Source of the DNA: Halorussus pelagicus | GTDB lineage: Archaea; Halobacteriota; Halobacteria; Halobacteriales; Haladaptataceae | Assembly (NCBI RefSeq): GCF_004087835.1 | Contig: NZ_CP035119.1 | Span: 1,054,001-1,118,000, forward strand | Direction of reading: 5' to 3' | Length of the DNA stretch: 64,000 bases | In this document: positions 1 through 64,000 of the stretch, in pieces | Numbering within the stretch: the first letter of the stretch is position 1 | How the letters are laid out: every line of letters starts with the position of its first letter | Notes under the pieces: generated by a model | The model's database searches: none | The model's input: only the letters and a program-made list of their open reading frames with translations | Told to the model about the DNA's origin: nothing | Program-made: the position numbers and the translations under genes

Positions 1-208
1 CGGACAAATAGTTTCTGGACCGACGCGTTCGAAGGGCGTCTTTGGCGGACGTTTCTCACCGGGTGACTGGCTCGCGGAATCGCTTCAACGAAAGCGGGGC
101 GCGCGAGGGCACATGCTTCGGACTGTCGGGTCTACTCGGAGTGCGACGGGACGTTTTACGACACTGGCCAGCGCCGACCGTTTTGGACACACTCGTCTCG
201 GACTAGCG
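1..208. other. No gene recognised at the left edge
   Basis: I see no convincing coding region here on either strand. The open frames that cross into it from the right are antisense shadows of the thiolase gene. A few AT-richer patches could be promoter remnants of a gene outside the window, but nothing can be assigned. Confidence 0.4.
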
Positions 209-286
209 ATGGAACCCCTCGTCGTAGGGTTCTCCGTCGTCACGACGCTGGCCGCTCAGGCGTTGTTAGGGGACGACGACGCGTAG
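209..286 (+). CDS. Possible 25-residue hydrophobic micro-protein
   Basis: An ATG-to-TAG frame of 25 codons encodes a hydrophobic stretch (LVVGFSVVTTLAAQALL) followed by an acidic tail (GDDDA). That would fit a single-pass membrane micro-protein. It ends 81 nt before the thiolase start, whose own TATA-like box lies downstream of it, so it would be a separate transcript. No ribosome binding site is obvious. It is reported only because it has a plausible shape for haloarchaeal small proteins; it may be chance. Confidence 0.2.
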   Translation: MEPLVVGFSVVTTLAAQALLGDDDA

Positions 287-367
287 CAATCGGAGCGCGC
301 GGAAACTCCGCGCCACGGGGACCGAGTTCTACTGTCATTTAAGACCGTAGAGACGCGATACAGGGAC

Positions 368-1510
368 ATGGGAGACGACACCACTCCAGTCATCGCTAAG
401 GCCATTCGAACGCCGCAAGGTAAGGAAGACGGCGTCTTCGCTGACACCCGGAGTGAAGACCTCTCGGTACCGCTCGTAGACACCATCCTCGACGAGACGG
501 GGCTGGACGGCGACCACATCGACGACCTGATGTGGGGCTGTGCCCAGCAGCGCGAGGAACAGGACAACAACGTCGCGCGGGTCATCGCGCTCCTCTCGGA
601 GTTGGGCGAGGGCGTGCCCGCGACGACCATCAACCGCTGGTGCGCCTCCTCGATGCAGGCCATCATCAGCGCGAGCGACGCCATCCGAGCGGGCCAGCGC
701 GACGCCATCATCGCGGGCGGCGTCGAGAACATGAGCCGAATCCCGATGAGCCAGGGTTACGGCAACGTCCACCCTCGGATGGCCGAACACTACAACGTCG
801 GCGAACTCTCGATGGGAATGACCGCCGAGAAGGTCGCCGAGGAGTACGGCGTCTCCCGCGAGCAACAGGACGAGTACGCGCTCCGAAGCCAACAGCGCGC
901 CGCCGAGGCCACCGAGTCGGGCCGGTTCGACGACGAAATCGTCCCCATCGAGACCGACGACGGACTGGTCGAGGAAGACGAGGGCATCCGTCCGGACACG
1001 TCGATGGAAGCCCTCTCGGGACTCCCCACGGTGTTCAAGGCCGACGGGTCGGTCACGCCCGGCAACTCCTCGCAGATTTCCGACGGGGCGTCCGCGACGC
1101 TCGTCACCAGCGAGGCCTTCGCCGAGGAACACGGTCTCGACGTACTCGCGTATGTCGGTGACAACAACGTCACGGGCGTGGACCCGACCGTGATGGGCAT
1201 CGGCCCGGTCCCCGCGACCAAGGAACTGCTGGAGCGCACCGGCGAATCCATCGAGGAGTTCGACCTCGTGGAACTCAACGAGGCGTTCGCCAGCCAGACC
1301 GTCTACGCCAAGAACGAACTCGGCGTCCCGGACGAGAAGTTCAACGTCAACGGCGGCGCAATCGCCATCGGCCACCCGCTGGGGGCCTCCGGCGCTCGCC
1401 TCCCCGTGACGCTCATCCACGAGATGCAGAAACAGGACGCGACGAAGGGGCTTGCGACCCTCTGCGTCGGGTTCGGGCAGGGCGCGGCGATGACTTTCGA
1501 GCGCCGATAA
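368..1510 (+). CDS. Thiolase (acetyl-CoA C-acyltransferase)
   Basis: A 380-residue thiolase that would condense or cleave acyl-CoA and acetyl-CoA in the cytoplasm, in beta-oxidation or acetoacetyl-CoA synthesis for isoprenoid lipids or polyhydroxyalkanoate. The nucleophilic Cys92 lies in [10 protein letters not shown], the His336 motif is [10 protein letters not shown] and the second active-site cysteine is Cys366 in [10 protein letters not shown]. The length is normal for the family. A TATA-like ATTTAAG at 338-344 lies about 27 nt upstream of the ATG, which supports this start and a leaderless transcript. Substrate chain length cannot be told from sequence. It stands alone, with an unrelated gene convergent downstream. 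Confidence 0.93.
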
Positions 1511-1522
1511 TCGCTCAACCGT

Positions 1523-2674
1523 TCAGCGCTCGCGCTCGACTTCTACCTCGTCGTCGAACTCGGCGTCTTTTTCGGGGAGTTCGTCTTTTCTCTCGGTCGC
1601 TCCGTCGTCGTATTCGGCCAGCATCTCCTCGATGTCGTCCAGTCCGAGCAGTTCCTCCGTCTCGGCGTCGAAGTCGAGGCTGTCGAGTTCGCCGTCGGCC
1701 GCCTTCACGTCGCTTCCCGTCAGGTGCTTCCCGTAGCGACCGACCATCGAGGTGAGTTCTTGGGGCAGGACGAAACTGGTCGAGTCGCCCTGACCGATGG
1801 CGTCGAGCGTCTCCAACCCCTTGTCGATGACCGCGCGCTCGCCCATCGACTCGGCCGAGCGCGCCCCGAGGACGGTCGAAATCGAGTCACCCTGCGCTTC
1901 CAGAATCTGGCTCTGCTTTTCGCCCTGTGCGCGGATGACGCCCGCGGCCTTCTCGCCTTGTGCGCGCTCGACGGCGCTCCGGCGCTCGCCCTGCGCTTCC
2001 AGAATCATCGCTCTGCGGCGGCGCTCGGCCGCGGTCTGTTGCTCCATCGCGCTCATGACCGTCGGCGTGGGCATTACCGACTGGACCTCGACGCTCTCGA
2101 CGCGGACGCCCCACTCGTCGGTCGGCCGGTCTAACTCCTCGTGGATACGAGCGTTGATTTCCTTCTGGCGACTCAGCGTCTCGTCGAGTTCCATGTCGCC
2201 GATGACCGCCCGCAGGGTGGTCTGAGCGAGGTCCGAGACCGCCTTCTGGTAGTTCTCGACTTCGAGATACGCCTTCTCGGCGTCCATCACGCGGATGTAG
2301 ATGACCGCGTCGGCGGTCACGGGCGAGTTGTCCTCGGTGATGGCCTCCTGCTCGGGCACGTCCAGCGTCTGGGTCCGCATGTCGAAAGTGTGGGTCTCGC
2401 TCACGAGCGGCGGGACGACGTTCAGGCCAGGTTCCAGCAGTTCCCGGTACTCGCCGAACACCGTCAACGCGCGCTTCTCGTAGGGACCGACGATTTCGAT
2501 TGCGCTGGCGAGGACCGCGAGGACGAGTCCGAGCGCCAGCAGACCGAGAATCGTCGGGCCGTCGAGCGCGGGGAGGAGAGCGAGGAGAGTGAGAACCGCG
2601 ACGACGCCCGCCAGCAGGCCGGAAATGCTCCGACCGGCGGTGAGTCGCCCCAGTTCGTAGAACGGATTGCTCAT
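1523..2674 (-). CDS. SPFH/prohibitin-domain membrane protein (stomatin-like)
   Basis: A 383-residue protein with a hydrophobic N-terminal segment (about residues 15-55, probably two close membrane passes). An SPFH/band 7 domain follows (about 60-210), then an Ala/Glu/Arg-rich coiled coil with repeated EAQGE and RAQGE units, and an acidic tail. Members scaffold membrane microdomains and regulate membrane proteases. No NfeD-like partner lies next door, although such pairing is common. I chose the ATG at 2674 over an upstream TTG because GGTTAAG lies about 26 nt before it. Family assignment is firm; the specific role is unknown. Confidence 0.88.
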
Positions 2675-2741
2675 GTCGGGCAATGAAGTCTAAGGACGCT
2701 TAACCTTTGACGTTTATCTCGCTGGCCGGACAACGAGACGT

Positions 2742-3068
2742 ATGGCTAACACCCGCGTCGTCTTGGCCAAGGGCTTTTCCGTTGCGGTCGTCGTTCTCCT
2801 CGGACTCATCGGCGTCTACGTCCTGCTCGGGAGCGGCGGATTCTCCCGGTCCGGACTGCTGTTGTATCTGCTCACGGTCTCGTTCGCACTGACCGGCGCG
2901 CGAGGCATCTGGACGAATCGGTACCGGATTGGGACCATCGGTGCAGTCGGCATGGCCGCCGTCGCGGTGCTGCAGGGCGCGCTCGTCGTCGGGTTCGCGG
3001 CCCTGCTGGCGGTGGCAGTCGTGTTGGGGTACTCCGGGCGGATGCGCGATCATCTAGATACAGAATAA
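2742..3068 (+). CDS. Small multi-pass membrane protein
   Basis: A 108-residue protein with about four hydrophobic segments separated by short loops and a charged C-terminus. I do not recognise a functional family. It is divergent from the SPFH gene; its TATA-like GTTTATC at about 2711-2717 is 28 nt before the ATG. Base composition is host-like, so the AT-rich islet begins just after its stop codon. Genes of this kind are widespread in haloarchaea without a known role. Confidence 0.7.
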   Translation: MANTRVVLAKGFSVAVVVLLGLIGVYVLLGSGGFSRSGLLLYLLTVSFALTGARGIWTNRYRIGTIGAVGMAAVAVLQGALVVGFAALLAVAVVLGYSGRMRDHLDTE

Positions 3069-3157
3069 TTCATACGGGAATCTATACCTATAACAATTTA
3101 TTATTATATATAAAATAGTTAGAAAATTATTAACTGCTGTCAATTGTTTCTTTTCGT
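3069..3157 (+). promoter_or_regulatory. AT-rich promoter region of the cysteine-rich precursor
   Basis: About 90 nt made almost entirely of A and T, unlike the flanking sequence. A box AATTATTAAC at about 3125-3134 is centred roughly 28 nt before the ATG at 3158, which suits a leaderless transcript. No GGAGG-type site precedes the start. Confidence 0.6.
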
Positions 3158-3841
3158 ATGGCTCAGAAGCCATCAAAAAAGCAGTTGTTGGACAGCATTG
3201 CAGGAGATTCTCGCGGAACTAACACCGGTCGGCGGCGAGTTCTTCAGTCTGGAGCCTTCGCAACAATTGCGAGCGTCATTGGGCTCGGAAGTATTGGCTC
3301 AGCTTCAGCTTCGAGTAGTAGCGACGACTTTGAGGTAGTTGCGAAGACCGCCAACCCGAAGCGACTAAACGATGCGACACTTCTCCTCGAAGAACTTGCG
3401 AACAAAGACTTAATTTCGAGTGCCAACATTTCCGCGTTCTCGTTCGCTCCTTTGGGGACGAACGATAGCGGAAGTGCCATTCTTAAGTATGGGGACCGCG
3501 TAGTTCACACATTTGTCCTCCGCTCAGATGGAACCAAGCTCACGGTCAATCTTCCTGAAGACGGAGATCCGTATGCGATTTACGCACCGGATGGTTCTGG
3601 TACCAGCACTCGCGTCCGCTTCGACCAAATCAAGGGGACCGTTGAGACGACCAAAATGGAGTACACCCAAGAGGTTTCCACCAACCAAATTGCAGGAGCC
3701 GAATGTCCATCTACCTGCGGGGGAACCACCTGTTCTCCTGCAGGAAACTGCTGGCTAGACAAGCGTGAGTGTGTTGAAACATGCCGTTCCGACGGCGCCG
3801 GTGGCTACTACTGTCACGATAGCTGTAGCTGCGGTTGTTAG
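3158..3841 (+). CDS. Tat-exported precursor with cysteine-rich C-terminal peptide (halocin-like candidate)
   Basis: A 227-residue precursor. Residues 1-52 form a twin-arginine signal (R25-R27 in TGRRRVLQSGA, hydrophobic core 33-48, likely cleavage after ASA). Residues 53-180 form a soluble domain without a single cysteine. Residues 183-227 contain ten cysteines (183, 187, 192, 198, 205, 209, 219, 223, 225, 227) and end in CHDSCSCGC. Known family logic: halocin C8 is made as a Tat-dependent preprotein whose N-terminal part confers immunity and whose cysteine-rich C-terminal part is the antimicrobial. The layout here matches; the sequence is not obviously homologous. A convergent ABC exporter lies 30 nt away. 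Base composition is much more AT-rich than the host, suggesting transfer. It could instead be a structural or metal-binding secreted protein. Confidence 0.6.
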   Translation: MAQKPSKKQLLDSIAGDSRGTNTGRRRVLQSGAFATIASVIGLGSIGSASASSSSDDFEVVAKTANPKRLNDATLLLEELANKDLISSANISAFSFAPLGTNDSGSAILKYGDRVVHTFVLRSDGTKLTVNLPEDGDPYAIYAPDGSGTSTRVRFDQIKGTVETTKMEYTQEVSTNQIAGAECPSTCGGTTCSPAGNCWLDKRECVETCRSDGAGGYYCHDSCSCGC

Positions 3842-3871
3842 AACAGATTCAAGAAGATCATTACGTATATT

Positions 3872-4675
3872 TTATACGTCCGTTCTGGCGAACCACCAGT
3901 ATCCTAAGGGTATCGGGAGAACTGCCCATGTGAGCAGAATTAGCAGCATCGTCGGCGTCGCTAAAAGTGACCCCGTCACAGTCTCAGCGTAGATCGCTTG
4001 ACTCGGAGTGACGGCTTGACTGTACGCACCGAACGGACTCAGCGTCCCAAGGAAATGTGTAAGCGTCTCTGCAGTGGTCGGCTTCCCGAGGCGTGTCTCA
4101 TCCGATCCAGCTACTATCTTGACTATTTGTGGCCAAATTGATGATACAACGTAAAAAACGAGTGCCGCTGTGATGGCACGCAACCGTGTCGAACAAATGG
4201 CCGAGATTGTTGTCCCAAATGAATTATATACTATACATAACAACAGTGTGAAACCAGCAGTTTTCCAGAACGAGCTGCGAGTCAAGTCTATTGAGAGAAA
4301 TCCAAGAGTCACTCCGGCAAGCGCAAACCCGGCGACTACTGCAATCGTGACTACCACTAACCGAGACAAGAGCGTCCCAACGAACACGTCTGTCTTTGTT
4401 ATCGGCGTTCCAAAGAGAAGTCTTAGTCGTCCCGACTCCCGGTCAGCGGCGATGGTCACTGCTGAAGTCAATAAAGCACCGAGTGGAAGTACCGTTCCGA
4501 CGACAAGCCACATGGAAAAGACGAGGAAATCGGTGGTTAATGAACCATTCGACAGTGCAAAGCCGACGAGTATGCTACCGAGGGTAGTTCCGATTGACAG
4601 ACCGACAAGGATTTTCCCGAGGAGGGTTCGACGGACAATATATAAATCATGACAAAAAGTGCGTACGGTAGTCAT
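3872..4675 (-). CDS. ABC-2 type transporter permease
   Basis: A 267-residue integral membrane protein with about six hydrophobic segments and the ABC-2 layout of the NatB/YhaP kind, including the cytoplasmic ADRESGRLRLLFGTPITK loop after the second membrane span. It would form the channel for the ATPase encoded just upstream, whose stop overlaps its start by 4 nt. The gene is AT-rich like the cysteine-rich precursor it faces. I infer export of, or self-protection from, that peptide; sequence alone does not show the substrate. Confidence 0.85.
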   Translation of the reverse strand: MTTVRTFCHDLYIVRRTLLGKILVGLSIGTTLGSILVGFALSNGSLTTDFLVFSMWLVVGTVLPLGALLTSAVTIAADRESGRLRLLFGTPITKTDVFVGTLLSRLVVVTIAVVAGFALAGVTLGFLSIDLTRSSFWKTAGFTLLLCIVYNSFGTTISAICSTRLRAITAALVFYVVSSIWPQIVKIVAGSDETRLGKPTTAETLTHFLGTLSPFGAYSQAVTPSQAIYAETVTGSLLATPTMLLILLTWAVLPIPLGYWWFARTDV

Positions 4676-5649
4676 CTGGCGTTCCCCTCCGCGGCGCTTG
4701 CTACGTTTTCGTCCGTTCGTGACTCAGGTCTATCACGCTCAACTGTCGCGTCGAATACGTCCTCTAGTGCAGTCCTATTTACCTCAAAGTCCCGGACCGA
4801 ACAGTAACGGTTGACGACTTCCACCACGTCGGCTTTTACAGCAGGGGTCTCACAGTCTACCGCTAAGCGTTGTCCATCTGCGCAGATTCCTGCGACGGAG
4901 TCTTTCGTTTCTAATCGGGTGAACAGTTCCTTGTCCGGTGAATCCTGAATAAACAACTGAATCCGCTCTACTTTGTTTTCTCGATCTGCCAATTGGTCTA
5001 CCTCAGCTACTGAGAGAAGGCGACCGTCGTTGACGATCCCGACACGGTCACAGACTTTCTCAACCTCGTCAAGTCGATGGCTAGAGAAGAATACGGTCGT
5101 TCCATTGTCGGCCCGTTCCCGGACGAGTTCTCGGACGAGTGCAATTCCCTCTGGATCCAATCCCGAAGTGGGCTCATCAAGAATCAGGAGATCTGGCTCG
5201 CCAGCAAGTGCCGCTGCCAAGACGAGTCGTTGCATCATTCCCTTAGAATAGTTCCCCGCTGGCCGGTCGAACGCCTCACTGTCGAGGCCCACGGTCTCAC
5301 GTAGGTGCTCAAGGTCGTCCGTTGTATCCTTCAGACGTAGGACTGCTCGAAGATTTTCTCGTCCACTCATTTCCTCGTACACGCCATAATTCTCTGGTAG
5401 AATTCCTACATGACTACGGACAGACCGCGGGTTAGATGCAACATCAGTGCCAAATACGAGTACCCGACCTTCACTCGGAGTTGTCAGTCCGAGGACAAGA
5501 TCAATAATCGTGGATTTCCCCGCGCCGTTCGGACCGAGGAGACCAAACACTTCACCCCGCTGAACTGTAAAGTTGATATTCTCTATAGCGGTCAACGAAC
5601 CAAAGTGCTTCGTCAACGATTCCGTCTCGATAGCCTTCGATTTGTTCAC
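4672..5649 (-). CDS. ABC transporter ATP-binding protein (CcmA/NatA type)
   Basis: A 325-residue ATPase with Walker A GPNGAGKST, signature YSKGMMQRL, Walker B LLILDEPTSGLD and the switch histidine in FFSSHRLDE. The C-terminal 100 residues are the usual extension of drug and peptide exporters. I start it at GTG 5649 rather than ATG 5694, because a TATA-like box (5671-5680, minus strand) sits about 26 nt upstream of the GTG and inside the longer version. It is translationally coupled to the permease. It is a paralogue of the ATPase at 9874-10800, but its gene is markedly more AT-rich. Confidence 0.88.
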   Translation of the reverse strand: MNKSKAIETESLTKHFGSLTAIENINFTVQRGEVFGLLGPNGAGKSTIIDLVLGLTTPSEGRVLVFGTDVASNPRSVRSHVGILPENYGVYEEMSGRENLRAVLRLKDTTDDLEHLRETVGLDSEAFDRPAGNYSKGMMQRLVLAAALAGEPDLLILDEPTSGLDPEGIALVRELVRERADNGTTVFFSSHRLDEVEKVCDRVGIVNDGRLLSVAEVDQLADRENKVERIQLFIQDSPDKELFTRLETKDSVAGICADGQRLAVDCETPAVKADVVEVVNRYCSVRDFEVNRTALEDVFDATVERDRPESRTDENVASAAEGNAR

Positions 5650-5670
5650 AATCCAATCTCTTCCCACTGC

Positions 5671-5680
5671 GATATAAATT
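5671..5680 (-). promoter_or_regulatory. TATA-like box of the convergent ABC operon
   Basis: On the minus strand this reads AATTTATATC. Its centre is about 26 nt upstream of GTG 5649, the usual distance for a haloarchaeal leaderless transcript. This spacing decides the start of the ATPase gene. Confidence 0.55.
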
Positions 5681-5744
5681 TGTCTAATATACATATAATT
5701 TTTACCCGCAGTAGTCTACATACCCAACAACGTGGATCCTCCTT

Positions 5745-7622
5745 TTACAACTGCCGCTCGATGGTCTCGGCCGTCTTCTCGCCCACGCCCTCCACCGCTT
5801 GTAACCCCGCGACCGACGCCTCTCGAATTCCCTCGACGCTCCCGAACCGCCGAAGCAAATTCTGTCGGGTCTTCGGGCCGATGCCGGGCACGTTGTCAAG
5901 TTCGGTCGATACGTCGTCGCGCAGGGTCTTGTGGTATTGGACCGCGAAGCGGTGGGCCTCGTCGCGGACGCGCTGGAGGACGTGGAGGTGGTCGGCGTCG
6001 CTCGGCCAGTCGTAGGTCCCGCTTGGCGTGACCACGACTTCCTCGTCCTTGGCGAGCGCGACTGCGGGCACGTCCCAGTCGGCGTCCGCGAGGGCCTCGC
6101 GGGCCGCGCCGAGTTGCCCCTCGCCGCCGTCGATGAGCAGGAGGTCAGGGTCCGGTCGGTCGTCGCGCGCGTGCCCGTCGGCACGTTTCGCCTCGACGGC
6201 GCGGTCTGCTCGCCAGCGTACGAGGTCGTACATGTTCGCGTAGTCGTCGTTCGTATCGGCCAATTTCTTCCGGCGGTAGCCCGACTTGTCGGCGGCACCA
6301 TCTTCGAAGGCAACGTCGCTTCCGACGGCGTGCTTGCCCTGTGCGTGGCTCACGTCGAAGCCCTCGATGCGCCGGGGCACCCTGTCGAGGTCCAGCGCGT
6401 CGCGGAGCGCGGCGAGGGCGTCGGGTTCGCTCGCGCCCCGCCGGGCGTTCTTGAGCGCGAGGTCCACGAGCGTCGCCTCTCGGCCAGCGCCCGGCACGCG
6501 CGCGGCGACGCCCTCGTTTTCGAGCCAGCCCAGGACTTCCCGGTCGTCCGGGCGGTCCGAGAACAGGAGTGCGTCGGGCAGGTCGCGTTCGGTATAATAC
6601 TGCGTGACGAACGCCGAGATGACCGCCCCGGCGCGGGTGTCGGCGGCCGCGTCGTCGGCGTCGCCCTCCGGAATCGTCACGGCGTGGCGCTCGCGGTCCA
6701 CGAGTTGTCCGGACTCGCTGTGGAGGTGCGCGACGGTCGCCGAGTCGCCTTCGAGTGCGACCCCCAGCACGTCCACGGCGCGCTCGTCGCTCGGGTCGGC
6801 GACCGCCTCGCCCGCGCCGCCGTGGAACCCCTCGACGGCGTCGAGTTTGTCCCGGAGGTTGGCCGCCCGTTCGAACTCCCGACTGGCGGCGGCCTCCTCC
6901 ATCTGCCTGCGGAGCGGGTCCGCGAGGACGCCGGTCTCGCCCTCGAAAAAGCGGACGACCGACTCCACGTCGGCCACGTAGGACTCGCGGTCGATTTCGT
7001 CGGTGCAGGGCGCGGTACAGAGACCGATGTCGTAGTCGAGGCAGGGCCGGTCGCGGTTGCCGTACTTGTGGTCCGAACAGCCACGGACGCCGTAGGTCTC
7101 CCTGAGCGCTTTGACGACGACTTCGACCTGCGTCTTCCGCGTGAAGGGACCGAACACGCGCGGGGCGGAGACGGGAGGGCCGCCGCCGGACGCGCCCCCG
7201 CCACCTCCGGCCGCACTCGCGCCGCCGTCGCCTCGGACCCCGCCGGTCCGCCGGGCGCGCGCCTCGGGGTCCGGGTCGCGGGTAATTTCGATGCGTGGGA
7301 ACTCGTGGTCGGTGAGTTGCACGAGGGGGTAGGACTTGTCGTCTTTCAGGCGGACGTTGTATCGCGGCTGAAACCGCTTGATGAGGTTGGCCTCCAGCAG
7401 GAGCGCTTGGGTCTCGGTGTCCGTGACCGAGTAGTCGATGCTGTCGGCGCGCTGGATCATCCGGCGGATGCGCTCGCTTCGAGGGTCTACGTACGACCGC
7501 ACGCGGTCCCGGATGTCCACGGCCTTGCCGACGTAGAGGACCGTCTCGTCGTCCTGAAACTGATACACGCCGGGCTGACGTGGTAACTCCCCGGCGCGCT
7601 CTCGTACCGCGTCCCCGTCCAT
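5745..7622 (-). CDS. uvrC: UvrABC excinuclease subunit C
   Basis: A 625-residue dual endonuclease of nucleotide excision repair that cuts on both sides of a lesion presented by UvrB. The order is GIY-YIG nuclease (about 15-90, PGVYQF and LYVGKA), a cysteine cluster ([16 protein letters not shown], then CTAPC), the UVR motif ([12 protein letters not shown]), the RNase H-like second nuclease (GFDVSHAQG) and C-terminal helix-hairpin-helix repeats. A Gly/Ala-rich insertion at roughly residues 125-155 separates the first nuclease from the cysteine region and is longer than usual. Haloarchaeal UvrABC is of bacterial origin. uvrA and uvrB are not in the window. Confidence 0.96.
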
Positions 7623-7631
7623 CGGTCGTGG

Positions 7632-8246
7632 TTAGTCGCTACGCGGCTTTGAACCTGTTCCCACCGCGGTCCGGAGGCGTCTGGCGACCTCCTTGGCGTC
7701 GTCGTCGCGGACCGGCACGCGCATCGGGTCTTGGCCCGCGCGCTCGATGACGAGTTCTCGCTCGCGGGAACTGAAGTAGAGACCGGCGAGCGCGAGCGCG
7801 ACGACGACGAGCAGGCCGCCGCCGACCAGAAGCGCGGCGGTGAGCGCGTCGAAGGCCTTCGGCAGAAGAGAGACGAGTTGCGCGATGTCGGCGCCCGGCG
7901 CGTCCTGTGGCGGCTGAGTGCCACCGAGTCCGTCGAGGATGCCGCTGGTTTCGAGAAGGACGCCGCCGCCGAACAACACCGCGCCGTAGATGGCCGCCCG
8001 GACGCTCCATCCGACGTAGGAGTCCGCTCCGGTGGTCTCGACGCTGGCGTCGATGACGTTCGGTCGGTCGGCGTGGTCGAACCGCCGACCCTCGCGGTCG
8101 GGCGTGAACACGAGGACGCGATGGGTCGTGACGGCGACGCGGGCCCCTTCGAGGGTGAACTCCTCTTTGACCTCCTCGCCCTGAAAGAGCATCTGGGAGA
8201 GGCGGTCGTCGGTCGCCTGCGAGAGTGGGGACTGGCTCACGGTCAT
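7632..8246 (-). CDS. Membrane protein of unknown function
   Basis: A 204-residue protein lying 9 nt upstream of uvrC and probably cotranscribed with it. The N-terminal 80 residues are soluble, with a pattern (VAVTTHRVLVFTPD) resembling the strand core of bacterial PH-like domains. Two hydrophobic regions follow (about 80-105 and 135-165) and a basic/acidic C-terminal tail. I used the ATG at 8246 because the preceding 24 codons look non-coding. The PH-like resemblance is only suggestive; function is unknown. Confidence 0.72.
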   Translation of the reverse strand: MTVSQSPLSQATDDRLSQMLFQGEEVKEEFTLEGARVAVTTHRVLVFTPDREGRRFDHADRPNVIDASVETTGADSYVGWSVRAAIYGAVLFGGGVLLETSGILDGLGGTQPPQDAPGADIAQLVSLLPKAFDALTAALLVGGGLLVVVALALAGLYFSSRERELVIERAGQDPMRVPVRDDDAKEVARRLRTAVGTGSKPRSD

Positions 8247-8453
8247 CGCGTCGTCGCCGCCGAACCGGAACGGTTGCGACCGATACCTCGTACTCCGTAT
8301 CCCCGGCGGACCTGCCACCCGTAATCCATCATTTACGACTCAGTACATCGCTTTCCGTCTTAATGCTACTGGCGTCCTCGGCGGAAGCGGCGGGCGACGA
8401 CGGCTGACGGTTCGACCCGGAGGTTTCAACTCGCTCCCGAGGAACGTTCGGAC

Positions 8454-8714
8454 ATGGACGACGAGCAACTCTGGCTAGTCGAGCGCACGTACACCGACAA
8501 AGGCATGATTTCGCTGGTGTACGCCACCACCGACGGCGAACGCTACCTCCAGAAACAGCGGTCGATGAACATGCTCAACCACATCGACGTGACCGCGGCC
8601 GTGGACGCGGACCCCGAATCGCTCGACGACGTGGACGACGACGAGACCCGCGAGCAGTACGCCAGCGAGGCGTCACGCATGGCCGAGAAACACGACCCCG
8701 ACGAGGCTATTTAA
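8454..8714 (+). CDS. Conserved small acidic protein of unknown function
   Basis: An 86-residue, strongly acidic cytoplasmic protein without membrane segments. The first half (ERTYTDKGMISLVYATTDGERY) looks like a small beta-sheet unit and the C-terminal half is helical and Asp/Glu-rich. The acidity and codon use fit a real haloarchaeal gene. I recognise no functional family. Confidence 0.68.
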   Translation: MDDEQLWLVERTYTDKGMISLVYATTDGERYLQKQRSMNMLNHIDVTAAVDADPESLDDVDDDETREQYASEASRMAEKHDPDEAI

Positions 8715-8782
8715 GCCGTCGGCGTCACGGGAGTCGGAAACGAACGGACGAATCGAACAAAAAAGACCGCGAACGAAGCGAT

Positions 8783-9718
8783 TCAGTACGAGCGACGGTC
8801 AACTTCGTCGCCGTTCTCGTCGTAGAGGTACGCCGTGTCGCCGTAGTCGTTCCAGACTTCGTGTCCGAAGTCGGCGTACAGGTCGTCGTAGTCGTTAGCG
8901 CCGCTACCGGAGTGGACCCAGACGGACGCGCCGGACGCGAGCGTGAACCCGCTCGGGAAGGTGTAACTGTTTCCGGACTCGTCAACGAGCGTGTACCCCG
9001 TCATGTCGAGTTCACCGCTTCCGGTGTTCTTGATCTGGACGCGCTCGTCGTTCGGACTGCTCGCTTCGGCGTAGACCCACTCGATGGAGGCCGCGCCGCT
9101 ACCGCTGTCGCCGCCGTCGCCACCGTCACCGCCGTCACCACCGTCGAGGGTCGTACACTCCCAGAGACCGACGAGGTTGTTCTGGGCCGTGGTCTCGGCG
9201 CTGTAGAACGTCTCGCTCTGGCTGAAGGTGCTGTCGTAGACGCGAGCGTGACCCTTCTCGATGAGGTCGAGGTTGAAGTTCTCGCCGTTCACGTAGATGT
9301 AGCCGAGCAGGCGACCGTAGCCGCCACGACGGTCGGACTCGCTGTCGAACTTCAGCGTGACCGTCTCGCCGACGAGGGTGTTTTTCGTGAACTGGCTGGC
9401 GTTCTCTCCGGCGCTACGGAGGCAGTCTGAGCCTTCTTGGGTGTCCGGGACGCCCTCGAACTCGGAGGGCGAGTTCTCGACGTTGACTTCGGGCGTGTCA
9501 ACGCCGAGCAGTCGGACCGTTTCGGTGGTCCCGTTCTCGTACTCGACATCCACCGTGTCGCCGTCTGCCGCGCTCGTGACCGTGACAGTCACGGAGCCGC
9601 TGATGCTACTCGCCGATACGTCTTCGGTGGTCGGAGCGACCGCTGCGCCTCCAACAGCAGCCATACTTCCGACGAGCGCCACCGCCATGATTACCGATAG
9701 GAACTGTTTTCGTCGCAC
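8783..9718 (-). CDS. Secreted thermonuclease-family nuclease with lamin-tail domain
   Basis: A 311-residue exported protein starting at GTG: signal peptide (about 1-28), a staphylococcal-nuclease domain (about 45-185), a GGDGGDGG linker (192-208) and a lamin-tail (LTD) beta-sandwich (210-311). The family's catalytic positions are present: Arg69 in VRLLGVD, Glu77 in DTPEV and Arg136 in GYGRLLGYIY, with Asp54 as a probable calcium ligand. It should cut extracellular DNA or RNA, perhaps for nutrition; the LTD may anchor it to a surface or to nucleic acid. Cys99 and Cys188 could form a disulphide. The order SNase-LTD is seen in other haloarchaeal secreted proteins, but its role is untested. Confidence 0.88.
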   Translation of the reverse strand: MRRKQFLSVIMAVALVGSMAAVGGAAVAPTTEDVSASSISGSVTVTVTSAADGDTVDVEYENGTTETVRLLGVDTPEVNVENSPSEFEGVPDTQEGSDCLRSAGENASQFTKNTLVGETVTLKFDSESDRRGGYGRLLGYIYVNGENFNLDLIEKGHARVYDSTFSQSETFYSAETTAQNNLVGLWECTTLDGGDGGDGGDGGDSGSGAASIEWVYAEASSPNDERVQIKNTGSGELDMTGYTLVDESGNSYTFPSGFTLASGASVWVHSGSGANDYDDLYADFGHEVWNDYGDTAYLYDENGDEVDRRSY

Positions 9719-9873
9719 ACTCGCCAGAAATAGTTTTTATCGTAAAAATTCTTCTAATAAAATATGGTTCCCATACGTTTGCGTATTTTTCTCACGATGT
9801 CGGACGACCAATCTCGGACTCAGTCAACATGATAAGACAAGGGTTTACGTGGGAGAGGGCAGAAGGCGCGCCT

Positions 9874-10800
9874 ATGGCCGCTATCGAAATTGACGGAGTA
9901 ACAAAGCGGTACGGCGACGTAGTCGCCGTCCGCGACCTCTCCTTCGAGGTCGAATCGGGCGAGGTGTTCGGCTTCCTCGGCCCGAACGGCGCGGGCAAGT
10001 CCACCACTATCAACATGCTGTTGGACTTCGTTCGCCCGACCGAGGGCGACATTCGCGTCCTCGGGCGCGACGTTCACGACGAGAGCGTCGCCGTCCGGGA
10101 ACACCTCGGCGTCCTCCCCGAGGGGTTCTCGGTGTACGACCGATTGACCGGCAGACAGCACCTTGAGTTCGCCATCGAGTCGAAAGACGCCGACGACGAC
10201 CCCGACGCAATCCTCGACCGCGTGGGCCTGTCGGGCGACGGCGACCGGAAGGCCGGTGGCTACTCGAAGGGGATGGCCCAGCGTCTCGTCCTCGGGATGG
10301 CGCTGGTCGGTGAACCCGACCTGCTCGTCCTCGACGAACCCTCCACCGGACTCGACCCGCAGGGCGCGCGCCAGATGCGCGACATCGTGCGCGAGGAGGC
10401 CGACCGCGGCGCAACGGTCTTTTTCTCCAGCCACATCCTCGGACAGGTCGAATCCGTCTGTGACCGCGTGGGTATTCTCCGGGACGGCCAGTTAGTCGCC
10501 GAGGACTCCATCGAGGGCCTGCGCGACGCGACCAGCGCCGACACCGTCCTCCGAATCACGGTCGGCGACACCTCCGCGGACGCCATCGAGAGCGTGCGTG
10601 ACCTTGAGGGCGTCTCGGAAATCGAGCGCAACGAGAGCGGCGACCGCCTGACCGTCTCCTGCGAGAGTGACGTGAAGACGACCGTCCTCTCGACGCTGGA
10701 GGAGGCGGGCGTCGATGTGATCGACTTCGAGACCGACGAGGCCTCGCTAGAGGAACTGTTCATGGACTACACCACCGACAAACAGGAGGTCGAAGCATGA
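9874..10800 (+). CDS. ABC transporter ATP-binding protein
   Basis: A 308-residue ATPase of the CcmA/NatA family: Walker A GPNGAGKST, signature YSKGMAQRL, Walker B LLVLDEPSTGLD, switch His in FFSSHILGQ and a roughly 90-residue C-terminal extension. I start it at ATG 9874 because TTTACG at about 9843-9848 lies 28 nt upstream; the 15 extra codons before it are promoter sequence. The next gene begins within its stop codon (ATGA overlap), so the pair forms one exporter. Likely substrates are a drug, lipid or peptide. Confidence 0.9.
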   Translation: MAAIEIDGVTKRYGDVVAVRDLSFEVESGEVFGFLGPNGAGKSTTINMLLDFVRPTEGDIRVLGRDVHDESVAVREHLGVLPEGFSVYDRLTGRQHLEFAIESKDADDDPDAILDRVGLSGDGDRKAGGYSKGMAQRLVLGMALVGEPDLLVLDEPSTGLDPQGARQMRDIVREEADRGATVFFSSHILGQVESVCDRVGILRDGQLVAEDSIEGLRDATSADTVLRITVGDTSADAIESVRDLEGVSEIERNESGDRLTVSCESDVKTTVLSTLEEAGVDVIDFETDEASLEELFMDYTTDKQEVEA

Positions 10801-11681
10801 CGTGGCAGGCCATCGCCCGGAAAGACTTCCGCGACGCGGTGCGCTCGAAGTGGTTGTGGGGTCTGTCAGCCATCTTCTTCGGTCTGTTCGTCGGCAGCGC
10901 CTACCTTATCGGGTCAGGCGTCGAATCGAACGGCGACGGACCGCTCACCGCCGGAGTGTTCGTCCCGACGCTCGGAACTCGCATCGTCGCGCTCGTGGTC
11001 CCGCTCGTCGCAATCGTCGTGGCCTACAGTTCCATTATCGGCGAGCGCGAGTCGGGGTCGCTGAAGTTGCTGCTCTCGCTTCCACACTCCCGAAAGGATG
11101 TCGTCGCCGGAAAGACCGCTGGCCGAAGTAGCGTCTTCGCGCTTCCGACGCTCATCGCCATGCTCCTCGCGGCGGTCGTTCTCGTCGTCTACGGTATCGA
11201 GGTAGGGCCGCTGAACTACCTCGCGTTCATCGGACTGACGCTTCTGCTCGGCGTCGTGTTCATTACCATCGCGGTCGGGTTCTCGGCGGCGGCGTCCACG
11301 AACCCCCGCGCGATGCTCGGAACTGTCGGGACGTACGTCGTCCTCACCGCGCTCTGGACGCAAGTCCGGCGCGTTCTCGTCGTGTTCAACGACAAACTCG
11401 GTCTCGGCTGGGAGCAGATGACGCTGGTCAAGTACGGCCTGTTCGTCAAGTTCCTCAACCCTGTCCGGGCCTACGAAACGCTCGTCACCGGACTCTACAC
11501 CGATAGCGTCCTCGCCGCGCGTCTCTACGGTGCCGGTCGGATGCAACAGCAGGTCATCACCCAGCGACTCGGCGACGTACCGTTCTACCTCTCGGACGGT
11601 GTCGTGCTGGCTCAGTTCCTCCTCTGGTTGCTCGTCCCGGTCGCAATCGGCTATCTGGTGTTCGAGAAAGCCGACCTCTGA
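10797..11681 (+). CDS. ABC-2 type transporter permease
   Basis: A 294-residue membrane protein with about six transmembrane segments. The family's cytoplasmic loop IIGERESGSLKLLLSLPHSRK follows the second span, followed by a KTAG motif. It is the membrane half of the exporter with the ATPase that overlaps it by 4 nt. It resembles the permease at 3872-4675 in layout but has host-like GC, so the two systems probably have separate histories. The transported molecule is not evident. Confidence 0.9.
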   Translation: MTWQAIARKDFRDAVRSKWLWGLSAIFFGLFVGSAYLIGSGVESNGDGPLTAGVFVPTLGTRIVALVVPLVAIVVAYSSIIGERESGSLKLLLSLPHSRKDVVAGKTAGRSSVFALPTLIAMLLAAVVLVVYGIEVGPLNYLAFIGLTLLLGVVFITIAVGFSAAASTNPRAMLGTVGTYVVLTALWTQVRRVLVVFNDKLGLGWEQMTLVKYGLFVKFLNPVRAYETLVTGLYTDSVLAARLYGAGRMQQQVITQRLGDVPFYLSDGVVLAQFLLWLLVPVAIGYLVFEKADL

Positions 11682-11752
11682 GCGGAACGCCTCGACAGCA
11701 AAAATATATTTGCGACCCAAAATATTACTTTCTCGATGCCGTCCGTACGAAC

Positions 11753-12374
11753 GTGTCTAACGATGAGTCTGACCGCGGCGACTCCGACCGGCCGCCGTCG
11801 GTCGCCGACGTAGAACCCTTCGAGTCGGAAGCACTGTCCGGTAACGTTCCCGACGACCTCAACGAGGCAGTGACCGCCGAGTGGAAAGCCTCGAACACGG
11901 CGTTCCAGCGCATCCACACCGTCCTCGAAAACACGTACGAACCGAAGACGACGGCCGAGGTCGCGGACGCCGCCGCGACGACGAAACCGACGGTGCGCAA
12001 GCACGTCGAACCGCTCGTCGAGGCCGGACTTGTCGAGGAGCGCGACGACGGACGTGCGACTCGATACGCGTGGAGCGAGACTCAGCGGCGGGTGAATCGA
12101 GTCGCCGACCTCGCGGAGCGACAGTCGGCCGCCGACCTCGATGCGAAGGTCCGGCAGGCCAAAGAGCGAATCGCCGAGTTGCGCCAGCGGTACGACGCCG
12201 ACACGCCCAACGACCTCGCGGAATCCCTCGACTCGGACGACGGCGAGGGGTGGGACGACTTGGCGACGTGGCGGACGCTCAAAGCGGACCTGAAACGTCT
12301 GCAGGCGGCCCAGTCGATGGCCGACTACCTCGCCGACGCTGACGCGACCGCGGGGCGACGCGACCGGTCGAACC

Positions 12375-12382
<8 letters not shown>
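11753..12382 (+). CDS. Winged-helix protein, probable antitoxin partner of the TumE-like gene
   Basis: A 209-residue protein starting at GTG, with AATATTAC centred about 28 nt upstream (leaderless). Residues about 40-105 form a winged helix (TTAEVADAAATTKPTVRKH, then a wing DDGRATRYAW). The rest is helical, with a coiled-coil-like stretch RQAKERIAELRQRYD. Its end overlaps the next gene by 8 nt. In haloarchaea such regulators are often linked to small TumE/DUF6516-type proteins. I infer a DNA-binding antitoxin that represses its own operon. Confidence 0.7.
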
Positions 12383-15046
<2,664 letters not shown>

Positions 15047-15142
15047 TTACGGGCTGGGAATCTAGACATTCAAGCTAAACCACTGCTTCTCGGAGAAATA
15101 CGAAGGACTATCAGGGGGTAGTGAAATCTCCTCGCAAGGTCG

Positions 15143-15922
15143 ATGCCCTCTCCGAACGACTCCCTCGAATCGGACTCCGACCACTCCGAAGAACCGAAGC
15201 ACGAACCCGCCAGCGACGACCCCCGTATGAGCGACGAGTACGTCCGAACCGTCTCAGACTCCGAGGGCGACGTGACTCTCGTCGGCGTCGTCCACGACCA
15301 TCCAGCGAGCGTCCACCGCGCTCGGGCGGTCGTCCGAGAGCGCGACCCCGCGGTGGTCGCGCTCGAATCGCCGCCGCTGGCGGTGCCTCTCTACGAGACC
15401 TACGCCCGCGACTCGCAGACGCCGCCGACGTTCGGCGGCGAGATGAGCGCCGCGGCCCAAGCCGCCAGCGACATCGGCGCGGAAGTCGTCGGCATCGACG
15501 CGCCGACCCTTGAGTTCTTCCCGCGACTCATCCGGAACTGCCGAGCGGCGGGCGCGTCGCTCGGGACGCTCCGGCGAGTCGCCTCCGGCGTCACGTCCGT
15601 CACGCGCCACGCGCTGACCTGCCGACTCGCGGCGGCCGTCGCCGACCGGACCGCGCTCCGCGTCGAGGTGGACGCCCCCGTGGACCACGACTGCTCGCGG
15701 TCGGACCCGCCCGCGGTGCAGGCCCGCGACGAACGCGCGCAGGCCCGGCGCTCCCGGTCGCTCCTCCGGGCGTTCGACCCGCCGCGGCCTGTTCGACTCC
15801 GCGACGAGACCCGCGAGGAGTGCATGGCCGACGAACTGCGGGCACTGTGCGAGCGCGGCGAGACCGTCGCAATCGTCGGTCTGGACCACCTCGACCGCGT
15901 GGCCGAGCGGGTCGTGGAGTAG
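15143..15922 (+). CDS. TraB/PrgY-like family protein
   Basis: A 259-residue protein with the TraB-family core: VTLVGVVHDHPASVHRAR, then AVVALESPP, GEMSAAAQAA and GAEVVGIDAP, closing with AIVGLDHLD. Bacterial PrgY/TraB proteins shut down pheromone signals and the fold resembles metal-dependent hydrolases; the archaeal role is unknown. Unlike many archaeal homologues it has no C-terminal membrane helices. The first about 28 residues are acidic and low-complexity, so translation could start at the internal ATG 15227. Its last codons lie in a 20-nt tandem repeat. Confidence 0.72.
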   Translation: MPSPNDSLESDSDHSEEPKHEPASDDPRMSDEYVRTVSDSEGDVTLVGVVHDHPASVHRARAVVRERDPAVVALESPPLAVPLYETYARDSQTPPTFGGEMSAAAQAASDIGAEVVGIDAPTLEFFPRLIRNCRAAGASLGTLRRVASGVTSVTRHALTCRLAAAVADRTALRVEVDAPVDHDCSRSDPPAVQARDERAQARRSRSLLRAFDPPRPVRLRDETREECMADELRALCERGETVAIVGLDHLDRVAERVVE

Positions 15923-15978
15923 CCGAACCGGTCGTAGAGTAGCCGAACGGGTCTTGAAGTAACCGAGCCAGTCGAAAA
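15911..15978. repeat. Degenerate 20-nt tandem repeat across a stop codon
   Basis: Three full units and one partial unit of 20 nt each: GTCGTGGAGTAGCCGAACCG at 15911, a copy with two changes at 15931, a more diverged copy at 15951 and a short remnant at 15971. The first unit holds the last codons and stop codon of the TraB-like gene, so the array extends duplicated gene-end sequence into the intergenic space. Divergence increases away from the gene. Confidence 0.75.
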
Positions 15979-16005
15979 GAAACGACGGACGAACGCGAAT
16001 CTGCG

Positions 16006-16242
16006 CTACATCTCGCTTCGGAGTCGGACCTCGTCGTCGGTAATGGCGTCTACTCGGCTCTCGTCAAGCGGATACGTGTCCTCGTCGCGGTCGCCCCAGT
16101 CGAGCGTGGCCTTGATTCTGTCCGTGATTCCGGCATCGGGGTCCACGTAGGCGGTGCCGTGTTCGACCTCGGCAATCATCCCGACCTTCTCGTCGCCCAT
16201 CGTCACGGGCTTACCCTCGTCGCTGTCGCTGAACTGTGCCAT
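16006..16242 (-). CDS. Small acidic PRC-barrel-like protein
   Basis: A 78-residue acidic protein (MAQFSDSDEGKPVTMGDEK onwards) with a short beta-rich pattern, VGMIAEVEHGTAYVDPD, that recalls PRC-barrel domains. I used the ATG at 16242; the upstream in-frame extension looks non-coding. Many haloarchaea have genes of this size and composition. A role as a small adaptor is conceivable but unproven. Confidence 0.65.
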   Translation of the reverse strand: MAQFSDSDEGKPVTMGDEKVGMIAEVEHGTAYVDPDAGITDRIKATLDWGDRDEDTYPLDESRVDAITDDEVRLRSEM

Positions 16243-16433
16243 AGCAACGGTGGTACCACGAAGCGGGTAATGACTACTGTGGCCCCCGACTGTCACGTTC
16301 GTCCGCGAGTCTGGCGGTCCGCGCTCGGCGTCGTCTCGCCGGTCTCACGCCCTGACTCCGGCGTCGTCTGCGGAGTTGGCGGGTATTGCGAGAACCCCGC
16401 GTACTTAAGCCGAATCCGTGCGAGGATGCACAC

Positions 16434-17621
16434 ATGCGCGAGGACTTTCTCCTCCTGAATCCGGGACCGGTTCCCGTGACCCGCGAGGTACGGCAGGCGA
16501 TGAGCGAACCGATGGTTTCCCACCGCTCCGCTGAGTTCGAGGCGGTCTACGAGCGCGCCCAAGATGCGCTCGACCACGTATTCACCCACTCGACGCTCGA
16601 TGGCGAGACGACCGCGAGCGACGGGACGACCCTTGTCTTCAACGGCACGGCGACGATGGCGATGGAGGCCGCGGTGGCGAATCTGGTCGGCGGTCTCAGT
16701 GGACGCGGCGATGGCGGCAAAGTCGTCCCGCTGGTCAACGGCAAGTTCGGGCGGCGCTTCAAGCGCATCGCCGACCGATACGCCTCCGTCGAGTCCGTGG
16801 AAGCGACGTGGGGCCACTCCATCGATCTCGACGCGGTTCGAGAGACCGTGGACGACGACACCGACGTGGTGACGATGGTCCACAACGAGACCAGCACGGG
16901 CCTGCTGAACCCGGTCGAGGAGGTCGGCGAAATCGCCGCGGAACACGACGCCACCTTCGTCGTGGACGGCGTGACCTCCATCGGCGGCGACGAGTTTTGC
17001 ATCGACGACTGGAACGTGGACGTGGCAGTCACCGACGCCCAGAAGTGTCTGGCGGCACCGCCGGGGACCTCCGCGATGTACGCCACCGAGGCCGCCCAAG
17101 AGAAGTTTGACGGCGACGCCGCGCCGTTCTACGAGGACTTGGACTGGCACCTCCGGAAGGCCGACTCCCACCAGACGCCGTTCACCAGCGCGGTCCCGCT
17201 GTTCCGCGGTCTCGCGGTCGCCGCCGAAGACATCGTCGCGGAGGGAATGCCCGAGCGAATCGAGCGCCACCGCGAGCAGTCGGCGGCCTTCCGCGAGGCG
17301 TTCACCGCGATGGGTCTGGACCTCTTCGCCGAGCGCAACGACGCGACGGGGTACTCGAACACCCTCACCGCGGTGTCGCTCCCGGCCCACACCCGCGAGA
17401 ACCCCGAGGCATTCTTCGACGCAATCGAGGAGCGCGGTGTCTCCATCTCGGGCGGACAGGCCCACCTCGGCGGCGACATCTTCCGGGTGAGCAACATGGG
17501 CGGTCTCTCCAGCGAGCAGATTCTGCGGGGCGTGCGGACGATTGGGGAAGCGTTCGAGGAGACCGGTGAGGACGTTGACCGCGAGGCGGGCGTCGAGGCG
17601 GCGCGCGAGGTTTTGCGGTAG
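16434..17621 (+). CDS. Class V aminotransferase (alanine-glyoxylate/serine-pyruvate type)
   Basis: A 395-residue PLP enzyme of fold type I. It begins with the family hallmark LLLNPGPVPV and SHRSAEFE; the PLP lysine is Lys204 in VAVTDAQKCLAAPPG, preceded by the cofactor aspartate in VVDGVTSIGG. Likely reactions are serine or alanine with glyoxylate or pyruvate; substrate cannot be fixed. The ATG at 16434 is preferred over an upstream TTG because GTACTTAAGC is centred about 28 nt before it. It is monocistronic. Confidence 0.93.
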   Translation: MREDFLLLNPGPVPVTREVRQAMSEPMVSHRSAEFEAVYERAQDALDHVFTHSTLDGETTASDGTTLVFNGTATMAMEAAVANLVGGLSGRGDGGKVVPLVNGKFGRRFKRIADRYASVESVEATWGHSIDLDAVRETVDDDTDVVTMVHNETSTGLLNPVEEVGEIAAEHDATFVVDGVTSIGGDEFCIDDWNVDVAVTDAQKCLAAPPGTSAMYATEAAQEKFDGDAAPFYEDLDWHLRKADSHQTPFTSAVPLFRGLAVAAEDIVAEGMPERIERHREQSAAFREAFTAMGLDLFAERNDATGYSNTLTAVSLPAHTRENPEAFFDAIEERGVSISGGQAHLGGDIFRVSNMGGLSSEQILRGVRTIGEAFEETGEDVDREAGVEAAREVLR

Positions 17622-17729
17622 GTCGCAAGCCACTCTGCCGAGTTATAGACTATATCAAACATTCTACAATCTCTTGGATAAATAGGACAACTCACAAGAT
17701 ATTTGTCAGTGTTTATTTAATATAAGGTT

Positions 17730-18371
17730 ATGGATAAGCCGAATTGGGCATTAGTGCTTCAAGAGATATACTCGAATACAAACTCAATCACTCATTCACC
17801 GGACGAAATCCAATACAGTAACCCCCTCATCCAAAATACAGGCCTAACGAAATCGGAGGTCAAAGAAGCACTCAGTTTCCTTGATAGTCATGACCTGATA
17901 GATTACCAAACTACGGAATGGGAAAATTGCAAGGCGGGAACCAGATTCGATACTCCCATAACAGAAGAAATTGAACTTACAAAGAAAGGATTCGACGTAG
18001 CTCACGAAAGAGAGCTTAACAGCCGCCAATTGGAAACAAACTTTTCCGTCGCATTTCTTACTTGGGCGTTAGTCACCGTAGGAATCATCGAAGCAATACA
18101 GAAAATCGGCGGTCCAATGAATGCCGAAACGTCAATTTATGCTCTTTTAGCCCTTCTTGGAATTACTTTCGTCGCAACATGGCATATCTTCGGGGAACAA
18201 GCTAGCGGCAAACAAATAATCCGAAATCTACGAAAAAAGCGAACTTCAATTCGACTCTTCATTTCTGACTTACAAACTGAGACAGAGAAGCCCATCAATG
18301 AACAATTAGAAGACCAAGATGAAGGCAAAAAGAAAGATTTGGAGAACAAAAGTGACAAGACATCAGAATAA
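17730..18371 (+). CDS. AT-rich orphan: winged-helix-like domain plus two membrane helices
   Basis: A 213-residue protein not recognised as any family. Residues 1-100 look like a winged helix (TGLTKSEVKEALSFLDSHDLIDY, then a polar strand pair), followed by two hydrophobic helices (about 107-123 and 132-150) and a charged Lys/Glu-rich tail. Codons and amino acids (many Asn, Ile, Lys) are far from the acidic host average, and the gene lies in an AT-rich patch (about 17640-18540). This suggests recent acquisition. A membrane-bound sensor-regulator is possible. Confidence 0.68.
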   Translation: MDKPNWALVLQEIYSNTNSITHSPDEIQYSNPLIQNTGLTKSEVKEALSFLDSHDLIDYQTTEWENCKAGTRFDTPITEEIELTKKGFDVAHERELNSRQLETNFSVAFLTWALVTVGIIEAIQKIGGPMNAETSIYALLALLGITFVATWHIFGEQASGKQIIRNLRKKRTSIRLFISDLQTETEKPINEQLEDQDEGKKKDLENKSDKTSE

Positions 18372-18551
18372 GAGAGTTGACTACAAATCCATTGCCAAGT
18401 ATCAGTTGCTTTTCTCTCCGAAATATCTTGCTAATCAGCTTGATTTACCAGATGGCTCTGCTTAGTAAAACTTGGCCTTAAGTATTGCCGAACGGCCGGG
18501 TTGTGCATCTTACGCGCTAGCCATCCTGCTATTGATTATATAACATAAAGA

Positions 18552-19748
18552 CTACCCCCCGAACGTACTCGCGCTTTCGGGGTCGATGCGGAGGAACGTC
18601 GGAATCGACACCGCGGCGACGGCGATTTCCATCGCACCCGCCGTCAGGAACGCCGCGAGGAACCCGAACTCGTCGGCCACGGTCCCGCCGACGAGGATGC
18701 CCGCGAGAAAGCCCATGCTCCCGAAAATGTTGAACCCCGCCATCGCGGTGCCCCGTCCGGCGTCGGAAGCGAGGTCGGTGACGAGCGCCATCGTCGCCGG
18801 AGCCATCAGCGCGCCGATGACGCCCACGACGACCATCGCCACCGCGGCGGTCGGGACCGTGGGCGCGAGTCCGACCGCGAGGACGGCGAACCCGTAGAGC
18901 GCCGACCCTGCGACGATTGGCGTTGTCCGGCCGATGCGGTCCGAGAGGACGCCGAAGGGGTACTGGAGGAGTGCGAACGGCGCGAAGAACAGACCGAGCA
19001 TCAGGCCCGTCGCGGCGGCGTCGAGACCGAACGCCTCCCGGAAGTAAACCGTGCCGACCAGCGCGAAGAACCCGGCGGTGAGTCGGTCCACGAATCCGAA
19101 GACGTAGGGGAGACCCAGCACCGGGCGCTCGGTCAGCGTGGCGACAGCACGGCTGAGTCGCCCTTCTCCGTCGTCGGAGGGTGCGCGGTCGGGTATCGTG
19201 AGCGCGACCAGTCCGGCGACGACCAACAGCACTCCGGCGACGTAGAGCGGAACGAGCGCGCCCACGCCGTAGAGTCGCCCGCCGAGCGGTGCGCCGACAG
19301 CGGTGCCGAGACCGATGGCGATGCCCGCCGCGCCCATGTTCTTGCCGTGGCCGCCCGCCAAGTCCATCAGCATCGTCATCGCCAGCGAGAACGCGCCGAT
19401 GGTGGTCGCACCCTGCACGGCCCGGAGCGCCAGCACCTCGCCGAACGACAGCGAGAGCGCGCCGGGCAGGAGCGCGAGCGCGAAGTAACCGACCGCACCG
19501 CCGAGCGCGCCCGCGACGACGAGCGGCGTCCGGCGGCCGATTCGGTCGCTGACCGCGCCCCACACGCCCGCGAAGGTGACGAACGCCGCGAACTCGGCGG
19601 CGAGGAACCACATGCTCGCGTCGAGCGCCGTGGTCGCGCCGACCGCCGCCACGAGGTCCGGGACGCCGGGGTAGAGCAGTACCTGCGCGAGCAGGACGGC
19701 GAACACGACGGCCGCGAGTCGGAGTCGGTCGCGTCTGGTCGATGTCAC
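18552..19748 (-). CDS. Major facilitator superfamily transporter
   Basis: A 398-residue permease with 12 predicted membrane helices. The MFS loop 2-3 motif is GAVSDRIGRRTPLVVAG and is repeated in the second half as GVLSDRIGRTTPIVAG. It most resembles drug- or sugar-efflux members. Substrate is unknown. It is a single gene reading away from the AbrB/PIN pair. Confidence 0.9.
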   Translation of the reverse strand: MTSTRRDRLRLAAVVFAVLLAQVLLYPGVPDLVAAVGATTALDASMWFLAAEFAAFVTFAGVWGAVSDRIGRRTPLVVAGALGGAVGYFALALLPGALSLSFGEVLALRAVQGATTIGAFSLAMTMLMDLAGGHGKNMGAAGIAIGLGTAVGAPLGGRLYGVGALVPLYVAGVLLVVAGLVALTIPDRAPSDDGEGRLSRAVATLTERPVLGLPYVFGFVDRLTAGFFALVGTVYFREAFGLDAAATGLMLGLFFAPFALLQYPFGVLSDRIGRTTPIVAGSALYGFAVLAVGLAPTVPTAAVAMVVVGVIGALMAPATMALVTDLASDAGRGTAMAGFNIFGSMGFLAGILVGGTVADEFGFLAAFLTAGAMEIAVAAVSIPTFLRIDPESASTFGG

Positions 19749-19832
19749 GGGAACGGTCGGAAATGGGGAGTGGGTCGCCTTGTAAGCCGTGATTCGGAGT
19801 CGAGCCTCGCTCGGAGGATGTATTCCGCGAAA

Positions 19833-19861
19833 CGCTTATTCTTTTCCCACCGATAGTGGGA
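19833..19861 (+). promoter_or_regulatory. Promoter and palindrome before the AbrB/PIN pair
   Basis: A TATA-like CGCTTATT (19833-19840) is 27 nt before the ATG at 19864. Between them lies a perfect inverted repeat, TCCCAC-cgata-GTGGGA (19845-19861). Its place right at the transcription start suits an operator bound by the AbrB-type protein encoded next, as autoregulation is normal for such antitoxins. Confidence 0.5.
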
Positions 19862-19863
19862 GT

Positions 19864-20160
19864 ATGGCGAAGGTAGACTCTAAAGGCCGTATCGTCCTCC
19901 CGAAGGACCTCCGGGAGCGACTCGGACTCGCCCCCGGAACCGAGGTGGACGTGCGCGAGGAGGGCGGGCGCGCCGTCGTCGAACCCGAAGAACGCGCCGA
20001 GGAGATCGTCCAGGACCTTGAACGTAGAATCGGACAGGCGGCCTCGCGCCGCGAGCGAACGTCCCGGAGCGACTTGGAAGGTGCGGCCCGCGACCACGTC
20101 GAAACTGTCCGACGGCAGGCGGGCGACGCTCGGGCGAAACGGGATCGGAGCGATGAGTGA
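19864..20160 (+). CDS. AbrB/SpoVT swapped-hairpin antitoxin
   Basis: A 98-residue protein whose first 45 residues are the classic swapped-hairpin domain (MAKVDSKGRIVLPKDLRERLGL, PGTEVDVREEGGRAVVEP). A charged helical tail follows, which typically wraps and inhibits a PIN toxin. The next gene overlaps its end by 8 nt. It should bind the palindrome at its own promoter. Confidence 0.85.
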   Translation: MAKVDSKGRIVLPKDLRERLGLAPGTEVDVREEGGRAVVEPEERAEEIVQDLERRIGQAASRRERTSRSDLEGAARDHVETVRRQAGDARAKRDRSDE

Positions 20161-20614
20161 GGGACCCTATCTGTTCGATGTCGGCGTCACCGCGCTCGCG
20201 CACGCCGGAACGCCCGTCAGCGACACCCCGCTTTCCTACGTTAAGCGGGCTATCGCCGGAGAGATAGACGCCGTCGTTCCGTATCCGTCGCTCGTCGGCG
20301 CACACCACGTCCTCACCTCGGTTTACGGGTTTTCCAACGAGGACGCATCCGGACTGATGCAACGGTTCATGGACGCCAAGCGAGTCCACTGGCACGACGA
20401 AACCCGCGAGGAGACTGTCCGAACGGGGTTCGAGCGCGCCAGCGAGAACAACGTCGAGGGATGGGACGGCTACTACGCACAGGTCGCAGTCGAAGAGGGC
20501 GTCGAAACGATACTGACTATCGACGACGACTTCCGCCGTATCGACGGCGTCTCGACGGAAGTCGTCCTCTCGCGTGCGGAGTTCGAGACGCTGAACGAGT
20601 ATCTCGACTACTGA
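20153..20614 (+). CDS. PIN-domain toxin-like ribonuclease
   Basis: A 153-residue PIN-fold protein: an aspartate in YLFDVGVTALAH starts the acidic site and the fold closes with GWDGYYAQVA, then ILTIDDDFRRI, the usual C-terminal aspartates. With the AbrB-type gene that overlaps it by 8 nt, it forms a VapBC-like toxin-antitoxin pair. I place the start at ATG 20153; longer in-frame versions are read-through of the antitoxin gene in another frame. RNA target unknown. Confidence 0.8.
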   Translation: MSEGPYLFDVGVTALAHAGTPVSDTPLSYVKRAIAGEIDAVVPYPSLVGAHHVLTSVYGFSNEDASGLMQRFMDAKRVHWHDETREETVRTGFERASENNVEGWDGYYAQVAVEEGVETILTIDDDFRRIDGVSTEVVLSRAEFETLNEYLDY

Positions 20615-20629
20615 GCGCGACACTCCTCC

Positions 20630-21694
20630 TCATTCGCCGATTCTGATTGTCTCACCTACGGGGTCGATTTCGACGCGCCCGCCGACCGGCATCGGAACGA
20701 CCGGCGCGGTGTGGCCGAAGTCCACGCCGAAGACGACCGGCGCGTCCGGATTGTACTCCGCCACCACCTCGGCGATGGCCTCACGCTGATTCTCGCGGTA
20801 GTCGGCGCGGTCCTTCGGACCGGGGTCCTCGAAGGGGTTGCGAGCCTTCGGGCGACCGACGAGGACGCCCGCGAAGCGGTCGAGCAGGCCGCGCTCGCCC
20901 ATCCCTATCAGGACCTCCCGAACGTCCATCGCGGAGGGTAGCTCCTCGGACGTTTCCAGCAGGAGGATTCGACCCGCCACGTCCTCGGGCGCGGGGAGGT
21001 AGCGCCCGGTTCGCAACTGCATGTCAAGCGTGCCGAGACACCCGCCCCACGTTCGCCCCGAAACCGCGGTCTCCGGCCCGCGAAAGGTCCACCCCGGATT
21101 CGGTTCCATCTCGCGGTGGCGGTCCAGATTCTCGGGGTCGCCCCAGTCCAAATCGTCGTCGGTGAACTCCTCGGCCGCGCGAATCTCGCCGAAGGCGTCG
21201 AGGTCGTCGCCGAAGAAGGCGGTTTCGAGGTGTTCGACCGTGTAGTCGTGCATCGACCCCTGCATGGCGAGGTCGGTCATCACCGTCCCGCCGTAAAAGG
21301 AGACGATGCCGAGGTTCCAGAGGTAGCACGCGAGATTTGTGTTGTCGCTGATGCCGTAGAATCTGGTCGGGTTCGCTCGCAGGACTTCGGGGTCGAGATG
21401 CTTCAATATTCGAATCTGGTCGAACCCGCCGAGCGTCGTGACAACCCCGGAGATGTCGGGGTCGGCGAAGGCGTCCATCACGTCGCGGGCGCGCTCCGCG
21501 GGATGGTCGTAGAGATACTCGCTGTCCTTCGTCGCGGTAGGGAACTCGACCGGTTCGAGGTCGAAGACCTCCCGGAGGCGTTCGAGACCTAACTCGTAGA
21601 CGTGGGGGTACTCGGTCGCGCGGTTGGACGCGGGCGCGACGACCGCCACCTTGTCGCCGCGTTCGAGCGCAGGCGGAACGACGAACTCGCTCAT
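20630..21694 (-). CDS. S66 family LD-carboxypeptidase-like protein (LdcA/MccF type)
   Basis: A 354-residue serine peptidase-fold protein. The nucleophile motif is GISDNTN, with the downstream Glu (LLLETSEE) and His (DFGHTAP) that complete the Ser-Glu-His triad. Bacterial members cleave murein tetrapeptides or, as MccF, inactivate microcin C. Haloarchaea have no murein, so peptide detoxification or an amidase role is more likely. Start at ATG 21694; the upstream open frame is non-coding. Confidence 0.88.
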   Translation of the reverse strand: MSEFVVPPALERGDKVAVVAPASNRATEYPHVYELGLERLREVFDLEPVEFPTATKDSEYLYDHPAERARDVMDAFADPDISGVVTTLGGFDQIRILKHLDPEVLRANPTRFYGISDNTNLACYLWNLGIVSFYGGTVMTDLAMQGSMHDYTVEHLETAFFGDDLDAFGEIRAAEEFTDDDLDWGDPENLDRHREMEPNPGWTFRGPETAVSGRTWGGCLGTLDMQLRTGRYLPAPEDVAGRILLLETSEELPSAMDVREVLIGMGERGLLDRFAGVLVGRPKARNPFEDPGPKDRADYRENQREAIAEVVAEYNPDAPVVFGVDFGHTAPVVPMPVGGRVEIDPVGETIRIGE

Positions 21695-21798
21695 TGCCGA
21701 TAGTTCGGTGACGAGTTTCCTATGGTTTTCGGAGGCCCGCGACCGACTCCCACGGCAAATACCACACATTGATGACAATCGCCTGCCAGCAACCGCGC

Positions 21799-22035
21799 AT
21801 GGCCGACCCCAGCGACCGCGCGGGCGAGAGCGACGACGCGGCGGACCTCGTCGCCAGAATCGACAGTCTCGAAACCAAACTCGACCAACTTCTGCTGCTG
21901 ATTGTCGTACTGATAATTCTCCAACTCGTCTCGACCGACGGCGACCTACTGGCACACCTCTTTTTCGTCGCACTCGGACTCACCGTCGTCGGATTCGTCT
22001 CCGTCTTCCTCTTCGCACTCGGCAAACGTCTGTAA
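21799..22035 (+). CDS. Small protein with coiled coil and two membrane helices
   Basis: A 78-residue protein: acidic N-terminus, a short heptad-like stretch (LVARIDSLETKLDQ) running into a first membrane helix, a loop, and a second helix ending in LGKRL. It is divergent from the S66 peptidase gene. It has a typical haloarchaeal small-membrane-protein layout with no known function. The upstream ATG at 21769 would add ten residues of non-acidic sequence and is less likely. Confidence 0.6.
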   Translation: MADPSDRAGESDDAADLVARIDSLETKLDQLLLLIVVLIILQLVSTDGDLLAHLFFVALGLTVVGFVSVFLFALGKRL

Positions 22036-22068
22036 GTCGAAACGCAACGTCTGTCGGTCGCATCGAGT

Positions 22069-22394
22069 TCACTCGGCGACAGGCGGCACCTCGCTCTCCC
22101 CGCTCGGCGTGCCGTCGCGTTCGACGACGTAGGACGCTTCCACGCCGCCCGCAATCTGGAACTTCCCGCCAGCGAACGAGAGACCGTTTTCGGTGATTCG
22201 AACCCCGTAGATGCCGCGCTTGCTCCCCGAAAACAGGAACGGATTCCGCCCCCCCCGACGAACAGCGTCGGGTCGATGGAGTTCGGGACGCCGATTCGCT
22301 CGCTCCGGAGCAGACCGCCCCGCGGTTCGAAGGGACCAGTCGGGTACGGGGACACGGCGACCCCGATTCCGGGATTGTCGGCGGGCGAAGCGCG
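22069..22394 (-). pseudogene. Remnant of a GH43-family glycoside hydrolase, frameshifted and truncated
   Basis: On the minus strand two frames together read like the middle of a GH43 arabinosidase/xylosidase: SPADNPGIGVAVSPYPTGPF and GVPNSIDPTLFV in one, NPFLFSGSKRGIYGV and GGKFQIAGGVEASYVVERDG in the other. The switch occurs at a run of eight C (22249-22256; G on the coding strand). Restoring one base joins them. Only about 110 of the expected 300 or more residues remain, with no start and no blade repeats beyond, so it is broken even if the frameshift were a sequencing error. Confidence 0.65.
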
Positions 22395-22475
22395 TATCCG
22401 TCCCGGTAAATGGCCGACTGCAAGCCTTGCCGTAACTGTCAGTTATAACTTCGCGTAGAAATATGCGTGTAGTAC

Positions 22476-23780
22476 ATGACTGACCCCGAGGAGGCGGCCG
22501 ACCAGCCCCGCTTTTCGACCCGGAGCCTCCACGCAGGCCACGGAGCGGACCCCGCGACCGGGGCGCGCGCGCCGCCAATCTACCAGACGACCTCCTACGA
22601 GTTCGAGGACGCCGACCACGCCGCGGACTGCTACGCGCTCGACGGCGACGACGACATCTACTCGCGCATCTCGAACCCGACGACGGAGTTCCTCGAAGAG
22701 CGACTCGCCTCGCTGGAGGGCGGGACCGGCGCGGTGGCGACCGCCAGCGGGATGGCCGCGTTCGACTCGCTGGTCCTCGTGCTGGCCGAGTCGGGCGATA
22801 ACGTGGTCTGCTCGACGGACACCTACGGTGGGACCACCGCGTACCTCAACCACAACGCGAGCAAGCGCGGGGTCGAACCGCGATTCGTGGAGACGCTGGA
22901 CTACGAGGCCTACGAGGACGCGGTAGACGAGGACACCGCGTTCGTCCACGTCGAAACGGTCGGCAACCCCTCGCTCGTCACGCCCGACTTCGAGCGCGTG
23001 GCCGCAATCGCTCACGACGCCGGGGCACCACTCGTCGTGGACAACACCTTCGCCACGCCGTATCTCTGCAACCCCCTCGACCACGGCGCGGACGCGGTCT
23101 GGGAGTCCACGACGAAGTGGCTCCACGGGAGCGGGACTACGGTCGGCGGCGTCCTCGTTGACGGCGGAAGCTTCGACTGGCAGGCCCACGCCGACAGCTA
23201 CCCCGAAATCGCGGGCGACAACGCGGCCTACCACGGCACCGACTTCTCTCGGGACTTCCCCGAGGCACCGCTGGCCGCGGCGGCGCGCTGGCGGGCGCTC
23301 CGGAGCCTCGGCAATCAGCAATCGCCCGTCGATGCGTGGCAGACCCTACAGGGGTTAGAGACCCTGCCGCTCCGGATGGACCGCCACTGCGAGAACGCCG
23401 CCATCGTCGCCGAGTATCTGGAGGGCCACGACGACGTGGCGTGGGTGGCGTATCCGGGCTTGGAGAGCCACGAGACCCATGCGAACGCCAGTGAGTATCT
23501 TGACGGCGGGTACGGCGGGATGGTCGCGTTCGGACTTGTCGAGGGCTACGAGGCCGGAAAGGAATTCTGCGAGAACGTCGAGTTGGCGAGCTTTCTGGCC
23601 AACATCGGCGACGCGAAGACGCTGGTCATCCACCCCGCCAGCACGACCCACGCGCAACTCTCTCCCGAAGAACAGCGCTCGGCGGGCGTCTCGCCCGACC
23701 TGATTCGCCTCTCGGTCGGCATCGAGGACCCGGCCGACCTGCTCGCGGACGTAGAGCGCGCCATCGAGAGGTCCACATGA
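22476..23780 (+). CDS. metY: O-acetylhomoserine sulfhydrylase (aminocarboxypropyltransferase)
   Basis: A 434-residue PLP enzyme of the Cys/Met metabolism family, making homocysteine from O-acetylhomoserine and sulfide in methionine synthesis. PLP Lys214 is in [10 protein letters not shown]; the family also shows SRISNPTTE and the Ser/Gly PLP-phosphate loop ATASGMAA. The next gene overlaps it by 4 nt and makes its substrate. The long form matches MetY rather than cystathionine gamma-synthase. Confidence 0.93.
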
Positions 23781-24973
23781 ACCGAACGCGCGACACCGCC
23801 GACCTCGGGCGTTTCGAGTTCGAGTGTGGCCGAGCGGTCCCCCTCGAAGTCGCCTACGAGACCTACGGGGAGTACGACGGGAGCAACGCGGTGTTGGTCT
23901 GTCACGCCCTGACCGGGAGCGCGCACGTCACCGGCCCGAAGCGCGGCGACACCGACGGACAGGCCGCGGCGTGGTGGAGCGACGTTATCGGACCGGGCAA
24001 GGCCGTCGATACCCGGAACTACTTTGTCGTCTGCGCGAACGTGCCGGGGTCCTGTTACGGAACGACCGGCCCGGCGAGCGAGAACCCCGAGACGGGCGAC
24101 CCCTACGGCACCGACTTCCCGGCCGTGACCGTCGGCGACTGGACTCGCGCCCAGGCCCGCCTGCTCGACCACCTCGGGGTCGGGCCGCTCCACGCCGTCG
24201 TCGGCGGGAGCGTCGGCGGGATGAACGTCTTGGAGTGGGCCAAGCGCTATCCCGAGCGCGTCGATAGAGTCGCGCCAATCGCCACTGCGGCCCGACTCGA
24301 CCCCCAGATGCTCGCCATCGACGCCATCGCGCGCCGAGCCATCACGACCGACCCGAACTGGAACGGCGGGGCGTACCACGGCGAGGACCGAGACGCGCCC
24401 ACGGACGGTCTCGCGGTCGCTCGCCAGTTGGGACACGTCGGCTACCTCTCGAAGGAGTCGATGGACCGGAAGTTCGGCCGCCGGTCGGCGGGTCGGGCCG
24501 CGATGGCCGAGGCCTTCGCGCCCGACGACCCTGCGGGCGACTTCTTCCCCTACCGAGAGGTCGAGTCGTATCTCGACTATCAGGCCGAGAAGTTCGTCGA
24601 GCGCTTCGACGCGACCAGTTACCTCTACCTGACGCGGGCGATGGACAACTACGACCTCGCGGCTGGCTACGACTCGGACGCCGACGCGCTCGCCGGATTC
24701 TCCGGCGAAGCCCTCGTGGTCAGTTTCACCGGCGACTGGCACTTCACGGTCGAGCAGGCCGAACGCCTCGCCGAGGCCTTCGAGACCGCCGAAATCGGTG
24801 TCGCCCACCACGTCGTCGAAAGCGACCACGGCCACGACGCCTTCCTCGTGGAACCCGAGGAGGTCGGGCCGCCGCTCCGGGACTTCCTCGACGCGGGCGT
24901 CGAGGGACGGGCGGTCAGCGACGCCGACGAGCGGGAGTTCGCCCCGGTCCACGCCAGCCTGTTCGGGAAGTGA
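23777..24973 (+). CDS. metX: Homoserine O-acetyltransferase
   Basis: A 398-residue alpha/beta hydrolase-fold acyltransferase that acetylates homoserine with acetyl-CoA. The nucleophile elbow is GGSVGGMN (Ser145), the aspartate lies in FTGDWHF and the histidine in [10 protein letters not shown]. It is translationally coupled to metY (ATGA overlap), so the pair converts homoserine to homocysteine by direct sulfhydrylation. Serine O-acetyltransferase or succinyl use is possible in this family, but the metY partner favours acetylhomoserine. Confidence 0.93.
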
Positions 24974-24996
24974 GACGGGGGACGCTCCCCGACGAC

Positions 24997-25278
24997 TCAG
25001 AAGCGCAACAGCTCGTCGCCGCGCTCGCGCTTCTCCTCGGGCGACAACCCCTCGGTGTCGAACGACCCCTTGGGCATCCACCCGCTGGTCTCGTACAGCA
25101 GGACGTGGGCGGTCCCGTCCGTTTCGAGAACCCACGCGTCCACCATGTTCCGGCGCTCGTTGACGCCGGTCCGGAGCGGTTCGACCCATTCGACGGTCTC
25201 GCTCTCGGCGAGAGCGTCGAGTTCTGACTGCTTCATCGAGCGGTCCGGAAGCGACTCCAACGCGTTCAGTTCCGACAT
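24997..25278 (-). CDS. Conserved small protein of unknown function
   Basis: A 93-residue acidic protein (MSELNALES to GDELLRF). It contains a beta pattern WVEPLRTGVNERRNMVDAWVLETDGTA and ends with a short helix rich in Glu and Arg. It has no membrane segment or known catalytic motif. Convergent with metX. Start taken at ATG 25278 since the upstream extension is not haloarchaeal in composition. Function unknown. Confidence 0.7.
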   Translation of the reverse strand: MSELNALESLPDRSMKQSELDALAESETVEWVEPLRTGVNERRNMVDAWVLETDGTAHVLLYETSGWMPKGSFDTEGLSPEEKRERGDELLRF

Positions 25279-25446
25279 GACTATCAGTTGACGGGGAGAC
25301 ACCAAAAAGTCCCGCATGGGGTCCGAGCGGCGTCGAGACATGTCGGAGGCGTCGAGAACGTCGGAGAGGCGGGAACGCCGAGGTGCCCCCGGTCGCTTCC
25401 CGAGAGGCCCGCACTTTCTTTGCGATTCCGGTCGTCCCGCTTTCCG

Positions 25447-26535
25447 ATGTGGGGACGAACACGCTTGCTCGTCGGAGTGTTGGTCGTCGCACTCCTCGGA
25501 ACGGGACCGGTGAGTGCGGTCGGTCACGTCGGGGGACCGGGAAGCGAAGACGCCGCGAGACAGGAGATTTCCTGCGACTACGAAGCGCTGTACGACGAGA
25601 CGATTGGCTCCATCGTCTCGGTTCGGACCGCGACCAGAGGAGGACAGGGACTCGGCTCCGGGTTCGTTTACGACGACGAGGGCCGCGTCGTCACGAACCA
25701 GCACGTCGTGGGCAACGCCTCGACGGTCGAGGTCCAGTTCAACCGCGGCGAGTGGCGGACCGCCGAAGTCGTGGGTACGGACGCCTACAGCGACCTCGCG
25801 GTCCTCGACGTGAGCGACCTGCCGGACTACGCGACGCCGCTCGAACTGGCAAACGAAACGCCCGAGCAGGGCCAACCGGTCGGCGCGCTCGGGAGTCCGC
25901 TCGGTCTCGACGCGACAATTACGGACGGCATAGTCAGCGGGACGAACCGGTCGCTCCCGGCTGGCGGGCCGCAGGGACCGCAGTTCACGATTCCGAACGC
26001 GGTCCAGACCACCGCGGCCATCAACCCCGGTAACAGCGGCGGGCCGCTGGTGAACTGCGACGGGCAGGTCGTTGGCGTCAACACCGCGACGCTCGCCAGG
26101 AGCGAGAACACCGGATTCGCGGTCCCGGCGAGTCGCGTCGAGCGCGTCGCGCCCTCGCTGATAGCGAACGGGTCGTACGCTCACTCCTACCTCGGCATTT
26201 CCTCGACGGACGTGACACCGCTTGTCGCCGAGGGCAACGACCTGAACGTGACCCGCGGCGTGCTGGTCCGACAGGTCGTTCCGGGCGGACCCGCCGACGG
26301 CGCACTGGAAGGCGACGACGGAATCACCGAGGTCGATGGCGTCCAAGTGCCCCGCGGCGGCGACGTGATTCTGGCCATCGGCGGCCGCCAGATTCGCTCG
26401 GGCGAGGAGCTATCGAGCTATCTGACCCAGACCCGGCCCGGCGAGACGGTGACGCTGACCGTCCTGCGGGACAGCGAGCGGACGCAGGTCCGAGTCGAGT
26501 TGGGCGAGCGGCCGCCGCCGGGCGAGTCCCCGTAG
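25447..26535 (+). CDS. Secreted HtrA/DegP-type serine protease with PDZ domain
   Basis: A 362-residue S1C protease: signal or anchor helix (residues 5-24), trypsin-like domain with the triad His86 (VTNQHVVG), Asp116 (YSDLAVL) and Ser197 (NPGNSGGP), then one PDZ domain (about 255-350). It should degrade misfolded proteins at the outer face of the membrane. Start at ATG 25447, since upstream in-frame residues are low-complexity basic. Cys43 and Cys204 may form a disulphide, common in exported proteases. Confidence 0.93.
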   Translation: MWGRTRLLVGVLVVALLGTGPVSAVGHVGGPGSEDAARQEISCDYEALYDETIGSIVSVRTATRGGQGLGSGFVYDDEGRVVTNQHVVGNASTVEVQFNRGEWRTAEVVGTDAYSDLAVLDVSDLPDYATPLELANETPEQGQPVGALGSPLGLDATITDGIVSGTNRSLPAGGPQGPQFTIPNAVQTTAAINPGNSGGPLVNCDGQVVGVNTATLARSENTGFAVPASRVERVAPSLIANGSYAHSYLGISSTDVTPLVAEGNDLNVTRGVLVRQVVPGGPADGALEGDDGITEVDGVQVPRGGDVILAIGGRQIRSGEELSSYLTQTRPGETVTLTVLRDSERTQVRVELGERPPPGESP

Positions 26536-26611
26536 CGGCGGACCTCGCGTCTCTTTTCCCATAGAGGTCAATAGCAGAAATTTATGGTCCCGCGGTCCGT
26601 AGTCTGCGCAA

Positions 26612-27502
26612 ATGCGCGTACTGGTAACTGGAGCGACCGGATTCGTCGGCGGACGCCTCGTCCCCGCCCTGCTGGACGCGGGCCACGAGGTCGTCGCCCT
26701 CGTGAGAGACGCCGACGGTTACGACGCTCCGGCAAGCGTCGAAGTCGTGGAGGCCGACCTGCTTGACTCCGAGAGTATGGAGGGCGTCTTCGAGGGCGTC
26801 GAGGCGGCGTACTACCTCGTCCACTCGATGCAGACCGGAGGCGACTTCGCCGAACGCGACCGACTCGCGGCCCGGAATTTTGTGGCGGCCGCACGGGGGT
26901 CGGACCTCCGGCGAGTCGTCTATCTGGGCGGATTGGGCGAGACCGGCGACGTGCTGTCCGAACACCTCATGTCCCGCCGCGAGGTCGAGACGATTTTGAC
27001 CGAGGGCGCAGGCTTCGAGCTGACGACGCTCCGGGCGGCCATCGTCGTCGGCGACGGGAGCGCGAGTTTCAAGATGATTCGGGAGTTGGTCGGCAAGCTA
27101 CCGGTGATGATAGCGCCGAAGTGGGTCCACAACGAGTGTCAGCCCATCGCCATCGACGACGTGGTGGCGTACCTCGTCGGCGTCCTCGACCTCCCCGAGA
27201 CGGCGGGCCGGACCTACGAGGTCGGCGGCCCGGACGTGCTGACCTACGGCGAGATGATGCAGGAAACCGGACGAGTAATGGGGTATCAGCCCCGAATCGT
27301 CTCCGTGCCCGTACTGACGCCGAAGCTATCTGCCTACTGGGTCGATTTAGTGACCGACGTGCCCAAGTCTATCGCTCACCCCCTCATCTCGGGGCTGAAA
27401 AACCCCGTCGTCGCCGACGACGCGCCCATCCGTGAGCTACTGCCCATCGAGTTGACGAGTTTCGAGGAGGCAGTCGAGCGCGCGCTGGCTGACGAGGAAT
27501 GA
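26612..27502 (+). CDS. NAD(P)-binding SDR protein (NmrA/NDUFA9-like)
   Basis: A 296-residue atypical short-chain dehydrogenase with the N-terminal Rossmann motif TGATGFVGGRLVPAL. It lacks a clear YxxxK catalytic pair (it has YYLVHSMQ), which is typical of NAD(P)-sensor or complex I-associated members. A conserved WVHNECQPIAIDDV is the usual C-terminal signature. It overlaps the next membrane gene by 4 nt. Reaction unknown. Confidence 0.85.
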   Translation: MRVLVTGATGFVGGRLVPALLDAGHEVVALVRDADGYDAPASVEVVEADLLDSESMEGVFEGVEAAYYLVHSMQTGGDFAERDRLAARNFVAAARGSDLRRVVYLGGLGETGDVLSEHLMSRREVETILTEGAGFELTTLRAAIVVGDGSASFKMIRELVGKLPVMIAPKWVHNECQPIAIDDVVAYLVGVLDLPETAGRTYEVGGPDVLTYGEMMQETGRVMGYQPRIVSVPVLTPKLSAYWVDLVTDVPKSIAHPLISGLKNPVVADDAPIRELLPIELTSFEEAVERALADEE

Positions 27503-28239
27503 GCCGGGAGAACGGAGAGCAGGTCCCGTCCGACACCCCAGCGGCGCGCTACGGCGAGACGTGGGTGTACGAGAGCATCGTCGGCGCGATACCCGGCCTG
27601 TCGCTGTCCCAGCCGGTCGCGGTCGTCATCCAGTTCGCGCTGTTCGAGGGACTGATTTTGGCGTTCGCGGCGGTCTACGACCTCTGGAGCGCGGTGCCCG
27701 CCGGGACCGCCGCGGTCGCGGTCGCGGCCGTCGGAAGCTACGTCATGCTGGCGCTCGGCGACGAGATTCGCCGGATGAAGACGCCCACGGCGTACCGGCA
27801 ACTCCTGTTTTCGTCCAGCATCGAGGTCGTCTTGGGCGTGATGTCGTTCGTCGCACTCTTGACGTACTTGTTCACGCTGGACGCCCGGAGCGGGCAGGTC
27901 CCACTGCTCACGCTTCTACTCGGCGAGTCGCCGCCAGCGCCCGCGGTCTTTCTCACCCTGCTGGTGCTGTGGGACCTCTGTTACCGCATCGGCACGGGGT
28001 GGTGGGCCAGCCTCACGGGACTGGTCCGAACGGTACAGTACGGCGACCAGTTCGACGCGGCGGCCCGGAGACAACTGCTCCGTATCGACCTGCTGACCAT
28101 CGGATTCGCAGTGGTCCAACTCCTGTTGGTGCCGTTCGTCTGGGGCCGGAGCCTGCTGGTCGTGGCCATCGTCGGCCACGTCGTCGCGGTGACGCTGGTC
28201 TCGGGGACCTCTGCGGTGCTGTTGGGCCGCAACCGGTAG
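27499..28239 (+). CDS. Membrane protein coupled to the SDR gene
   Basis: A 246-residue protein with about six hydrophobic helices and short loops; a basic motif DEIRRMKTPTAYRQ lies in the middle. It is translationally coupled to the SDR gene (ATGA). I cannot assign a transporter or enzyme family. Its coupling suggests a membrane partner for the SDR protein, which is inference. Confidence 0.75.
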   Translation: MSRENGEQVPSDTPAARYGETWVYESIVGAIPGLSLSQPVAVVIQFALFEGLILAFAAVYDLWSAVPAGTAAVAVAAVGSYVMLALGDEIRRMKTPTAYRQLLFSSSIEVVLGVMSFVALLTYLFTLDARSGQVPLLTLLLGESPPAPAVFLTLLVLWDLCYRIGTGWWASLTGLVRTVQYGDQFDAAARRQLLRIDLLTIGFAVVQLLLVPFVWGRSLLVVAIVGHVVAVTLVSGTSAVLLGRNR

Positions 28240-28247
28240 ACTCGTTC

Positions 28248-29300
28248 TCAGTATCGCTCGGCGATTCGCTCGCCCGTTTCCAGACCGGATCGGAGCGCGG
28301 CGTGGACGCGCCCCTCGCCCGCGACCCAGTCGCCAGCGAAGAACAGGTCCGCGTCGGTCCCTCGGTCGAGAACGTCGGCGTCGGCCCCCGAATCGGGGAG
28401 CGCGTCGCGCCACCGGACCACGTCCGCCCAGTCGAACTGATAGCGGTCAGGGTCGCCGAGCAGTTCGGCGGTCAGGTCGGCGGCCTGCACCGCGATTTCG
28501 TCGTCGGCGTCGTCGTAGCGATGCCGGGACCACTCGGGGGAGGGCTGGACGACGAGCAGACTCTCGCCCTCGGGAACGTGGCCGGGCTTGCACTCCTCGC
28601 GCGAGACCCAACCGAGTTCGTGATTCTTGTCGCTGTTCACGAGCGCGTAGTACGGCAAGTCGGTGCGCTGGGGGTAGTGGAGCGCGACCGAGAGCAGGGT
28701 CCGGTAGGACACGTCGGCCGCCGCCTCCACGAGGTCCGCACGGAGCGAGTCGTCGGTCCCGTCCCAGTCAGCACGGTCGAGCAGGTAGGCGGTCGCTGGC
28801 GCGGGCGGCGTGAGGACGAGGGCGTCCGCACGGATGTCGCCCGCCGCCAGCGGGTCGTCCGCGGACTCGAACTCGACGCGCCACTCGTCGGCGTCGCGCG
28901 CGAGTCCCGTGACCTCGGTTTCGGTCCGGACCGTCGCGTCGCTGGTCTCCCGAAGTCGTTCGCCGAGCGTCGCCAGTCCGTCGCCGTAGGTCAATTTGCG
29001 GGCGTCGTCGCCCCGGCCCTCGGAGATGTCGCCGTCGGCGTCGAAGGTCCAGACCGGCCCTTCGGTGTCCACCAGTCCGTCAGCGAGTTCCCCGGCGAAC
29101 AGGTCCCGGACGCGCTCGTCGTCGTCCTTGCAGTAGTTCGCGCCCACGTCGTAGGTGCAGTCGTCGCGGCGGTGAGTCGCCGCCCGGCCGCCGACTGCCT
29201 CGCGGCGCTCGAAGACGGTGACTTCGGCGTCGATGTCGCGGAGCGCGTACGCGGCACCGAGTCCGGCCGCGCCCGCGCCCACGACGGCGATTCGGGTCAT
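28248..29300 (-). CDS. FAD-dependent amine oxidoreductase (renalase-like)
   Basis: A 350-residue flavoprotein with the N-terminal GxGxxG FAD motif (VVGAGAAGLGAAYAL) and FERREAVGGRAATHR, and a C-terminal FAD motif FFAGDWVAGEGRVHAAL. This is the size and order of renalase-like NAD(P)/FAD proteins. Substrate unknown. It is convergent with the preceding membrane gene, only 8 nt apart. Confidence 0.88.
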   Translation of the reverse strand: MTRIAVVGAGAAGLGAAYALRDIDAEVTVFERREAVGGRAATHRRDDCTYDVGANYCKDDDERVRDLFAGELADGLVDTEGPVWTFDADGDISEGRGDDARKLTYGDGLATLGERLRETSDATVRTETEVTGLARDADEWRVEFESADDPLAAGDIRADALVLTPPAPATAYLLDRADWDGTDDSLRADLVEAAADVSYRTLLSVALHYPQRTDLPYYALVNSDKNHELGWVSREECKPGHVPEGESLLVVQPSPEWSRHRYDDADDEIAVQAADLTAELLGDPDRYQFDWADVVRWRDALPDSGADADVLDRGTDADLFFAGDWVAGEGRVHAALRSGLETGERIAERY

Positions 29301-29476
29301 GGTCGAATCGACGGACTCCGGTCGGAAAAGGGTACGCGTCCGACTTCGGAACGGTCCGTCAGAAAGAACGCGACGGGGGAAATGGGCAGAAAGAACGTGA
29401 CAGCGAAAATGGTGTCAAAATTCCACAGGAGCGATAGGTCTTTGTGTCGGGGTTGCATGGTAGAGATTGTATCGCT

Positions 29477-29746
29477 ATGAAACCGTGCCAAAACTGTCAG
29501 GCGGTCATCGACGAGTACATCTTGGACAAACAGCTCGAACCCCTGCGCGAACTCACGGTAGACGACTTCAACGTCTGCAGCGACTGTGCGACGGTCGTCC
29601 CCGACGCCTGCGTGGAGTGTGGCGGTGCGGTCTACGTCCCCCGAAGTCTGACTGGTACGCCCGACTACTGCCCGGCGTGTCGCTCCGAGAGCATCGAGCG
29701 CACGGGCAACGACCCCGGTTGGCACCTCGATACCGTGTCCTCCTGA
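29477..29746 (+). CDS. Zinc-ribbon protein
   Basis: An 89-residue cytoplasmic protein with four CxxC pairs: CQNC, CSDC, CVEC and CPAC. That is enough for two treble-clef or ribbon zinc sites. Start at ATG 29477. No enzymatic motif. It stands between the oxidoreductase and serB; function unknown, perhaps a nucleic acid- or protein-binding adaptor. Confidence 0.78.
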   Translation: MKPCQNCQAVIDEYILDKQLEPLRELTVDDFNVCSDCATVVPDACVECGGAVYVPRSLTGTPDYCPACRSESIERTGNDPGWHLDTVSS

Positions 29747-29811
29747 AAGGCACACGGTCGCGTTTCCGGCGTTTCCGCTTTTCCCGCGCTTTCGCGTTTC
29801 CTCGCGTTTCG

Positions 29812-30450
29812 TCAGTCCAGCAGTCCTTCGTCGTCGAACACGTCCCGAAGTCGCTCCATCGTGGCAACTACGACATCGCACGCCGGTCGGACCGCGGACT
29901 TCGGCGCGAACCCGACCGCGAGACCCGCGACTTCCAGCATCGGAAGGTCGTTCGCGCCGTCGCCGACTGCGACGGTGTTGCTCATCGCAATCTCACGCTC
30001 GCCCGCGAGTCGTTCGAGCGCGTCGTCTTTCGTCCCCTCGATGAGCGGTCCCTCCACCTCGCCGGTGAGTTCGCCGTCCGCGACCGGGAGACGATTGGCG
30101 ACGATGGTGTCCACCGAGACGCCTTCGCGCTCCAAGGCGACTTCGACGCCGCGCTCGAACCCGCCGGTCAGGACGGCGGTAGTCACGCCCGCCTCGTTGA
30201 GTTCCCGGATGACCGTCGCGGCGTCGGGCCGGAGATACACGTCTTCGAAGGCCTCCTGAGCCTTCTCGTCGGAGAGACCCTCCAACAGGGCGGCCCGGTC
30301 CCGGAGGCTCTTGGCGTAGCTAATCTCGTCGTTCATCGCTCGCTCGGTGATGTCGGCCATCTCGTCGGCCACTCCCTGTCGCTCGCCGAGGAGGACCGTC
30401 ATTTCCGAGTCCGAGAGCGTGCCGTCGAAGTCGAACGCGACCAGCGTCAT
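29812..30450 (-). CDS. serB: Phosphoserine phosphatase
   Basis: A 212-residue HAD phosphatase completing serine synthesis from 3-phosphoglycerate. Motif I is FDFDGTLSD, motif II is AVLTGGF and motif III/IV is VAVGDGANDLPML, the SerB-specific form. Start ATG 30450, just before motif I, since upstream sequence is not coding. A broader HAD substrate range is possible. Confidence 0.9.
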   Translation of the reverse strand: MTLVAFDFDGTLSDSEMTVLLGERQGVADEMADITERAMNDEISYAKSLRDRAALLEGLSDEKAQEAFEDVYLRPDAATVIRELNEAGVTTAVLTGGFERGVEVALEREGVSVDTIVANRLPVADGELTGEVEGPLIEGTKDDALERLAGEREIAMSNTVAVGDGANDLPMLEVAGLAVGFAPKSAVRPACDVVVATMERLRDVFDDEGLLD

Positions 30451-30601
30451 GGCCGGAGGTTCGACTGCCGGGGGCTTGAAACGAACGGAAGGCGCGGGCG
30501 TTGCGACGGAACGGGACGCGAGCGAACGTCGGGTTCTTGAGCGAGACGAAACCGGGATAACACTCATTAAGAACGAAAACACAAACACAAACGCAAACAC
30601 G

Positions 30602-30868
30602 ATGGCGACCAAGAATATCGGCATCAAAGAAGAGGTGTACGAACACCTCGAAGCCCACAAACGGGGCGACGAGAGCTTCTCAGACACCATCGAGCGACTG
30701 CTCGAAAGCTCTGAGGGAGACTGGCGAACGAACTTCGGCTTCCTCGACGGCGAGGCGGGTGAATCGTTGGCCGAGGCCGTCAAAGCCGAGCGCGAGCGGT
30801 TCGACGCCGACACGGCCGAGCGACAGCGTGAAATTGTAGACGCCTTACGAGAGGACGACCGCGAATGA
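30602..30868 (+). CDS. VapB-type antitoxin (UPF0330 family)
   Basis: An 88-residue antitoxin. The N-terminus ATKNIGIKEEVYEHLEAHKR and ESFSDTIERLLE is the DUF217/UPF0330 ribbon-helix-helix-like domain known from archaeal vapB genes. The acidic C-terminus would wrap the toxin. It overlaps the PIN gene by 4 nt. A run of repeated ACAAACAC-type sequence (about 30575-30600) sits just upstream of the ATG. Confidence 0.88.
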   Translation: MATKNIGIKEEVYEHLEAHKRGDESFSDTIERLLESSEGDWRTNFGFLDGEAGESLAEAVKAERERFDADTAERQREIVDALREDDRE

Positions 30869-31254
30869 AACTGCTCGACGCTTCGGTTCTCGTCGGTTAT
30901 GCACAGGGCGAGCAGGCCGCCGCTGAGTATCTAGAACGGAACGACGACACGGTCTTCGGTGCGCCGACTATCGTTCTTTCGGAGGTGTACACCGGTCTCT
31001 TCCGAACGACGGAACTGAGTCGTAAAGAAGTGAAAGCGAAGTACGGGTGGGTCCGGGCAGTTCCGTTTACCGACGAGGCCGCAGTCGAAACCGCCGACAT
31101 CCGCGCCACCCTCAGTTCGCGCGGAGAGAAGATCAACGCGAGCGACACCTATATCGCTGGAACTGCACGGGCGTTCGACGTACCGCTCGTCACGGCCGAC
31201 AGGGACTTCAAGAAGGTGGACGGTCTCGAACTCGAACGATACCGCGAGCAGTAG
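30865..31254 (+). CDS. VapC-type PIN-domain toxin
   Basis: A 129-residue PIN ribonuclease with the four expected acidic positions: Asp5 (KLLDASVLVGY), Glu in LSEVYTG, Asp in NASDTYIAGTA, and Asp in LVTADRDFKKV. Its start overlaps the antitoxin stop (ATGA), the standard VapBC arrangement. The target RNA cannot be read from sequence. Confidence 0.9.
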   Translation: MKLLDASVLVGYAQGEQAAAEYLERNDDTVFGAPTIVLSEVYTGLFRTTELSRKEVKAKYGWVRAVPFTDEAAVETADIRATLSSRGEKINASDTYIAGTARAFDVPLVTADRDFKKVDGLELERYREQ

Positions 31255-31269
31255 AATCGAAACGGAGCG

Positions 31270-31677
31270 TCACCGACCGACGACTCGGTCCACGTCCGAG
31301 TTGACCTCGAAGTGGTCGCCGCCGCGGGCCACGTCGTAGCCGTAGTACAGCAGGGAGAGCGCGCCAACCGAGGCGACGACAAACAGCGCGAGTTCGGTCT
31401 GACTCGCGGTTCCCGCGACGACCGCGGGGAAGTAATTGCCGGGCAGAATCAGCCCGAAAAGGCCGTAGGTAACCGCGACGAAATGTCGCCACGAGAGCGC
31501 GAGCGGACCGAGCGAGAGTTCCGCGACGCTCCCGGCGACGAGCGCGGAGACGCCAGCGAGCGCCATCGCGGGAACGAGGATAGACGATGTGAACCCTCGG
31601 ACGCCGAAGACGGCGAGGAGCACGGCGACGACGAACAGGTCGAACGCGCCGAGGTATCTGAAACGCGACTGCTTCAT
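31270..31677 (-). CDS. Small membrane protein
   Basis: A 135-residue protein with about four transmembrane helices and a charged C-terminal tail (HFEVNSDVDRVVGR). Convergent with vapC, 15 nt away. It has host-like composition. No family recognised. Confidence 0.7.
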   Translation of the reverse strand: MKQSRFRYLGAFDLFVVAVLLAVFGVRGFTSSILVPAMALAGVSALVAGSVAELSLGPLALSWRHFVAVTYGLFGLILPGNYFPAVVAGTASQTELALFVVASVGALSLLYYGYDVARGGDHFEVNSDVDRVVGR

Positions 31678-31800
31678 ACCGATTCGTCCGCGGGAAACGT
31701 ATTAAAACCTCGACACTCCGGCGTTCCGGTCGCAGGCCCACGGCTCTCCCGCGGTCAGCGGAAAGGTGGGCCTTTAACCGTCCTCGCCCTACCGACCCCC

Positions 31801-32529
31801 ATGACGCACTTTCCGGAGTTCGAGGTGGTGCCCGCGGTGGACATGCAGGACGGCGAAGTCGTCCAGTTGGTCGCGGGCGAGCGCGGCACCGAGAAGACCT
31901 ACGGCGACCCCGTGGAGGCCGCCGAGCGGTGGGTCGAACACGGTGCCGAGACCCTCCACCTCGTGGACTTGGACGGCGCGTTCGAGGGCGAACGCGAGAA
32001 CGCCGCGGCGGTCGAGGCGGTCATCGAGGCGGTCGGCGAAGACATCGACGTGCAGTTGGGAGGGGGCATCCGGACCGCCGCGGACGCCACGGACCTGCTC
32101 TCGCGGGGCGTGGACCGCGTGATTTTGGGTACGGCGGCCGTCGAGAACCCCGACATCGTCGGGGAGATTTCCGAAAACTACCCCGGTTCGGTCACGGTCA
32201 GCCTCGACGCCAAGGACGGCGAAGTCGTCGTCTCGGGGTGGACCGAGGGCACCGGACTCAACCCCGCCGAGGCCGCGGCGCGCTACGAGGAGTTGGGCGC
32301 TGGTGCGATTCTGTTCACCGACGTTGACGTCGAGGGGCAACTCGCGGGCGTCCAGACCGACCGCGTGCGTGAGGTGGTCGAAGCGGTCGATATCCCGGTC
32401 GTCGCCTCGGGCGGGGTCGCCACGCTGGACGACGTGCGCGCGCTCCGCGAGGCGGGGGCCGCGGCCGTCGTCGTCGGGACCGCGCTCTACGAGGGCGAGT
32501 TCACGCTCGAAGAAGCGAAGTCGATTTAG
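31801..32529 (+). CDS. hisA: ProFAR isomerase of histidine synthesis
   Basis: A 242-residue TIM barrel isomerising ProFAR to PRFAR, the fourth step of histidine synthesis. The catalytic aspartates are in VVPAVDMQDGEVVQL and ILFTDVDVEGQL, and phosphate-binding loops LGGGIR and ASGGVATLDD occupy both halves. hisB follows about 310 nt downstream on the same strand and hisI lies at 37138. Start at ATG 31801. Confidence 0.95.
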   Translation: MTHFPEFEVVPAVDMQDGEVVQLVAGERGTEKTYGDPVEAAERWVEHGAETLHLVDLDGAFEGERENAAAVEAVIEAVGEDIDVQLGGGIRTAADATDLLSRGVDRVILGTAAVENPDIVGEISENYPGSVTVSLDAKDGEVVVSGWTEGTGLNPAEAAARYEELGAGAILFTDVDVEGQLAGVQTDRVREVVEAVDIPVVASGGVATLDDVRALREAGAAAVVVGTALYEGEFTLEEAKSI

Positions 32530-32532
32530 GAA

Positions 32533-32718
32533 CTATCCCGCGAAGGCGGCCACCGCAGCGGTCAGTCGTTTTCCGGTCGGTCGCGCTCGCGGCTTGGCCA
32601 GCAGGGAGGCGCTGGCGGCGAGCAGCGGCACACCGATGACTGCGCCGTCGCCGAACGACATGAGTCCTCCCACGAACAGGCCGAGCAAAGCTAAGACGTG
32701 TATCTTTTGTATCTCCAT
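32533..32718 (-). CDS. Small two-helix membrane protein
   Basis: A 61-residue protein with two hydrophobic segments and a basic linker (AKPRARPTGKR), lying between hisA and hisB on the opposite strand, 3 nt past hisA. An AT-rich box (about 32748-32757) precedes its ATG. The size and pattern suit a genuine haloarchaeal small membrane protein, but nothing is known of its role. Confidence 0.5.
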   Translation of the reverse strand: MEIQKIHVLALLGLFVGGLMSFGDGAVIGVPLLAASASLLAKPRARPTGKRLTAAVAAFAG

Positions 32719-32838
32719 CTTCCCGTCAGGAATTACGGTTAGCTATTTAATATATTTTCGTCAGACGCTCGTCATTCACCGGTCCACGGGTCCGCTCGGG
32801 AGGGCAACGACCATGTGGCTCGGGACGAACTGTCGGGT

Positions 32839-33426
32839 ATGAGCGACCGAACCGCCGCGGTGACTCGTGAGACCGCGGAAACGGACATCAACGTGACCCT
32901 CGACGTGGACGGCGACGGCGACGCCACCGTCGAGACCGGCGTGGGATTCTTCGACCACATGCTCGAAAGCTTCGCCAAGCACGGCCTGTTCGACCTGACG
33001 GTGCGCTGTGACGGCGACCTCGAAATCGACGACCACCACACCGTCGAGGACGTTGCCATCACGCTCGGCGACGCCTTCGCCGACGCACTGGGCGACAAGC
33101 GCGCCATCGAGCGATTCGCCGACCGGAAGGTGCCGCTGGACGAGGCCGTCGCTGGCGTCGTCGTGGACGTGAGCGGTCGCCCGCTCTTCGAGTTCGACGG
33201 CGAATTCTCCCAAGCGAGTGTGGGAGATATGACGAGCCACATGGCGAAACACTTCATGCGCTCGCTGGCGATGAACGCGGGCCTGACGCTCCACGTCGAG
33301 ATTTCGGGCGAGAACGCCCACCACGAAATCGAGGCGCTGTTCAAGTCGCTGGCGCGGGCGCTGGACGACGCGACGCGGATTGACGAGCGGAGAGGGGATG
33401 TGGCGAGTACGAAGGGGCAGTTATAG
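32839..33426 (+). CDS. hisB: Imidazoleglycerol-phosphate dehydratase
   Basis: A 195-residue enzyme with the metal-binding motifs of two duplicated halves: [13 protein letters not shown] and [11 protein letters not shown] in the first, and [12 protein letters not shown] and [17 protein letters not shown] in the second. It dehydrates imidazoleglycerol phosphate. It lacks the phosphatase domain of the enterobacterial bifunctional form. Start at ATG 32839. Confidence 0.95.
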
Positions 33427-33618
33427 GTCGGTAGCGGAATCAGTCGTCGTAGCGCCTTCCGAACCACCGAACGATACTGGTGCAGATTTTCGACCCACCG
33501 CGTACACGCTGTGGCTCTACCTCGCGGCCACTTTTCGGTGATTTTCCCATATAGAGTTTATCGTCCTCCCGTCATTTAAACATACGTACCGAACGCGGCA
33601 CGGTCACGTTCTTTCGGG

Positions 33619-34194
33619 TTAGCCGAAGGAATCCAACAGACCGGTCGCTCCGACTGTGACACCGGAAATCAGCGCTAGCAGTCCTACTCCAAGACAGAGT
33701 TGCGCGTAGAGCAACGCTCGCGCGTCACCGTCTGCGATTTCGTTCGCTTCGGCGAGCCATTCGCTGTACTCTCGTAGCATCCACTCGTTCCACTCGCGTT
33801 CGGACCACGACGCCTGCTGGAACTCTCGTAAGTACGCTTCGCTCACACCTGTCGGTTGCTCGGAACCGAACGTCGCCACGACCGCGACGACGGCAGAGAA
33901 CACCACACTGACGAACCCGAGGACGGTGAGTCCGTTCACGAACTGCGTGGTGAACTGGAACGACGACGCGGCAGTCAGCGAGAGACTTAGAATCACCAAG
34001 TCGATTCTGAGCATCCGCATCGCGGACTCCTCGGTGCACCGGATTGCGTCGATGGTCTCCGACAGCGACTCGCGGGCCTCGGTTCGGGCGGCACGAAGCG
34101 CACTCTCGTCGGAGTCCCACGACGGAAACCGGTCGCCGTGCCACTCCGGGTCGTCTCGTCGCGCGTTCTCCGGCGTGTCTTCGTCGTCGGTCAT
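33619..34194 (-). CDS. Membrane protein with paired N- and C-terminal helices (SLATT-like layout)
   Basis: A 191-residue protein: a soluble acidic N-terminus with a helix (SALRAARTEARESLSETIDAI), two adjacent membrane helices (about 80-120), a long amphipathic segment (SEREWNEWMLREYSEW) and a last membrane helix. The layout loosely resembles SLATT-type effector proteins, but I cannot confirm that by eye. I chose ATG 34194, preceded by GAGGAG, over an upstream TTG. Function unknown. Confidence 0.65.
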   Translation of the reverse strand: MTDDEDTPENARRDDPEWHGDRFPSWDSDESALRAARTEARESLSETIDAIRCTEESAMRMLRIDLVILSLSLTAASSFQFTTQFVNGLTVLGFVSVVFSAVVAVVATFGSEQPTGVSEAYLREFQQASWSEREWNEWMLREYSEWLAEANEIADGDARALLYAQLCLGVGLLALISGVTVGATGLLDSFG

Positions 34195-34558
34195 CTCCTC
34201 GGTCGCTCTTTCCTGCGTTTTCCGGTTTAAAAGTTCGTGCAAGGAGTGACTGTTTTACCCCGGCGCGCGCTGGCGTCCTCGTGAGCGAAGCGAACGAGGG
34301 CACGGAAGACGCGGTTTGTCCGCCGGTGGATGAGGACCGCAGGTCGGAGCGAAGCGGAGGCCGAGGACCGCAATCGGTTGGGGAGGACGTGGCCCGCGGT
34401 TGCGGTGCTGTGCAGTATGATTGGCTCAAGCCTGTAGCTAGCTCGATGCGTTCTCGACTTCCATCGGAACTGTTAGCCACGTAGCACGGCCGACCGCGAC
34501 AATCGGAACTTCGAGAGACAATCACTAAACCCCTCCCTACCACATACTCACCAGATAG
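34195..34558. repeat. Gene-free gap with a dispersed-type intergenic repeat
   Basis: This 364-nt gap holds no recognisable gene. About 34270-34420 looks like a haloarchaeal intergenic repeat: an imperfect hairpin CCTCGT-(11 nt)-ACGAGG around GAGCGAAGCGA, then GAGGACCGCA twice (34332 and 34363, 31 nt apart). A short open frame through it has unusual composition. The rest (34420-34558) has only a promoter for the ACT gene. Confidence 0.45.
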
Positions 34559-35062
34559 ATGTTCGACGAGATTATGCAGAAGTTCGAGGGGAGTCCCTCC
34601 CAACAAGCCGTCATCCGCCTGCTCCTCGAACGCGGCTTCTCGGTCAGCGACGAGGGCCGGGTCGTCTCCGGGAGCATCGAGATTCCGAACACCCAAATCG
34701 CCCGCGAAATCGACGTGGACCGGCGCGTCGTGGACTCGACCACCGACGCCATCCTCGCCGACGAACAGCTCCGGCGCATCTTCCAGAACATCTCCTCGAT
34801 TCCGAGCCTGATGGACCTCGCGCCTGTCCTCGACCTGCACGCCCTGACTGTCGAGGTCATCGACGCCGACGAACCCGGCATCGTGGCGACAGTGACGACC
34901 CTGCTCGCGGACAACGACATCTCCATCCGCCAGACCATCAGCGAGGACCCGGAGTTCACCGACGAACCGCGCCTCTACGTCGTCACCGACGAGGCGATGC
35001 CCGGTGACGTTCTGAACGAGTTGAAGAATCTCGATTTCGTGCGGAAGATAGAGTTGAAGTAG
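34559..35062 (+). CDS. ACT-domain amino acid-responsive regulator
   Basis: A 167-residue protein. Residues 1-70 form a helix-turn-helix-like unit (SPSQQAVIRLLLERGFSV, IAREIDVDRRVVDST), and 95-167 form an ACT domain (LTVEVIDADEPGIVATVTTLLADNDISIRQTIS). It resembles the archaeal ACT/HTH regulators of amino acid metabolism. Nearby hisB, hisA and hisI make histidine or aromatic amino acid genes natural targets, though this is inference. Confidence 0.85.
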   Translation: MFDEIMQKFEGSPSQQAVIRLLLERGFSVSDEGRVVSGSIEIPNTQIAREIDVDRRVVDSTTDAILADEQLRRIFQNISSIPSLMDLAPVLDLHALTVEVIDADEPGIVATVTTLLADNDISIRQTISEDPEFTDEPRLYVVTDEAMPGDVLNELKNLDFVRKIELK

Positions 35063-35162
35063 TCGTTTTCCCCGAGTCGTCACTCATCCGCTCGTCGCTC
35101 CCCCCTGCTCGGCGGTCGTCTCGACCCGCGAATCTTTACCGCGTCGGTGACGAAATGGCGGT

Positions 35163-36407
35163 ATGGTCGGACTGCCCGAGGAGCGCGAGCGCCTTGCGTG
35201 GTGGGTGCTGACGCTCCTCGTCGCGGGTATCTTCGTGTTCGTCCTCTGGTCGTTCGTCGGCACCGTCGTGCTGGGCGTGTTCATTTATTACGGGTCGCGG
35301 CCGCTCTACCGACGACTCCGGACGGAGTTTTCCTCTGACCACGCCGCCGACCTCACGCTACTCATCGTCCTCGTGCCCGTCCTCGTTCTGGTCGGCTACG
35401 CGGTCTTCGTGGGTCTCGACCAGTTGGGCCAACTGACCGGACTCTCCGCAGAGTCGTACGCCCAGTTGGCACCGGGGTCGGCCGAGCAGGCGACCGCGCT
35501 GGTCGAGAACGCGCAGGGGCTGCTCGGCTCCGGACCCCTGCAGGGGCGGATGCAAGAGGCGCTCTCGGCGGCGGTAGCGGCGTTCACCGCGCTGACCACC
35601 GGACTGGCCCACCTCGTTCTCGCGTTCCTGTTGGCGTTCACGCTCCTGCGCGAGGACGCCCGAATCGCGGCGTGGTTCCGCGACCAGTTCGGTCCTGAGG
35701 GGTCGGCGGCCTACGCCTACGCCGTGGCCGTGGACGAGGACCTGCACACGGTGTACGTCGGCAACGTCCTGACGGTGTTCGCAGTCATCGTGCTGGGAGT
35801 GGTCGTCTACAACGGTCTCAATCTCGTCGCGCCGGGGAGTATCGGCGTGCCGGTTCCGACCCTGCTGGCGTTGCTGACCGGGTTGGCGACGCTCGTGCCC
35901 CTCGTCGTCGGAAAAATCGTGTACGTGCCGGTCAGCGTCTCCCTCGCGTACTCGGCCGCGACCGGACCGGGACCGCTCTGGTTCCCCGCGGTGTTCTTGA
36001 TCGCCTGCTTCGTCCTGCTGGACCTCCTGCCGGTCGCGGTCCTCCGGCCGTACATCGCCGGGCGGAGCATCCACGGCGGTCTCATGATATTTGCCTACAT
36101 CGGGGGGACGATGCTGTTCGGTTGGTACGGACTGTTTTTCGGTCCCCTGCTGGTCGTCGTGAGCGTCCACCTCGCCAGAATCGTCCTGCCGGGACTCGTC
36201 CACGGCGACAGCGTCACCGGGGAGGTCCTGACCGCCGAATCGCTCGGGACCGACCCCGAAACCGTCGTCGAGAGTCCCGCGAGCGACGACGGCGACGATG
36301 AGAGCGAGGTGGTTCCGGACCGCGGCGACGAGATAGCGACCGACGAGACGACGACCGACGGAAGGAAGGCCGCGGAGTTCGAATCGGCCGACGAACCCGA
36401 CGCATGA
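35163..36407 (+). CDS. AI-2E family transporter (UPF0118)
   Basis: A 414-residue membrane protein with about eight helices in the UPF0118 arrangement (two N-terminal hairpins, a soluble region, four C-terminal helices with GTMLFGWYGLFFGPLLVV). An acidic, low-complexity tail of about 70 residues follows. Members include Na/H antiporters and the AI-2 exporter TqsA, so substrate is open. The next gene overlaps by 4 nt. Confidence 0.85.
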   Translation: MVGLPEERERLAWWVLTLLVAGIFVFVLWSFVGTVVLGVFIYYGSRPLYRRLRTEFSSDHAADLTLLIVLVPVLVLVGYAVFVGLDQLGQLTGLSAESYAQLAPGSAEQATALVENAQGLLGSGPLQGRMQEALSAAVAAFTALTTGLAHLVLAFLLAFTLLREDARIAAWFRDQFGPEGSAAYAYAVAVDEDLHTVYVGNVLTVFAVIVLGVVVYNGLNLVAPGSIGVPVPTLLALLTGLATLVPLVVGKIVYVPVSVSLAYSAATGPGPLWFPAVFLIACFVLLDLLPVAVLRPYIAGRSIHGGLMIFAYIGGTMLFGWYGLFFGPLLVVVSVHLARIVLPGLVHGDSVTGEVLTAESLGTDPETVVESPASDDGDDESEVVPDRGDEIATDETTTDGRKAAEFESADEPDA

Positions 36408-37066
36408 GCGACGACACGTACCTGACGCTGGCGGGCCGGGGCCGAGCGACGTTCGAGATTCGCGGCTCGGAGTTCATCGGCCACGCCGCGCCCGCCGCGG
36501 ACCGCGAGGAGGCCGAGGCGTTCGTCGCCGGGATTCGGAGCGAATACGACGACGCGACACACAACGTCCCGACCTACCGAGTGCGCGAGTCCGGCGGACA
36601 GATGCTCCGGGAGTACGGCGACGACGACGGTGAACCCTCCGGGTCAGCAGGCAAACCCGCGCTCAACGTCCTCCAGCAGGAGGACGTGGAGAACGCCGTC
36701 GTGGTCGTGACCCGGTACTACGGCGGCACGAACCTCGGCGTCGGCGGACTGGCGCGGGCCTACTCGCGGGGCGTCAAGGACGCCGTCGAGGACGCCGGAG
36801 TCGTCGAGGAGCGCCCCCACGAGCGGTTCTCGGTCGCGGTCGAGTACGACGATTCGGGGACCGTCCGCGGAATTTTGGAGAGCGAGGGGCGCGACTCGTC
36901 TGGCGACGAACGACAGGACGCGCCGCGAGGCGGCGTCGAGTTCGACGCCGACTACGCCGAGCGCGTCACCTTCGCGGTCCGGGTGCCGGTCGAAGAGGGC
37001 GACGACCTGCGGGACCGCATCCGGAGCGCGACGAGCGGGCGGGCCGAAATCGACGACAGCGAGTGA
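36404..37066 (+). CDS. YigZ/IMPACT-family protein
   Basis: A 220-residue protein with the UPF0029/IMPACT core: [19 protein letters not shown], then [19 protein letters not shown] and [22 protein letters not shown]. In eukaryotes IMPACT acts on translation control; the prokaryotic role is unclear. Overlaps the transporter gene (ATGA) and lies 71 nt before hisI. Confidence 0.9.
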
Positions 37067-37137
37067 GTCCGAGCGGAGCCGCGGGCGGACGCGGCGACAC
37101 ACAAAACATATCGCCGGGAAACCCGAACTACCTCGTC

Positions 37138-37587
37138 ATGAGCGACGCCCACAGCGCCGAGACCGACGGCGACGCCGAGGGAGCGACCCCGGACGGCGAT
37201 ACCGAGGTGACCTCCGACCTCGACGACGCCGTCGAACTCGACTTCGGCGAGACCGGCCGCATCCCCGCGATTGCACAGGACGCCGACACGGGAGACGTGC
37301 TGATGCTGGCCTACGTCACCCCAGAAGCGGTCGAGCAGACCCGCGAGACCGGTCTCGCTCACTACTACTCGCGGAGCCGCGAGGAGTTGTGGCAGAAGGG
37401 TTCGACCAGCGGGCACGTCCAGCGCGTCCGGGAGGTCCGGGCCGACTGTGACGGCGACGCCCTGCTCTATCTGGTCGAGCAGGAGGGCGGCGCGTGCCAC
37501 ACCGGTTACGAGTCGTGTTTCTACCGCACCCTCGACGGCGAGGTCGTCGGCGAGAAAGCCTTCGACCCGGACGACGTGTATGAGTAG
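37138..37587 (+). CDS. hisI: Phosphoribosyl-AMP cyclohydrolase
   Basis: A 149-residue enzyme that opens the purine ring of PR-AMP in histidine synthesis. The motifs [16 protein letters not shown] and [13 protein letters not shown] with CHTG carry the zinc-binding cysteines. The first about 30 residues are acidic and variable. There is no fused HisE domain. Start ATG 37138; its end overlaps the next gene by 8 nt, indicating cotranscription. Confidence 0.93.
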
Positions 37588-38725
37588 TACCATCGAATCC
37601 GCCACCGGCGACCTTGCGACGGCGCTCGCCGACGCGGACGCCGCCTGCCGAGAGGTGCAAGACCGCATCGACGACTACGGCGAGGAGACCGTCCGAGCGG
37701 TGGCCGACGCCTACGACCGAGCGGCCGACCTGCTCGACCGCTACGACGGGCAGGCGACCGGCACGGGCAAGGAGAACTTCAAGCACTTCATCCAGTTTCA
37801 GGAGAAGTTCGACTCGCTGGTCGAGGACTTACCCGAGGACCTGCCCGAGCGCGACGCCTTCGAGGCCGCCAACGACCGATTCGACAAGCGCCGACTGAGC
37901 GAATCGGACTTCGCGGCCGCCCGCGACCGACTCGCCGCGGCGGGCGATATCGCGGGACTGCTCGACGAGCGCCGAGAGGCCGTAGCCGAGTACCGCGAGA
38001 CGCGCCGGGAGGTCGGACACGCGCTCGCGGACGTGCGCGAGGAAATCGCCGAGCGCGAGCGACTGGTCGAACTCGGCGACGCGGACCTCGACGCGCCGGT
38101 CGAAGAGATTCGAGAGCCAATCGAGGACTACAACGAGGCGGTCGCCGAGGCGTTCTCGTCGTTCAAGTCGTCAGCCAGCGCCCGCGAACTACTGTCGTTC
38201 GTCGCCGCCACCGAGGACTACTCGCTGGTCTCGTTCCGCGACCCGCCCGAGACGCTTGAAGAGTACGTTGAGACCCGCGAGGTCGGCACCGAACCTGTCT
38301 CAGAACTGCTGAAGTACGCCCGCTACTCGAACTCGAAACTCGACCACTACGTCGAGGACCCGACCGCGCTCAAGCGCGCGGTGGCGACCAACGAGACCTA
38401 CCTCGAACGACTCGACGCCGACCCTCTGCAACTGGAGTGGCCACCCCGGTCGGCCGCCGACCTCCGGTGGCGCGTCGAGGAACTGGTGTCGGTCGTCGCC
38501 CGGTTCGCCGACGACGAGGTGGTCGCGGACTTGCGAGACGTGCAGTCGGTCGTCCGCGACCGAGAGCGCTTCGAGGAGTTGCGGACCGTCGCGGAGGCCG
38601 AGGCGGAACTCTCCGACGCCGAGCGCGAGAAGGTCGCCAGCGGTGCTGTGGAGGACGAACTGGCGGAGTTGCGAGCGAAGCGCAAGCGGTTGGAAGACGC
38701 GCGAGAAGAGTATCCCGAGCGGTAG
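37580..38725 (+). CDS. Coiled-coil protein of unknown function
   Basis: A 381-residue acidic, almost fully helical protein with several coiled-coil stretches (for example [18 protein letters not shown] and [16 protein letters not shown]). Overlaps hisI by 8 nt. It has no membrane segment and no cysteine-based motif. It is a haloarchaeal-type conserved gene of unknown function; its coupling to hisI may be fortuitous. Confidence 0.75.
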
Positions 38726-38795
38726 GTTTCGTCCCTTTTGCTTCGACATCTCCGAAGAAATGCACTTAAATATATGTAGTAGCTATTACTTTTGT

Positions 38796-39689
38796 ATGGG
38801 GTTGCGGCCCGTACAAGTTGCCAGCAAGTCGGGAGAGAAAAAACGCCTAAACCACGTAATCGGCGTAGACGAGTCCGGAAATCCGGACGGGACCGGTGGA
38901 CCATTCGTTATTTGTGCTGTTCAGTGTCCACGTCGCCACGGGGAAAAACTCGCTAACTATCTAATCGACGCAGGACTCAATCCGTGGAGAAACAAATCCC
39001 ATTCGTTATCCACATCGGATATAGCAAAAGCGACGCAAGACCGCCGGGTCGAATCGCTTATCAGTTCAATCGCTTCGACACCAGTTACATGGAGCAGCGC
39101 TGTCGGGTGGGAAGCATACAGCGTTCCAAAACGTGCGGCAATCACGTGTACAGTAGCTAGTAAGTCGTTAACTACACCGCACTCGGAGGAGAAAAGCGAT
39201 TTCGACGGAGATGCGGTTCTTATCCACGATGGAGGACCTGAAACGTACGGTGAAAACCAACAATATCTTCGAAAGCAGGCAAGTGCTGAGTTCAACTCGT
39301 CGTTTCAATCCGCAATTTGTGCGGTATACGCTTCGTCGCTCCCCAAAGCGGACCTGACGTATCCCGAAGTAATCGCCGCAGATTACATTGCAGGATACGT
39401 CCGGAAGAAACTCACCACGGGAGAGGCGAGTGTCAAACAACTACCGAAGCAGGTAGAATGGGTGAGTTCGGGATGGACGTTCGAAGACGTTCAGCCGACA
39501 CCGTCGTACCGTCTGCGTACGTCGGGAGCAAAACAGGCAGCAGTCGAACAGTCGCGGGTCATTGCGTGGGTAGAAGGTCGCCGTCCCCCGAAAGACGGTG
39601 TTTCGTCCGGTCGGAAATTCGAGAACGTCATCGAAAACCGAATCCATTCGGAGACGCTAACGAAGTATCTCGCTACTCTGAAACGGTAG
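38796..39689 (+). CDS. AT-richer orphan with a DESG motif (DUF3800-like)
   Basis: A 297-residue protein. Its start VIGVDESGNPDG, followed by PFVICAV, is the RNase H-like first strand seen in DUF3800 proteins, and ADYIAGYVRKK fits their later acidic helix. DUF3800 proteins are often found with mobile elements or defence genes. TTAAATAT at about 38766-38773 is 26 nt before ATG 38796 (leaderless). Base composition is more AT-rich than neighbours, suggesting transfer. Activity is untested; nuclease or structural role are both possible. Confidence 0.6.
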   Translation: MGLRPVQVASKSGEKKRLNHVIGVDESGNPDGTGGPFVICAVQCPRRHGEKLANYLIDAGLNPWRNKSHSLSTSDIAKATQDRRVESLISSIASTPVTWSSAVGWEAYSVPKRAAITCTVASKSLTTPHSEEKSDFDGDAVLIHDGGPETYGENQQYLRKQASAEFNSSFQSAICAVYASSLPKADLTYPEVIAADYIAGYVRKKLTTGEASVKQLPKQVEWVSSGWTFEDVQPTPSYRLRTSGAKQAAVEQSRVIAWVEGRRPPKDGVSSGRKFENVIENRIHSETLTKYLATLKR

Positions 39690-39844
39690 AACGGAAGTCA
39701 TCGGAACGTGAGCCACTACCTCGCGTTCCTACCCCGAACGCACCCCGCGGTTTGCAAGGGTCCGCCCGGCTTCCTCGCTTTTTAGTTACGGATTAAACAT
39801 CTAAAAGGTTACGCTCGATAGAACGCGAGAGCCAGATTCTCCCC

Positions 39845-41209
39845 TCAGACCTCGGCCTTCGCGGCCAGCAGTTGCCCTTCCATCTCGGCGGCCAACTCCT
39901 CGGCGCGGGCCGCCTCGCGGGCCTCGGCGTAGATTCGGACCATCGGTTCGGTGCCGCTCGGGCGGGCCAGCACCCACGCGTCGCCGTAGTCGATGCGGTA
40001 GCCATCGAGCGTCGTCGTGTCGGCGTCCGACTCGTCGGCCTCGCGTTCGGCGGCGGCGAGCAGGGCGTCGCGCTCGGCGTCGGTGTCGTACTCGATGTTG
40101 ATGCGGACGTTGTGGTAGCCGTCGTAGGGCGTGACGACTTCGCTGGCCGAGCGGTCGGCCAGCAGTTCGAGGAACTTGGCGGCGGTGTAGGCACCGTCGC
40201 GCGAGAGTCGGTAGTTCGGGAAGAAGATGCCGCCGTTGCCCTCGCCAGCGACCGGGACCGACGTTCCCTGCCCGCGGAGTTCGCGGATGCGGGTGATGAG
40301 GTTGGTCGAGCCAATGGGCGTGAGTTCGAGGGTCGCGTCCTGCTCGTCGGCCACATCCACGAGACGCTGGGAGACGTTGACCGCCGAGACGACAGAGTCG
40401 TCGGGGTCGAGTTCCGCGGCCGCGAGCGCCGCGAGGGTGGCGTCGCCCTCGATGTACTCGCCGTTCTCGTCGTAGAAGATGGCACGGTCGGCGTCGCCGT
40501 CGTGGGCGATTCCCACGTCGGCGTCGGTCGCTTCCACGAGTCGGCCGAGGTCGCCCAGATTCTCGGGGACGGGTTCGGGGTTCCGGCCGGGGAAGTGGCC
40601 GTCCGGTTGGCTGTTGGCGGTGACGACGCGACAGCCGAGTTTCCGGAAGAACTCGGGGCTGGTGAGCGACCCGGCACCGTGGCCGGGGTCCAGCGCGACG
40701 GTGAGGTCGGCGTCCGCGATGGTCTCGCGGTCCACGGTGTCGAGCAGTTCCGCGACGTACTCGCGGCGCGCGCCCTCCACGCGGCGGCTATCGCCGGTCT
40801 CGCTCCAGCGGGCCGACTCGAACTTCTCGGCGAGGAACTTCTGCTCGATTCGCTCTAGCTCTTCGACGGATAGTTCCACGCCGTCGATGCCGATTAGCTT
40901 GACGCCGTTGTACTCCGGCGGGTTGTGCGAGGCGGTAATCATCACGACGGGTGTCTCCTCGCGCTCGGCGTAGGCCTGCGCGCCCGGCGTCGGGATGATT
41001 CCGAGTCTGTCCACGTCCGCGCCGACGCTGGCGAGACCGCTGGCGGCCGCATCGGCCAGCATCTCGCCCGTGGCGCGGGTGTCGCGCGCGACGGCCACGC
41101 GCTCGGTCCGCCACACCGTCCCGGCGGCCTTGGCAACTTTGAGTACGAACTCGGGGGTCAACGCCTCGTTTGCGACCCCGCGAGTACCACTGGACCCGAA
41201 CACTTTCAT
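39845..41209 (-). CDS. glmM: Phosphoglucosamine mutase (alpha-D-phosphohexomutase family)
   Basis: A 454-residue mutase interconverting glucosamine 6- and 1-phosphate (or related hexose phosphates). The phosphoserine is in MITASHNPPEYNG, the metal site is DGDADR and the sugar loop is GEGNGGIFF. Haloarchaea have several paralogues, so phosphomannomutase use is possible. Start at ATG 41209, directly before FGSSGTRG. Confidence 0.88.
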   Translation of the reverse strand: MKVFGSSGTRGVANEALTPEFVLKVAKAAGTVWRTERVAVARDTRATGEMLADAAASGLASVGADVDRLGIIPTPGAQAYAEREETPVVMITASHNPPEYNGVKLIGIDGVELSVEELERIEQKFLAEKFESARWSETGDSRRVEGARREYVAELLDTVDRETIADADLTVALDPGHGAGSLTSPEFFRKLGCRVVTANSQPDGHFPGRNPEPVPENLGDLGRLVEATDADVGIAHDGDADRAIFYDENGEYIEGDATLAALAAAELDPDDSVVSAVNVSQRLVDVADEQDATLELTPIGSTNLITRIRELRGQGTSVPVAGEGNGGIFFPNYRLSRDGAYTAAKFLELLADRSASEVVTPYDGYHNVRINIEYDTDAERDALLAAAEREADESDADTTTLDGYRIDYGDAWVLARPSGTEPMVRIYAEAREAARAEELAAEMEGQLLAAKAEV

Positions 41210-41391
41210 GTGGGACGCTCGGGACCCGCGGGCAAAAGTTATTCCGGAGCGCATCCACTGAGGGAGTCGTTCACCAAATTAGCGGGTTGACGAGTCGGCG
41301 TCGCGCGCAGCGAGTCGAACGACGCGAGAGGGTAAAAAGTCCGACGCGCAGAACCCGAACGTTTTCACGCCTCTCGGTCCCTTCGTCCACT

Positions 41392-42279
41392 ATGGGCATC
41401 AGCATCGACGAGAAGCGGGTGTACGACGCCAGCGAGGGACCGACCCCGGTGTACGTCGTCGGCGAGTTCGGGGTCGCGCGCGTGGACACCTCCGACGACC
41501 TCGTGGGCGAGTTCGGACTGGCCCACCGGTGTACGGCCCGCGACGCGGCGGGGCGGGACGGACATCTCGCGGTGGCAACCGACGAGGACGTGCTGGTCGG
41601 GGTCTTCGGCGACGAACCAGATGAAGACGATGACGCTTCGGAGACCGAGTTCCGCGCGCTCGGCGTCGGTCCGGCGGTCGCGGTCGGGTTCGCCGACGGC
41701 GGTGCGGGCGGTGGTCTCGTGGCGGCCCGCGAGGACGGCACGGTCGTCCGCGAAGGCATCCCAAGAGAGTCAGCTAGCGATGACGCTCCGGACTGGACCG
41801 AACTCGACGAACTGGACGACGTGCGCGCAATCGACGGCGGCCTCGTGGCCGCCGCGTCGGGCGTTTACCGGGTCGAGGACGACAGTCTCCGGCACGTCGG
41901 CTTAGAGAGCGTCCGGGGCGTGTCCGCCACCGGGGTACCGCTGGCCGCGACCGACGACGGCCTGTACGAACTGGGCAACGGGTGGCTGGACGCGCTCGAC
42001 GGCGAGTTTCGAGCGGTCAGCGCGTCGGACGCGGACGCATCTGTGTCCGCGGGCACTCTCGGCCGAGCGCACGCCGCGGGCGCGGACGGCCTGTTCGCCC
42101 ACGAGGACGACGAGTGGCGGGCGGTGGAGTTGCCCGTCTCCGGGGAGGTCGTCGCGCTCGACCAGGGCGAGGGCACGTACGCGGTGACGGCGGAGGGAAC
42201 GTTCCTGCTGTCGGTCGGCGACGGGTGGACCCACCAGATTCTCGGGCTTCGCGGGGTCGAGGCGGTCGCCGCGCCGTAA
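41392..42279 (+). CDS. HVO_0234-family beta-propeller protein
   Basis: A 295-residue acidic protein built of about six repeated blades of the form GLVAAxxGVYRVEDD or LAATDDGLYELGNG. It matches the haloarchaeal HVO_0234 beta-propeller family by pattern. It has no signal peptide, so it is cytoplasmic. Start at ATG 41392. Function unknown. Confidence 0.75.
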   Translation: MGISIDEKRVYDASEGPTPVYVVGEFGVARVDTSDDLVGEFGLAHRCTARDAAGRDGHLAVATDEDVLVGVFGDEPDEDDDASETEFRALGVGPAVAVGFADGGAGGGLVAAREDGTVVREGIPRESASDDAPDWTELDELDDVRAIDGGLVAAASGVYRVEDDSLRHVGLESVRGVSATGVPLAATDDGLYELGNGWLDALDGEFRAVSASDADASVSAGTLGRAHAAGADGLFAHEDDEWRAVELPVSGEVVALDQGEGTYAVTAEGTFLLSVGDGWTHQILGLRGVEAVAAP

Positions 42280-42454
42280 CCCTTCCAGATTGGAATGTTA
42301 TTCTCAAGTATGTGGAATTGTTTATCATATGGTTAGGATTATTTCTGCGAAGTATATCTGATTTTGACGTTGCCTCCCGTTTCGCTAAACCCGCCACACA
42401 TTTAGTCTATATAGCTACGTAGGTTTATGCCTCAATTCGGGACGAAATGGGGGC
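42280..42454 (+). promoter_or_regulatory. AT-rich promoter region before the restriction endonuclease
   Basis: An AT-rich 175-nt stretch. TTTATG (about 42424-42429) lies 28 nt before ATG 42455 as a TATA-like box. An AT-rich block ATTGTTTATCATATGG sits further upstream. No operator or control-protein site is evident. Confidence 0.4.
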
Positions 42455-43624
42455 ATGTATTCGATCTGGGAGAACGCTACTCTCAACGCGTATTTACAGA
42501 GCATCGTCAACGAGGAGGACATCGAAGACCACCTCGTACAGGAGTCGCGCTGGAAGATTTCGTACCGGGAGTCGCAACTCGACCGTCGGGGACTCCTCGA
42601 AAAGCACGAACGCGCGACCACGCTCGACAGTTGCACTTTGGACTGGAACGACCTCGGCGTGTCCGACCAAGCACGACGGACACTTTCGGATAAGGGCGTC
42701 GGTGTCGAACATCTCCATCGCTTCTTCGCCCATCCGACCGTTCTAGCCGAGAATCCGGATCTCCTCGATTACTATCGATCCCTCGCGGGGATGTCAGAAA
42801 ACCGACTCGGCGATATGAAGAGCGTCCGCGGAGCAGTTCGGTCGCTTCGTCGTTCAAATTCGATGACATTAGGCGAGAACTCGGAGTTGAATCGGCTGTG
42901 TCAGTATTTCAATTCGCTCATCAGTACGTGGGCGTCGGGACTTACAGACAAGGACCCCAAGCGGAAGGCTCTGGTTAGTGCCCTCCTCACAGAGGGAGCG
43001 GCTATCGAAGGGTCGTCTCGAAACGCCGGCGGTCGAAAGGCGGTTGTCAACGTCGCTTCGGTACTGATAGAGGACTTTTCTGAGCACGACTGTCTCGATT
43101 CCTTCGTAATAAAGGAGGGTTCGGACGACGAGTTTGAGCGGATTCCAGCTTCGAAGCTCGGTGACGAATACGTCCTCTCCGACGTATCCGGTGCGTACGA
43201 CGTTCGGGAGATCGAGACTGGGAAAGGGACAGTCAACGTAGACGCGACAGAGCCAGATTTAGTCGTCTCGACCACGACCGATATCGTCGGCTACGGCGAA
43301 ATCAAGGACCGAAAGGACAAGAGCAACCAATGGGAAGGCTGGCTACCGAACGTCCGAAGTAAGTTGGAAGGTTTCAAACAGAACAACCCGTCGGCGAAAC
43401 GGATACTCCTTCAACCGGTCTTCACCCGTCGGATGGTCGAAGGCGAACGCGGCCACGATACCGAAGACGTTGGGGTGCGATATCTGGTAGAACAGGACCT
43501 TCTCGACGTACCATTCAATATCAACAAGATACTCGCCGACGAGTCCCACCGAGACTTCTTCGGGGCCTACGTCCGAGACGCACTCGGCTATCAAGTGGAC
43601 GACCTCACGCCACCACAGGCATAA
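42455..43624 (+). CDS. PD-(D/E)xK restriction endonuclease, type II (unassigned family)
   Basis: A 389-residue protein whose C-terminal half carries the nuclease core: Pro267-Asp268 (EPDLVVS) followed by Glu282-x-Lys284 (GYGEIKDRKD). The N-terminal 200 residues are helical with conserved-looking blocks (LVSALLTEGAAIEGSSRNAGGRK). It ends at the base before the stop of a convergent C5-methyltransferase. That arrangement and the motif make a type II restriction enzyme the best reading. I cannot place it in a specificity family. Composition is slightly more AT-rich than the host, fitting transfer. Confidence 0.72.
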   Translation: MYSIWENATLNAYLQSIVNEEDIEDHLVQESRWKISYRESQLDRRGLLEKHERATTLDSCTLDWNDLGVSDQARRTLSDKGVGVEHLHRFFAHPTVLAENPDLLDYYRSLAGMSENRLGDMKSVRGAVRSLRRSNSMTLGENSELNRLCQYFNSLISTWASGLTDKDPKRKALVSALLTEGAAIEGSSRNAGGRKAVVNVASVLIEDFSEHDCLDSFVIKEGSDDEFERIPASKLGDEYVLSDVSGAYDVREIETGKGTVNVDATEPDLVVSTTTDIVGYGEIKDRKDKSNQWEGWLPNVRSKLEGFKQNNPSAKRILLQPVFTRRMVEGERGHDTEDVGVRYLVEQDLLDVPFNINKILADESHRDFFGAYVRDALGYQVDDLTPPQA

Positions 43625-44743
43625 TTAGAGCGCGTCGAACGTCATCTGTCTCGCGCCTTTGTCCGTAATCGGACGGAGTTCACGTATCTTTTCGGCGATG
43701 GCTTCCCCGAGTTTCGGCGGGACCGCATTCCCGTTTTGCTCGTACCAGCTGATAAACGGCCCCTCGAATATCCAACTATCCGGGAACGACTGCAAACGTG
43801 CCGCCTCTCGTACCGTGATATTTCGATTCTGTTCGGGATGGACGTACCGACCGCAAGACGGGGTACTGGACTTCCGAGTTATCGTCCCCGCCGGTCGGTC
43901 CCAGTGCATCCGGCCGTACGTATCGCAAAACGACCCCGTATCTCCCTTCTTGGCCCGCTTTTTCATCGAGTCGAGCCAGAATTCGTCTTGATGTGGTTCG
44001 GGAATGTCCATCCACGACCCACCGTCGTTCGGAATGTGGTTGAGCATAGTCACGATTCTACTTGTGTGGTTCGGAGCCTGATGCATCGAATCCGTGTCGT
44101 GGGTCTCTCCGGCTTCGACCGCCGGCAAATCACCGATAGCGTCCCGAACAGTTCGGGGCTCCTCGGTACAAGCGTCCGGAAGTTCGACTAACCGACCATC
44201 ACGCCGAGCGACGATAATCGCTCGCTTCCGACGTTGCGGAACGCCGAAATCCGCCGCATTGAGAATATCGTGTTCAACTAAGTACCCGGCTTGTTTCAAT
44301 ATCTCGTATGTTCGTGCCCAGTACTTCTCTTTAGACCCTCGTACGAGTTCTGGAACATTTTCGATGACGAAAAACTCGGGTTGTATCTCCACGGCCAGTT
44401 CCGCACTAAAGGAGACCAGCGTGTTTCGCTCGTCGTGGTCGAAGTCGTGTTTGTTCTGATGCTGGCTGAATCCTTGACACGGAGCGCACGCGATCAGAAC
44501 GTCCAGTTCGCCGCGTTCGATACCGAATTTGTCAAGCAACTCGTCTGCGGAGTAGTTAGTAACATCGCCCTGTAACGGGGTTGTTCCGATATTCGAAGCG
44601 TAGGTCGCAACCGCGTGTTCATTCTTGTCGATTGCACCGACACACTCGAACCCTGTTTGTTCGAATCCCAAACTCATTCCGCCGCAACCACAGAAGAGAT
44701 CAGCATACAGAAGGGGTTCAGAAACCGATTCTTCGTTTGGCAT
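43625..44743 (-). CDS. DNA cytosine-5 methyltransferase (type II modification)
   Basis: A 372-residue enzyme with the ordered C5 motifs: I DLFCGCGGMSLGFEQ, IV ACAPCQGFSQHQ (catalytic Cys89), VI FFVIENVPELV, VIII PQRRKRAIIVARR, IX VREAARLQSFPDSW and X NGNAVPPKLGEAI. The recognition region between VIII and IX is of moderate size. It would protect sites cut by the adjoining endonuclease gene, whose stop abuts its own. Start at ATG 44743. Confidence 0.93.
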   Translation of the reverse strand: MPNEESVSEPLLYADLFCGCGGMSLGFEQTGFECVGAIDKNEHAVATYASNIGTTPLQGDVTNYSADELLDKFGIERGELDVLIACAPCQGFSQHQNKHDFDHDERNTLVSFSAELAVEIQPEFFVIENVPELVRGSKEKYWARTYEILKQAGYLVEHDILNAADFGVPQRRKRAIIVARRDGRLVELPDACTEEPRTVRDAIGDLPAVEAGETHDTDSMHQAPNHTSRIVTMLNHIPNDGGSWMDIPEPHQDEFWLDSMKKRAKKGDTGSFCDTYGRMHWDRPAGTITRKSSTPSCGRYVHPEQNRNITVREAARLQSFPDSWIFEGPFISWYEQNGNAVPPKLGEAIAEKIRELRPITDKGARQMTFDAL

Positions 44744-44897
44744 CTGAGAGGAAATAGTCCACCCATTCGTTTAATATCTGGTGTTCCAGCAGCTCTTCTC
44801 GATACTACTGAAGCGAAAACCCAGTCCGTGTTATCCTAAGTCGATGGTCTGTATTCAATTGAAAACCGATTTACCCGCCGACGTACACCCCTCGCAC

Positions 44898-45755
44898 ATG
44901 ATTATCAGCGGGTCAGCGTCCCAAGCCCTTGCGGCCGAACTCGCGGCCGCACTGGACGAACCTCTGGCGAGCGTCGAGTACGAGCGATTCCCCGACGGCG
45001 AACTGCTGGCGGGCGCGCCCGGATTCGCCGAGAGTGACGACGACCGCGCGGTCGTCGTCGCTTCGACGGTCTCCTCGGACGCCCACGTCGAACTGCTCCA
45101 GTTGCAGGACGCCGCCCGCGAGTGGGGTGCCCGAGAGGTCGTCACCGTCCTGCCGTACATGGGCTACGCCCGGCAGGACGCGGCGTTCGAGGCGGGCCAC
45201 CCCGTCTCGGCCCGCGCCGTCGCCCGCGCCATCTCGTCGGGCACCGACCGCGTGTTGACGGTCAACCCCCACGAGGAGGCGGTCTGTGACTTCTTCGACG
45301 TGCCCGCCGAACCGGTGGACGCCGCGGGGCAACTCGCCGACCCGCTCCCCGACGACCTCGCAGAGCCGGTCTTCCTCTCGCCCGACGAGGGCGCGCTGGA
45401 CATCGCCGCGACGGTCCGGGAGACCTACGGCGCGGGCGAGACCGACTACTTCGAGAAAGTGCGCCACTCCGGGAGCGAGGTCGAATTGACCCCGAGCGAC
45501 ACCGACGTGTCGGGCCGGGACGTGGTCGTGACCGACGACATCATCGCCACCGGATCAACGATGTCCGGTGCGGTCGAAATCCTGAACAAGAAAGGCGCTT
45601 CGCGGGTGTTCGTCACCTGCGTCCACCCGATGCTGGCCGCCGACGCGTACACGAAGCTCTCGAAGGCGGGCGTCGAAGCGATTTACGGGACGGATACCAT
45701 CGAGCGGCCGGTGAGCGAGGTTTCGGTGGCGTCCGCGATTGTGGAAGAACTGTAA
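44898..45755 (+). CDS. prs: Ribose-phosphate pyrophosphokinase
   Basis: A 285-residue PRPP synthase, feeding purine, pyrimidine, histidine and tryptophan synthesis. It shows the flexible loop LPYMGYARQD and the PRPP-binding motif VVVTDDIIATGSTMS. Start at ATG 44898, with GATTTACC about 27 nt upstream as the TATA-like box; the longer upstream version contains that promoter. The length is typical of archaeal class forms. Confidence 0.94.
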   Translation: MIISGSASQALAAELAAALDEPLASVEYERFPDGELLAGAPGFAESDDDRAVVVASTVSSDAHVELLQLQDAAREWGAREVVTVLPYMGYARQDAAFEAGHPVSARAVARAISSGTDRVLTVNPHEEAVCDFFDVPAEPVDAAGQLADPLPDDLAEPVFLSPDEGALDIAATVRETYGAGETDYFEKVRHSGSEVELTPSDTDVSGRDVVVTDDIIATGSTMSGAVEILNKKGASRVFVTCVHPMLAADAYTKLSKAGVEAIYGTDTIERPVSEVSVASAIVEEL

Positions 45756-45797
45756 CCGTTTCGAAAAGGATATTCTCCTCGTAGCCAGTCGATTCGC

Positions 45798-46202
45798 ATG
45801 GCCGACTTCGGCTCCCTCCTTGACGACGGACTCGCGGCGCTCGGCGTCGTGTTGGTCTCGTTTCCCGGTCTCGCGGTGTTCGACGCGCTTGACAAAGTCG
45901 GCGAGGAGTCGCTACGTACGTTCCTCGCTATCGTCGTTCTCTGTGCGCTCGTCGCCGGACCGTTCTATCGTCGGCGTGGCGGTGACATCGGCGACCTCGG
46001 GTCGTTCGTGTTCGCGCTTACGGCCGTCGAGATGTGTCTCGGCCTCGTCGTACCGGTCGCCGAATCGCTGTTGGATCTCGGGAATCCCTCACCGATCGGA
46101 AGCCCGGCCGGTATCGCGCTCGTCGGGGTCGCCTACTTGACGGCGTACTGGCTGGTCTACCGCGACGGCTACGACAGAGCGAAAGCGGCCGTGCGGCGAT
46201 AG
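45798..46202 (+). CDS. Four-helix membrane protein
   Basis: A 134-residue protein with about four transmembrane segments and short acidic/basic loops, ending AKAAVRR. Lies 42 nt after prs and may be read from the same transcript. No family recognised. Confidence 0.7.
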   Translation: MADFGSLLDDGLAALGVVLVSFPGLAVFDALDKVGEESLRTFLAIVVLCALVAGPFYRRRGGDIGDLGSFVFALTAVEMCLGLVVPVAESLLDLGNPSPIGSPAGIALVGVAYLTAYWLVYRDGYDRAKAAVRR

Positions 46203-46232
46203 TAGGCCGCTACAGATCGGTACTGCTACGTT

Positions 46233-49200
46233 CTACGCCTCCGCTTCCGCCAACGCCGCCACCGCAATCATCATCGTGACGCCTTCGACTTCCCACTCCT
46301 TGCGGTGGCCGTCCTCGACGGACCCCACCTCGTCGGCGCGGACTTCCTCTTTCACGAGGTTCATGTGTTCGTCAACGAGGTCGGCCACGCGCTCGTCGGC
46401 CACGTCGAGTTCGAGGCGGATGCGCTCCTCGATGTCGAGGTCCATCTCCTTGCGCATCTCTTGGACTCGGCGGATGACCTCGCGGGCGTACCCCTCGCTC
46501 TCGATGTCCTCGGTGAGTTCGGTGTCCACGTAGACGACGCCGCGCTGGTCGTCGTCGGTGTCGTAGCCGACGCCGGTGACTCCTTCGGGCGTCTGCGTGA
46601 CGAACTCGACCATCTCGTCGGTCAGGGACACGTCCTCGCCGAGGTCGTCCTCGACCGCGGTTTCGAGCGCCGAGAGGGTCGGGTCGGCCACGCGGGCGTC
46701 GTTGAGCGCCTGCATGACTCGTCCCGCGTCGTCGCCGAACTCCGGTCCGAGGAGGCTCATGTCGGCCTCGGCGCTGTAGTGGAGTTCGCCCCAGTCCTCG
46801 CCGGGCGCGACGAGTTCGATTTCGCGGGCGTTGAGTCGGTCGGCCAGCAGGTCGCGGTGGCGCTCGACGGCCTCGACCGTGCGCTCGTCGTCGGCGGTGA
46901 CGACGATGCGCGTGATGGGCCAGCGAAGCTTTCGCTCGGCCTGCTGGCGGGCGTTCGACCCCGCCTCCTCGATGGCGCGCAGAAGCGTCACGTCGGTCTC
47001 CAGTTGGGCGTCCTGCCAGTATTCGTCAACCTCGGGCCAGTCGAGCATGTGGACCGTCTCGTGGCCCTCCTCGCCCGTGAGCGTGCCGTAGATGGTCTCC
47101 GTGACGAACGGCGCGTAGGGTGCCAGCAGGGCGACGACCGTGGTCAGCACCTCGTAGAACGTGGCGTAGGCCGCCAGCTTGGAGGAGCTGTCGTCTTCCT
47201 CCCACATGCGCTCGCGGACGACCTGAATGTAGAACCGCGACACGTCCTCGACCACGAAGTTCAGGAGTACGTCGAGTGCCTTGTCCTGCCGGTAGTCCTC
47301 CCAGTGGTCGGACATCTCGGCGACGACCGACTGGAGGCGTGCGAGGACCCACTCGTCAACGAGTTCGAGGTCGTCGTCCACATCGTCGAGCGTGGTCTCG
47401 TTCGGGTCGAAGTCGTCCAGTCGCATGTAGGGAAGCGGGAACCGGAAGACGTTCCAGAGGATGTTGAGGTCCCGCTGCATCTCGCTCGTCTCGTCGTACG
47501 AGAAACGCATGTCCTCGCCCTGCGGGTTCGACGAGAGCAGGAACATCCGCATCGGGTCGGTGCCGTACTCCTCAATGACCTCGTTGGGGTCCACGAGGAT
47601 GCCCTTGGACTTGGACATGCCGCGGCCGTCGGGCATGTTGGCGTAGCCGTGCATCAGCACCTCGTCGTAGGGAATCTCGCCGACCGCGGCGGTCCCCATG
47701 CCGAGTTGCGACCAGAACCACCCGCGGGTCTGGTCGTGGGCCTCCATGATGAGGTCGGCGGGCCACAGTTCCTCGAACTCCTCGTCCTTCTCGGGGTAAT
47801 CGAGGGTGCCCCACGAGGCGACCGAGGAGTCGAGCCACACGTCGAACACGTCGCCGACGCGGGTGTAGGTCGTGCCGTCCTCGGTGATTGTAAGGTCGTC
47901 CACGGTGCCCTTGTGGAGGTCCACGTCGTCGGGGTCGATGTCTTGGTCTACCTTCTCGGCGAGTTCTTCGCGGGTGCCGACGACGACGACGTTCTCCATG
48001 CTTCCGTCCCAATCTTCGGGAGTCCAAATCGGGATGGGGATGCCCCAGTAGCGCTGGCGGGAGACGTTCCAGTCGGGCGCGTCCTCCACGAAGTCCCGGA
48101 AGCGGTTGTCTCGCGCCCAGTCGGGGTGCCACTCGCTGTCCTCGATGTTATCGAGGAGTTGGTCTTTCACGTCGGTAATCGTGATGAACCACTGGTCGGT
48201 GACGATTTGGAGGATACCCGTGTCACAGCGCCAACAGTGGCCGTAGCTGTGCGTGGTGGTCCCCGACGAGAGCATCAGCCCCGCATCTTCGAGGTCGGCG
48301 ATGATTTCGTCGTCTGCGTCCTTGACGTACTGTCCGGCGTACTTGCCCGCCGAGTCGTCGTAGACGCCGTCGCCCTCGACCGGACAGAAGATACCGAGAC
48401 CGAGTTCGCGGCCGCGCTCGAAGTCCTCTTCACCGTGGCCGGGCGCGGAGTGGACCAGACCGGTGCGGTCCACTTCCACGTAGTCGGCGGTGTAGACCTG
48501 CAGGGCGTCGTCTCCTTCGGCGTGGTCGGGGACCTCCTCGTGGAGGGGATGGTCGTACTCCCATCCGACCATCTCCTCGCCCGTCACCTCGCCTTCGATT
48601 TCGTAGTCGTCGTAGCGGCCCTTCTTCAGGACCGACTCGACGCATCCGTCCGCAAGGTAGAGGACTTCCTCCGCCCCGTCCTTTTCGGCGCGCACCTGTT
48701 GGTACGTCACGTCGCCGTCCACCGCGACGAAGGTGTTTGCGGGGATGGTCCACGGCGTGGTGGTCCAGATGACGAGATAGCCCTCTCGATCGCGCAGGGG
48801 GAACTTGACGTAGATGGAGGGGTCTTCTACGTCCTCGTACTCGACCTCGTTGTTGGCGATGGCGGTCTCACAGCGCGGGCACTGAGAGATAGAACGCTGG
48901 CCCTGCTCGACGAGACCCTTCTGGTGGGCCTGCTCGAAGCCCCACCACGCCGCCTCCATGTACTCGGGGTTGACCGTCTTGTACGGGTTGTCCCAGTCCA
49001 TCCAGACGCCGAAGGATTTGAAGTCCTCCTGCAGGCCGTGGAGTTGGTCCTCGGCGAACTCCTTGCACTCGTCGATGAAGTTCTCCTCGCCGAACTCCTC
49101 GATGTCCTTCTTATTCTCGAAGCCCAACTGCTCCTCGACCTTCGTCTCGATGGGCAGGCCGTGCATGTCGTAGCCCGGCCGGTCGGTCACGTCGTAGCCT

Positions 49201-49430
49201 TGCATCCGGAGATAGCGGATGTAGGCGTCCTTCAGGGTCTTGTTCCACGTCGTCCCCATGTGGGCCGCGCCGGAAGTGTAGGGCGGGCCGTCAACGAAAA
49301 AGAACGTCTCGGCGTCGGCGCGATGCTCCTTGGTCTTCTCGTAGGCGTCAACCTCGTCCCAGTAGTCGAACACCCGGTCTTCGACCTCGCCGGGTTCGTA
49401 CTGGTCGTCTACCTCCTCGAACCTGCTCAT
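46233..49430 (-). CDS. ileS: Isoleucyl-tRNA synthetase
   Basis: A 1065-residue class Ia synthetase. The HIGH motif is the variant PPYTSGAAHMGTTWNK, the KMSKS motif is GRGMSKSKGILVD, and the CP1 editing domain (about 190-400) is present with the TTPWTIP motif. The length and the C-terminal zinc-lacking extension match the archaeal/eukaryotic-like form. Start at ATG 49430. A very long antisense frame is only its shadow. Confidence 0.96.
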   Translation of the reverse strand: MSRFEEVDDQYEPGEVEDRVFDYWDEVDAYEKTKEHRADAETFFFVDGPPYTSGAAHMGTTWNKTLKDAYIRYLRMQGYDVTDRPGYDMHGLPIETKVEEQLGFENKKDIEEFGEENFIDECKEFAEDQLHGLQEDFKSFGVWMDWDNPYKTVNPEYMEAAWWGFEQAHQKGLVEQGQRSISQCPRCETAIANNEVEYEDVEDPSIYVKFPLRDREGYLVIWTTTPWTIPANTFVAVDGDVTYQQVRAEKDGAEEVLYLADGCVESVLKKGRYDDYEIEGEVTGEEMVGWEYDHPLHEEVPDHAEGDDALQVYTADYVEVDRTGLVHSAPGHGEEDFERGRELGLGIFCPVEGDGVYDDSAGKYAGQYVKDADDEIIADLEDAGLMLSSGTTTHSYGHCWRCDTGILQIVTDQWFITITDVKDQLLDNIEDSEWHPDWARDNRFRDFVEDAPDWNVSRQRYWGIPIPIWTPEDWDGSMENVVVVGTREELAEKVDQDIDPDDVDLHKGTVDDLTITEDGTTYTRVGDVFDVWLDSSVASWGTLDYPEKDEEFEELWPADLIMEAHDQTRGWFWSQLGMGTAAVGEIPYDEVLMHGYANMPDGRGMSKSKGILVDPNEVIEEYGTDPMRMFLLSSNPQGEDMRFSYDETSEMQRDLNILWNVFRFPLPYMRLDDFDPNETTLDDVDDDLELVDEWVLARLQSVVAEMSDHWEDYRQDKALDVLLNFVVEDVSRFYIQVVRERMWEEDDSSSKLAAYATFYEVLTTVVALLAPYAPFVTETIYGTLTGEEGHETVHMLDWPEVDEYWQDAQLETDVTLLRAIEEAGSNARQQAERKLRWPITRIVVTADDERTVEAVERHRDLLADRLNAREIELVAPGEDWGELHYSAEADMSLLGPEFGDDAGRVMQALNDARVADPTLSALETAVEDDLGEDVSLTDEMVEFVTQTPEGVTGVGYDTDDDQRGVVYVDTELTEDIESEGYAREVIRRVQEMRKEMDLDIEERIRLELDVADERVADLVDEHMNLVKEEVRADEVGSVEDGHRKEWEVEGVTMMIAVAALAEAEA

Positions 49431-49663
49431 ACCTGTCCTGTGCTTCTACTGAGTTAAATCGGGTTCGGTTGTGCAGTTGGGTCTGTCTCCGGCGAGAGGC
49501 GACTCCTCGACACCGAGACGCTGGAGGACGTGGAGGACCGCGCTCGCGCACACGACGAAGAAACAGAATCCTTCGTGCGGTCGTCGTGACCGTCTCCGGA
49601 CCGCTCGAAGCGGTAGAGAAGCCTCAAAATTGATACCCCGCGCCCTCGAAAGCCCAGACACCC

Positions 49664-50095
49664 ATGAGTCAAGACGACTGCATCTTTTGCCAAATCGTCG
49701 CTGGCGACATCCCGAGTCGCAAAGTCTTCGAGGACGACACCGCGATGGCGTTCCTCGACGCGAACCCCCTCTCACCGGGTCACACGCTCGTCATCCCGAA
49801 GAACCACTACGAGACGCTCGAAGACACCCCCGAGGACGTGGCCGCCCACGTCTTCGGCGCGCTCCACCGCCTAAACACTGCGGTCGAACACGCCGTGGAC
49901 GCCGACGGCACCAACGTCGCGTTCAACAACGGCGAGGCCGCCGGACAGGAGGTCCCGCACGTCCACGGCCACATCATCCCGCGGTTCGACGGCGACGGCG
50001 GCAACCCCATCCATGCCGTGGCGGGCCAGCGCCCGGACCTCACCGACGCGGAACTGGACGACATCGCCGAGGACATCCACACCCAGCGCGACTGA
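49664..50095 (+). CDS. HIT-family nucleotide-binding protein
   Basis: A 143-residue histidine-triad protein; the triad is in EVPHVHGHIIPR. The N-terminal DDCIFCQIVAGDIPS has a CxxC motif often binding zinc. It probably hydrolyses AMP-linked conjugates. Single gene between ileS and a MinD-like ATPase. Confidence 0.92.
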   Translation: MSQDDCIFCQIVAGDIPSRKVFEDDTAMAFLDANPLSPGHTLVIPKNHYETLEDTPEDVAAHVFGALHRLNTAVEHAVDADGTNVAFNNGEAAGQEVPHVHGHIIPRFDGDGGNPIHAVAGQRPDLTDAELDDIAEDIHTQRD

Positions 50096-50159
50096 GCGAC
50101 CCTGCCGCCGGACCGACCAAGCGTACCCTTTTATATCGAAACGAAGCAATCCCGGACTA

Positions 50160-50933
50160 ATGACACACTCGACTGCCGCGCTCGTCGGCGCGACCGGCGG
50201 CGCTGGCACGACTCGACTCGCCGTCGAACTCGGTGCGACCCTCGCGCGCGACGGCCGCGAGGTCGCCGTCCTCGACGCCGCCTTCGCCACGGAGGGGTTG
50301 GCGCGTCACCTCTCGGGCCGCATCGACCCCGACGTGACGACCCTGCTCACCGAGGACCGACCGCTCGCCGAGGGCCTGCGCGAACATCCCGCGACCGCCG
50401 ACCTCGCGGGCCGACTCGAACTCTGTCCGGCCCGCGGTCCGTTCGAGCGACTGGCCCGCGCGAAGACCGCCGACGCCGCACAGCGGTTTTCGGCGTTGCT
50501 CGCCGAAGCCGCCGAGAGGTTCGACCACGTACTCGTAGACGCGCCCCCCGTCGCCGCGAATCAGGCCGTCGCTGCGGTGACGAGCGCCGACCGCGTCACG
50601 GTCGTCGCGCCCGCGAGTGAGCGCGGCGTGGACGCGGTCCAGCGCACCCGCGGGCGAGTCGCGGACGTTGGCGCGAGCGTGGACGCCGTGGTCGCCAACC
50701 GCGCCGACCCCGAACATCCGCTCCGGAGTGCCGACGCTGCGGTGCCGGTGAGCGACGCCTCGGGCGTCGAGGGCGCGCCCGCCAGCGCGCCCGACCCGGA
50801 AGCTACTCTCGCGCCCGCGGTGGCGAACGCCGCGGAGGTCATCTTCGACGCCGAACTGGAACTGACGTTCGAGGACCCCGGACTGTTCGACTTCGAAGTC
50901 GGAGAGTTCGTTCCCGACGCGCTCTCGCAGTAG
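50160..50933 (+). CDS. MinD/ParA-like protein with degenerate Walker A
   Basis: A 257-residue protein of the SIMIBI/MinD fold. The P-loop position reads GATGGAGTTR, where the family has GKGGVGKST; both conserved lysines are missing. The switch region DHVLVDAPPVAAN and helical ends follow the fold. So ATP binding may be weak or absent. C-terminal residues form an acidic tail. ATG 50160 starts right after TTTTATAT-type sequence (about 50130). Not linked to a site-specific partner; role unknown, perhaps a scaffold. Confidence 0.68.
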   Translation: MTHSTAALVGATGGAGTTRLAVELGATLARDGREVAVLDAAFATEGLARHLSGRIDPDVTTLLTEDRPLAEGLREHPATADLAGRLELCPARGPFERLARAKTADAAQRFSALLAEAAERFDHVLVDAPPVAANQAVAAVTSADRVTVVAPASERGVDAVQRTRGRVADVGASVDAVVANRADPEHPLRSADAAVPVSDASGVEGAPASAPDPEATLAPAVANAAEVIFDAELELTFEDPGLFDFEVGEFVPDALSQ

Positions 50934-51157
50934 TGCCACCAATAAATTCAATTACTATAACAGAAGAATATTAGTAACAGGAGATAATACACTTCTATTG
51001 GAGGTGAAACGAATGATCCCCATTACGCTATTCGACTGCGGACGCCACAAGTGTCTCCCGAGACCGTGACTGCGAGTCGTATCGTCCACAAACCATCCCC
51101 GCCGCATTACTTCTTGCTTCCGCGAGCGCGTCCGTCACGACCGATTTAGGCTACCCT
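50934..51157. other. AT-rich intergenic stretch with a Shine-Dalgarno and micro-ORF
   Basis: From about 50940 to 51012 the sequence is strongly AT-rich (promoter-like). A GGAGGTGA at 51000-51007 precedes a short ORF at 51013. The remainder (51070-51157) holds nothing I can name. Confidence 0.4.
51013..51069 (+). CDS. Possible 18-residue micro-protein (or leader) with perfect ribosome site
   Basis: ATG 51013 to TGA 51067-51069 encodes MIPITLFDCGRHKCLPRP, 18 residues. GGAGGTGA at 51000-51007 exactly complements the archaeal 16S rRNA 3' end at a 5-nt spacing, and an AT-rich promoter region precedes it. The two cysteines with His and Lys between (CGRHKC) could bind a metal. Perfect Shine-Dalgarno sites are uncommon in haloarchaea, so translation is credible. 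It could also be a decayed gene start. Confidence 0.4.
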   Translation: MIPITLFDCGRHKCLPRP

Positions 51158-51667
51158 TCATAGCAAGCCTCCAACGTCGCTCATCGTCTCTGCCAGTGCC
51201 TCCCGGTTGTCCGACGTTCCGGTCGCTTCCATCGTACCCTCCACGACCCCCCGAACCCCGTCGAGCGGTTCGTGGGTCTCGACGAACGTCGCCAGCGCGA
51301 ACTCCGTCTCCGACGCGCCCGCGAGTTCGCGGGCCTCGGTCCGTGAGAGGTCGGCCGCCAGCCAGTCGCGCAGAATCTCGTGGGCGCGGGGCGTCAACGG
51401 TGAGATGCCCTCGCATCCGAGAAGGTAGAGCGTCTTCGCCGCCGTAATCGGTGCAACGCCCGCCTCGTGGGCGGCGTCACCGACCGACGTGCCAGCAGTG
51501 TGAGACTCGACAATTTCGGCCGCGGAGGTCGCATCGCAGGGCAGGTCGTCGGCGAACTCGGCGAGTCGCTCCCGGAGTGAGTCTTCCGTGGCGTCCACCG
51601 ACGCGACGCCGCGGTCGCGTTGCTCGGTGGTGACTTCCAGTCCGTCCGCGATGTCCGAGAGCGTCAC
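51158..51667 (-). CDS. Haloarchaeal protein of unknown function
   Basis: A 169-residue acidic helical protein. I start it at GTG 51667 because a GATTTAAG box lies about 28 nt upstream on the minus strand. A longer version (ATG 51796) would run through a strong inverted repeat at 51738-51766 and its TATA box. Residues about 45-90 recall a helix-turn-helix (SVGDAAHEAGVAPITAAKTLYLLG). Divergent from the TFB gene. A DNA-binding role is possible but unproven. Confidence 0.6.
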   Translation of the reverse strand: MTLSDIADGLEVTTEQRDRGVASVDATEDSLRERLAEFADDLPCDATSAAEIVESHTAGTSVGDAAHEAGVAPITAAKTLYLLGCEGISPLTPRAHEILRDWLAADLSRTEARELAGASETEFALATFVETHEPLDGVRGVVEGTMEATGTSDNREALAETMSDVGGLL

Positions 51668-51737
51668 GTCCGAGGGTTGTCTCCTCACCGACTTAAATCT
51701 CGGCGACAGGTATCGAATCTGATAACCGTGGCGGTCG

Positions 51738-51766
51738 AAGAGCCTACCAGTTACCGGTAGGCTCTT
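51738..51766. repeat. Perfect 11-bp inverted repeat upstream of 51667
   Basis: AAGAGCCTACC (51738-51748), a 7-nt spacer, then GGTAGGCTCTT (51756-51766). The arms are perfect complements. It lies between two divergent genes, about 70 nt before the chosen GTG 51667 and about 74 nt before ATG 51840. It could be an operator, a terminator-like hairpin or an element in a short RNA. Confidence 0.7.
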
Positions 51767-51839
51767 GCCGCTCGCGTCGGGCGTTTCCACCCACATCGAC
51801 CTTCCTTTAAATAGGATTTCGGGCGAAGTTTCGACTGTG

Positions 51840-52715
51840 ATGAGCAAAGCACACCCACCTTCCCGGACCTGTCCGGAGTGCGACGGCCGACTGACACCCG
51901 ACGGCGGCGAGACTATCTGTGACGACTGCGGCCTCGTCGTCTCGGAGGACCGAATCGACCGCGGCCCGGAGTGGCGGTCGTTCGCGGACGACGACACGCA
52001 GAAAGAGCGCACCGGCGCGCCCCTCACCCGGTCGCGCCACGACCGCGGTCTGACAACCGAAATCGGCCACGACGGCGACCTGCGACTGACGGGGCGCAAG
52101 CGGCGGCGCGTCGCCCGGATGCGCAAACACCACGACAGAGCGAAAATCGGCTCGAAGACCGAGCGCAATCAGGTGTACGCCTTCACCGAGATTCGGCGAC
52201 TGGTGAGTTCGCTCGACCTCTCGAAGAACGTTCGGGACCGCGCCTGCGTGCTGTTCGAGTCGGCCCAGTCCGAGGACCTGCTCCGCGGTCGGTCGCTGGA
52301 GGGGTTCACCGCCGCGGCGGTGTACGCGACCTGCCGGACGACGTCGGTCTCGCGCACGCTGGACGAGGTACTGGACGTGGCGCGAGCGACCCGGAGCGAA
52401 CTCAAAACCGCTTACGACGCGATGAACACCGACCTCGGCCTGCCGACTGGTCCCATCGACCCGACGGAGTATCTGCCGCGGTTCGCCAGTAGACTCGACC
52501 TTCCCACAGAAATCGAGCGCGAGGCGGCCCAACTGGTCGAGAAGGGCCACGACGAGAATCTCGTCTCGGGGCGCAACCCCGGCGGATTCGCCGCGGCGTG
52601 CCTGTACGCCGCGGCGCGGGAAACGCGCCACCGGATGACCCAGAAGGAGGCCGCCGAAGTCGCCGACGTGACGGCAGTGACGCTCCGCTCGGCGTACAAG
52701 GACCTACAGGACTGA
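51840..52715 (+). CDS. tfb: Transcription initiation factor IIB
   Basis: A 291-residue general transcription factor: N-terminal zinc ribbon (Cys11, 14, 27, 30), the B-finger/linker RDRGLTTEIGHDGDLRLTG, then two cyclin-fold repeats with C-terminal helix-turn-helix KEAAEVADVTAVTLRS. It recruits RNA polymerase to TATA/BRE promoters. Haloarchaea have several TFBs, and this may be an alternative copy because the linker differs from the consensus. TTTAAATA at about 51805-51812 is its promoter. Confidence 0.93.
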   Translation: MSKAHPPSRTCPECDGRLTPDGGETICDDCGLVVSEDRIDRGPEWRSFADDDTQKERTGAPLTRSRHDRGLTTEIGHDGDLRLTGRKRRRVARMRKHHDRAKIGSKTERNQVYAFTEIRRLVSSLDLSKNVRDRACVLFESAQSEDLLRGRSLEGFTAAAVYATCRTTSVSRTLDEVLDVARATRSELKTAYDAMNTDLGLPTGPIDPTEYLPRFASRLDLPTEIEREAAQLVEKGHDENLVSGRNPGGFAAACLYAAARETRHRMTQKEAAEVADVTAVTLRSAYKDLQD

Positions 52716-53366
52716 CCCGGCGACTGTTTCTGCCAACTCCGCGAATCGCCCGGCGGGGTCGCTTCCGGGCGCGAGTTCCGCCACCGGCGACCCGTTGCGC
52801 CGCGCGCGCCCGACTCGTTCGTCGTCGGGAATCGCCACGACCGGCGCGCCGAGCGCCCGCCGGACCCGTTCGGTCGGTGGACTCTCGCCGGTCCGATTGA
52901 GTGCGACCGCGGCCAGTCCCGCGTCGAGTTCGCGGGCGAGCGCGCGAGTCCGGAGCGCGTCGGCCAGCGCGAACTCCTGCGGTACGGTGACGAGGACGAC
53001 TGCGTCGGCCGCCAACAAGGGCATTCCCGCGTCGGCGGATAGCCCCGCGGGGCAATCGACGACCACCGCGCCATAGGCGTCTTCGACCGCTCGGACCGCC
53101 CCGGCGAGTCGGGTCACGTCGCCCGCGCGCGCTCCGGCGAGAGTGCGCCCGCACGGGAGCAGTCGGACCGGACCGTTCTCGCAGACTGCTTCGAGAGGGT
53201 CGGCCCGTCCGGCAAGCACGTCGTGGAGGTCCGGACCGCGCCGGGCCGCGAGGTCCGCCATGGCGAGGTCGGCGTCCACGACCACGGCGTCGAACTGCGC
53301 GCCGAGTTCGAACGCGACGGTGGACTTGCCGACGCCGCCTTTCCCGCCTGCGATGGCCAGAATCAC
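52704..53366 (-). CDS. MinD/ParA-type ATPase
   Basis: A 220-residue SIMIBI ATPase with an intact deviant Walker A (AGGKGGVGKSTVAF), switch VVDCPAGLSAD and DADLAMADLA. GTG 53366 is the start, overlapping the upstream gene by 4 nt. Its stop overlaps the convergent tfb end by 12 nt. It lacks an obvious MinD C-terminal amphipathic helix. Likely a positioning or regulatory ATPase working with the neighbouring unknown gene. Confidence 0.85.
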   Translation of the reverse strand: MILAIAGGKGGVGKSTVAFELGAQFDAVVVDADLAMADLAARRGPDLHDVLAGRADPLEAVCENGPVRLLPCGRTLAGARAGDVTRLAGAVRAVEDAYGAVVVDCPAGLSADAGMPLLAADAVVLVTVPQEFALADALRTRALARELDAGLAAVALNRTGESPPTERVRRALGAPVVAIPDDERVGRARRNGSPVAELAPGSDPAGRFAELAETVAGSVL

Positions 53367-54001
53367 GGCGACCTCCGTCCCCGGCGGTCGGTCCGGTCGT
53401 CGCCTCGCGGGCGCTCGCTTCGGTCGCCACTCCGAAGCGCCTCGATTCGACTCTCGACTCGTTCGAGCGCGGCACGGTCTTCGGGCGTCGGGGCGAGCGA
53501 TTCGGTCCCGTCGTCGGCGCTCCGCGCTCGCTCCTCGACGGCCGAGAGCCACGATTCGACGGATTCGGGGACCGGCGCGTCGGGTTCGGGAGCGTCGTCC
53601 GGCGCGGGAACCGCGTCGGCGGGCGGCCGCGGGTCGCCGAGCGCCCGGACGACGCCCTCGGGCGTCGCCTCGTCGGCGAACGCGTCGGGGTGGGTCTCGG
53701 ACGCTGACGCCCCGGCGCGCTCGCTCCAGACGAGTGTCGCCGGGGGTTCCGTGGTGGAGTCGCCGTCGGCGACGGGACTCGCGTACCCGAGCGCGCGACA
53801 CTCACGAGGTGGGACGACGCCCTCGAAACCCCCGTCGTCCCACCCGGCCGCGGGGACGCCCTCGCGGCGCGGCGGCCGGACCGGGCCGGAGAGGCGATTT
53901 CCGACCCGGACCCGACGGGCCGCGTCGGTCGGGTTCCTGACGACGAGTTCCACGAGCGCGACGCCCGCTTGGCGTTCGACCTGCCAATCGAGTTCGAGCA
54001 T
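53363..54001 (-). CDS. Unknown protein coupled to the MinD-like ATPase
   Basis: A 212-residue protein. The N-terminal 80 residues are strand-rich (DWQVERQAGVALVELVVRN), resembling a small beta-sandwich; the rest is a low-complexity Pro/Ala/Asp linker and a helical, basic C-terminus. It overlaps the ATPase gene by 4 nt, so it is probably its partner. Not recognised as a named family. Confidence 0.7.
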   Translation of the reverse strand: MLELDWQVERQAGVALVELVVRNPTDAARRVRVGNRLSGPVRPPRREGVPAAGWDDGGFEGVVPPRECRALGYASPVADGDSTTEPPATLVWSERAGASASETHPDAFADEATPEGVVRALGDPRPPADAVPAPDDAPEPDAPVPESVESWLSAVEERARSADDGTESLAPTPEDRAALERVESRIEALRSGDRSERPRGDDRTDRRGRRSP

Positions 54002-54127
54002 GGCCGAGGTTCGTCACGTCCTCGGTGATAAAGGTGGACGCGGTTGACGGGTCGAGAGTCTGCCGGTGGAGAACGAAGCGTCCACTTTTGAGAAATATTC
54101 GTATTGCTAAAAAAACTCTATAGTTAG

Positions 54128-54964
54128 TCAAACCCTAACCACAGGTTCGTCCAGCCACTGCGAAACCGCCTCGACGCCGCCGAACGAGTCGGCACCCCGA
54201 GCGACCGCGACGGGCGCGTCGAGGTCGGCCGCGCGGGCGACGGCGAGCGCCGTCGAAACTGACGGCGCGACACCCTCCGGAACTTCCCCGCGAGCGTCCT
54301 CGAACGCGCCGCGGACCGCGTCGGCCAACGTCTCGCGGACGCTCCGCTGGAGATTCGCTTCGCGGTCTTCGAGTCTCAGTCGCTCCCGGCGGCGCTCGCG
54401 GTCGGCCCGCGCCCGTTCGCGGGCGCGGGCCAGCGCCTGTTCGGCGGCGATGCGCTCGGTCTCGACCTCCGAGAGGCGGCGGGTCGCCTCGGCGAGTTCG
54501 GTCTCGGCGGCGGCAGGGTCGGCGTCCGCCTCGCGGAGCGCCTGCACCCGGCCCCGGACGGTGGCGACACGCTCGCGCAACTCCTCGGCGGCGTCACCCG
54601 TCTCGGCGACTCGGCGGCGGGCCTCGCGGAGGTCCACCGCCGACACGTCCAGCGCGTCGAGGCGCTCGCGGACCGCCGCGAGTTCGTCGGCCTGCGGCGC
54701 GGTGTGGTCCCGCGAGCGCGCTGCCGCGGCGAGCGCAGGACGGAGCGAAACGTCCGTCCCGGCGCGAATCGCGCCGACGTGGGCGTGAGCCGGGCCGGGC
54801 GACGGGCACTCGATGGTGAGACCGTTCGGTGGCGAATCGGTGCTGGCAGGACCGTCGGCCCCGTCGCACCGAATCGCCTCGGTGACCTCGGCGACGGTGC
54901 AATCGCGCCCTCGGAGGTCGATGGCCCGGCCCGTTAGGGTCTCCCCGGCCACGCGCACCCTCAT
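54128..54964 (-). CDS. Coiled-coil protein of unknown function
   Basis: A 278-residue protein. A folded N-terminus (about 1-75) is followed by a long coiled coil of 100 or more residues (EELRERVATVRGRVQALREAD onward) and a small C-terminal domain (VAPSVSTALAVARAADLDAPVAVARG). It is overlapped by 4 nt by the upstream gene. Haloarchaea-type gene with no function known to me. Confidence 0.72.
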   Translation of the reverse strand: MRVRVAGETLTGRAIDLRGRDCTVAEVTEAIRCDGADGPASTDSPPNGLTIECPSPGPAHAHVGAIRAGTDVSLRPALAAAARSRDHTAPQADELAAVRERLDALDVSAVDLREARRRVAETGDAAEELRERVATVRGRVQALREADADPAAAETELAEATRRLSEVETERIAAEQALARARERARADRERRRERLRLEDREANLQRSVRETLADAVRGAFEDARGEVPEGVAPSVSTALAVARAADLDAPVAVARGADSFGGVEAVSQWLDEPVVRV

Positions 54965-55317
54965 AGCTCGCTATCGCCCATTGCGTCGGCGTCGGGGTGG
55001 TCGGTCCCGACGGCGAACTTGGCGTAGGGCGTACTCGGGTTCTCGCGGTCCTCGTAGGCCGCGGCGGCGTCGCGGACCGATTCGGGCGCGTCCTCGAACT
55101 CGTTGAACGGCGCGGTGCGCTCGACCTGTACGTCACCGTCGTGCTTCGCGCGGAGGCGGAGCGCGAGAAACGCGCCGAGTTCGGTCGCCTCCAGCAGGGC
55201 GGCGCGGCCGAACCGCTGGACGACGGTCTCTTCGTGTCCGTTACAGACGTTTCGGAGCGTCTGGCGCGCGGCCCGCGAGTACGTCACGACCAGTAGCACG
55301 GGCGTAGGTTGCGCCAC
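54961..55317 (-). CDS. Conserved protein of unknown function
   Basis: A 118-residue protein. Residues 1-70 show an alternating alpha/beta pattern with LLVVTYSRAARQTLRNVCNGHEETVVQRFGRA; the C-terminus is acidic. First gene of a two-gene unit (4-nt overlap with the coiled-coil gene). No catalytic motif seen. Confidence 0.72.
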   Translation of the reverse strand: MAQPTPVLLVVTYSRAARQTLRNVCNGHEETVVQRFGRAALLEATELGAFLALRLRAKHDGDVQVERTAPFNEFEDAPESVRDAAAAYEDRENPSTPYAKFAVGTDHPDADAMGDSEL

Positions 55318-55336
55318 TCCGCAATTTAAAAGTACC

Positions 55337-55966
55337 CTATCGGCTCCGAACGACCCTCTCGCCGTCTTCGAGTTCGACCACCGTATCGAACAGCGAGGTG
55401 AGCGTACTTATTGTCTGCTGGTCGCAGGCGTTGGGGTCGAGGTGGAAATGCGCGGTCACGTCGGCGGTGTTAAATCGGCCAGTCAGGACGTGAAGGAACT
55501 TGTACACCGTCTGGAGGTCGGCGTACTGGAGCAGGGCCGTCAGCGAGTCGAAGCAGGCGACGGTCTCGTTGCCGTTGTCGCCCCACTCCTGTAGAATCTC
55601 GCTGAGTTTGATACCGAGACCCGTCAGGTCACCGGGGTTCGACAACGGTTCGACGATGTCGTTCGACGGTCCGCCGTCGCCGCCCGCCGCCGTCGAGGCC
55701 GAGCGCGTCGTCTCCCCGACGGTGACGATTCGCGCGTTCCGAGGTTGCTCGTCGGTGCGGGACAACCAGTCACGAACGCAGGCGTCGGGCGAGCGAGTGT
55801 AGGCGACCCACAGGACGTTCTCGCCACGCGAGTCCGGGAGCGTGAGCAGGTCGTGGCAGGTCTCGTCGGTCTCGGCGTGAATCGACGGCGTCAGTAAGAG
55901 CACACAGGTCCCCTGCTCGATATCGCTGTGAAGTGACTCGCTCTCGTGGTTACCCTTGCTTCGCAT
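55337..55966 (-). CDS. RecA/KaiC-like protein without a Walker A motif
   Basis: A 209-residue protein following the core strand order of a RecA fold (GTCVLLLTPS, ENVLWVAYTRSP, NETVACFDSLTALLQYADL, DVTAHFHLD), but the P-loop position GTCVLLL has no GxxxxGKT. The closing strand is VVELEDGERVVRSR. Haloarchaea have many such non-ATPase KaiC relatives of unknown role. Reads toward the preceding two-gene unit, 19 nt away. Confidence 0.7.
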   Translation of the reverse strand: MRSKGNHESESLHSDIEQGTCVLLLTPSIHAETDETCHDLLTLPDSRGENVLWVAYTRSPDACVRDWLSRTDEQPRNARIVTVGETTRSASTAAGGDGGPSNDIVEPLSNPGDLTGLGIKLSEILQEWGDNGNETVACFDSLTALLQYADLQTVYKFLHVLTGRFNTADVTAHFHLDPNACDQQTISTLTSLFDTVVELEDGERVVRSR

Positions 55967-56134
55967 CTGTAGTGTCCTAGCGTGTTGTTTGACTAGCCGG
56001 TGATACGTCCGAACGACTACTACTACGGGAACCTCGCTTATTTATCTATCTAAAAATCCGGGCAGATAAGTTCCGTTCTCCCAGAGCGTCGGTCGAACTG
56101 TCCTATCGCCGTCGAACGACCGCCTTCGCTGTCG

Positions 56135-56413
56135 TCAACGTACCTCGCACAGTTCGAACCCCGACGCCTCGCCGTCAACTCGCTCGGCCACGCGCTCGCG
56201 GGCTTGCCCCTCCGACTCCGCGACGACGACGACGCCGTCGGCCTGCTCGGTCCCCGAGGCGCGGTAGACCGACAACTCCTCGTCTTCGAACTCGGTGGCG
56301 TAGGTCCGGAGAACGTTCACGACGCGGCGCTCGGTCGCGCGGAGGTCGGTCTCACCCGACTCGAAGTCGGCCAGCGCCTCCTCGACGTTCCGGAGCGCGG
56401 AGATTCGGTCCAT
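56135..56413 (-). CDS. Small conserved protein downstream of mcm
   Basis: A 92-residue acidic protein with an N-terminal helix pair (DRISALRNVEEALADFE, TERRVVNVLRTYATEFE) and a beta-rich C-terminus. Its start is 1 nt past the mcm stop, so it is cotranscribed with mcm. This order is common in haloarchaea and hints at a replication-linked role, unproven. Confidence 0.75.
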   Translation of the reverse strand: MDRISALRNVEEALADFESGETDLRATERRVVNVLRTYATEFEDEELSVYRASGTEQADGVVVVAESEGQARERVAERVDGEASGFELCEVR

Positions 56414-56414
56414 G

Positions 56415-59400
56415 CTACGTCGTCCGCAAGTGGTCGGTCGAGGGTTCGTACACCTCGCCTTTCTGTTTCAGTTTGTCTATCTCGTGTTCGGCCTTCGACT
56501 GCTCCATGCCGATTTCGTCGGCGCGAGACATCACTTCCTCGACCGGCGCGCCCTCGTCGTAGTCCTCCTCGATTTCCGCGATGAGTTGCTTGAGGTTCTT
56601 GATGCGGTCGCGCTGGGACTTCGAGGTGCCCGTCTCGACCACGTCGGCGTCGAACTGGCCGGTCTCGGGGTCCACGCCGATGTCCTGTAGGCACGAGCGA
56701 GTGATGTCCACCGCGCGCTTGGCGTCCTCGATTTCGACCTCGTCCGAGAGGCGGACGCGCGCGCTGGCCTCCGCGAGACGGACCATCGCCTCCAGTTTCC
56801 GGGCCGTCACCGGGACGGGCGCGTCCTCGTCTGCCCCCTTCGTCCGGAGGTCCACGTAGAAGTCCTCGATGGTCCGCTTGGCCTCCTCGGTCATCGTCGG
56901 GAAGCAGTTGCGCTTCGAGTAGGCGATGTACTTCCGCAGGAGGTCGGCGTCGATGGCCGGAGCGACCTCCTCGGTCTGGCTGTTAACCTCTTCCTCGGTG
57001 ATGTTGGGCGCGCTCATCTCGTTGCGCTGGGTGTTCAACTGCCCGGCGTAGTTGGTCTGGATGATGTGTTCGGCGAGGCGCTTGTCGTGTTCCTCGTCGG
57101 GTTGGTCGGTGACGGTGAAGATGAGGTCGAACCGCGATATCAAGGCGGGTTCGAGGTCTATCTGCTCGCCGATGGGTTCGTACTGGTCGAACCGGCCGTA
57201 CTTGGGGTTGGCCGCGCCGAGCAGCGAACACCGAGACTTGAGCGTTGCGTTGATTCCGGCCTTCGAGACCGAAATCTTCTGCTGTTCGAGACCTTCGTGC
57301 ATCGCCGAGCGGTCCGAGGGGTCCATCTTGTCCAACTCGTCCACTGCCGCGATGCCCTTGTCCGCAAGGACGAGCGCACCGGCCTCCAGCGTCCACTGCT
57401 GGCCGTCGCCGAAGTCGTCGCGGACGGCGGCGGCAGTGTTGTGCGTCACGATTCCGTTGCCGACGAAGTTGTGCGTCTCCGGAACAGTGAGGTCGAAGAC
57501 TTCTTTCTCGCCGGTATCGGCGGTAGCGACGACCTCGTCCCATCGAAGGGTCGCGTCGGCGACTTCGCGGACCCTGTCGGCCGACGAACCGAGGTCGATG
57601 TCTTCGAGCATCGACTGCACTCGGGAGCGACTCGGGTGGTCCCCTCGATGAACGTTGTTGTGGTACTCACCAGCGACGCCACCGTCGGGAACGGCCAGTG
57701 CAGCGCCGACCGGTAATTTCTCGTCCTGTCCGCGCTCGTCCGCGACGATTCGTTCGAGCGCATGCTGCTTTTCGGTAGACTCGAAGCCGATAGCGTCGGC
57801 GTATCTGTCGATGTCGGCACCGTACAGTTCGACGAAGTGCTGGACGTGCTTGGACTCGATAGTCCGGCCGTCGGCGAGTTCGGAGGTTCCGCGTCGGTCG
57901 CGCTCGCGGGTCCGGGCACGAACGCCGTACGACTCCAACATGAGTTGAATTTGGTCGGCGAGCGTTTCGCTAATAGTCGAGAGAAGAACGCTCGACCCGC
58001 CGTCGTCGCGTTCGGACACGGACCCATCGGCGTCCATCAACCCTCTAAGGAACGCATCAGCGTGTTCCGCCGTCGTGAGTTCCGGTGCGAGCGCGAGGTC
58101 GGCCTTCGGCGTCTCCATTCCGGCGTTAGCGAACAGTCGCGCAATTGTCGCACTGCTGACGCGGATGCACGGAACTCGGCCGTCTTGTCGCTCTATCTTT
58201 GGTCGCTTGTCGAACTTCTCGGCGAAGATGTCGGCGGCGCGTTTCAGCAGGTCTTCATCGCCGTTCGAGATTCTGACCATCCCGCGGTTGCCGTTCCGGC
58301 GATTGAGCGAGATGTCACCGTCGCCGAAGACGAGGCCGAGCAGGTACATCAGGTCCGCGTCGAATCGGTCGGGAACCGTAATGGAGTCCCCGTGTCGGAT
58401 CATCAGCCGCTCGAACTGTACGTCGGTTCTGCTCGCCCCAATCGCGTCGAGTATTCGATCCAGTTTTTCGAGCGGGACGTGGCGGTTCTTGAGATGCGAG
58501 TAGATGAAGTCCTCCGAGAGGTCGAGGTCGGCCGCGGCGTCACGGAGCGTTCCGAACTCGTCCAGCAGCGATTCTCGAAGGAACTCGATAGAATCGTCGG
58601 CCAGCAGTAGCTTTTCCGTAGTGAGTTCTAAAAATGCCCGAACTGAAACTGCCGTCCGGTCGAGGTCGTCGTACTTGGGAACGGCGACGTAATCACCTGC
58701 CTCGACCGCAGAAATCTCCGTCCACTCGATACCGTTCTCGCCGCAAGTCAACACAGGCGTGTTGACGGACGCTTCGAGTTCCTTTCCGTAACTCGTCTCG
58801 ATTCGGCGACACGGCTTCTCGGGCATTCGCCAGACGTGCGAGGACGCTGCGTCGGACATGCGACCGGCCTCGCGGTCGAACGTCTGGACACCGACCTCTT
58901 TCTCGACCGCCGTCTCGTCGGTGACTGGTTCGGGGAGTTCGCTCGAAACGACATCTCGGACTTCTCGGAGTCCGTCATCGGTGTGAATCATCGTGTCGCC
59001 CGTCACACAGAGACCGGCGCTCGATGACCCCTTACCGGAGGTGTAGACCGAGCGCGGGGCGATGTTCTGGACGTACGAAATCATCTGCGACTTCCCCGTA
59101 CCGGGGTCCCCGATTAAGAGCATATGTAGGTCGCCACGAATCCGGGATTTGTCCGGGAGGTGCTTCGTCACGCCGGAGAACAGTTGGAGAATCATCGCCA
59201 ACTTCTCCTCTTCGTAGCCGTAGATGGCCGGAGCCATCGAATCGACCATCTGCTCGTAAATGTCCGCTTCCTGCGAGAGTTCGACGATTTCTTTCTTGTC
59301 CTCGTCGGTGATGTCCATGTCCTCGAACTCCTCGTCCTCGATGGTCACCGAGATGCCGTCCATGTACACGTCGAAGACGGCGGACTTGTCCTGTCCGCTC

Positions 59401-60083
59401 CCCTGCTGTTCGAGGTGGAGGATGCCCGTCACCGTGACGTGGTCGCCCGGCGTCACCTCGCCGGTGATGTCGTCCTCGATGTGAACGTCGAGGCTCTGGG
59501 GCGTCTCGCCGCCGCGCAGGCCCTCGGGACTCTCTTGGACCCGAATCTTCTGAGAGTCCACGAACTCCGACTGGTCGAAGTTGATCTGGAACGGTCCCTG
59601 TCGCTCACAGCCCTGACACTCGTGGGGTTCCTGAAAGTCGCCGCCGCTCTGGGGGATGTAGGTCAGTGTCCCGCAGCGCTGACACTCGAAGGCGGCCTCC
59701 TGAATCTTCGGTCGGACGTTCGTCGCCTTCCGGACGATACCCTGCACGCTGACCATCGTGTTGACGTGCCGGGCGCGAATCTCCCGGATGTCGGTGATTG
59801 TGTCCAGATTCTCGACGCGGACGTGGGCCTGCCCGAGGCTCACGTCCACCGGGAGGTCGTAGAGACGCAGCGCCTCCTCGGCGTACTCGCGTAGCTGTTC
59901 GGGTTGCGAGAGGAAGTCGTCCGCGAGGTCGGCGTCGTAGCGATAGAGTTCGGTCCAGTCGATGGAGAGCGAGCGCTGTTCGTTCGGATAGTTCTGCGCG
60001 AGTCGGCCGATCTCGTCGCTGTAGTACCGCCGGTAGAACTGCTCGAAGTTATCGATAAGCTCCGTATTCTCCGCGCGAGCCAT
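56415..60083 (-). CDS. mcm: Replicative MCM helicase containing an intein
   Basis: A 1222-residue open frame. Removing the intein (residues 359-882) gives a 698-residue host protein, the usual MCM length. The N-terminal domain has a zinc finger (Cys134, 137, 156, 159); the AAA+ core has Walker A GDPGTGKSQ (325-333), Walker B AAVDELDKM and the arginine finger SRFD. A C-terminal winged helix ends DHLRTT. It unwinds the replication fork. The intein interrupts right after GKGSSSAGL, between conserved ATPase residues, so activity depends on splicing. Confidence 0.96.
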   Translation of the reverse strand: MARAENTELIDNFEQFYRRYYSDEIGRLAQNYPNEQRSLSIDWTELYRYDADLADDFLSQPEQLREYAEEALRLYDLPVDVSLGQAHVRVENLDTITDIREIRARHVNTMVSVQGIVRKATNVRPKIQEAAFECQRCGTLTYIPQSGGDFQEPHECQGCERQGPFQINFDQSEFVDSQKIRVQESPEGLRGGETPQSLDVHIEDDITGEVTPGDHVTVTGILHLEQQGSGQDKSAVFDVYMDGISVTIEDEEFEDMDITDEDKKEIVELSQEADIYEQMVDSMAPAIYGYEEEKLAMILQLFSGVTKHLPDKSRIRGDLHMLLIGDPGTGKSQMISYVQNIAPRSVYTSGKGSSSAGLCVTGDTMIHTDDGLREVRDVVSSELPEPVTDETAVEKEVGVQTFDREAGRMSDAASSHVWRMPEKPCRRIETSYGKELEASVNTPVLTCGENGIEWTEISAVEAGDYVAVPKYDDLDRTAVSVRAFLELTTEKLLLADDSIEFLRESLLDEFGTLRDAAADLDLSEDFIYSHLKNRHVPLEKLDRILDAIGASRTDVQFERLMIRHGDSITVPDRFDADLMYLLGLVFGDGDISLNRRNGNRGMVRISNGDEDLLKRAADIFAEKFDKRPKIERQDGRVPCIRVSSATIARLFANAGMETPKADLALAPELTTAEHADAFLRGLMDADGSVSERDDGGSSVLLSTISETLADQIQLMLESYGVRARTRERDRRGTSELADGRTIESKHVQHFVELYGADIDRYADAIGFESTEKQHALERIVADERGQDEKLPVGAALAVPDGGVAGEYHNNVHRGDHPSRSRVQSMLEDIDLGSSADRVREVADATLRWDEVVATADTGEKEVFDLTVPETHNFVGNGIVTHNTAAAVRDDFGDGQQWTLEAGALVLADKGIAAVDELDKMDPSDRSAMHEGLEQQKISVSKAGINATLKSRCSLLGAANPKYGRFDQYEPIGEQIDLEPALISRFDLIFTVTDQPDEEHDKRLAEHIIQTNYAGQLNTQRNEMSAPNITEEEVNSQTEEVAPAIDADLLRKYIAYSKRNCFPTMTEEAKRTIEDFYVDLRTKGADEDAPVPVTARKLEAMVRLAEASARVRLSDEVEIEDAKRAVDITRSCLQDIGVDPETGQFDADVVETGTSKSQRDRIKNLKQLIAEIEEDYDEGAPVEEVMSRADEIGMEQSKAEHEIDKLKQKGEVYEPSTDHLRTT
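57438..59009 (-). other. Intein in MCM with LAGLIDADG homing endonuclease
   Basis: A 524-residue intein beginning at Cys (CVTGDTMIHTDDG) and ending VGNGIVTHN before host Thr. Block A and block G (penultimate His, final Asn) are normal. Two LAGLIDADG motifs, LLGLVFGDG and LRGLMDADG, both keep the catalytic aspartates (intein 230 and 328), so homing could be active. The usual block B histidine is replaced: SVNTPVLT has Thr84 where TxxH expects His. The insertion point is the GKGSSSAGL/TAAAV site of MCM. Confidence 0.9.
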
Positions 60084-60339
60084 TCAACCACTCTTCGTTC
60101 CTCACCCTGTAAGAAGTTTCGTAAACGGACTGAAAGTGAAAGTGGACGATAGCGAGGCGTCGTCGGGAGTAGAACGACCGGCGAGTTGGTCGGCGGCGGC
60201 TGGTTCATGGTACCGACCTAATGGTCAATGCTATTACTTATAAGGCAGATCTTACTTATTTTTGGTAATGGTGGTGAACGACGTTACTTTTCCAGCTTTT
60301 TATTTTTCTGTTAAAATTTTAACTATTATGTACCTATAA

Positions 60340-60660
60340 TCAGGTGCTTCGATATGCTTGTGCTCCACGAATGAGACCAACGAGCGAAAGTAAAAAGTAT
60401 GCAATTGTGAGCAACACCAGCCCTTTGTTTAAATATCCAACTATAGCACCCATCAGTGACAGCGTTGAAACGAGAAGTAACACTTCTGAGTAGGCTTTTT
60501 GCCTTCCCATTAGCATAAGTCCGCCTGCACAAGCAAGAAGAAATAACAATCCACTCGCTAAAACTGCCTTTACTTGTACATAAGCTAAGATAGCACCAAC
60601 CAGACCAGTAACTATTAAGCCTAGTGTGCTTACTTTCCATTTCAATCGTTGAAAGGCCAT
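60340..60660 (-). CDS. AT-rich small membrane protein
   Basis: A 106-residue protein with about four membrane helices, low in acidic residues and AT-rich compared with the host. It lies in an AT-rich patch between mcm and tRNA-Pro, a typical place for acquired DNA. Function unknown. Confidence 0.65.
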   Translation of the reverse strand: MAFQRLKWKVSTLGLIVTGLVGAILAYVQVKAVLASGLLFLLACAGGLMLMGRQKAYSEVLLLVSTLSLMGAIVGYLNKGLVLLTIAYFLLSLVGLIRGAQAYRST

Positions 60661-61054
60661 ACTAGACCTATTACAATTCCAAGTTTAAAACTAAATAGGA
60701 TGTGAATAAACTACACTTTCGAACCTCGATACTGATGATTGCGGTTCTATTTATCCAATTATATGCTTAATCAACCAAAATCGTTGTTAGCTGTGGTCAG
60801 TATTATCATATGCGTAATCAAAACCAGCGTGAAGAAGATACTACGGCAGGGACGACTGTCAGTACTGAATCGCTAATTGATTTTCCCTTTCCCCGTTAGC
60901 AATTAGAGAAGGCATGACGGAAGCGACCCCCGTCCAGCAGTTGGATGGGCCGCGCACTTGACAAAACAGGCTCCGGACCCCGAATCTGAGAAAATAAGCG
61001 ATACAGACGCCAATTACACCGAATCCGCTAGCTCAGAACCGTACAGAAACTAGA
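60661..61054. other. AT-rich intergenic region beside tRNA-Pro
   Basis: About 390 nt containing no gene I can support. Short frames such as one at 60810-60899 (29 codons) have no ribosome site or recognisable product. No repeat of the tRNA 3' end, as an integrated element would leave, is visible in the window. Confidence 0.45.
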
Positions 61055-61127
61055 TGGGACCGCCCGGATTCGAACCGGGGTTATCGGCACCCAAGGCCGA
61101 AAGGATACCAAGCTACCCCACGGTCCC
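61055..61127 (-). tRNA. tRNA-Pro (UGG)
   Basis: On the minus strand GGGACCG pairs with CGGTCCC at the acceptor end, the T-arm reads CCCCGGTTCGAATCCGGG, and the anticodon arm TCGGC-CTTGGGT-GCCGA presents UGG. CCA is not encoded. It is followed by a run of AT-rich sequence. Confidence 0.93.
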
Positions 61128-61181
61128 GCATCATCTACTAGCGCGGCAGTCCGTGTAAAGAGTTTCGTTTAGAGCCACGAA

Positions 61182-63020
61182 TCACGCGACGCTCCAAATC
61201 GCCTCAATGCCGACGGTCGTGACGACGGCGAAGATGAGTTGCAGGGGCGCACCGACCCGCACGTAGTCGGTGAACTTGTAGCCGCCGGGACCGTAGACGA
61301 AGAGATTCGTCTGATAGCCCACCGGCGTCATGAACGCCGTCGAGGCCGCGAAGGTGACCGCCAGCACGAACGCGAAGGCGTTGGCGTCGAGTTGGTGGGC
61401 GGCCTCGGCGGCGACCGGAATCATCAGCACGACGCTGGCGTTGTTGCTGACGATATTGGTCAGCGCCGCGGTAACGACGTAGAACAGCCCCAACACCGCG
61501 ATAGGGGGGAAGAAGTCGGCCGACAGCACGAGCAGGTCGGCTATCAGGTCGGCCGCGCCGGTCTCCTCCATGGCGATGCCCAGCGGGATGACGCCCGCCA
61601 GCAGGAAGATAACGTCCCACTCCACGGCGTCGTAAATCTCCGGCGGATTGAGGACGCCCGTCAGGACCATCACCAGCGCGCCCGCGAGCGCCGAGACCAT
61701 GATGGGGAGTACGCCGAGCGCCGCCACCGTGACCACAGCGGCGACGATGCCGATGGCGAGCAAAATCTTCGACTCGCGGTAGTCGGGTCGCTCTATCTCT
61801 TGGGCGACGATGAAGTCGCGGTTGGCGTTCAGCCGCGAGATGCTATCGGGGGTCGCCTGCACCAGCAGCGTGTCGCCGACCTGCAACTCGGCGTGATCCA
61901 TGCGCTTGCGGATGTACTCCGGGCCGCGACGCAGGGCCAACACCGTGGCGTCGTAGCGGTCCCGGAAGTTGGCGGAGGCGAGCGTCTCGCCGAACAGCGA
62001 CGACCGGGGCGCGACGACGACTTCAACGAGGCTCTGGCCGGTCTCGTCGCCCTCCAGTTCATCCTCGTCAACGGATATCTCAGGCAGGAGTTCAAGACCC
62101 TCGGTGTCGATGAGGCTCACGAGCGTCTCGCGGTCGGTCCGAAGCGCGAACACGTCGCCCGCCCGAATCTCCTTCGGGGCGAGCGGTTCCACGAACGTCT
62201 GGCCGTCGCGGATGAGTTGGACGAGGTCCACGTCGAACTCGGTGCCCGCGAGCGCGTCCGCGACGGTCTCGCCGACCAGCGGCGAGTCGGCGGGGACAGT
62301 CACTTCGGTGAGATACTCCTCCAATCCGAACTCCTGCGTGAGGTCCTCGCGGACCGGGATGCGCGCGGGGGTGAGCCACCGCCCGACGGTCATGAGATAC
62401 GCCGTGCCGACGACCGAGACGAGGACGCCGAGCGCGGTGAACTCGAACATCGAGAAGGCGTGGAGTTCGGGAAAGATATCGGGGTTCTGTGCACCCAGTC
62501 GCGCCGCGAGGTCGCTTGCAAGGATGTTGGTCGAGGTGCCGATGAGCGTGAGCGTGCCGCCGAACATCGAGGCGTACGAGAGCGGCAACAGGAGTTTCGA
62601 CGGCGAGGTCTTGCCCTCGTGAGCGAGGTCCGTCACCATCGGCAACAAGATAGCGACCGCCGCGGTGTTGTTGATGAACCCCGAGATAGAGCCGACGACG
62701 CCGATAGTCGCGCCGAGTTGCCGAGTCTCGTCGTCTCTGGTGAACGCCGCTATCTTCCGCCCGAGAATCTGGACCGCGCCGGTTCGCTGGACGCCGTAAC
62801 TCAGGATGAACATCGCCAGCACGGTGACGGTCGCGGAACTGGCGAACCCCGAGACGCCCTCGGCGGGCGAGACCTGCGTCCACGGTTCCAGCACCATCAG
62901 CGCCACCATGATGCCGATGGCGGTGATGTCGATGGGAATCGGTTCGGTCGCAAACAGCACCAGCGCTACGAGAATGACGAGAAACACGACGATGATGCCG
63001 GGCGTCAGCGAGAGTGCCAC
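61182..63020 (-). CDS. SLC13-type anion transporter with two TrkA-C domains
   Basis: A 612-residue membrane protein: five or so helices, then two TrkA-C (RCK_C) regulatory domains (about 225-305 and 330-405), then six or so more helices. The motifs GSISGFINNTAAVAILLP and ALTNIVSNNASVVLMIP are the twin SLC13/CitT half signatures. It likely carries sulfate, phosphate or dicarboxylate with sodium. Start at ATG 63020. Confidence 0.9.
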   Translation of the reverse strand: MALSLTPGIIVVFLVILVALVLFATEPIPIDITAIGIMVALMVLEPWTQVSPAEGVSGFASSATVTVLAMFILSYGVQRTGAVQILGRKIAAFTRDDETRQLGATIGVVGSISGFINNTAAVAILLPMVTDLAHEGKTSPSKLLLPLSYASMFGGTLTLIGTSTNILASDLAARLGAQNPDIFPELHAFSMFEFTALGVLVSVVGTAYLMTVGRWLTPARIPVREDLTQEFGLEEYLTEVTVPADSPLVGETVADALAGTEFDVDLVQLIRDGQTFVEPLAPKEIRAGDVFALRTDRETLVSLIDTEGLELLPEISVDEDELEGDETGQSLVEVVVAPRSSLFGETLASANFRDRYDATVLALRRGPEYIRKRMDHAELQVGDTLLVQATPDSISRLNANRDFIVAQEIERPDYRESKILLAIGIVAAVVTVAALGVLPIMVSALAGALVMVLTGVLNPPEIYDAVEWDVIFLLAGVIPLGIAMEETGAADLIADLLVLSADFFPPIAVLGLFYVVTAALTNIVSNNASVVLMIPVAAEAAHQLDANAFAFVLAVTFAASTAFMTPVGYQTNLFVYGPGGYKFTDYVRVGAPLQLIFAVVTTVGIEAIWSVA

Positions 63021-63077
63021 GTCACCTACGACTCGCGGCGGGAAGAAAAATGATGTGGACTTCCGGAGGCGACGACC

Positions 63078-63368
63078 TCAGGGGTCCCACACCGAGACCC
63101 AGCCGTCGCCGGTGACGACGACCAGATACCCGTCGATGGTGAACTCGAACTGCCAGTGGGCGTCGGACGACCGCCGGTCAAAGAGCGTGTCGAGCGCTTC
63201 GAGGTCCACCGCCTCGTACAGTTCGAGGTCGCTGTCGGTCGGGTCTACTCCTTCGACCGAAGCGACCGCCTCGATTATCGTCTGACTGATCGGGGCGTCC
63301 CCGTCTCTGCGCGTCTCGTAGACCGGGGTACCCTCTCGACGGAGTCGGTTGCCGTCTGCTGTCGCCAT
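63078..63368 (-). CDS. HalOD1 output-domain protein
   Basis: A 96-residue protein matching the HalOD1 domain: ISQTIIEAVASVEGVDPTDSD, LYEAVDLEALDTLF and the closing WQFEFTIDGYLVVVTGDG. These small haloarchaeal modules are predicted output units of signalling. It is a stand-alone copy, 57 nt from the transporter. Confidence 0.85.
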   Translation of the reverse strand: MATADGNRLRREGTPVYETRRDGDAPISQTIIEAVASVEGVDPTDSDLELYEAVDLEALDTLFDRRSSDAHWQFEFTIDGYLVVVTGDGWVSVWDP

Positions 63369-63463
63369 CGAAACGGTATAGGCGAGTGTCGAATATGAAA
63401 GCCCGTCAGACGCACGTCAGACGGACCGCAACCGAGTCGAGAGACCGAAACAGAGAGCGCCGT

Positions 63464-64000
63464 TCACTCCTCCTCGCCGTGAAGTTCGAGTTCGGCGACG
63501 ATTTCGAAGGGGTGGTCGTCCTTCCGCACCCCGTCGAGAATCTTGAATGCCTCGTCGGGCGCGAGGAAGTGGCTGGTGACGACCCGCCCGAGGTCGGTGG
63601 GTTCGAGACCGTCGATGAACCCGTACTCCAGCAGTTTCCCGAGCGCGTGCTTGGTCGGAATCTCGCCGATCATCCGGTCGCCGAGGCGCTTGGCCTCCGT
63701 GCCCGCGACCGTGATGTTCGCCAGCGTCTCCTCGACTGCGGAACTCTCGTCGTAGAGCGTCTGGACGTTCTCCATCTCGCCTTTCAGGAGTTTGAACGCC
63801 ACCTCGTCTTCGGTCATCTCCATGCTGTTGTGGTAGGCCGTGTCGGGTTCCACGAGGACGTACACTCTCCCGCGGTCGTGGTAGTCCGGACGCCCCGCCC
63901 GGCCGAGCATCTGGTGGAACTCTTGGACGGAGAGCCACTCGATGCCCATGGCGAGCGTGTCGAAGATGACCTGCGACGCCGGGAAGTCCACCCCGGCCGC
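63464..64000 (-). CDS. 3' end of a Ski2-like DEAD/DEAH helicase (truncated by window edge)
   Basis: 178 residues of the C-terminal part are visible; the gene continues past 64000. It has helicase motif V/VI (AAGVDFPASQVIFDTL, then QMLGRAGRPDYHDRGRVYVLVE), followed by the winged-helix region and a Glu-rich tail. An ATG at 63991 is internal. The layout matches archaeal Ski2-like superfamily 2 helicases. Confidence 0.88.
   Translation of the reverse strand, partial: AAGVDFPASQVIFDTLAMGIEWLSVQEFHQMLGRAGRPDYHDRGRVYVLVEPDTAYHNSMEMTEDEVAFKLLKGEMENVQTLYDESSAVEETLANITVAGTEAKRLGDRMIGEIPTKHALGKLLEYGFIDGLEPTDLGRVVTSHFLAPDEAFKILDGVRKDDHPFEIVAELELHGEEE

Follow-up and report, generated by a model that had tools for sequence, protein, structure and literature searches.

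The window analysed here is a 64,000-nucleotide stretch of the Halorussus pelagicus genome (NZ_CP035119.1, positions 1,054,001 to 1,118,000). Near its start, a gene for a predicted secreted cysteine-rich precursor and a convergent ABC-2 transporter gene pair occupy an AT-rich island between a small membrane protein gene and uvrC. The features are:

2742-3068: small membrane protein gene, one flank of the island
3069-5744, no strand: AT-rich island between the small membrane protein gene and uvrC (from GC content and comparison with congeners)
3103-3114, plus strand: AT-rich, TATA-box-like stretch about 45-55 bases 5' of the ATG (from sequence; possible promoter element)
3158-3841, plus strand: precursor gene, 227 amino acids, ATG start (from the open reading frame and homologues)
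3158-3313, plus strand: twin-arginine signal region, residues 1-52 (end approximate), with GRRRVLQ at residues 24-30 (from sequence and family alignment)
3314-3703, plus strand: cysteine-free prodomain, residues 53-182 (from family alignment)
3674-3682, plus strand: candidate processing region, VST, residues 173-175 (from motif enrichment; cleavage predicted)
3704-3838, plus strand: ten-cysteine tail, residues 183-227, predicted mature peptide core (from sequence)
3872-4675, minus strand: ABC-2 type permease, convergent with the precursor gene (Pfam accession PF12679, E 1.7e-26)
4672-5694, minus strand: DrrA-like ABC transporter ATPase, overlapping the permease start (Pfam accession PF00005, E 1.8e-32)
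5745-7622: uvrC, the other flank of the island

In the signal region of the precursor, GRRRVLQ is followed by a hydrophobic stretch and an ASAS-type end. The initial annotation had proposed a Tat signal from the RRR motif and hydrophobic core, and both are present; R25 is invariant and R26 more than 90% conserved in an alignment of 67 family members. Its observation on the cysteines also holds and proves to be a family trait: all ten lie within the last 45 residues, from residue 183 (base 3704) onward, with none in the first 182. By simple combinatorics, ten cysteines placed at random in 227 residues would all fall in the last 45 with a probability of about 4e-8. The three-part architecture is not a chance property of one open reading frame, since the same plan recurs in 67 further members. 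No model in Pfam, NCBIfam or PHROGs matches the window protein, and an AlphaFold prediction made without an alignment is too poor for use (pLDDT 38).

The AT-rich composition noted at the outset is that of the whole island, which has a GC content of 0.503 between flanks of 0.645 and 0.698. In most congeners that keep them together, the small membrane protein gene and uvrC abut (gap of about 3-20 bases), so the island is an insertion. Such an insertion is in keeping with an accessory trait that is mobile. In one congener (G014), the slot beside uvrC holds several short repeated open reading frames (L225 13679-14418, plus strand; DQTEDxSAETxPVAPGTS...). These resemble RiPP precursors and may mark the slot as a hotspot for cassettes that encode peptides.

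Sequence comparison places the window gene in a large haloarchaeal family of predicted secreted cysteine-rich precursors that has yet to be named. Searches with the single protein found no relatives in genome contigs or the plasmid collection, and a search with an alignment of a tight subfamily found none in genome contigs or viral contigs. Genomes of the same taxonomic family gave only weak matches, several of which share the plan. A profile built from six sequences gave many strong matches across the class Halobacteria, and the profile search identified at least 68 distinct precursors in this class, five of them in the H. pelagicus genome. Across a sample of 335 genomes of the phylum, matches at E 1e-10 or better were confined to the same order. 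That sample added the fifth H. pelagicus paralogue (six cysteines in the tail), which is the 68th member and stands outside the alignment of 67 distinct members (60 neighbourhoods plus one earlier locus, window protein included).

In every member a Tat signal is followed by a prodomain of about 130 residues, which is moderately conserved, and then by a hypervariable cysteine-rich tail. The only invariant positions in the alignment are the signal arginine and a few cysteines. Other family members match the TAT models of Pfam and NCBIfam, and neither database has a family match for any member beyond its signal. Two named relatives reside on Halorussus plasmids and are annotated as hypothetical proteins. 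A second member, whose tail has 12 cysteines, is encoded some 5 kb upstream of the window gene, about 2 kb before the window start (G000:C1 1051388-1052029; L043 5989-6633). DUF7776, a candidate domain assignment, was rejected: it matched one relative weakly, and its true H. pelagicus member is an unrelated 380-residue reading frame. To our knowledge, few archaeal antimicrobial peptides are known at the sequence level. Some members of this family may already appear as candidates in the survey of archaeal peptide toxins that Makarova and co-workers published in mBio in 2019.

We defined the tail as the stretch from the first cysteine to the C-terminal end, which makes a cysteine-free prodomain true by construction across members. 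Tails have a median length of 48 residues (range 23-85, 67 members). All 67 contain an even number of cysteines (4, 6, 8, 10, 12, 14, 16, 20 or 22), compared with 111 even and 82 odd counts among neighbouring proteins with 4-22 cysteines (p 8e-14, a value that overstates independence as the family members are related). Variation among even values only points to cysteines being gained and lost two at a time, as disulphides. Within the 14 amino acids preceding the first cysteine, 21 of 67 members carry a [VIL][STGD]T motif, which occurs in 4.6% of other prodomain windows; it marks a possible processing region.

The prodomain can be aligned across members whose tails vary greatly in length and in how the cysteines are spaced. 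The two orthologues on Halorussus plasmids have almost the same tail and a prodomain that has drifted more. Together, variable tails on an alignable prodomain and the retention of the tail in these orthologues point to the tail as the selected product. We do not claim accelerated evolution, as tails in close pairs are not evolving faster than prodomains overall.

The window gene therefore probably encodes the precursor of a secreted disulphide-rich peptide, most likely an archaeocin and possibly a pheromone. We favour, at a probability of about 0.55, a preproprotein that is exported by the Tat pathway, releases its tail as a disulphide-rich archaeocin and is accompanied by ABC transporter-mediated protection. 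An extracellular or surface protease would separate the tail from the prodomain close to EVSTNQ; once free, the tail (about 45-55 residues) would fold with all cysteines paired (five disulphides in the window protein). The free peptide would most likely inhibit other haloarchaea, the prodomain would keep it inactive or aid its folding, and the adjoining ABC-2 transporter would most likely clear the peptide from the producer's membrane and so protect the cell. The archaeocin reading draws support from recurrent neighbours typical of secreted-peptide systems (ABC-2 transporters, HExxH proteins and prenyl-synthase-like proteins); the tails are acidic rather than cationic, which counts against it. 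It is further supported by HalC8 and HalH4, both of which become active once a C-terminal fragment is released (PMC12893001).

We clustered all genes of the family neighbourhoods and took recurrent direct neighbours. An ABC-2 pair lies directly beside the precursor at five loci (the window, L055, L059, L062 and L068), three of them from one genome (G149). At L055 and L059 the arrangement is operon-like, with gaps of 15-16 bp. The ATPase in the window matches drrA and lantibiotic-protection models, in both cases below their cut-offs. An ATPase and permease pair beside a peptide precursor, the arrangement of LanFEG-like self-protection, is found here, but not exclusively. No precursor lies within about 5 kb of the closest permease orthologue (59% identity, G297, L152), and the next-closest orthologues mostly lack a nearby precursor; the transporter is thus not a strict partner, and the proposed immunity role is weakened.

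In halocin C8 the N-terminal part is reported to give self-immunity, and the C-terminal part is released and inhibits haloarchaea. The window precursor could likewise act alone, its prodomain protecting the producer, with the ABC transporter an unrelated neighbour that serves drug efflux or membrane repair. We regard this as the likeliest of the alternatives, somewhat short of an even chance. The precursor gene and the ABC pair are convergent and share no operon, the G297 orthologue is an orphan, and the ABC pair is absent from most family loci. Against these points, precursor and ABC genes lie inside one AT-rich insertion, and the adjacency at five loci is about ten times the expectation (Poisson probability about 7e-5, on a rough background). 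We hold the transporter-precursor link with moderate confidence.

Three other clusters recur beside the family. A membrane and Zn-ribbon protein (c3) is a direct neighbour at six loci (L048, L058, L060, L061, L065 and L076); it is present in 32 of 32 genomes tested, with two to three copies in most, and because it is so common its adjacency is weak evidence. Lipoprotein-like proteins (c17) adjoin members at three loci (L072, L086 and L097). In two of the three they carry HExxH and are predicted metalloproteases (L086 4775-6085 and L097 4635-5843, both minus strand), possibly with a role in maturation.

The sole clearly specific partner is a prenyl-synthase-like protein (c4), found beside the precursor at seven loci (L052, L069, L081, L087, L091, L092 and L094). 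The c4 profile matches a nonaprenyl diphosphate synthase in the PDB (E 1.1e-6). Its invariant residues are D109, D110, D113, Q218 and D222; it retains the first Asp motif (DDxxD), the Gln upstream of the second motif and that motif's first Asp. We identified 12 occurrences in 391 genomes, seven of them beside precursors of the cysteine-rich family; of the five weaker homologues, three lie beside other peptides ending in or next to Trp, and two beside none visible. Within the family, a terminal or penultimate Trp is found in all nine c4-adjacent precursors (seven loci), compared with 3 of 58 elsewhere (test on the last two residues, p 5e-9); one c4-adjacent tail has a Leu after its Trp and the rest end in Trp. 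Characterised trans-IDS-like peptide prenyltransferases all modify Trp (PMC13290415). In its polyprenyl-synthase kinship, its DDxxD, the Gln that precedes the second Asp motif and the near-terminal Trp of the putative substrate, c4 agrees with ComQ-type enzymes, and a matching activity is predicted. On these sequence features, c4 beside Trp-ending tails is a candidate archaeal counterpart of ComQ/ComX peptide prenylation. The pairing suggests that the family includes matured peptides, and the Trp subclass offers a testable case of predicted peptide prenylation, a modification not reported in archaea in the literature searched.

Other peptides ending in or next to Trp lie near c4 homologues. 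Two short homologous open reading frames (L173 around 1351-1452, plus strand; L174 2383-2496, minus strand) end in ...RDEEYAKLAPW and ...RDEEYARLGVW and are convergent with c4 homologues; they may encode small Trp-modified peptides unrelated to the cysteine-rich family. At L227, a Tat precursor (4051-4791, minus strand) with a hydrophobic Gly-rich C-terminal part ending in NNSWI adjoins a c4 homologue at 4914-5774.

The restriction of c4 to Trp-ending tails, and the Trp specificity of characterised enzymes, would also suit a pheromone or other cell-cell signal, with the tails as signal specificities and one subclass prenylated on Trp like ComX. We consider such a role unlikely for the released peptide. 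The window member has no c4 enzyme at its locus and does not end in Trp, the clustered neighbourhoods show no receptor kinase or dedicated regulator that recurs alongside the family, and an ABC-2 pair with a multi-disulphide tail is at least equally typical of bacteriocins. The window gene and the Trp subclass could belong to a modular secreted-peptide superfamily that spans the haloarchaeal class and joins one Tat prodomain to many disulphide-rich tails and interchangeable partner sets, ComQ-like Trp prenylation included. The window gene would then be its ABC-linked form, a picture to which we give nearly even odds.

A still less probable reading is that the tail is never released and serves, joined to the prodomain, in metal binding (as a metallothionein-like domain) or in a structural role, for example at the cell surface. 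Some tails (such as those of L042 and L066) pack 20-22 cysteines, many of them in CxC and CC pairs, into fewer than 60 residues, and metal sites, too, often use even numbers of cysteines. Set against this, cysteine number and spacing shift in steps of two with no common metal motif, His is rare (1.7%), and no metal or S-layer gene recurs beside family loci in the clustered neighbourhoods.

True HalC8 and its relatives occur in haloarchaeal genomes of the same sample. The mature HalC8 sequence used as query is confirmed by a 100% match in one genome and by TIGR04449 (halocin_C8_dom), which recognises true HalC8 at E 1.1e-16. That the window protein is a divergent halocin C8 family member with a prodomain homologous to HalI is very improbable: the order of parts and the ten cysteines agree with HalC8 and a sub-threshold prodomain-HalI alignment is co-linear, but TIGR04449 matches neither the window protein at E 1 nor any of the 67 aligned members, profile comparison finds a resemblance to HalI through the signal peptide only (hhalign probability 1.3%, E 0.04 without it), and the H. 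pelagicus genome encodes two separate true HalC8-domain proteins (G000:C1 1557189 and 2303410; L114 and L238).

The term 'halocin-like' in the initial annotation is thus apt for the architecture and not supported as a family assignment. A secreted, Tat-dependent, cysteine-rich preprotein is well supported and the halocin link is one of analogy; the initial annotation had overlooked the neighbouring ABC transporter, the insertion itself and how large the family is. The family is searchable, with many members and several per genome, and yields predictions of a cut site, paired cysteines and candidate protection genes.

The window protein may work like halocin C8 (HalC8/HalI), with which it shares a Tat signal, an N-terminal prodomain, a ten-cysteine C-terminal peptide and an origin in Halobacteria. 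Its tail is shorter (45 compared with 76 residues) and less hydrophobic and has another cysteine pattern, and no sequence homology to HalC8/HalI was found in prodomain or tail. Conotoxin-type precursor superfamilies also join a conserved signal and pro region to a variable disulphide-rich mature peptide, an evolutionary analogy only, as organisms and sequences are unrelated to the haloarchaeal family. ComQ/ComX, PalQ and ChrPC resemble the c4 subclass alone, in a DDxxD enzyme beside a Trp-ending precursor and in a second Asp motif that is reduced and preceded by an invariant Gln; unlike that of ComQ, the c4 substrate would be a Tat-exported cysteine-rich haloarchaeal tail, and the system is absent from the window locus. 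HFX_0892, which is activated by halolysin, acts through N-terminal helices, and the text of the paper does not mention cysteines (PMC12893001). Together with halocin H4 it provides a further parallel to the proposed archaeocin, as both are likewise secreted haloarchaeal precursors activated by extracellular proteolysis (PMC12893001).

Follow-up and report, generated by a model that had tools for sequence, protein, structure and literature searches.

CCCGGG as the probable target of a haloarchaeal restriction-modification pair combining an XcyI-type endonuclease with a C5-cytosine methyltransferase

Here we propose that two convergent genes of the haloarchaeon Halorussus pelagicus very likely form an ordinary Type IIP restriction-modification system that recognises CCCGGG, cuts it as C^CCGGG and protects the host's own sites by 5-methylcytosine (m5C). 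A preliminary description of the locus had put forward a type II restriction-modification pair, which the data support, and had left the endonuclease unassigned and its recognition site unnamed. On both of these latter points we arrive at a different view: the endonuclease scores over the cut-off of an established family and is predicted to have a BsoBI-like fold, and homology together with site avoidance in carrier genomes points to CCCGGG. The new content is this assignment and a testable site; in kind, the system is ordinary and looks intact.

An unassigned haloarchaeal restriction-modification pair is thereby turned into a concrete and cheaply testable prediction (CCCGGG, m5C), and into a source of a CCCGGG enzyme that may tolerate salt. 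The prediction also tells haloarchaeal geneticists which incoming DNA should be cut on transformation. From a methodological standpoint, the comparison of site avoidance between carriers and their congeners across genera can reveal the target of a restriction enzyme before any bench experiment.

Results

A convergent gene pair and its relatives

The pair was studied in a window of 64,000 nucleotides, by which we mean the whole stretch of DNA that was analysed; it spans 1,054,001 to 1,118,000 of a haloarchaeal chromosome, and positions are counted from its first letter. The XcyI-type restriction endonuclease gene, referred to as R, is an open reading frame of 389 amino acids with an ATG start (42455 to 43624, forward strand), and the gene of the cognate C5-cytosine DNA methyltransferase, referred to as M, is an open reading frame of 372 amino acids, likewise with an ATG start (43625 to 44743, reverse strand). 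They lie tail to tail with abutting stop codons and 0 bases between, in agreement to the base with the preliminary description.

R is present in four of the 391 genomes of the class, and a Pfam family search over the 391 genomes returned the same four: the genome of the window, Haloferax marinum MBLA0078, Halorubrum rubrum YC87 and a genome designated G328. A weak partial match in another genome (G193; 97 residues, 31%) was excluded from the carriers. In the other three carriers the proteins are 73-76% (M) and 56-63% (R) identical to those of the window. The tail-to-tail order is kept in all four haloarchaeal carriers, with stops that abut, overlap (by 4 or 6 nt) or are separated by 1 nt, which is more than chance would be expected to give. 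Bacterial homologues of R (22-26% identical) were found on a Polymorphobacter plasmid and in Umezawaea, Pseudomonas and Sphingomonas, and each of these four has a C5 methyltransferase adjacent to it, in divergent or tandem order.

An adjacent C5 methyltransferase thus accompanies R in 8/8 homologues whose surroundings could be read (four from haloarchaea, four from bacteria), and by this conserved gene pairing the locus is classed as a putative type II restriction-modification system. The alternative, that an unrelated nuclease gene happens to neighbour an orphan methyltransferase, draws on the statement in excerpts of PMC6471742 that orphan methyltransferases are common in haloarchaea; it is contradicted by the recurrence of the pairing in all eight neighbourhoods and in two domains of life, and we regard it as barely credible. 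Among viral contigs, 33 stretches fitted the search pattern and none coded for a relative; one match in a phage collection (H2) is a record of 2118 bp.

Family assignment and catalytic residues of the endonuclease

Residues 90-208 of R match the Pfam family RE_XcyI (PF09571) with an E value of 2.8e-9 and 37.1 bits, against a curated cut-off of 25, although this match leaves out the catalytic stretch. R also matches the PADLOC model REase_II PDLC03539 (333 positions; E 8.9e-9). The RE_XcyI family includes XcyI, Cfr9I and XmaI, which are CCCGGG enzymes cutting C^CCGGG. The three other haloarchaeal homologues score just under the PF09571 cut-off of 25 (21.0-23.6 bits), and a search of the four bacterial homologues with the same model gave no match, so that these proteins appear to represent a divergent branch. 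An NCBIfam search with R returned nothing, its sole match, T6SS_PAAR (E 0.073), being far under the cut-off of that model. Searches of PDB sequences with R alone, and then with a profile, found no relative. The best profile match, a TAL repeat (E 0.02), aligns over an N-x-G-G stretch only and was taken as chance.

The PD-x13-EIK motif reported earlier for the endonuclease (Asp268, Glu282 and Lys284) is present as described, at P267-D268-x13-E282-I-K284 (43253 to 43306, forward strand). Conservation of its acidic and lysine residues in homologues had been suggested as a check on the reading, and P267, D268, E282 and K284 proved invariant in 5/5 sequences of one alignment (A1) and 7/7 of another (A2), together representing 8 distinct proteins. 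R286, D288, S290, N291, W293, E294, W296 and P298, just after the motif, are likewise invariant in the 8 aligned homologues.

Predicted fold of the endonuclease

In the AlphaFold model of R (pLDDT 80.4, pTM 0.64), D268 adjoins a strand at 269-273, and E282-x-K284 ends a strand at 277-283, which is followed by a helix (293-310) and a further strand (315-320). This modelled layout, with P-D and E-x-K on neighbouring core strands, is that of a PD-(D/E)XK nuclease. The top PDB match of the model is BsoBI (1dc1; Foldseek E 2.9e-5), and structural comparison of the two by VIA gave a Z score of 18.6 with an rmsd of 5.2 over 287 residues, the next family reaching 8.7. When the Pseudomonas homologue was modelled (pLDDT 74.6), BsoBI again took first place (Z 16.2, rmsd 3.1, 178 residues; next 8.2), while Foldseek alone found no match under E 1 for this model. 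The CCGG-family enzymes Bse634I, Cfr10I, SgrAI, AgeI and BsaWI were second-tier matches of R, with Z scores of 7 to 8.6. Because the resemblance extends along most of R and far exceeds that to the next fold, R is assigned a predicted BsoBI-like fold. According to excerpts of PMC4652773, BsoBI recognises CYCGRG specifically and wraps around the DNA by means of a two-part dimer interface.

The methyltransferase partner

M matches PF00145 with 238.4 bits (cut-off 22) and TIGR00675 (dcm) with 203.8 bits. Motif IV reads APCQGFS, with P88-C89-Q90 at 44474 to 44482 on the reverse strand, and motif VIII reads QRRKRAIIV; motifs I (DLFCGCGG), VI (ENVPEL), IX (TVREAARLQSFPD) and X (GNAVPPKL) were read by eye. 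C89 corresponds to the catalytic cysteine, the general role of this residue in C5 methyltransferases. The earlier report of C5 motifs in this protein is therefore borne out, and the PF00145 domain, the PCQ and the other conserved motifs mark M as a predicted C5-cytosine DNA methyltransferase.

The closest plasmid-borne relatives by bit score are methyltransferases on plasmids of Thermus sp. NEB1569 and 4C, to which M is 42.6% identical. These sit beside an R that is PF09571-like at 17.6 bits, below the cut-off, and that is 22% identical to the window R (one-to-one BLASTP comparison, E 1e-6). A Vsr gene is expected beside m5C methylation and is annotated next to both the Polymorphobacter and the Thermus pairs; none was seen at the window pair.

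The target-recognition domain of M contains the motif YGRx8TIx9GRYVH (residues 276-302; 43838 to 43918, reverse strand), and the Thermus NEB1569 enzyme carries YGRx8TIx9GRxLH, exactly the motif printed for M.TspMI, to which that of M is close. Excerpts of PMC2413257 give this motif for M.TspMI, an enzyme recognising CCCGGG, and state that GTCGAC enzymes share nearly the same one. Much the same motif also occurs in sampled methyltransferases that have no known R, and a Halorhabdus methyltransferase with YGRx8TLx9GRFTH has no annotated R homologue beside it. Since the motif is common to GTCGAC enzymes and to such methyltransferases, its presence in M suggests a CG-centred target and nothing more specific.

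Depletion of CCCGGG in carrier genomes

CCCGGG was counted in whole genomes, and ratios of observed to expected occurrence were calculated from a maximal-order Markov model on sampled stretches, which amounted to 864 kb of the window's own genome (loci L027-L066 and the window), 400 kb of Hfx. marinum and 180 kb of Hrr. rubrum. The own genome contains 33 CCCGGG sites in 3.49 Mb, the lowest raw count of the 18 congeners, with none of them in the window; at 9.5 sites per Mb it is second only to the congener G395 (7.7), the genus median being 248.6. In its sampled stretches 3 sites were seen where 352 were expected (0.01), rank 2 of 62 palindromes. Hfx. marinum has 69 sites, against 585-909 in 14 congeners, and CCCGGG is its most depleted palindrome of 46 (7 seen, 99.8 expected, ratio 0.07; next 0.36). 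Hrr. rubrum has 145 sites, the second lowest count of 39 genomes, and here too CCCGGG ranks first, out of 39 palindromes (7 seen, 103.4 expected, 0.07; next 0.27). The corresponding ratios in two non-carriers, the congener G175 and the Haloferax genome G189, are 0.59 and 0.47.

It is thus one and the same hexanucleotide that stands out in the Haloferax and Halorubrum carriers, and it coincides with the site of the RE_XcyI family, which makes CCCGGG the best supported target. Against this stand one of the four carriers and three genomes with no known copy. The carrier G328 has 2166 sites, the fourth lowest count of six in its genus, and with a ratio of 0.75 it is not depleted. Two Halorubrum non-carriers are also low (G013 with 120 sites and G204 with 196, the other 36 genomes having 841-1868), and G395, as mentioned above, has the lowest density of its genus. 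In any one genome, depletion is compatible with a past system or with chance.

It could accordingly be argued that the scarcity of CCCGGG is unrelated to the pair, whose target could then be a different one, and was caused by other systems, past or present. The three depleted genomes with no known copy and the carrier that is not depleted speak for this explanation, as do the different C5 methyltransferase next to an HNH-like reading frame in G395 and the depletion of seven further CpG palindromes in the own genome, described below. It has to contend with a signal that is specific, roughly 15-fold, found in carriers of three genera and strongest of all palindromes in two of them, and that concerns precisely the RE_XcyI family site; we therefore hold it to be very improbable.

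The reading frame in G395 that reads like an HNH nuclease and the C5 methyltransferase next to it (locus L008, 700-3243; 37% identical to M) may form an unrelated system whose target overlaps. G013 and G204 contain other C5 methyltransferases, at loci L162, L165 and L166, with 34-39% identity.

Selectivity of the depletion

The own genome shows eight CpG-centred palindromes at ratios of 0.05 or less (TCGCGA, CCCGGG, GTCGAC, GCCGGC, CTCGAG, CACGTG, GACGTC and GGCGCC). Such joint depletion cannot be explained by one restriction-modification pair, and its CCCGGG figure taken alone consequently proves little. In the congener G175, GCCGGC, CACGTG, CTCGAG and GGCGCC stand at 0.07 or less.

The other two depleted carriers are more selective. 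Under the maximal-order model, ACCGGT stands at 0.99 in Hfx. marinum and 0.83 in Hrr. rubrum, and TCCGGA at 1.05 and 0.98; the inner tetranucleotide CCGG stands at 0.97 in Hfx. marinum. CYCGRG as a whole is free of depletion in carriers, which, as far as avoidance can tell, argues against it as the target, and the depletion concerns the six-base site CCCGGG.

These figures bear on the possibility that the genes form the same kind of pair with another or wider CG-centred target, such as CYCGRG, GTCGAC or a relaxed version of CCCGGG. The closest fold is that of BsoBI, a CYCGRG enzyme, the target-recognition motif of M is common to GTCGAC enzymes, and in the own genome GTCGAC and CTCGAG, both at 0.02, are depleted like CCCGGG. 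In Hfx. marinum and Hrr. rubrum, however, where CCCGGG is at 0.07, the ratios are 0.77 and 0.96 for GTCGAC, 0.42 and 0.75 for CTCGAG, and 1.03 and 0.94 for CCCGAG (the last from an order-2 model), and, for CTCGAG, the Haloferax non-carrier G189 (0.12) lies below the Haloferax carrier. A wider target is, in our estimation, unlikely.

Mutation at methylated sites was considered as a cause of the depletion. CCTGGG is the product of a C-to-T change at the CpG of CCCGGG, and it exceeds its mirror CCAGGG in none of the three genomes (CCTGGG and CCAGGG, respectively: 0.63 and 0.65 in Hfx. marinum, 0.65 and 0.65 in Hrr. rubrum, 0.06 and 0.08 in the own genome). In view of the near equality of the two in Hfx. 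marinum, the loss of CCCGGG cannot be put down to deamination of methylated sites alone, and the comparison does not single out any one C as the methylated base. Both sequences are strongly low (0.06-0.29) in the own genome, G175 and G189 and less so in Hfx. marinum and G328, a pattern that may reflect avoidance of sites resembling CCWGG.

A related question is whether only M is active and R dead or silent, so that the locus would serve as a modifier only. G328 tolerates 2166 CCCGGG sites alongside an intact-looking R, which would fit such a state. On the other side, R is full-length in every carrier and its catalytic residues do not vary, three of the four carriers are strongly depleted, as lasting selection against the sites would give, and the C-to-T signature is missing in Hfx. 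marinum; a dead or silent R seems to us distinctly unlikely.

Insertion site

The pair lies in a segment (42279 to 44857) with a GC content mostly of 50-57%, against 60-72% on either side. One flanking gene encodes an HVO_0234-like beta propeller (Pfam PF23366), and the other, from inspection by eye, we take to encode a ribose-phosphate pyrophosphokinase. The flanking genes are 2579 bp apart here. A comparison in which 11 of 17 congeners returned a locus placed them 68-327 bp apart in seven of the 11 and 717 bp apart in one; in two more, some 1.25 kb of other DNA lies between the flanks, and in the remaining one the upstream gene was not found. These differences in flank distance identify the pair as an insertion at a variable spot, and by composition and empty site the insert looks recent. 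The cargo of the gap varies, with an arylsulfotransferase-like gene in G392 and two genes devoid of a Pfam match in G406 (loci L154, 2385-3637, and L158, 259-1500).

A young-looking cassette fits awkwardly with a hundredfold genome-wide depletion of CCCGGG in the own genome, unless part of that depletion predates the insertion. The two would be reconciled if the lineage had earlier possessed another CCCGGG system.

Discussion

The reading that we favour, a CCCGGG-specific Type IIP system, would operate as follows. R would act as a homodimeric, XcyI-type PD-(D/E)XK endonuclease whose BsoBI-like fold encircles the DNA, and would cleave unmethylated CCCGGG in incoming DNA. Its nuclease activity, predicted from the invariant residues and the fold, would consist of Mg-dependent hydrolysis at D268, E282 and K284, and CCCGGG is its probable actual target by homology and by site avoidance in carriers. 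By analogy with XcyI, Cfr9I and XmaI, the cut would most likely be C^CCGGG, leaving 5'-CCGG ends; dimerisation and encirclement of the DNA are suggested by analogy with BsoBI. M would methylate carbon 5 of a cytosine within CCCGGG and so protect the host, and our guess is that the methylated base is the third C, the one in the CpG. The pair as a whole would move between haloarchaea as a compact convergent cassette.

With XcyI, Cfr9I and XmaI the system shares an R over the PF09571 cut-off and a family site that is depleted in three of four carriers. It differs in the partner, since a table in PMC8557920 lists M.XcyI and M.Cfr9I as N4-cytosine enzymes, whereas the partner here is a C5 enzyme. 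For this reason we file only R under PF09571 and do not file the pair as an XcyI/Cfr9I system. The TspMI system of Thermus, also directed at CCCGGG, is alike in that the Thermus plasmids combine the C5 methyltransferase and M.TspMI motif noted above with a distant relative of R; it is unlike in its arrangement, the Thermus genes being tandem with Vsr beside them and the window pair convergent and free of Vsr. We infer the Thermus NEB1569 locus to be TspMI, on the basis of the motif that it carries and of its NEB strain designation, and the Thermus pair suggests that an XcyI-type R with a C5 partner is not unique to haloarchaea.

Comparison with enzymes of known structure leads to a similar picture. 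BsoBI is by far the best fold match, for two models, yet R has no sequence match in the PDB and the BsoBI site is not depleted in carriers. The CCGG-family enzymes have the PD-(D/E)XK core in common with R but align over some 140-170 residues, and ACCGGT and TCCGGA (in Hfx. marinum and Hrr. rubrum) and CCGG (in Hfx. marinum) are not depleted.

One possible history, which we advance tentatively and would not favour over its negation, is that XcyI-type enzymes have swapped partners, with the protective N4-cytosine methyltransferase replaced by a C5 enzyme for the same site in a branch spanning Thermus, proteobacteria and haloarchaea, and that this salt-adapted branch then strongly counter-selected CCCGGG throughout haloarchaeal genomes. 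In excerpts of the literature on CCCGGG enzymes, BsoBI, haloarchaeal m5C and Haloferax marinum, neither this pair nor a haloarchaeal m5C CCCGGG system is reported. CCCGGG is entered just once in the excerpts of PMC6471742, accounting for 7% of methylase group U, which is otherwise mostly CTAG. As regards the bacterial relatives, the Polymorphobacter plasmid pair (locus L006, 1-2473) lies near a gene annotated as DndB as well as beside its Vsr gene, and could thus belong to a more extensive group of defence genes.
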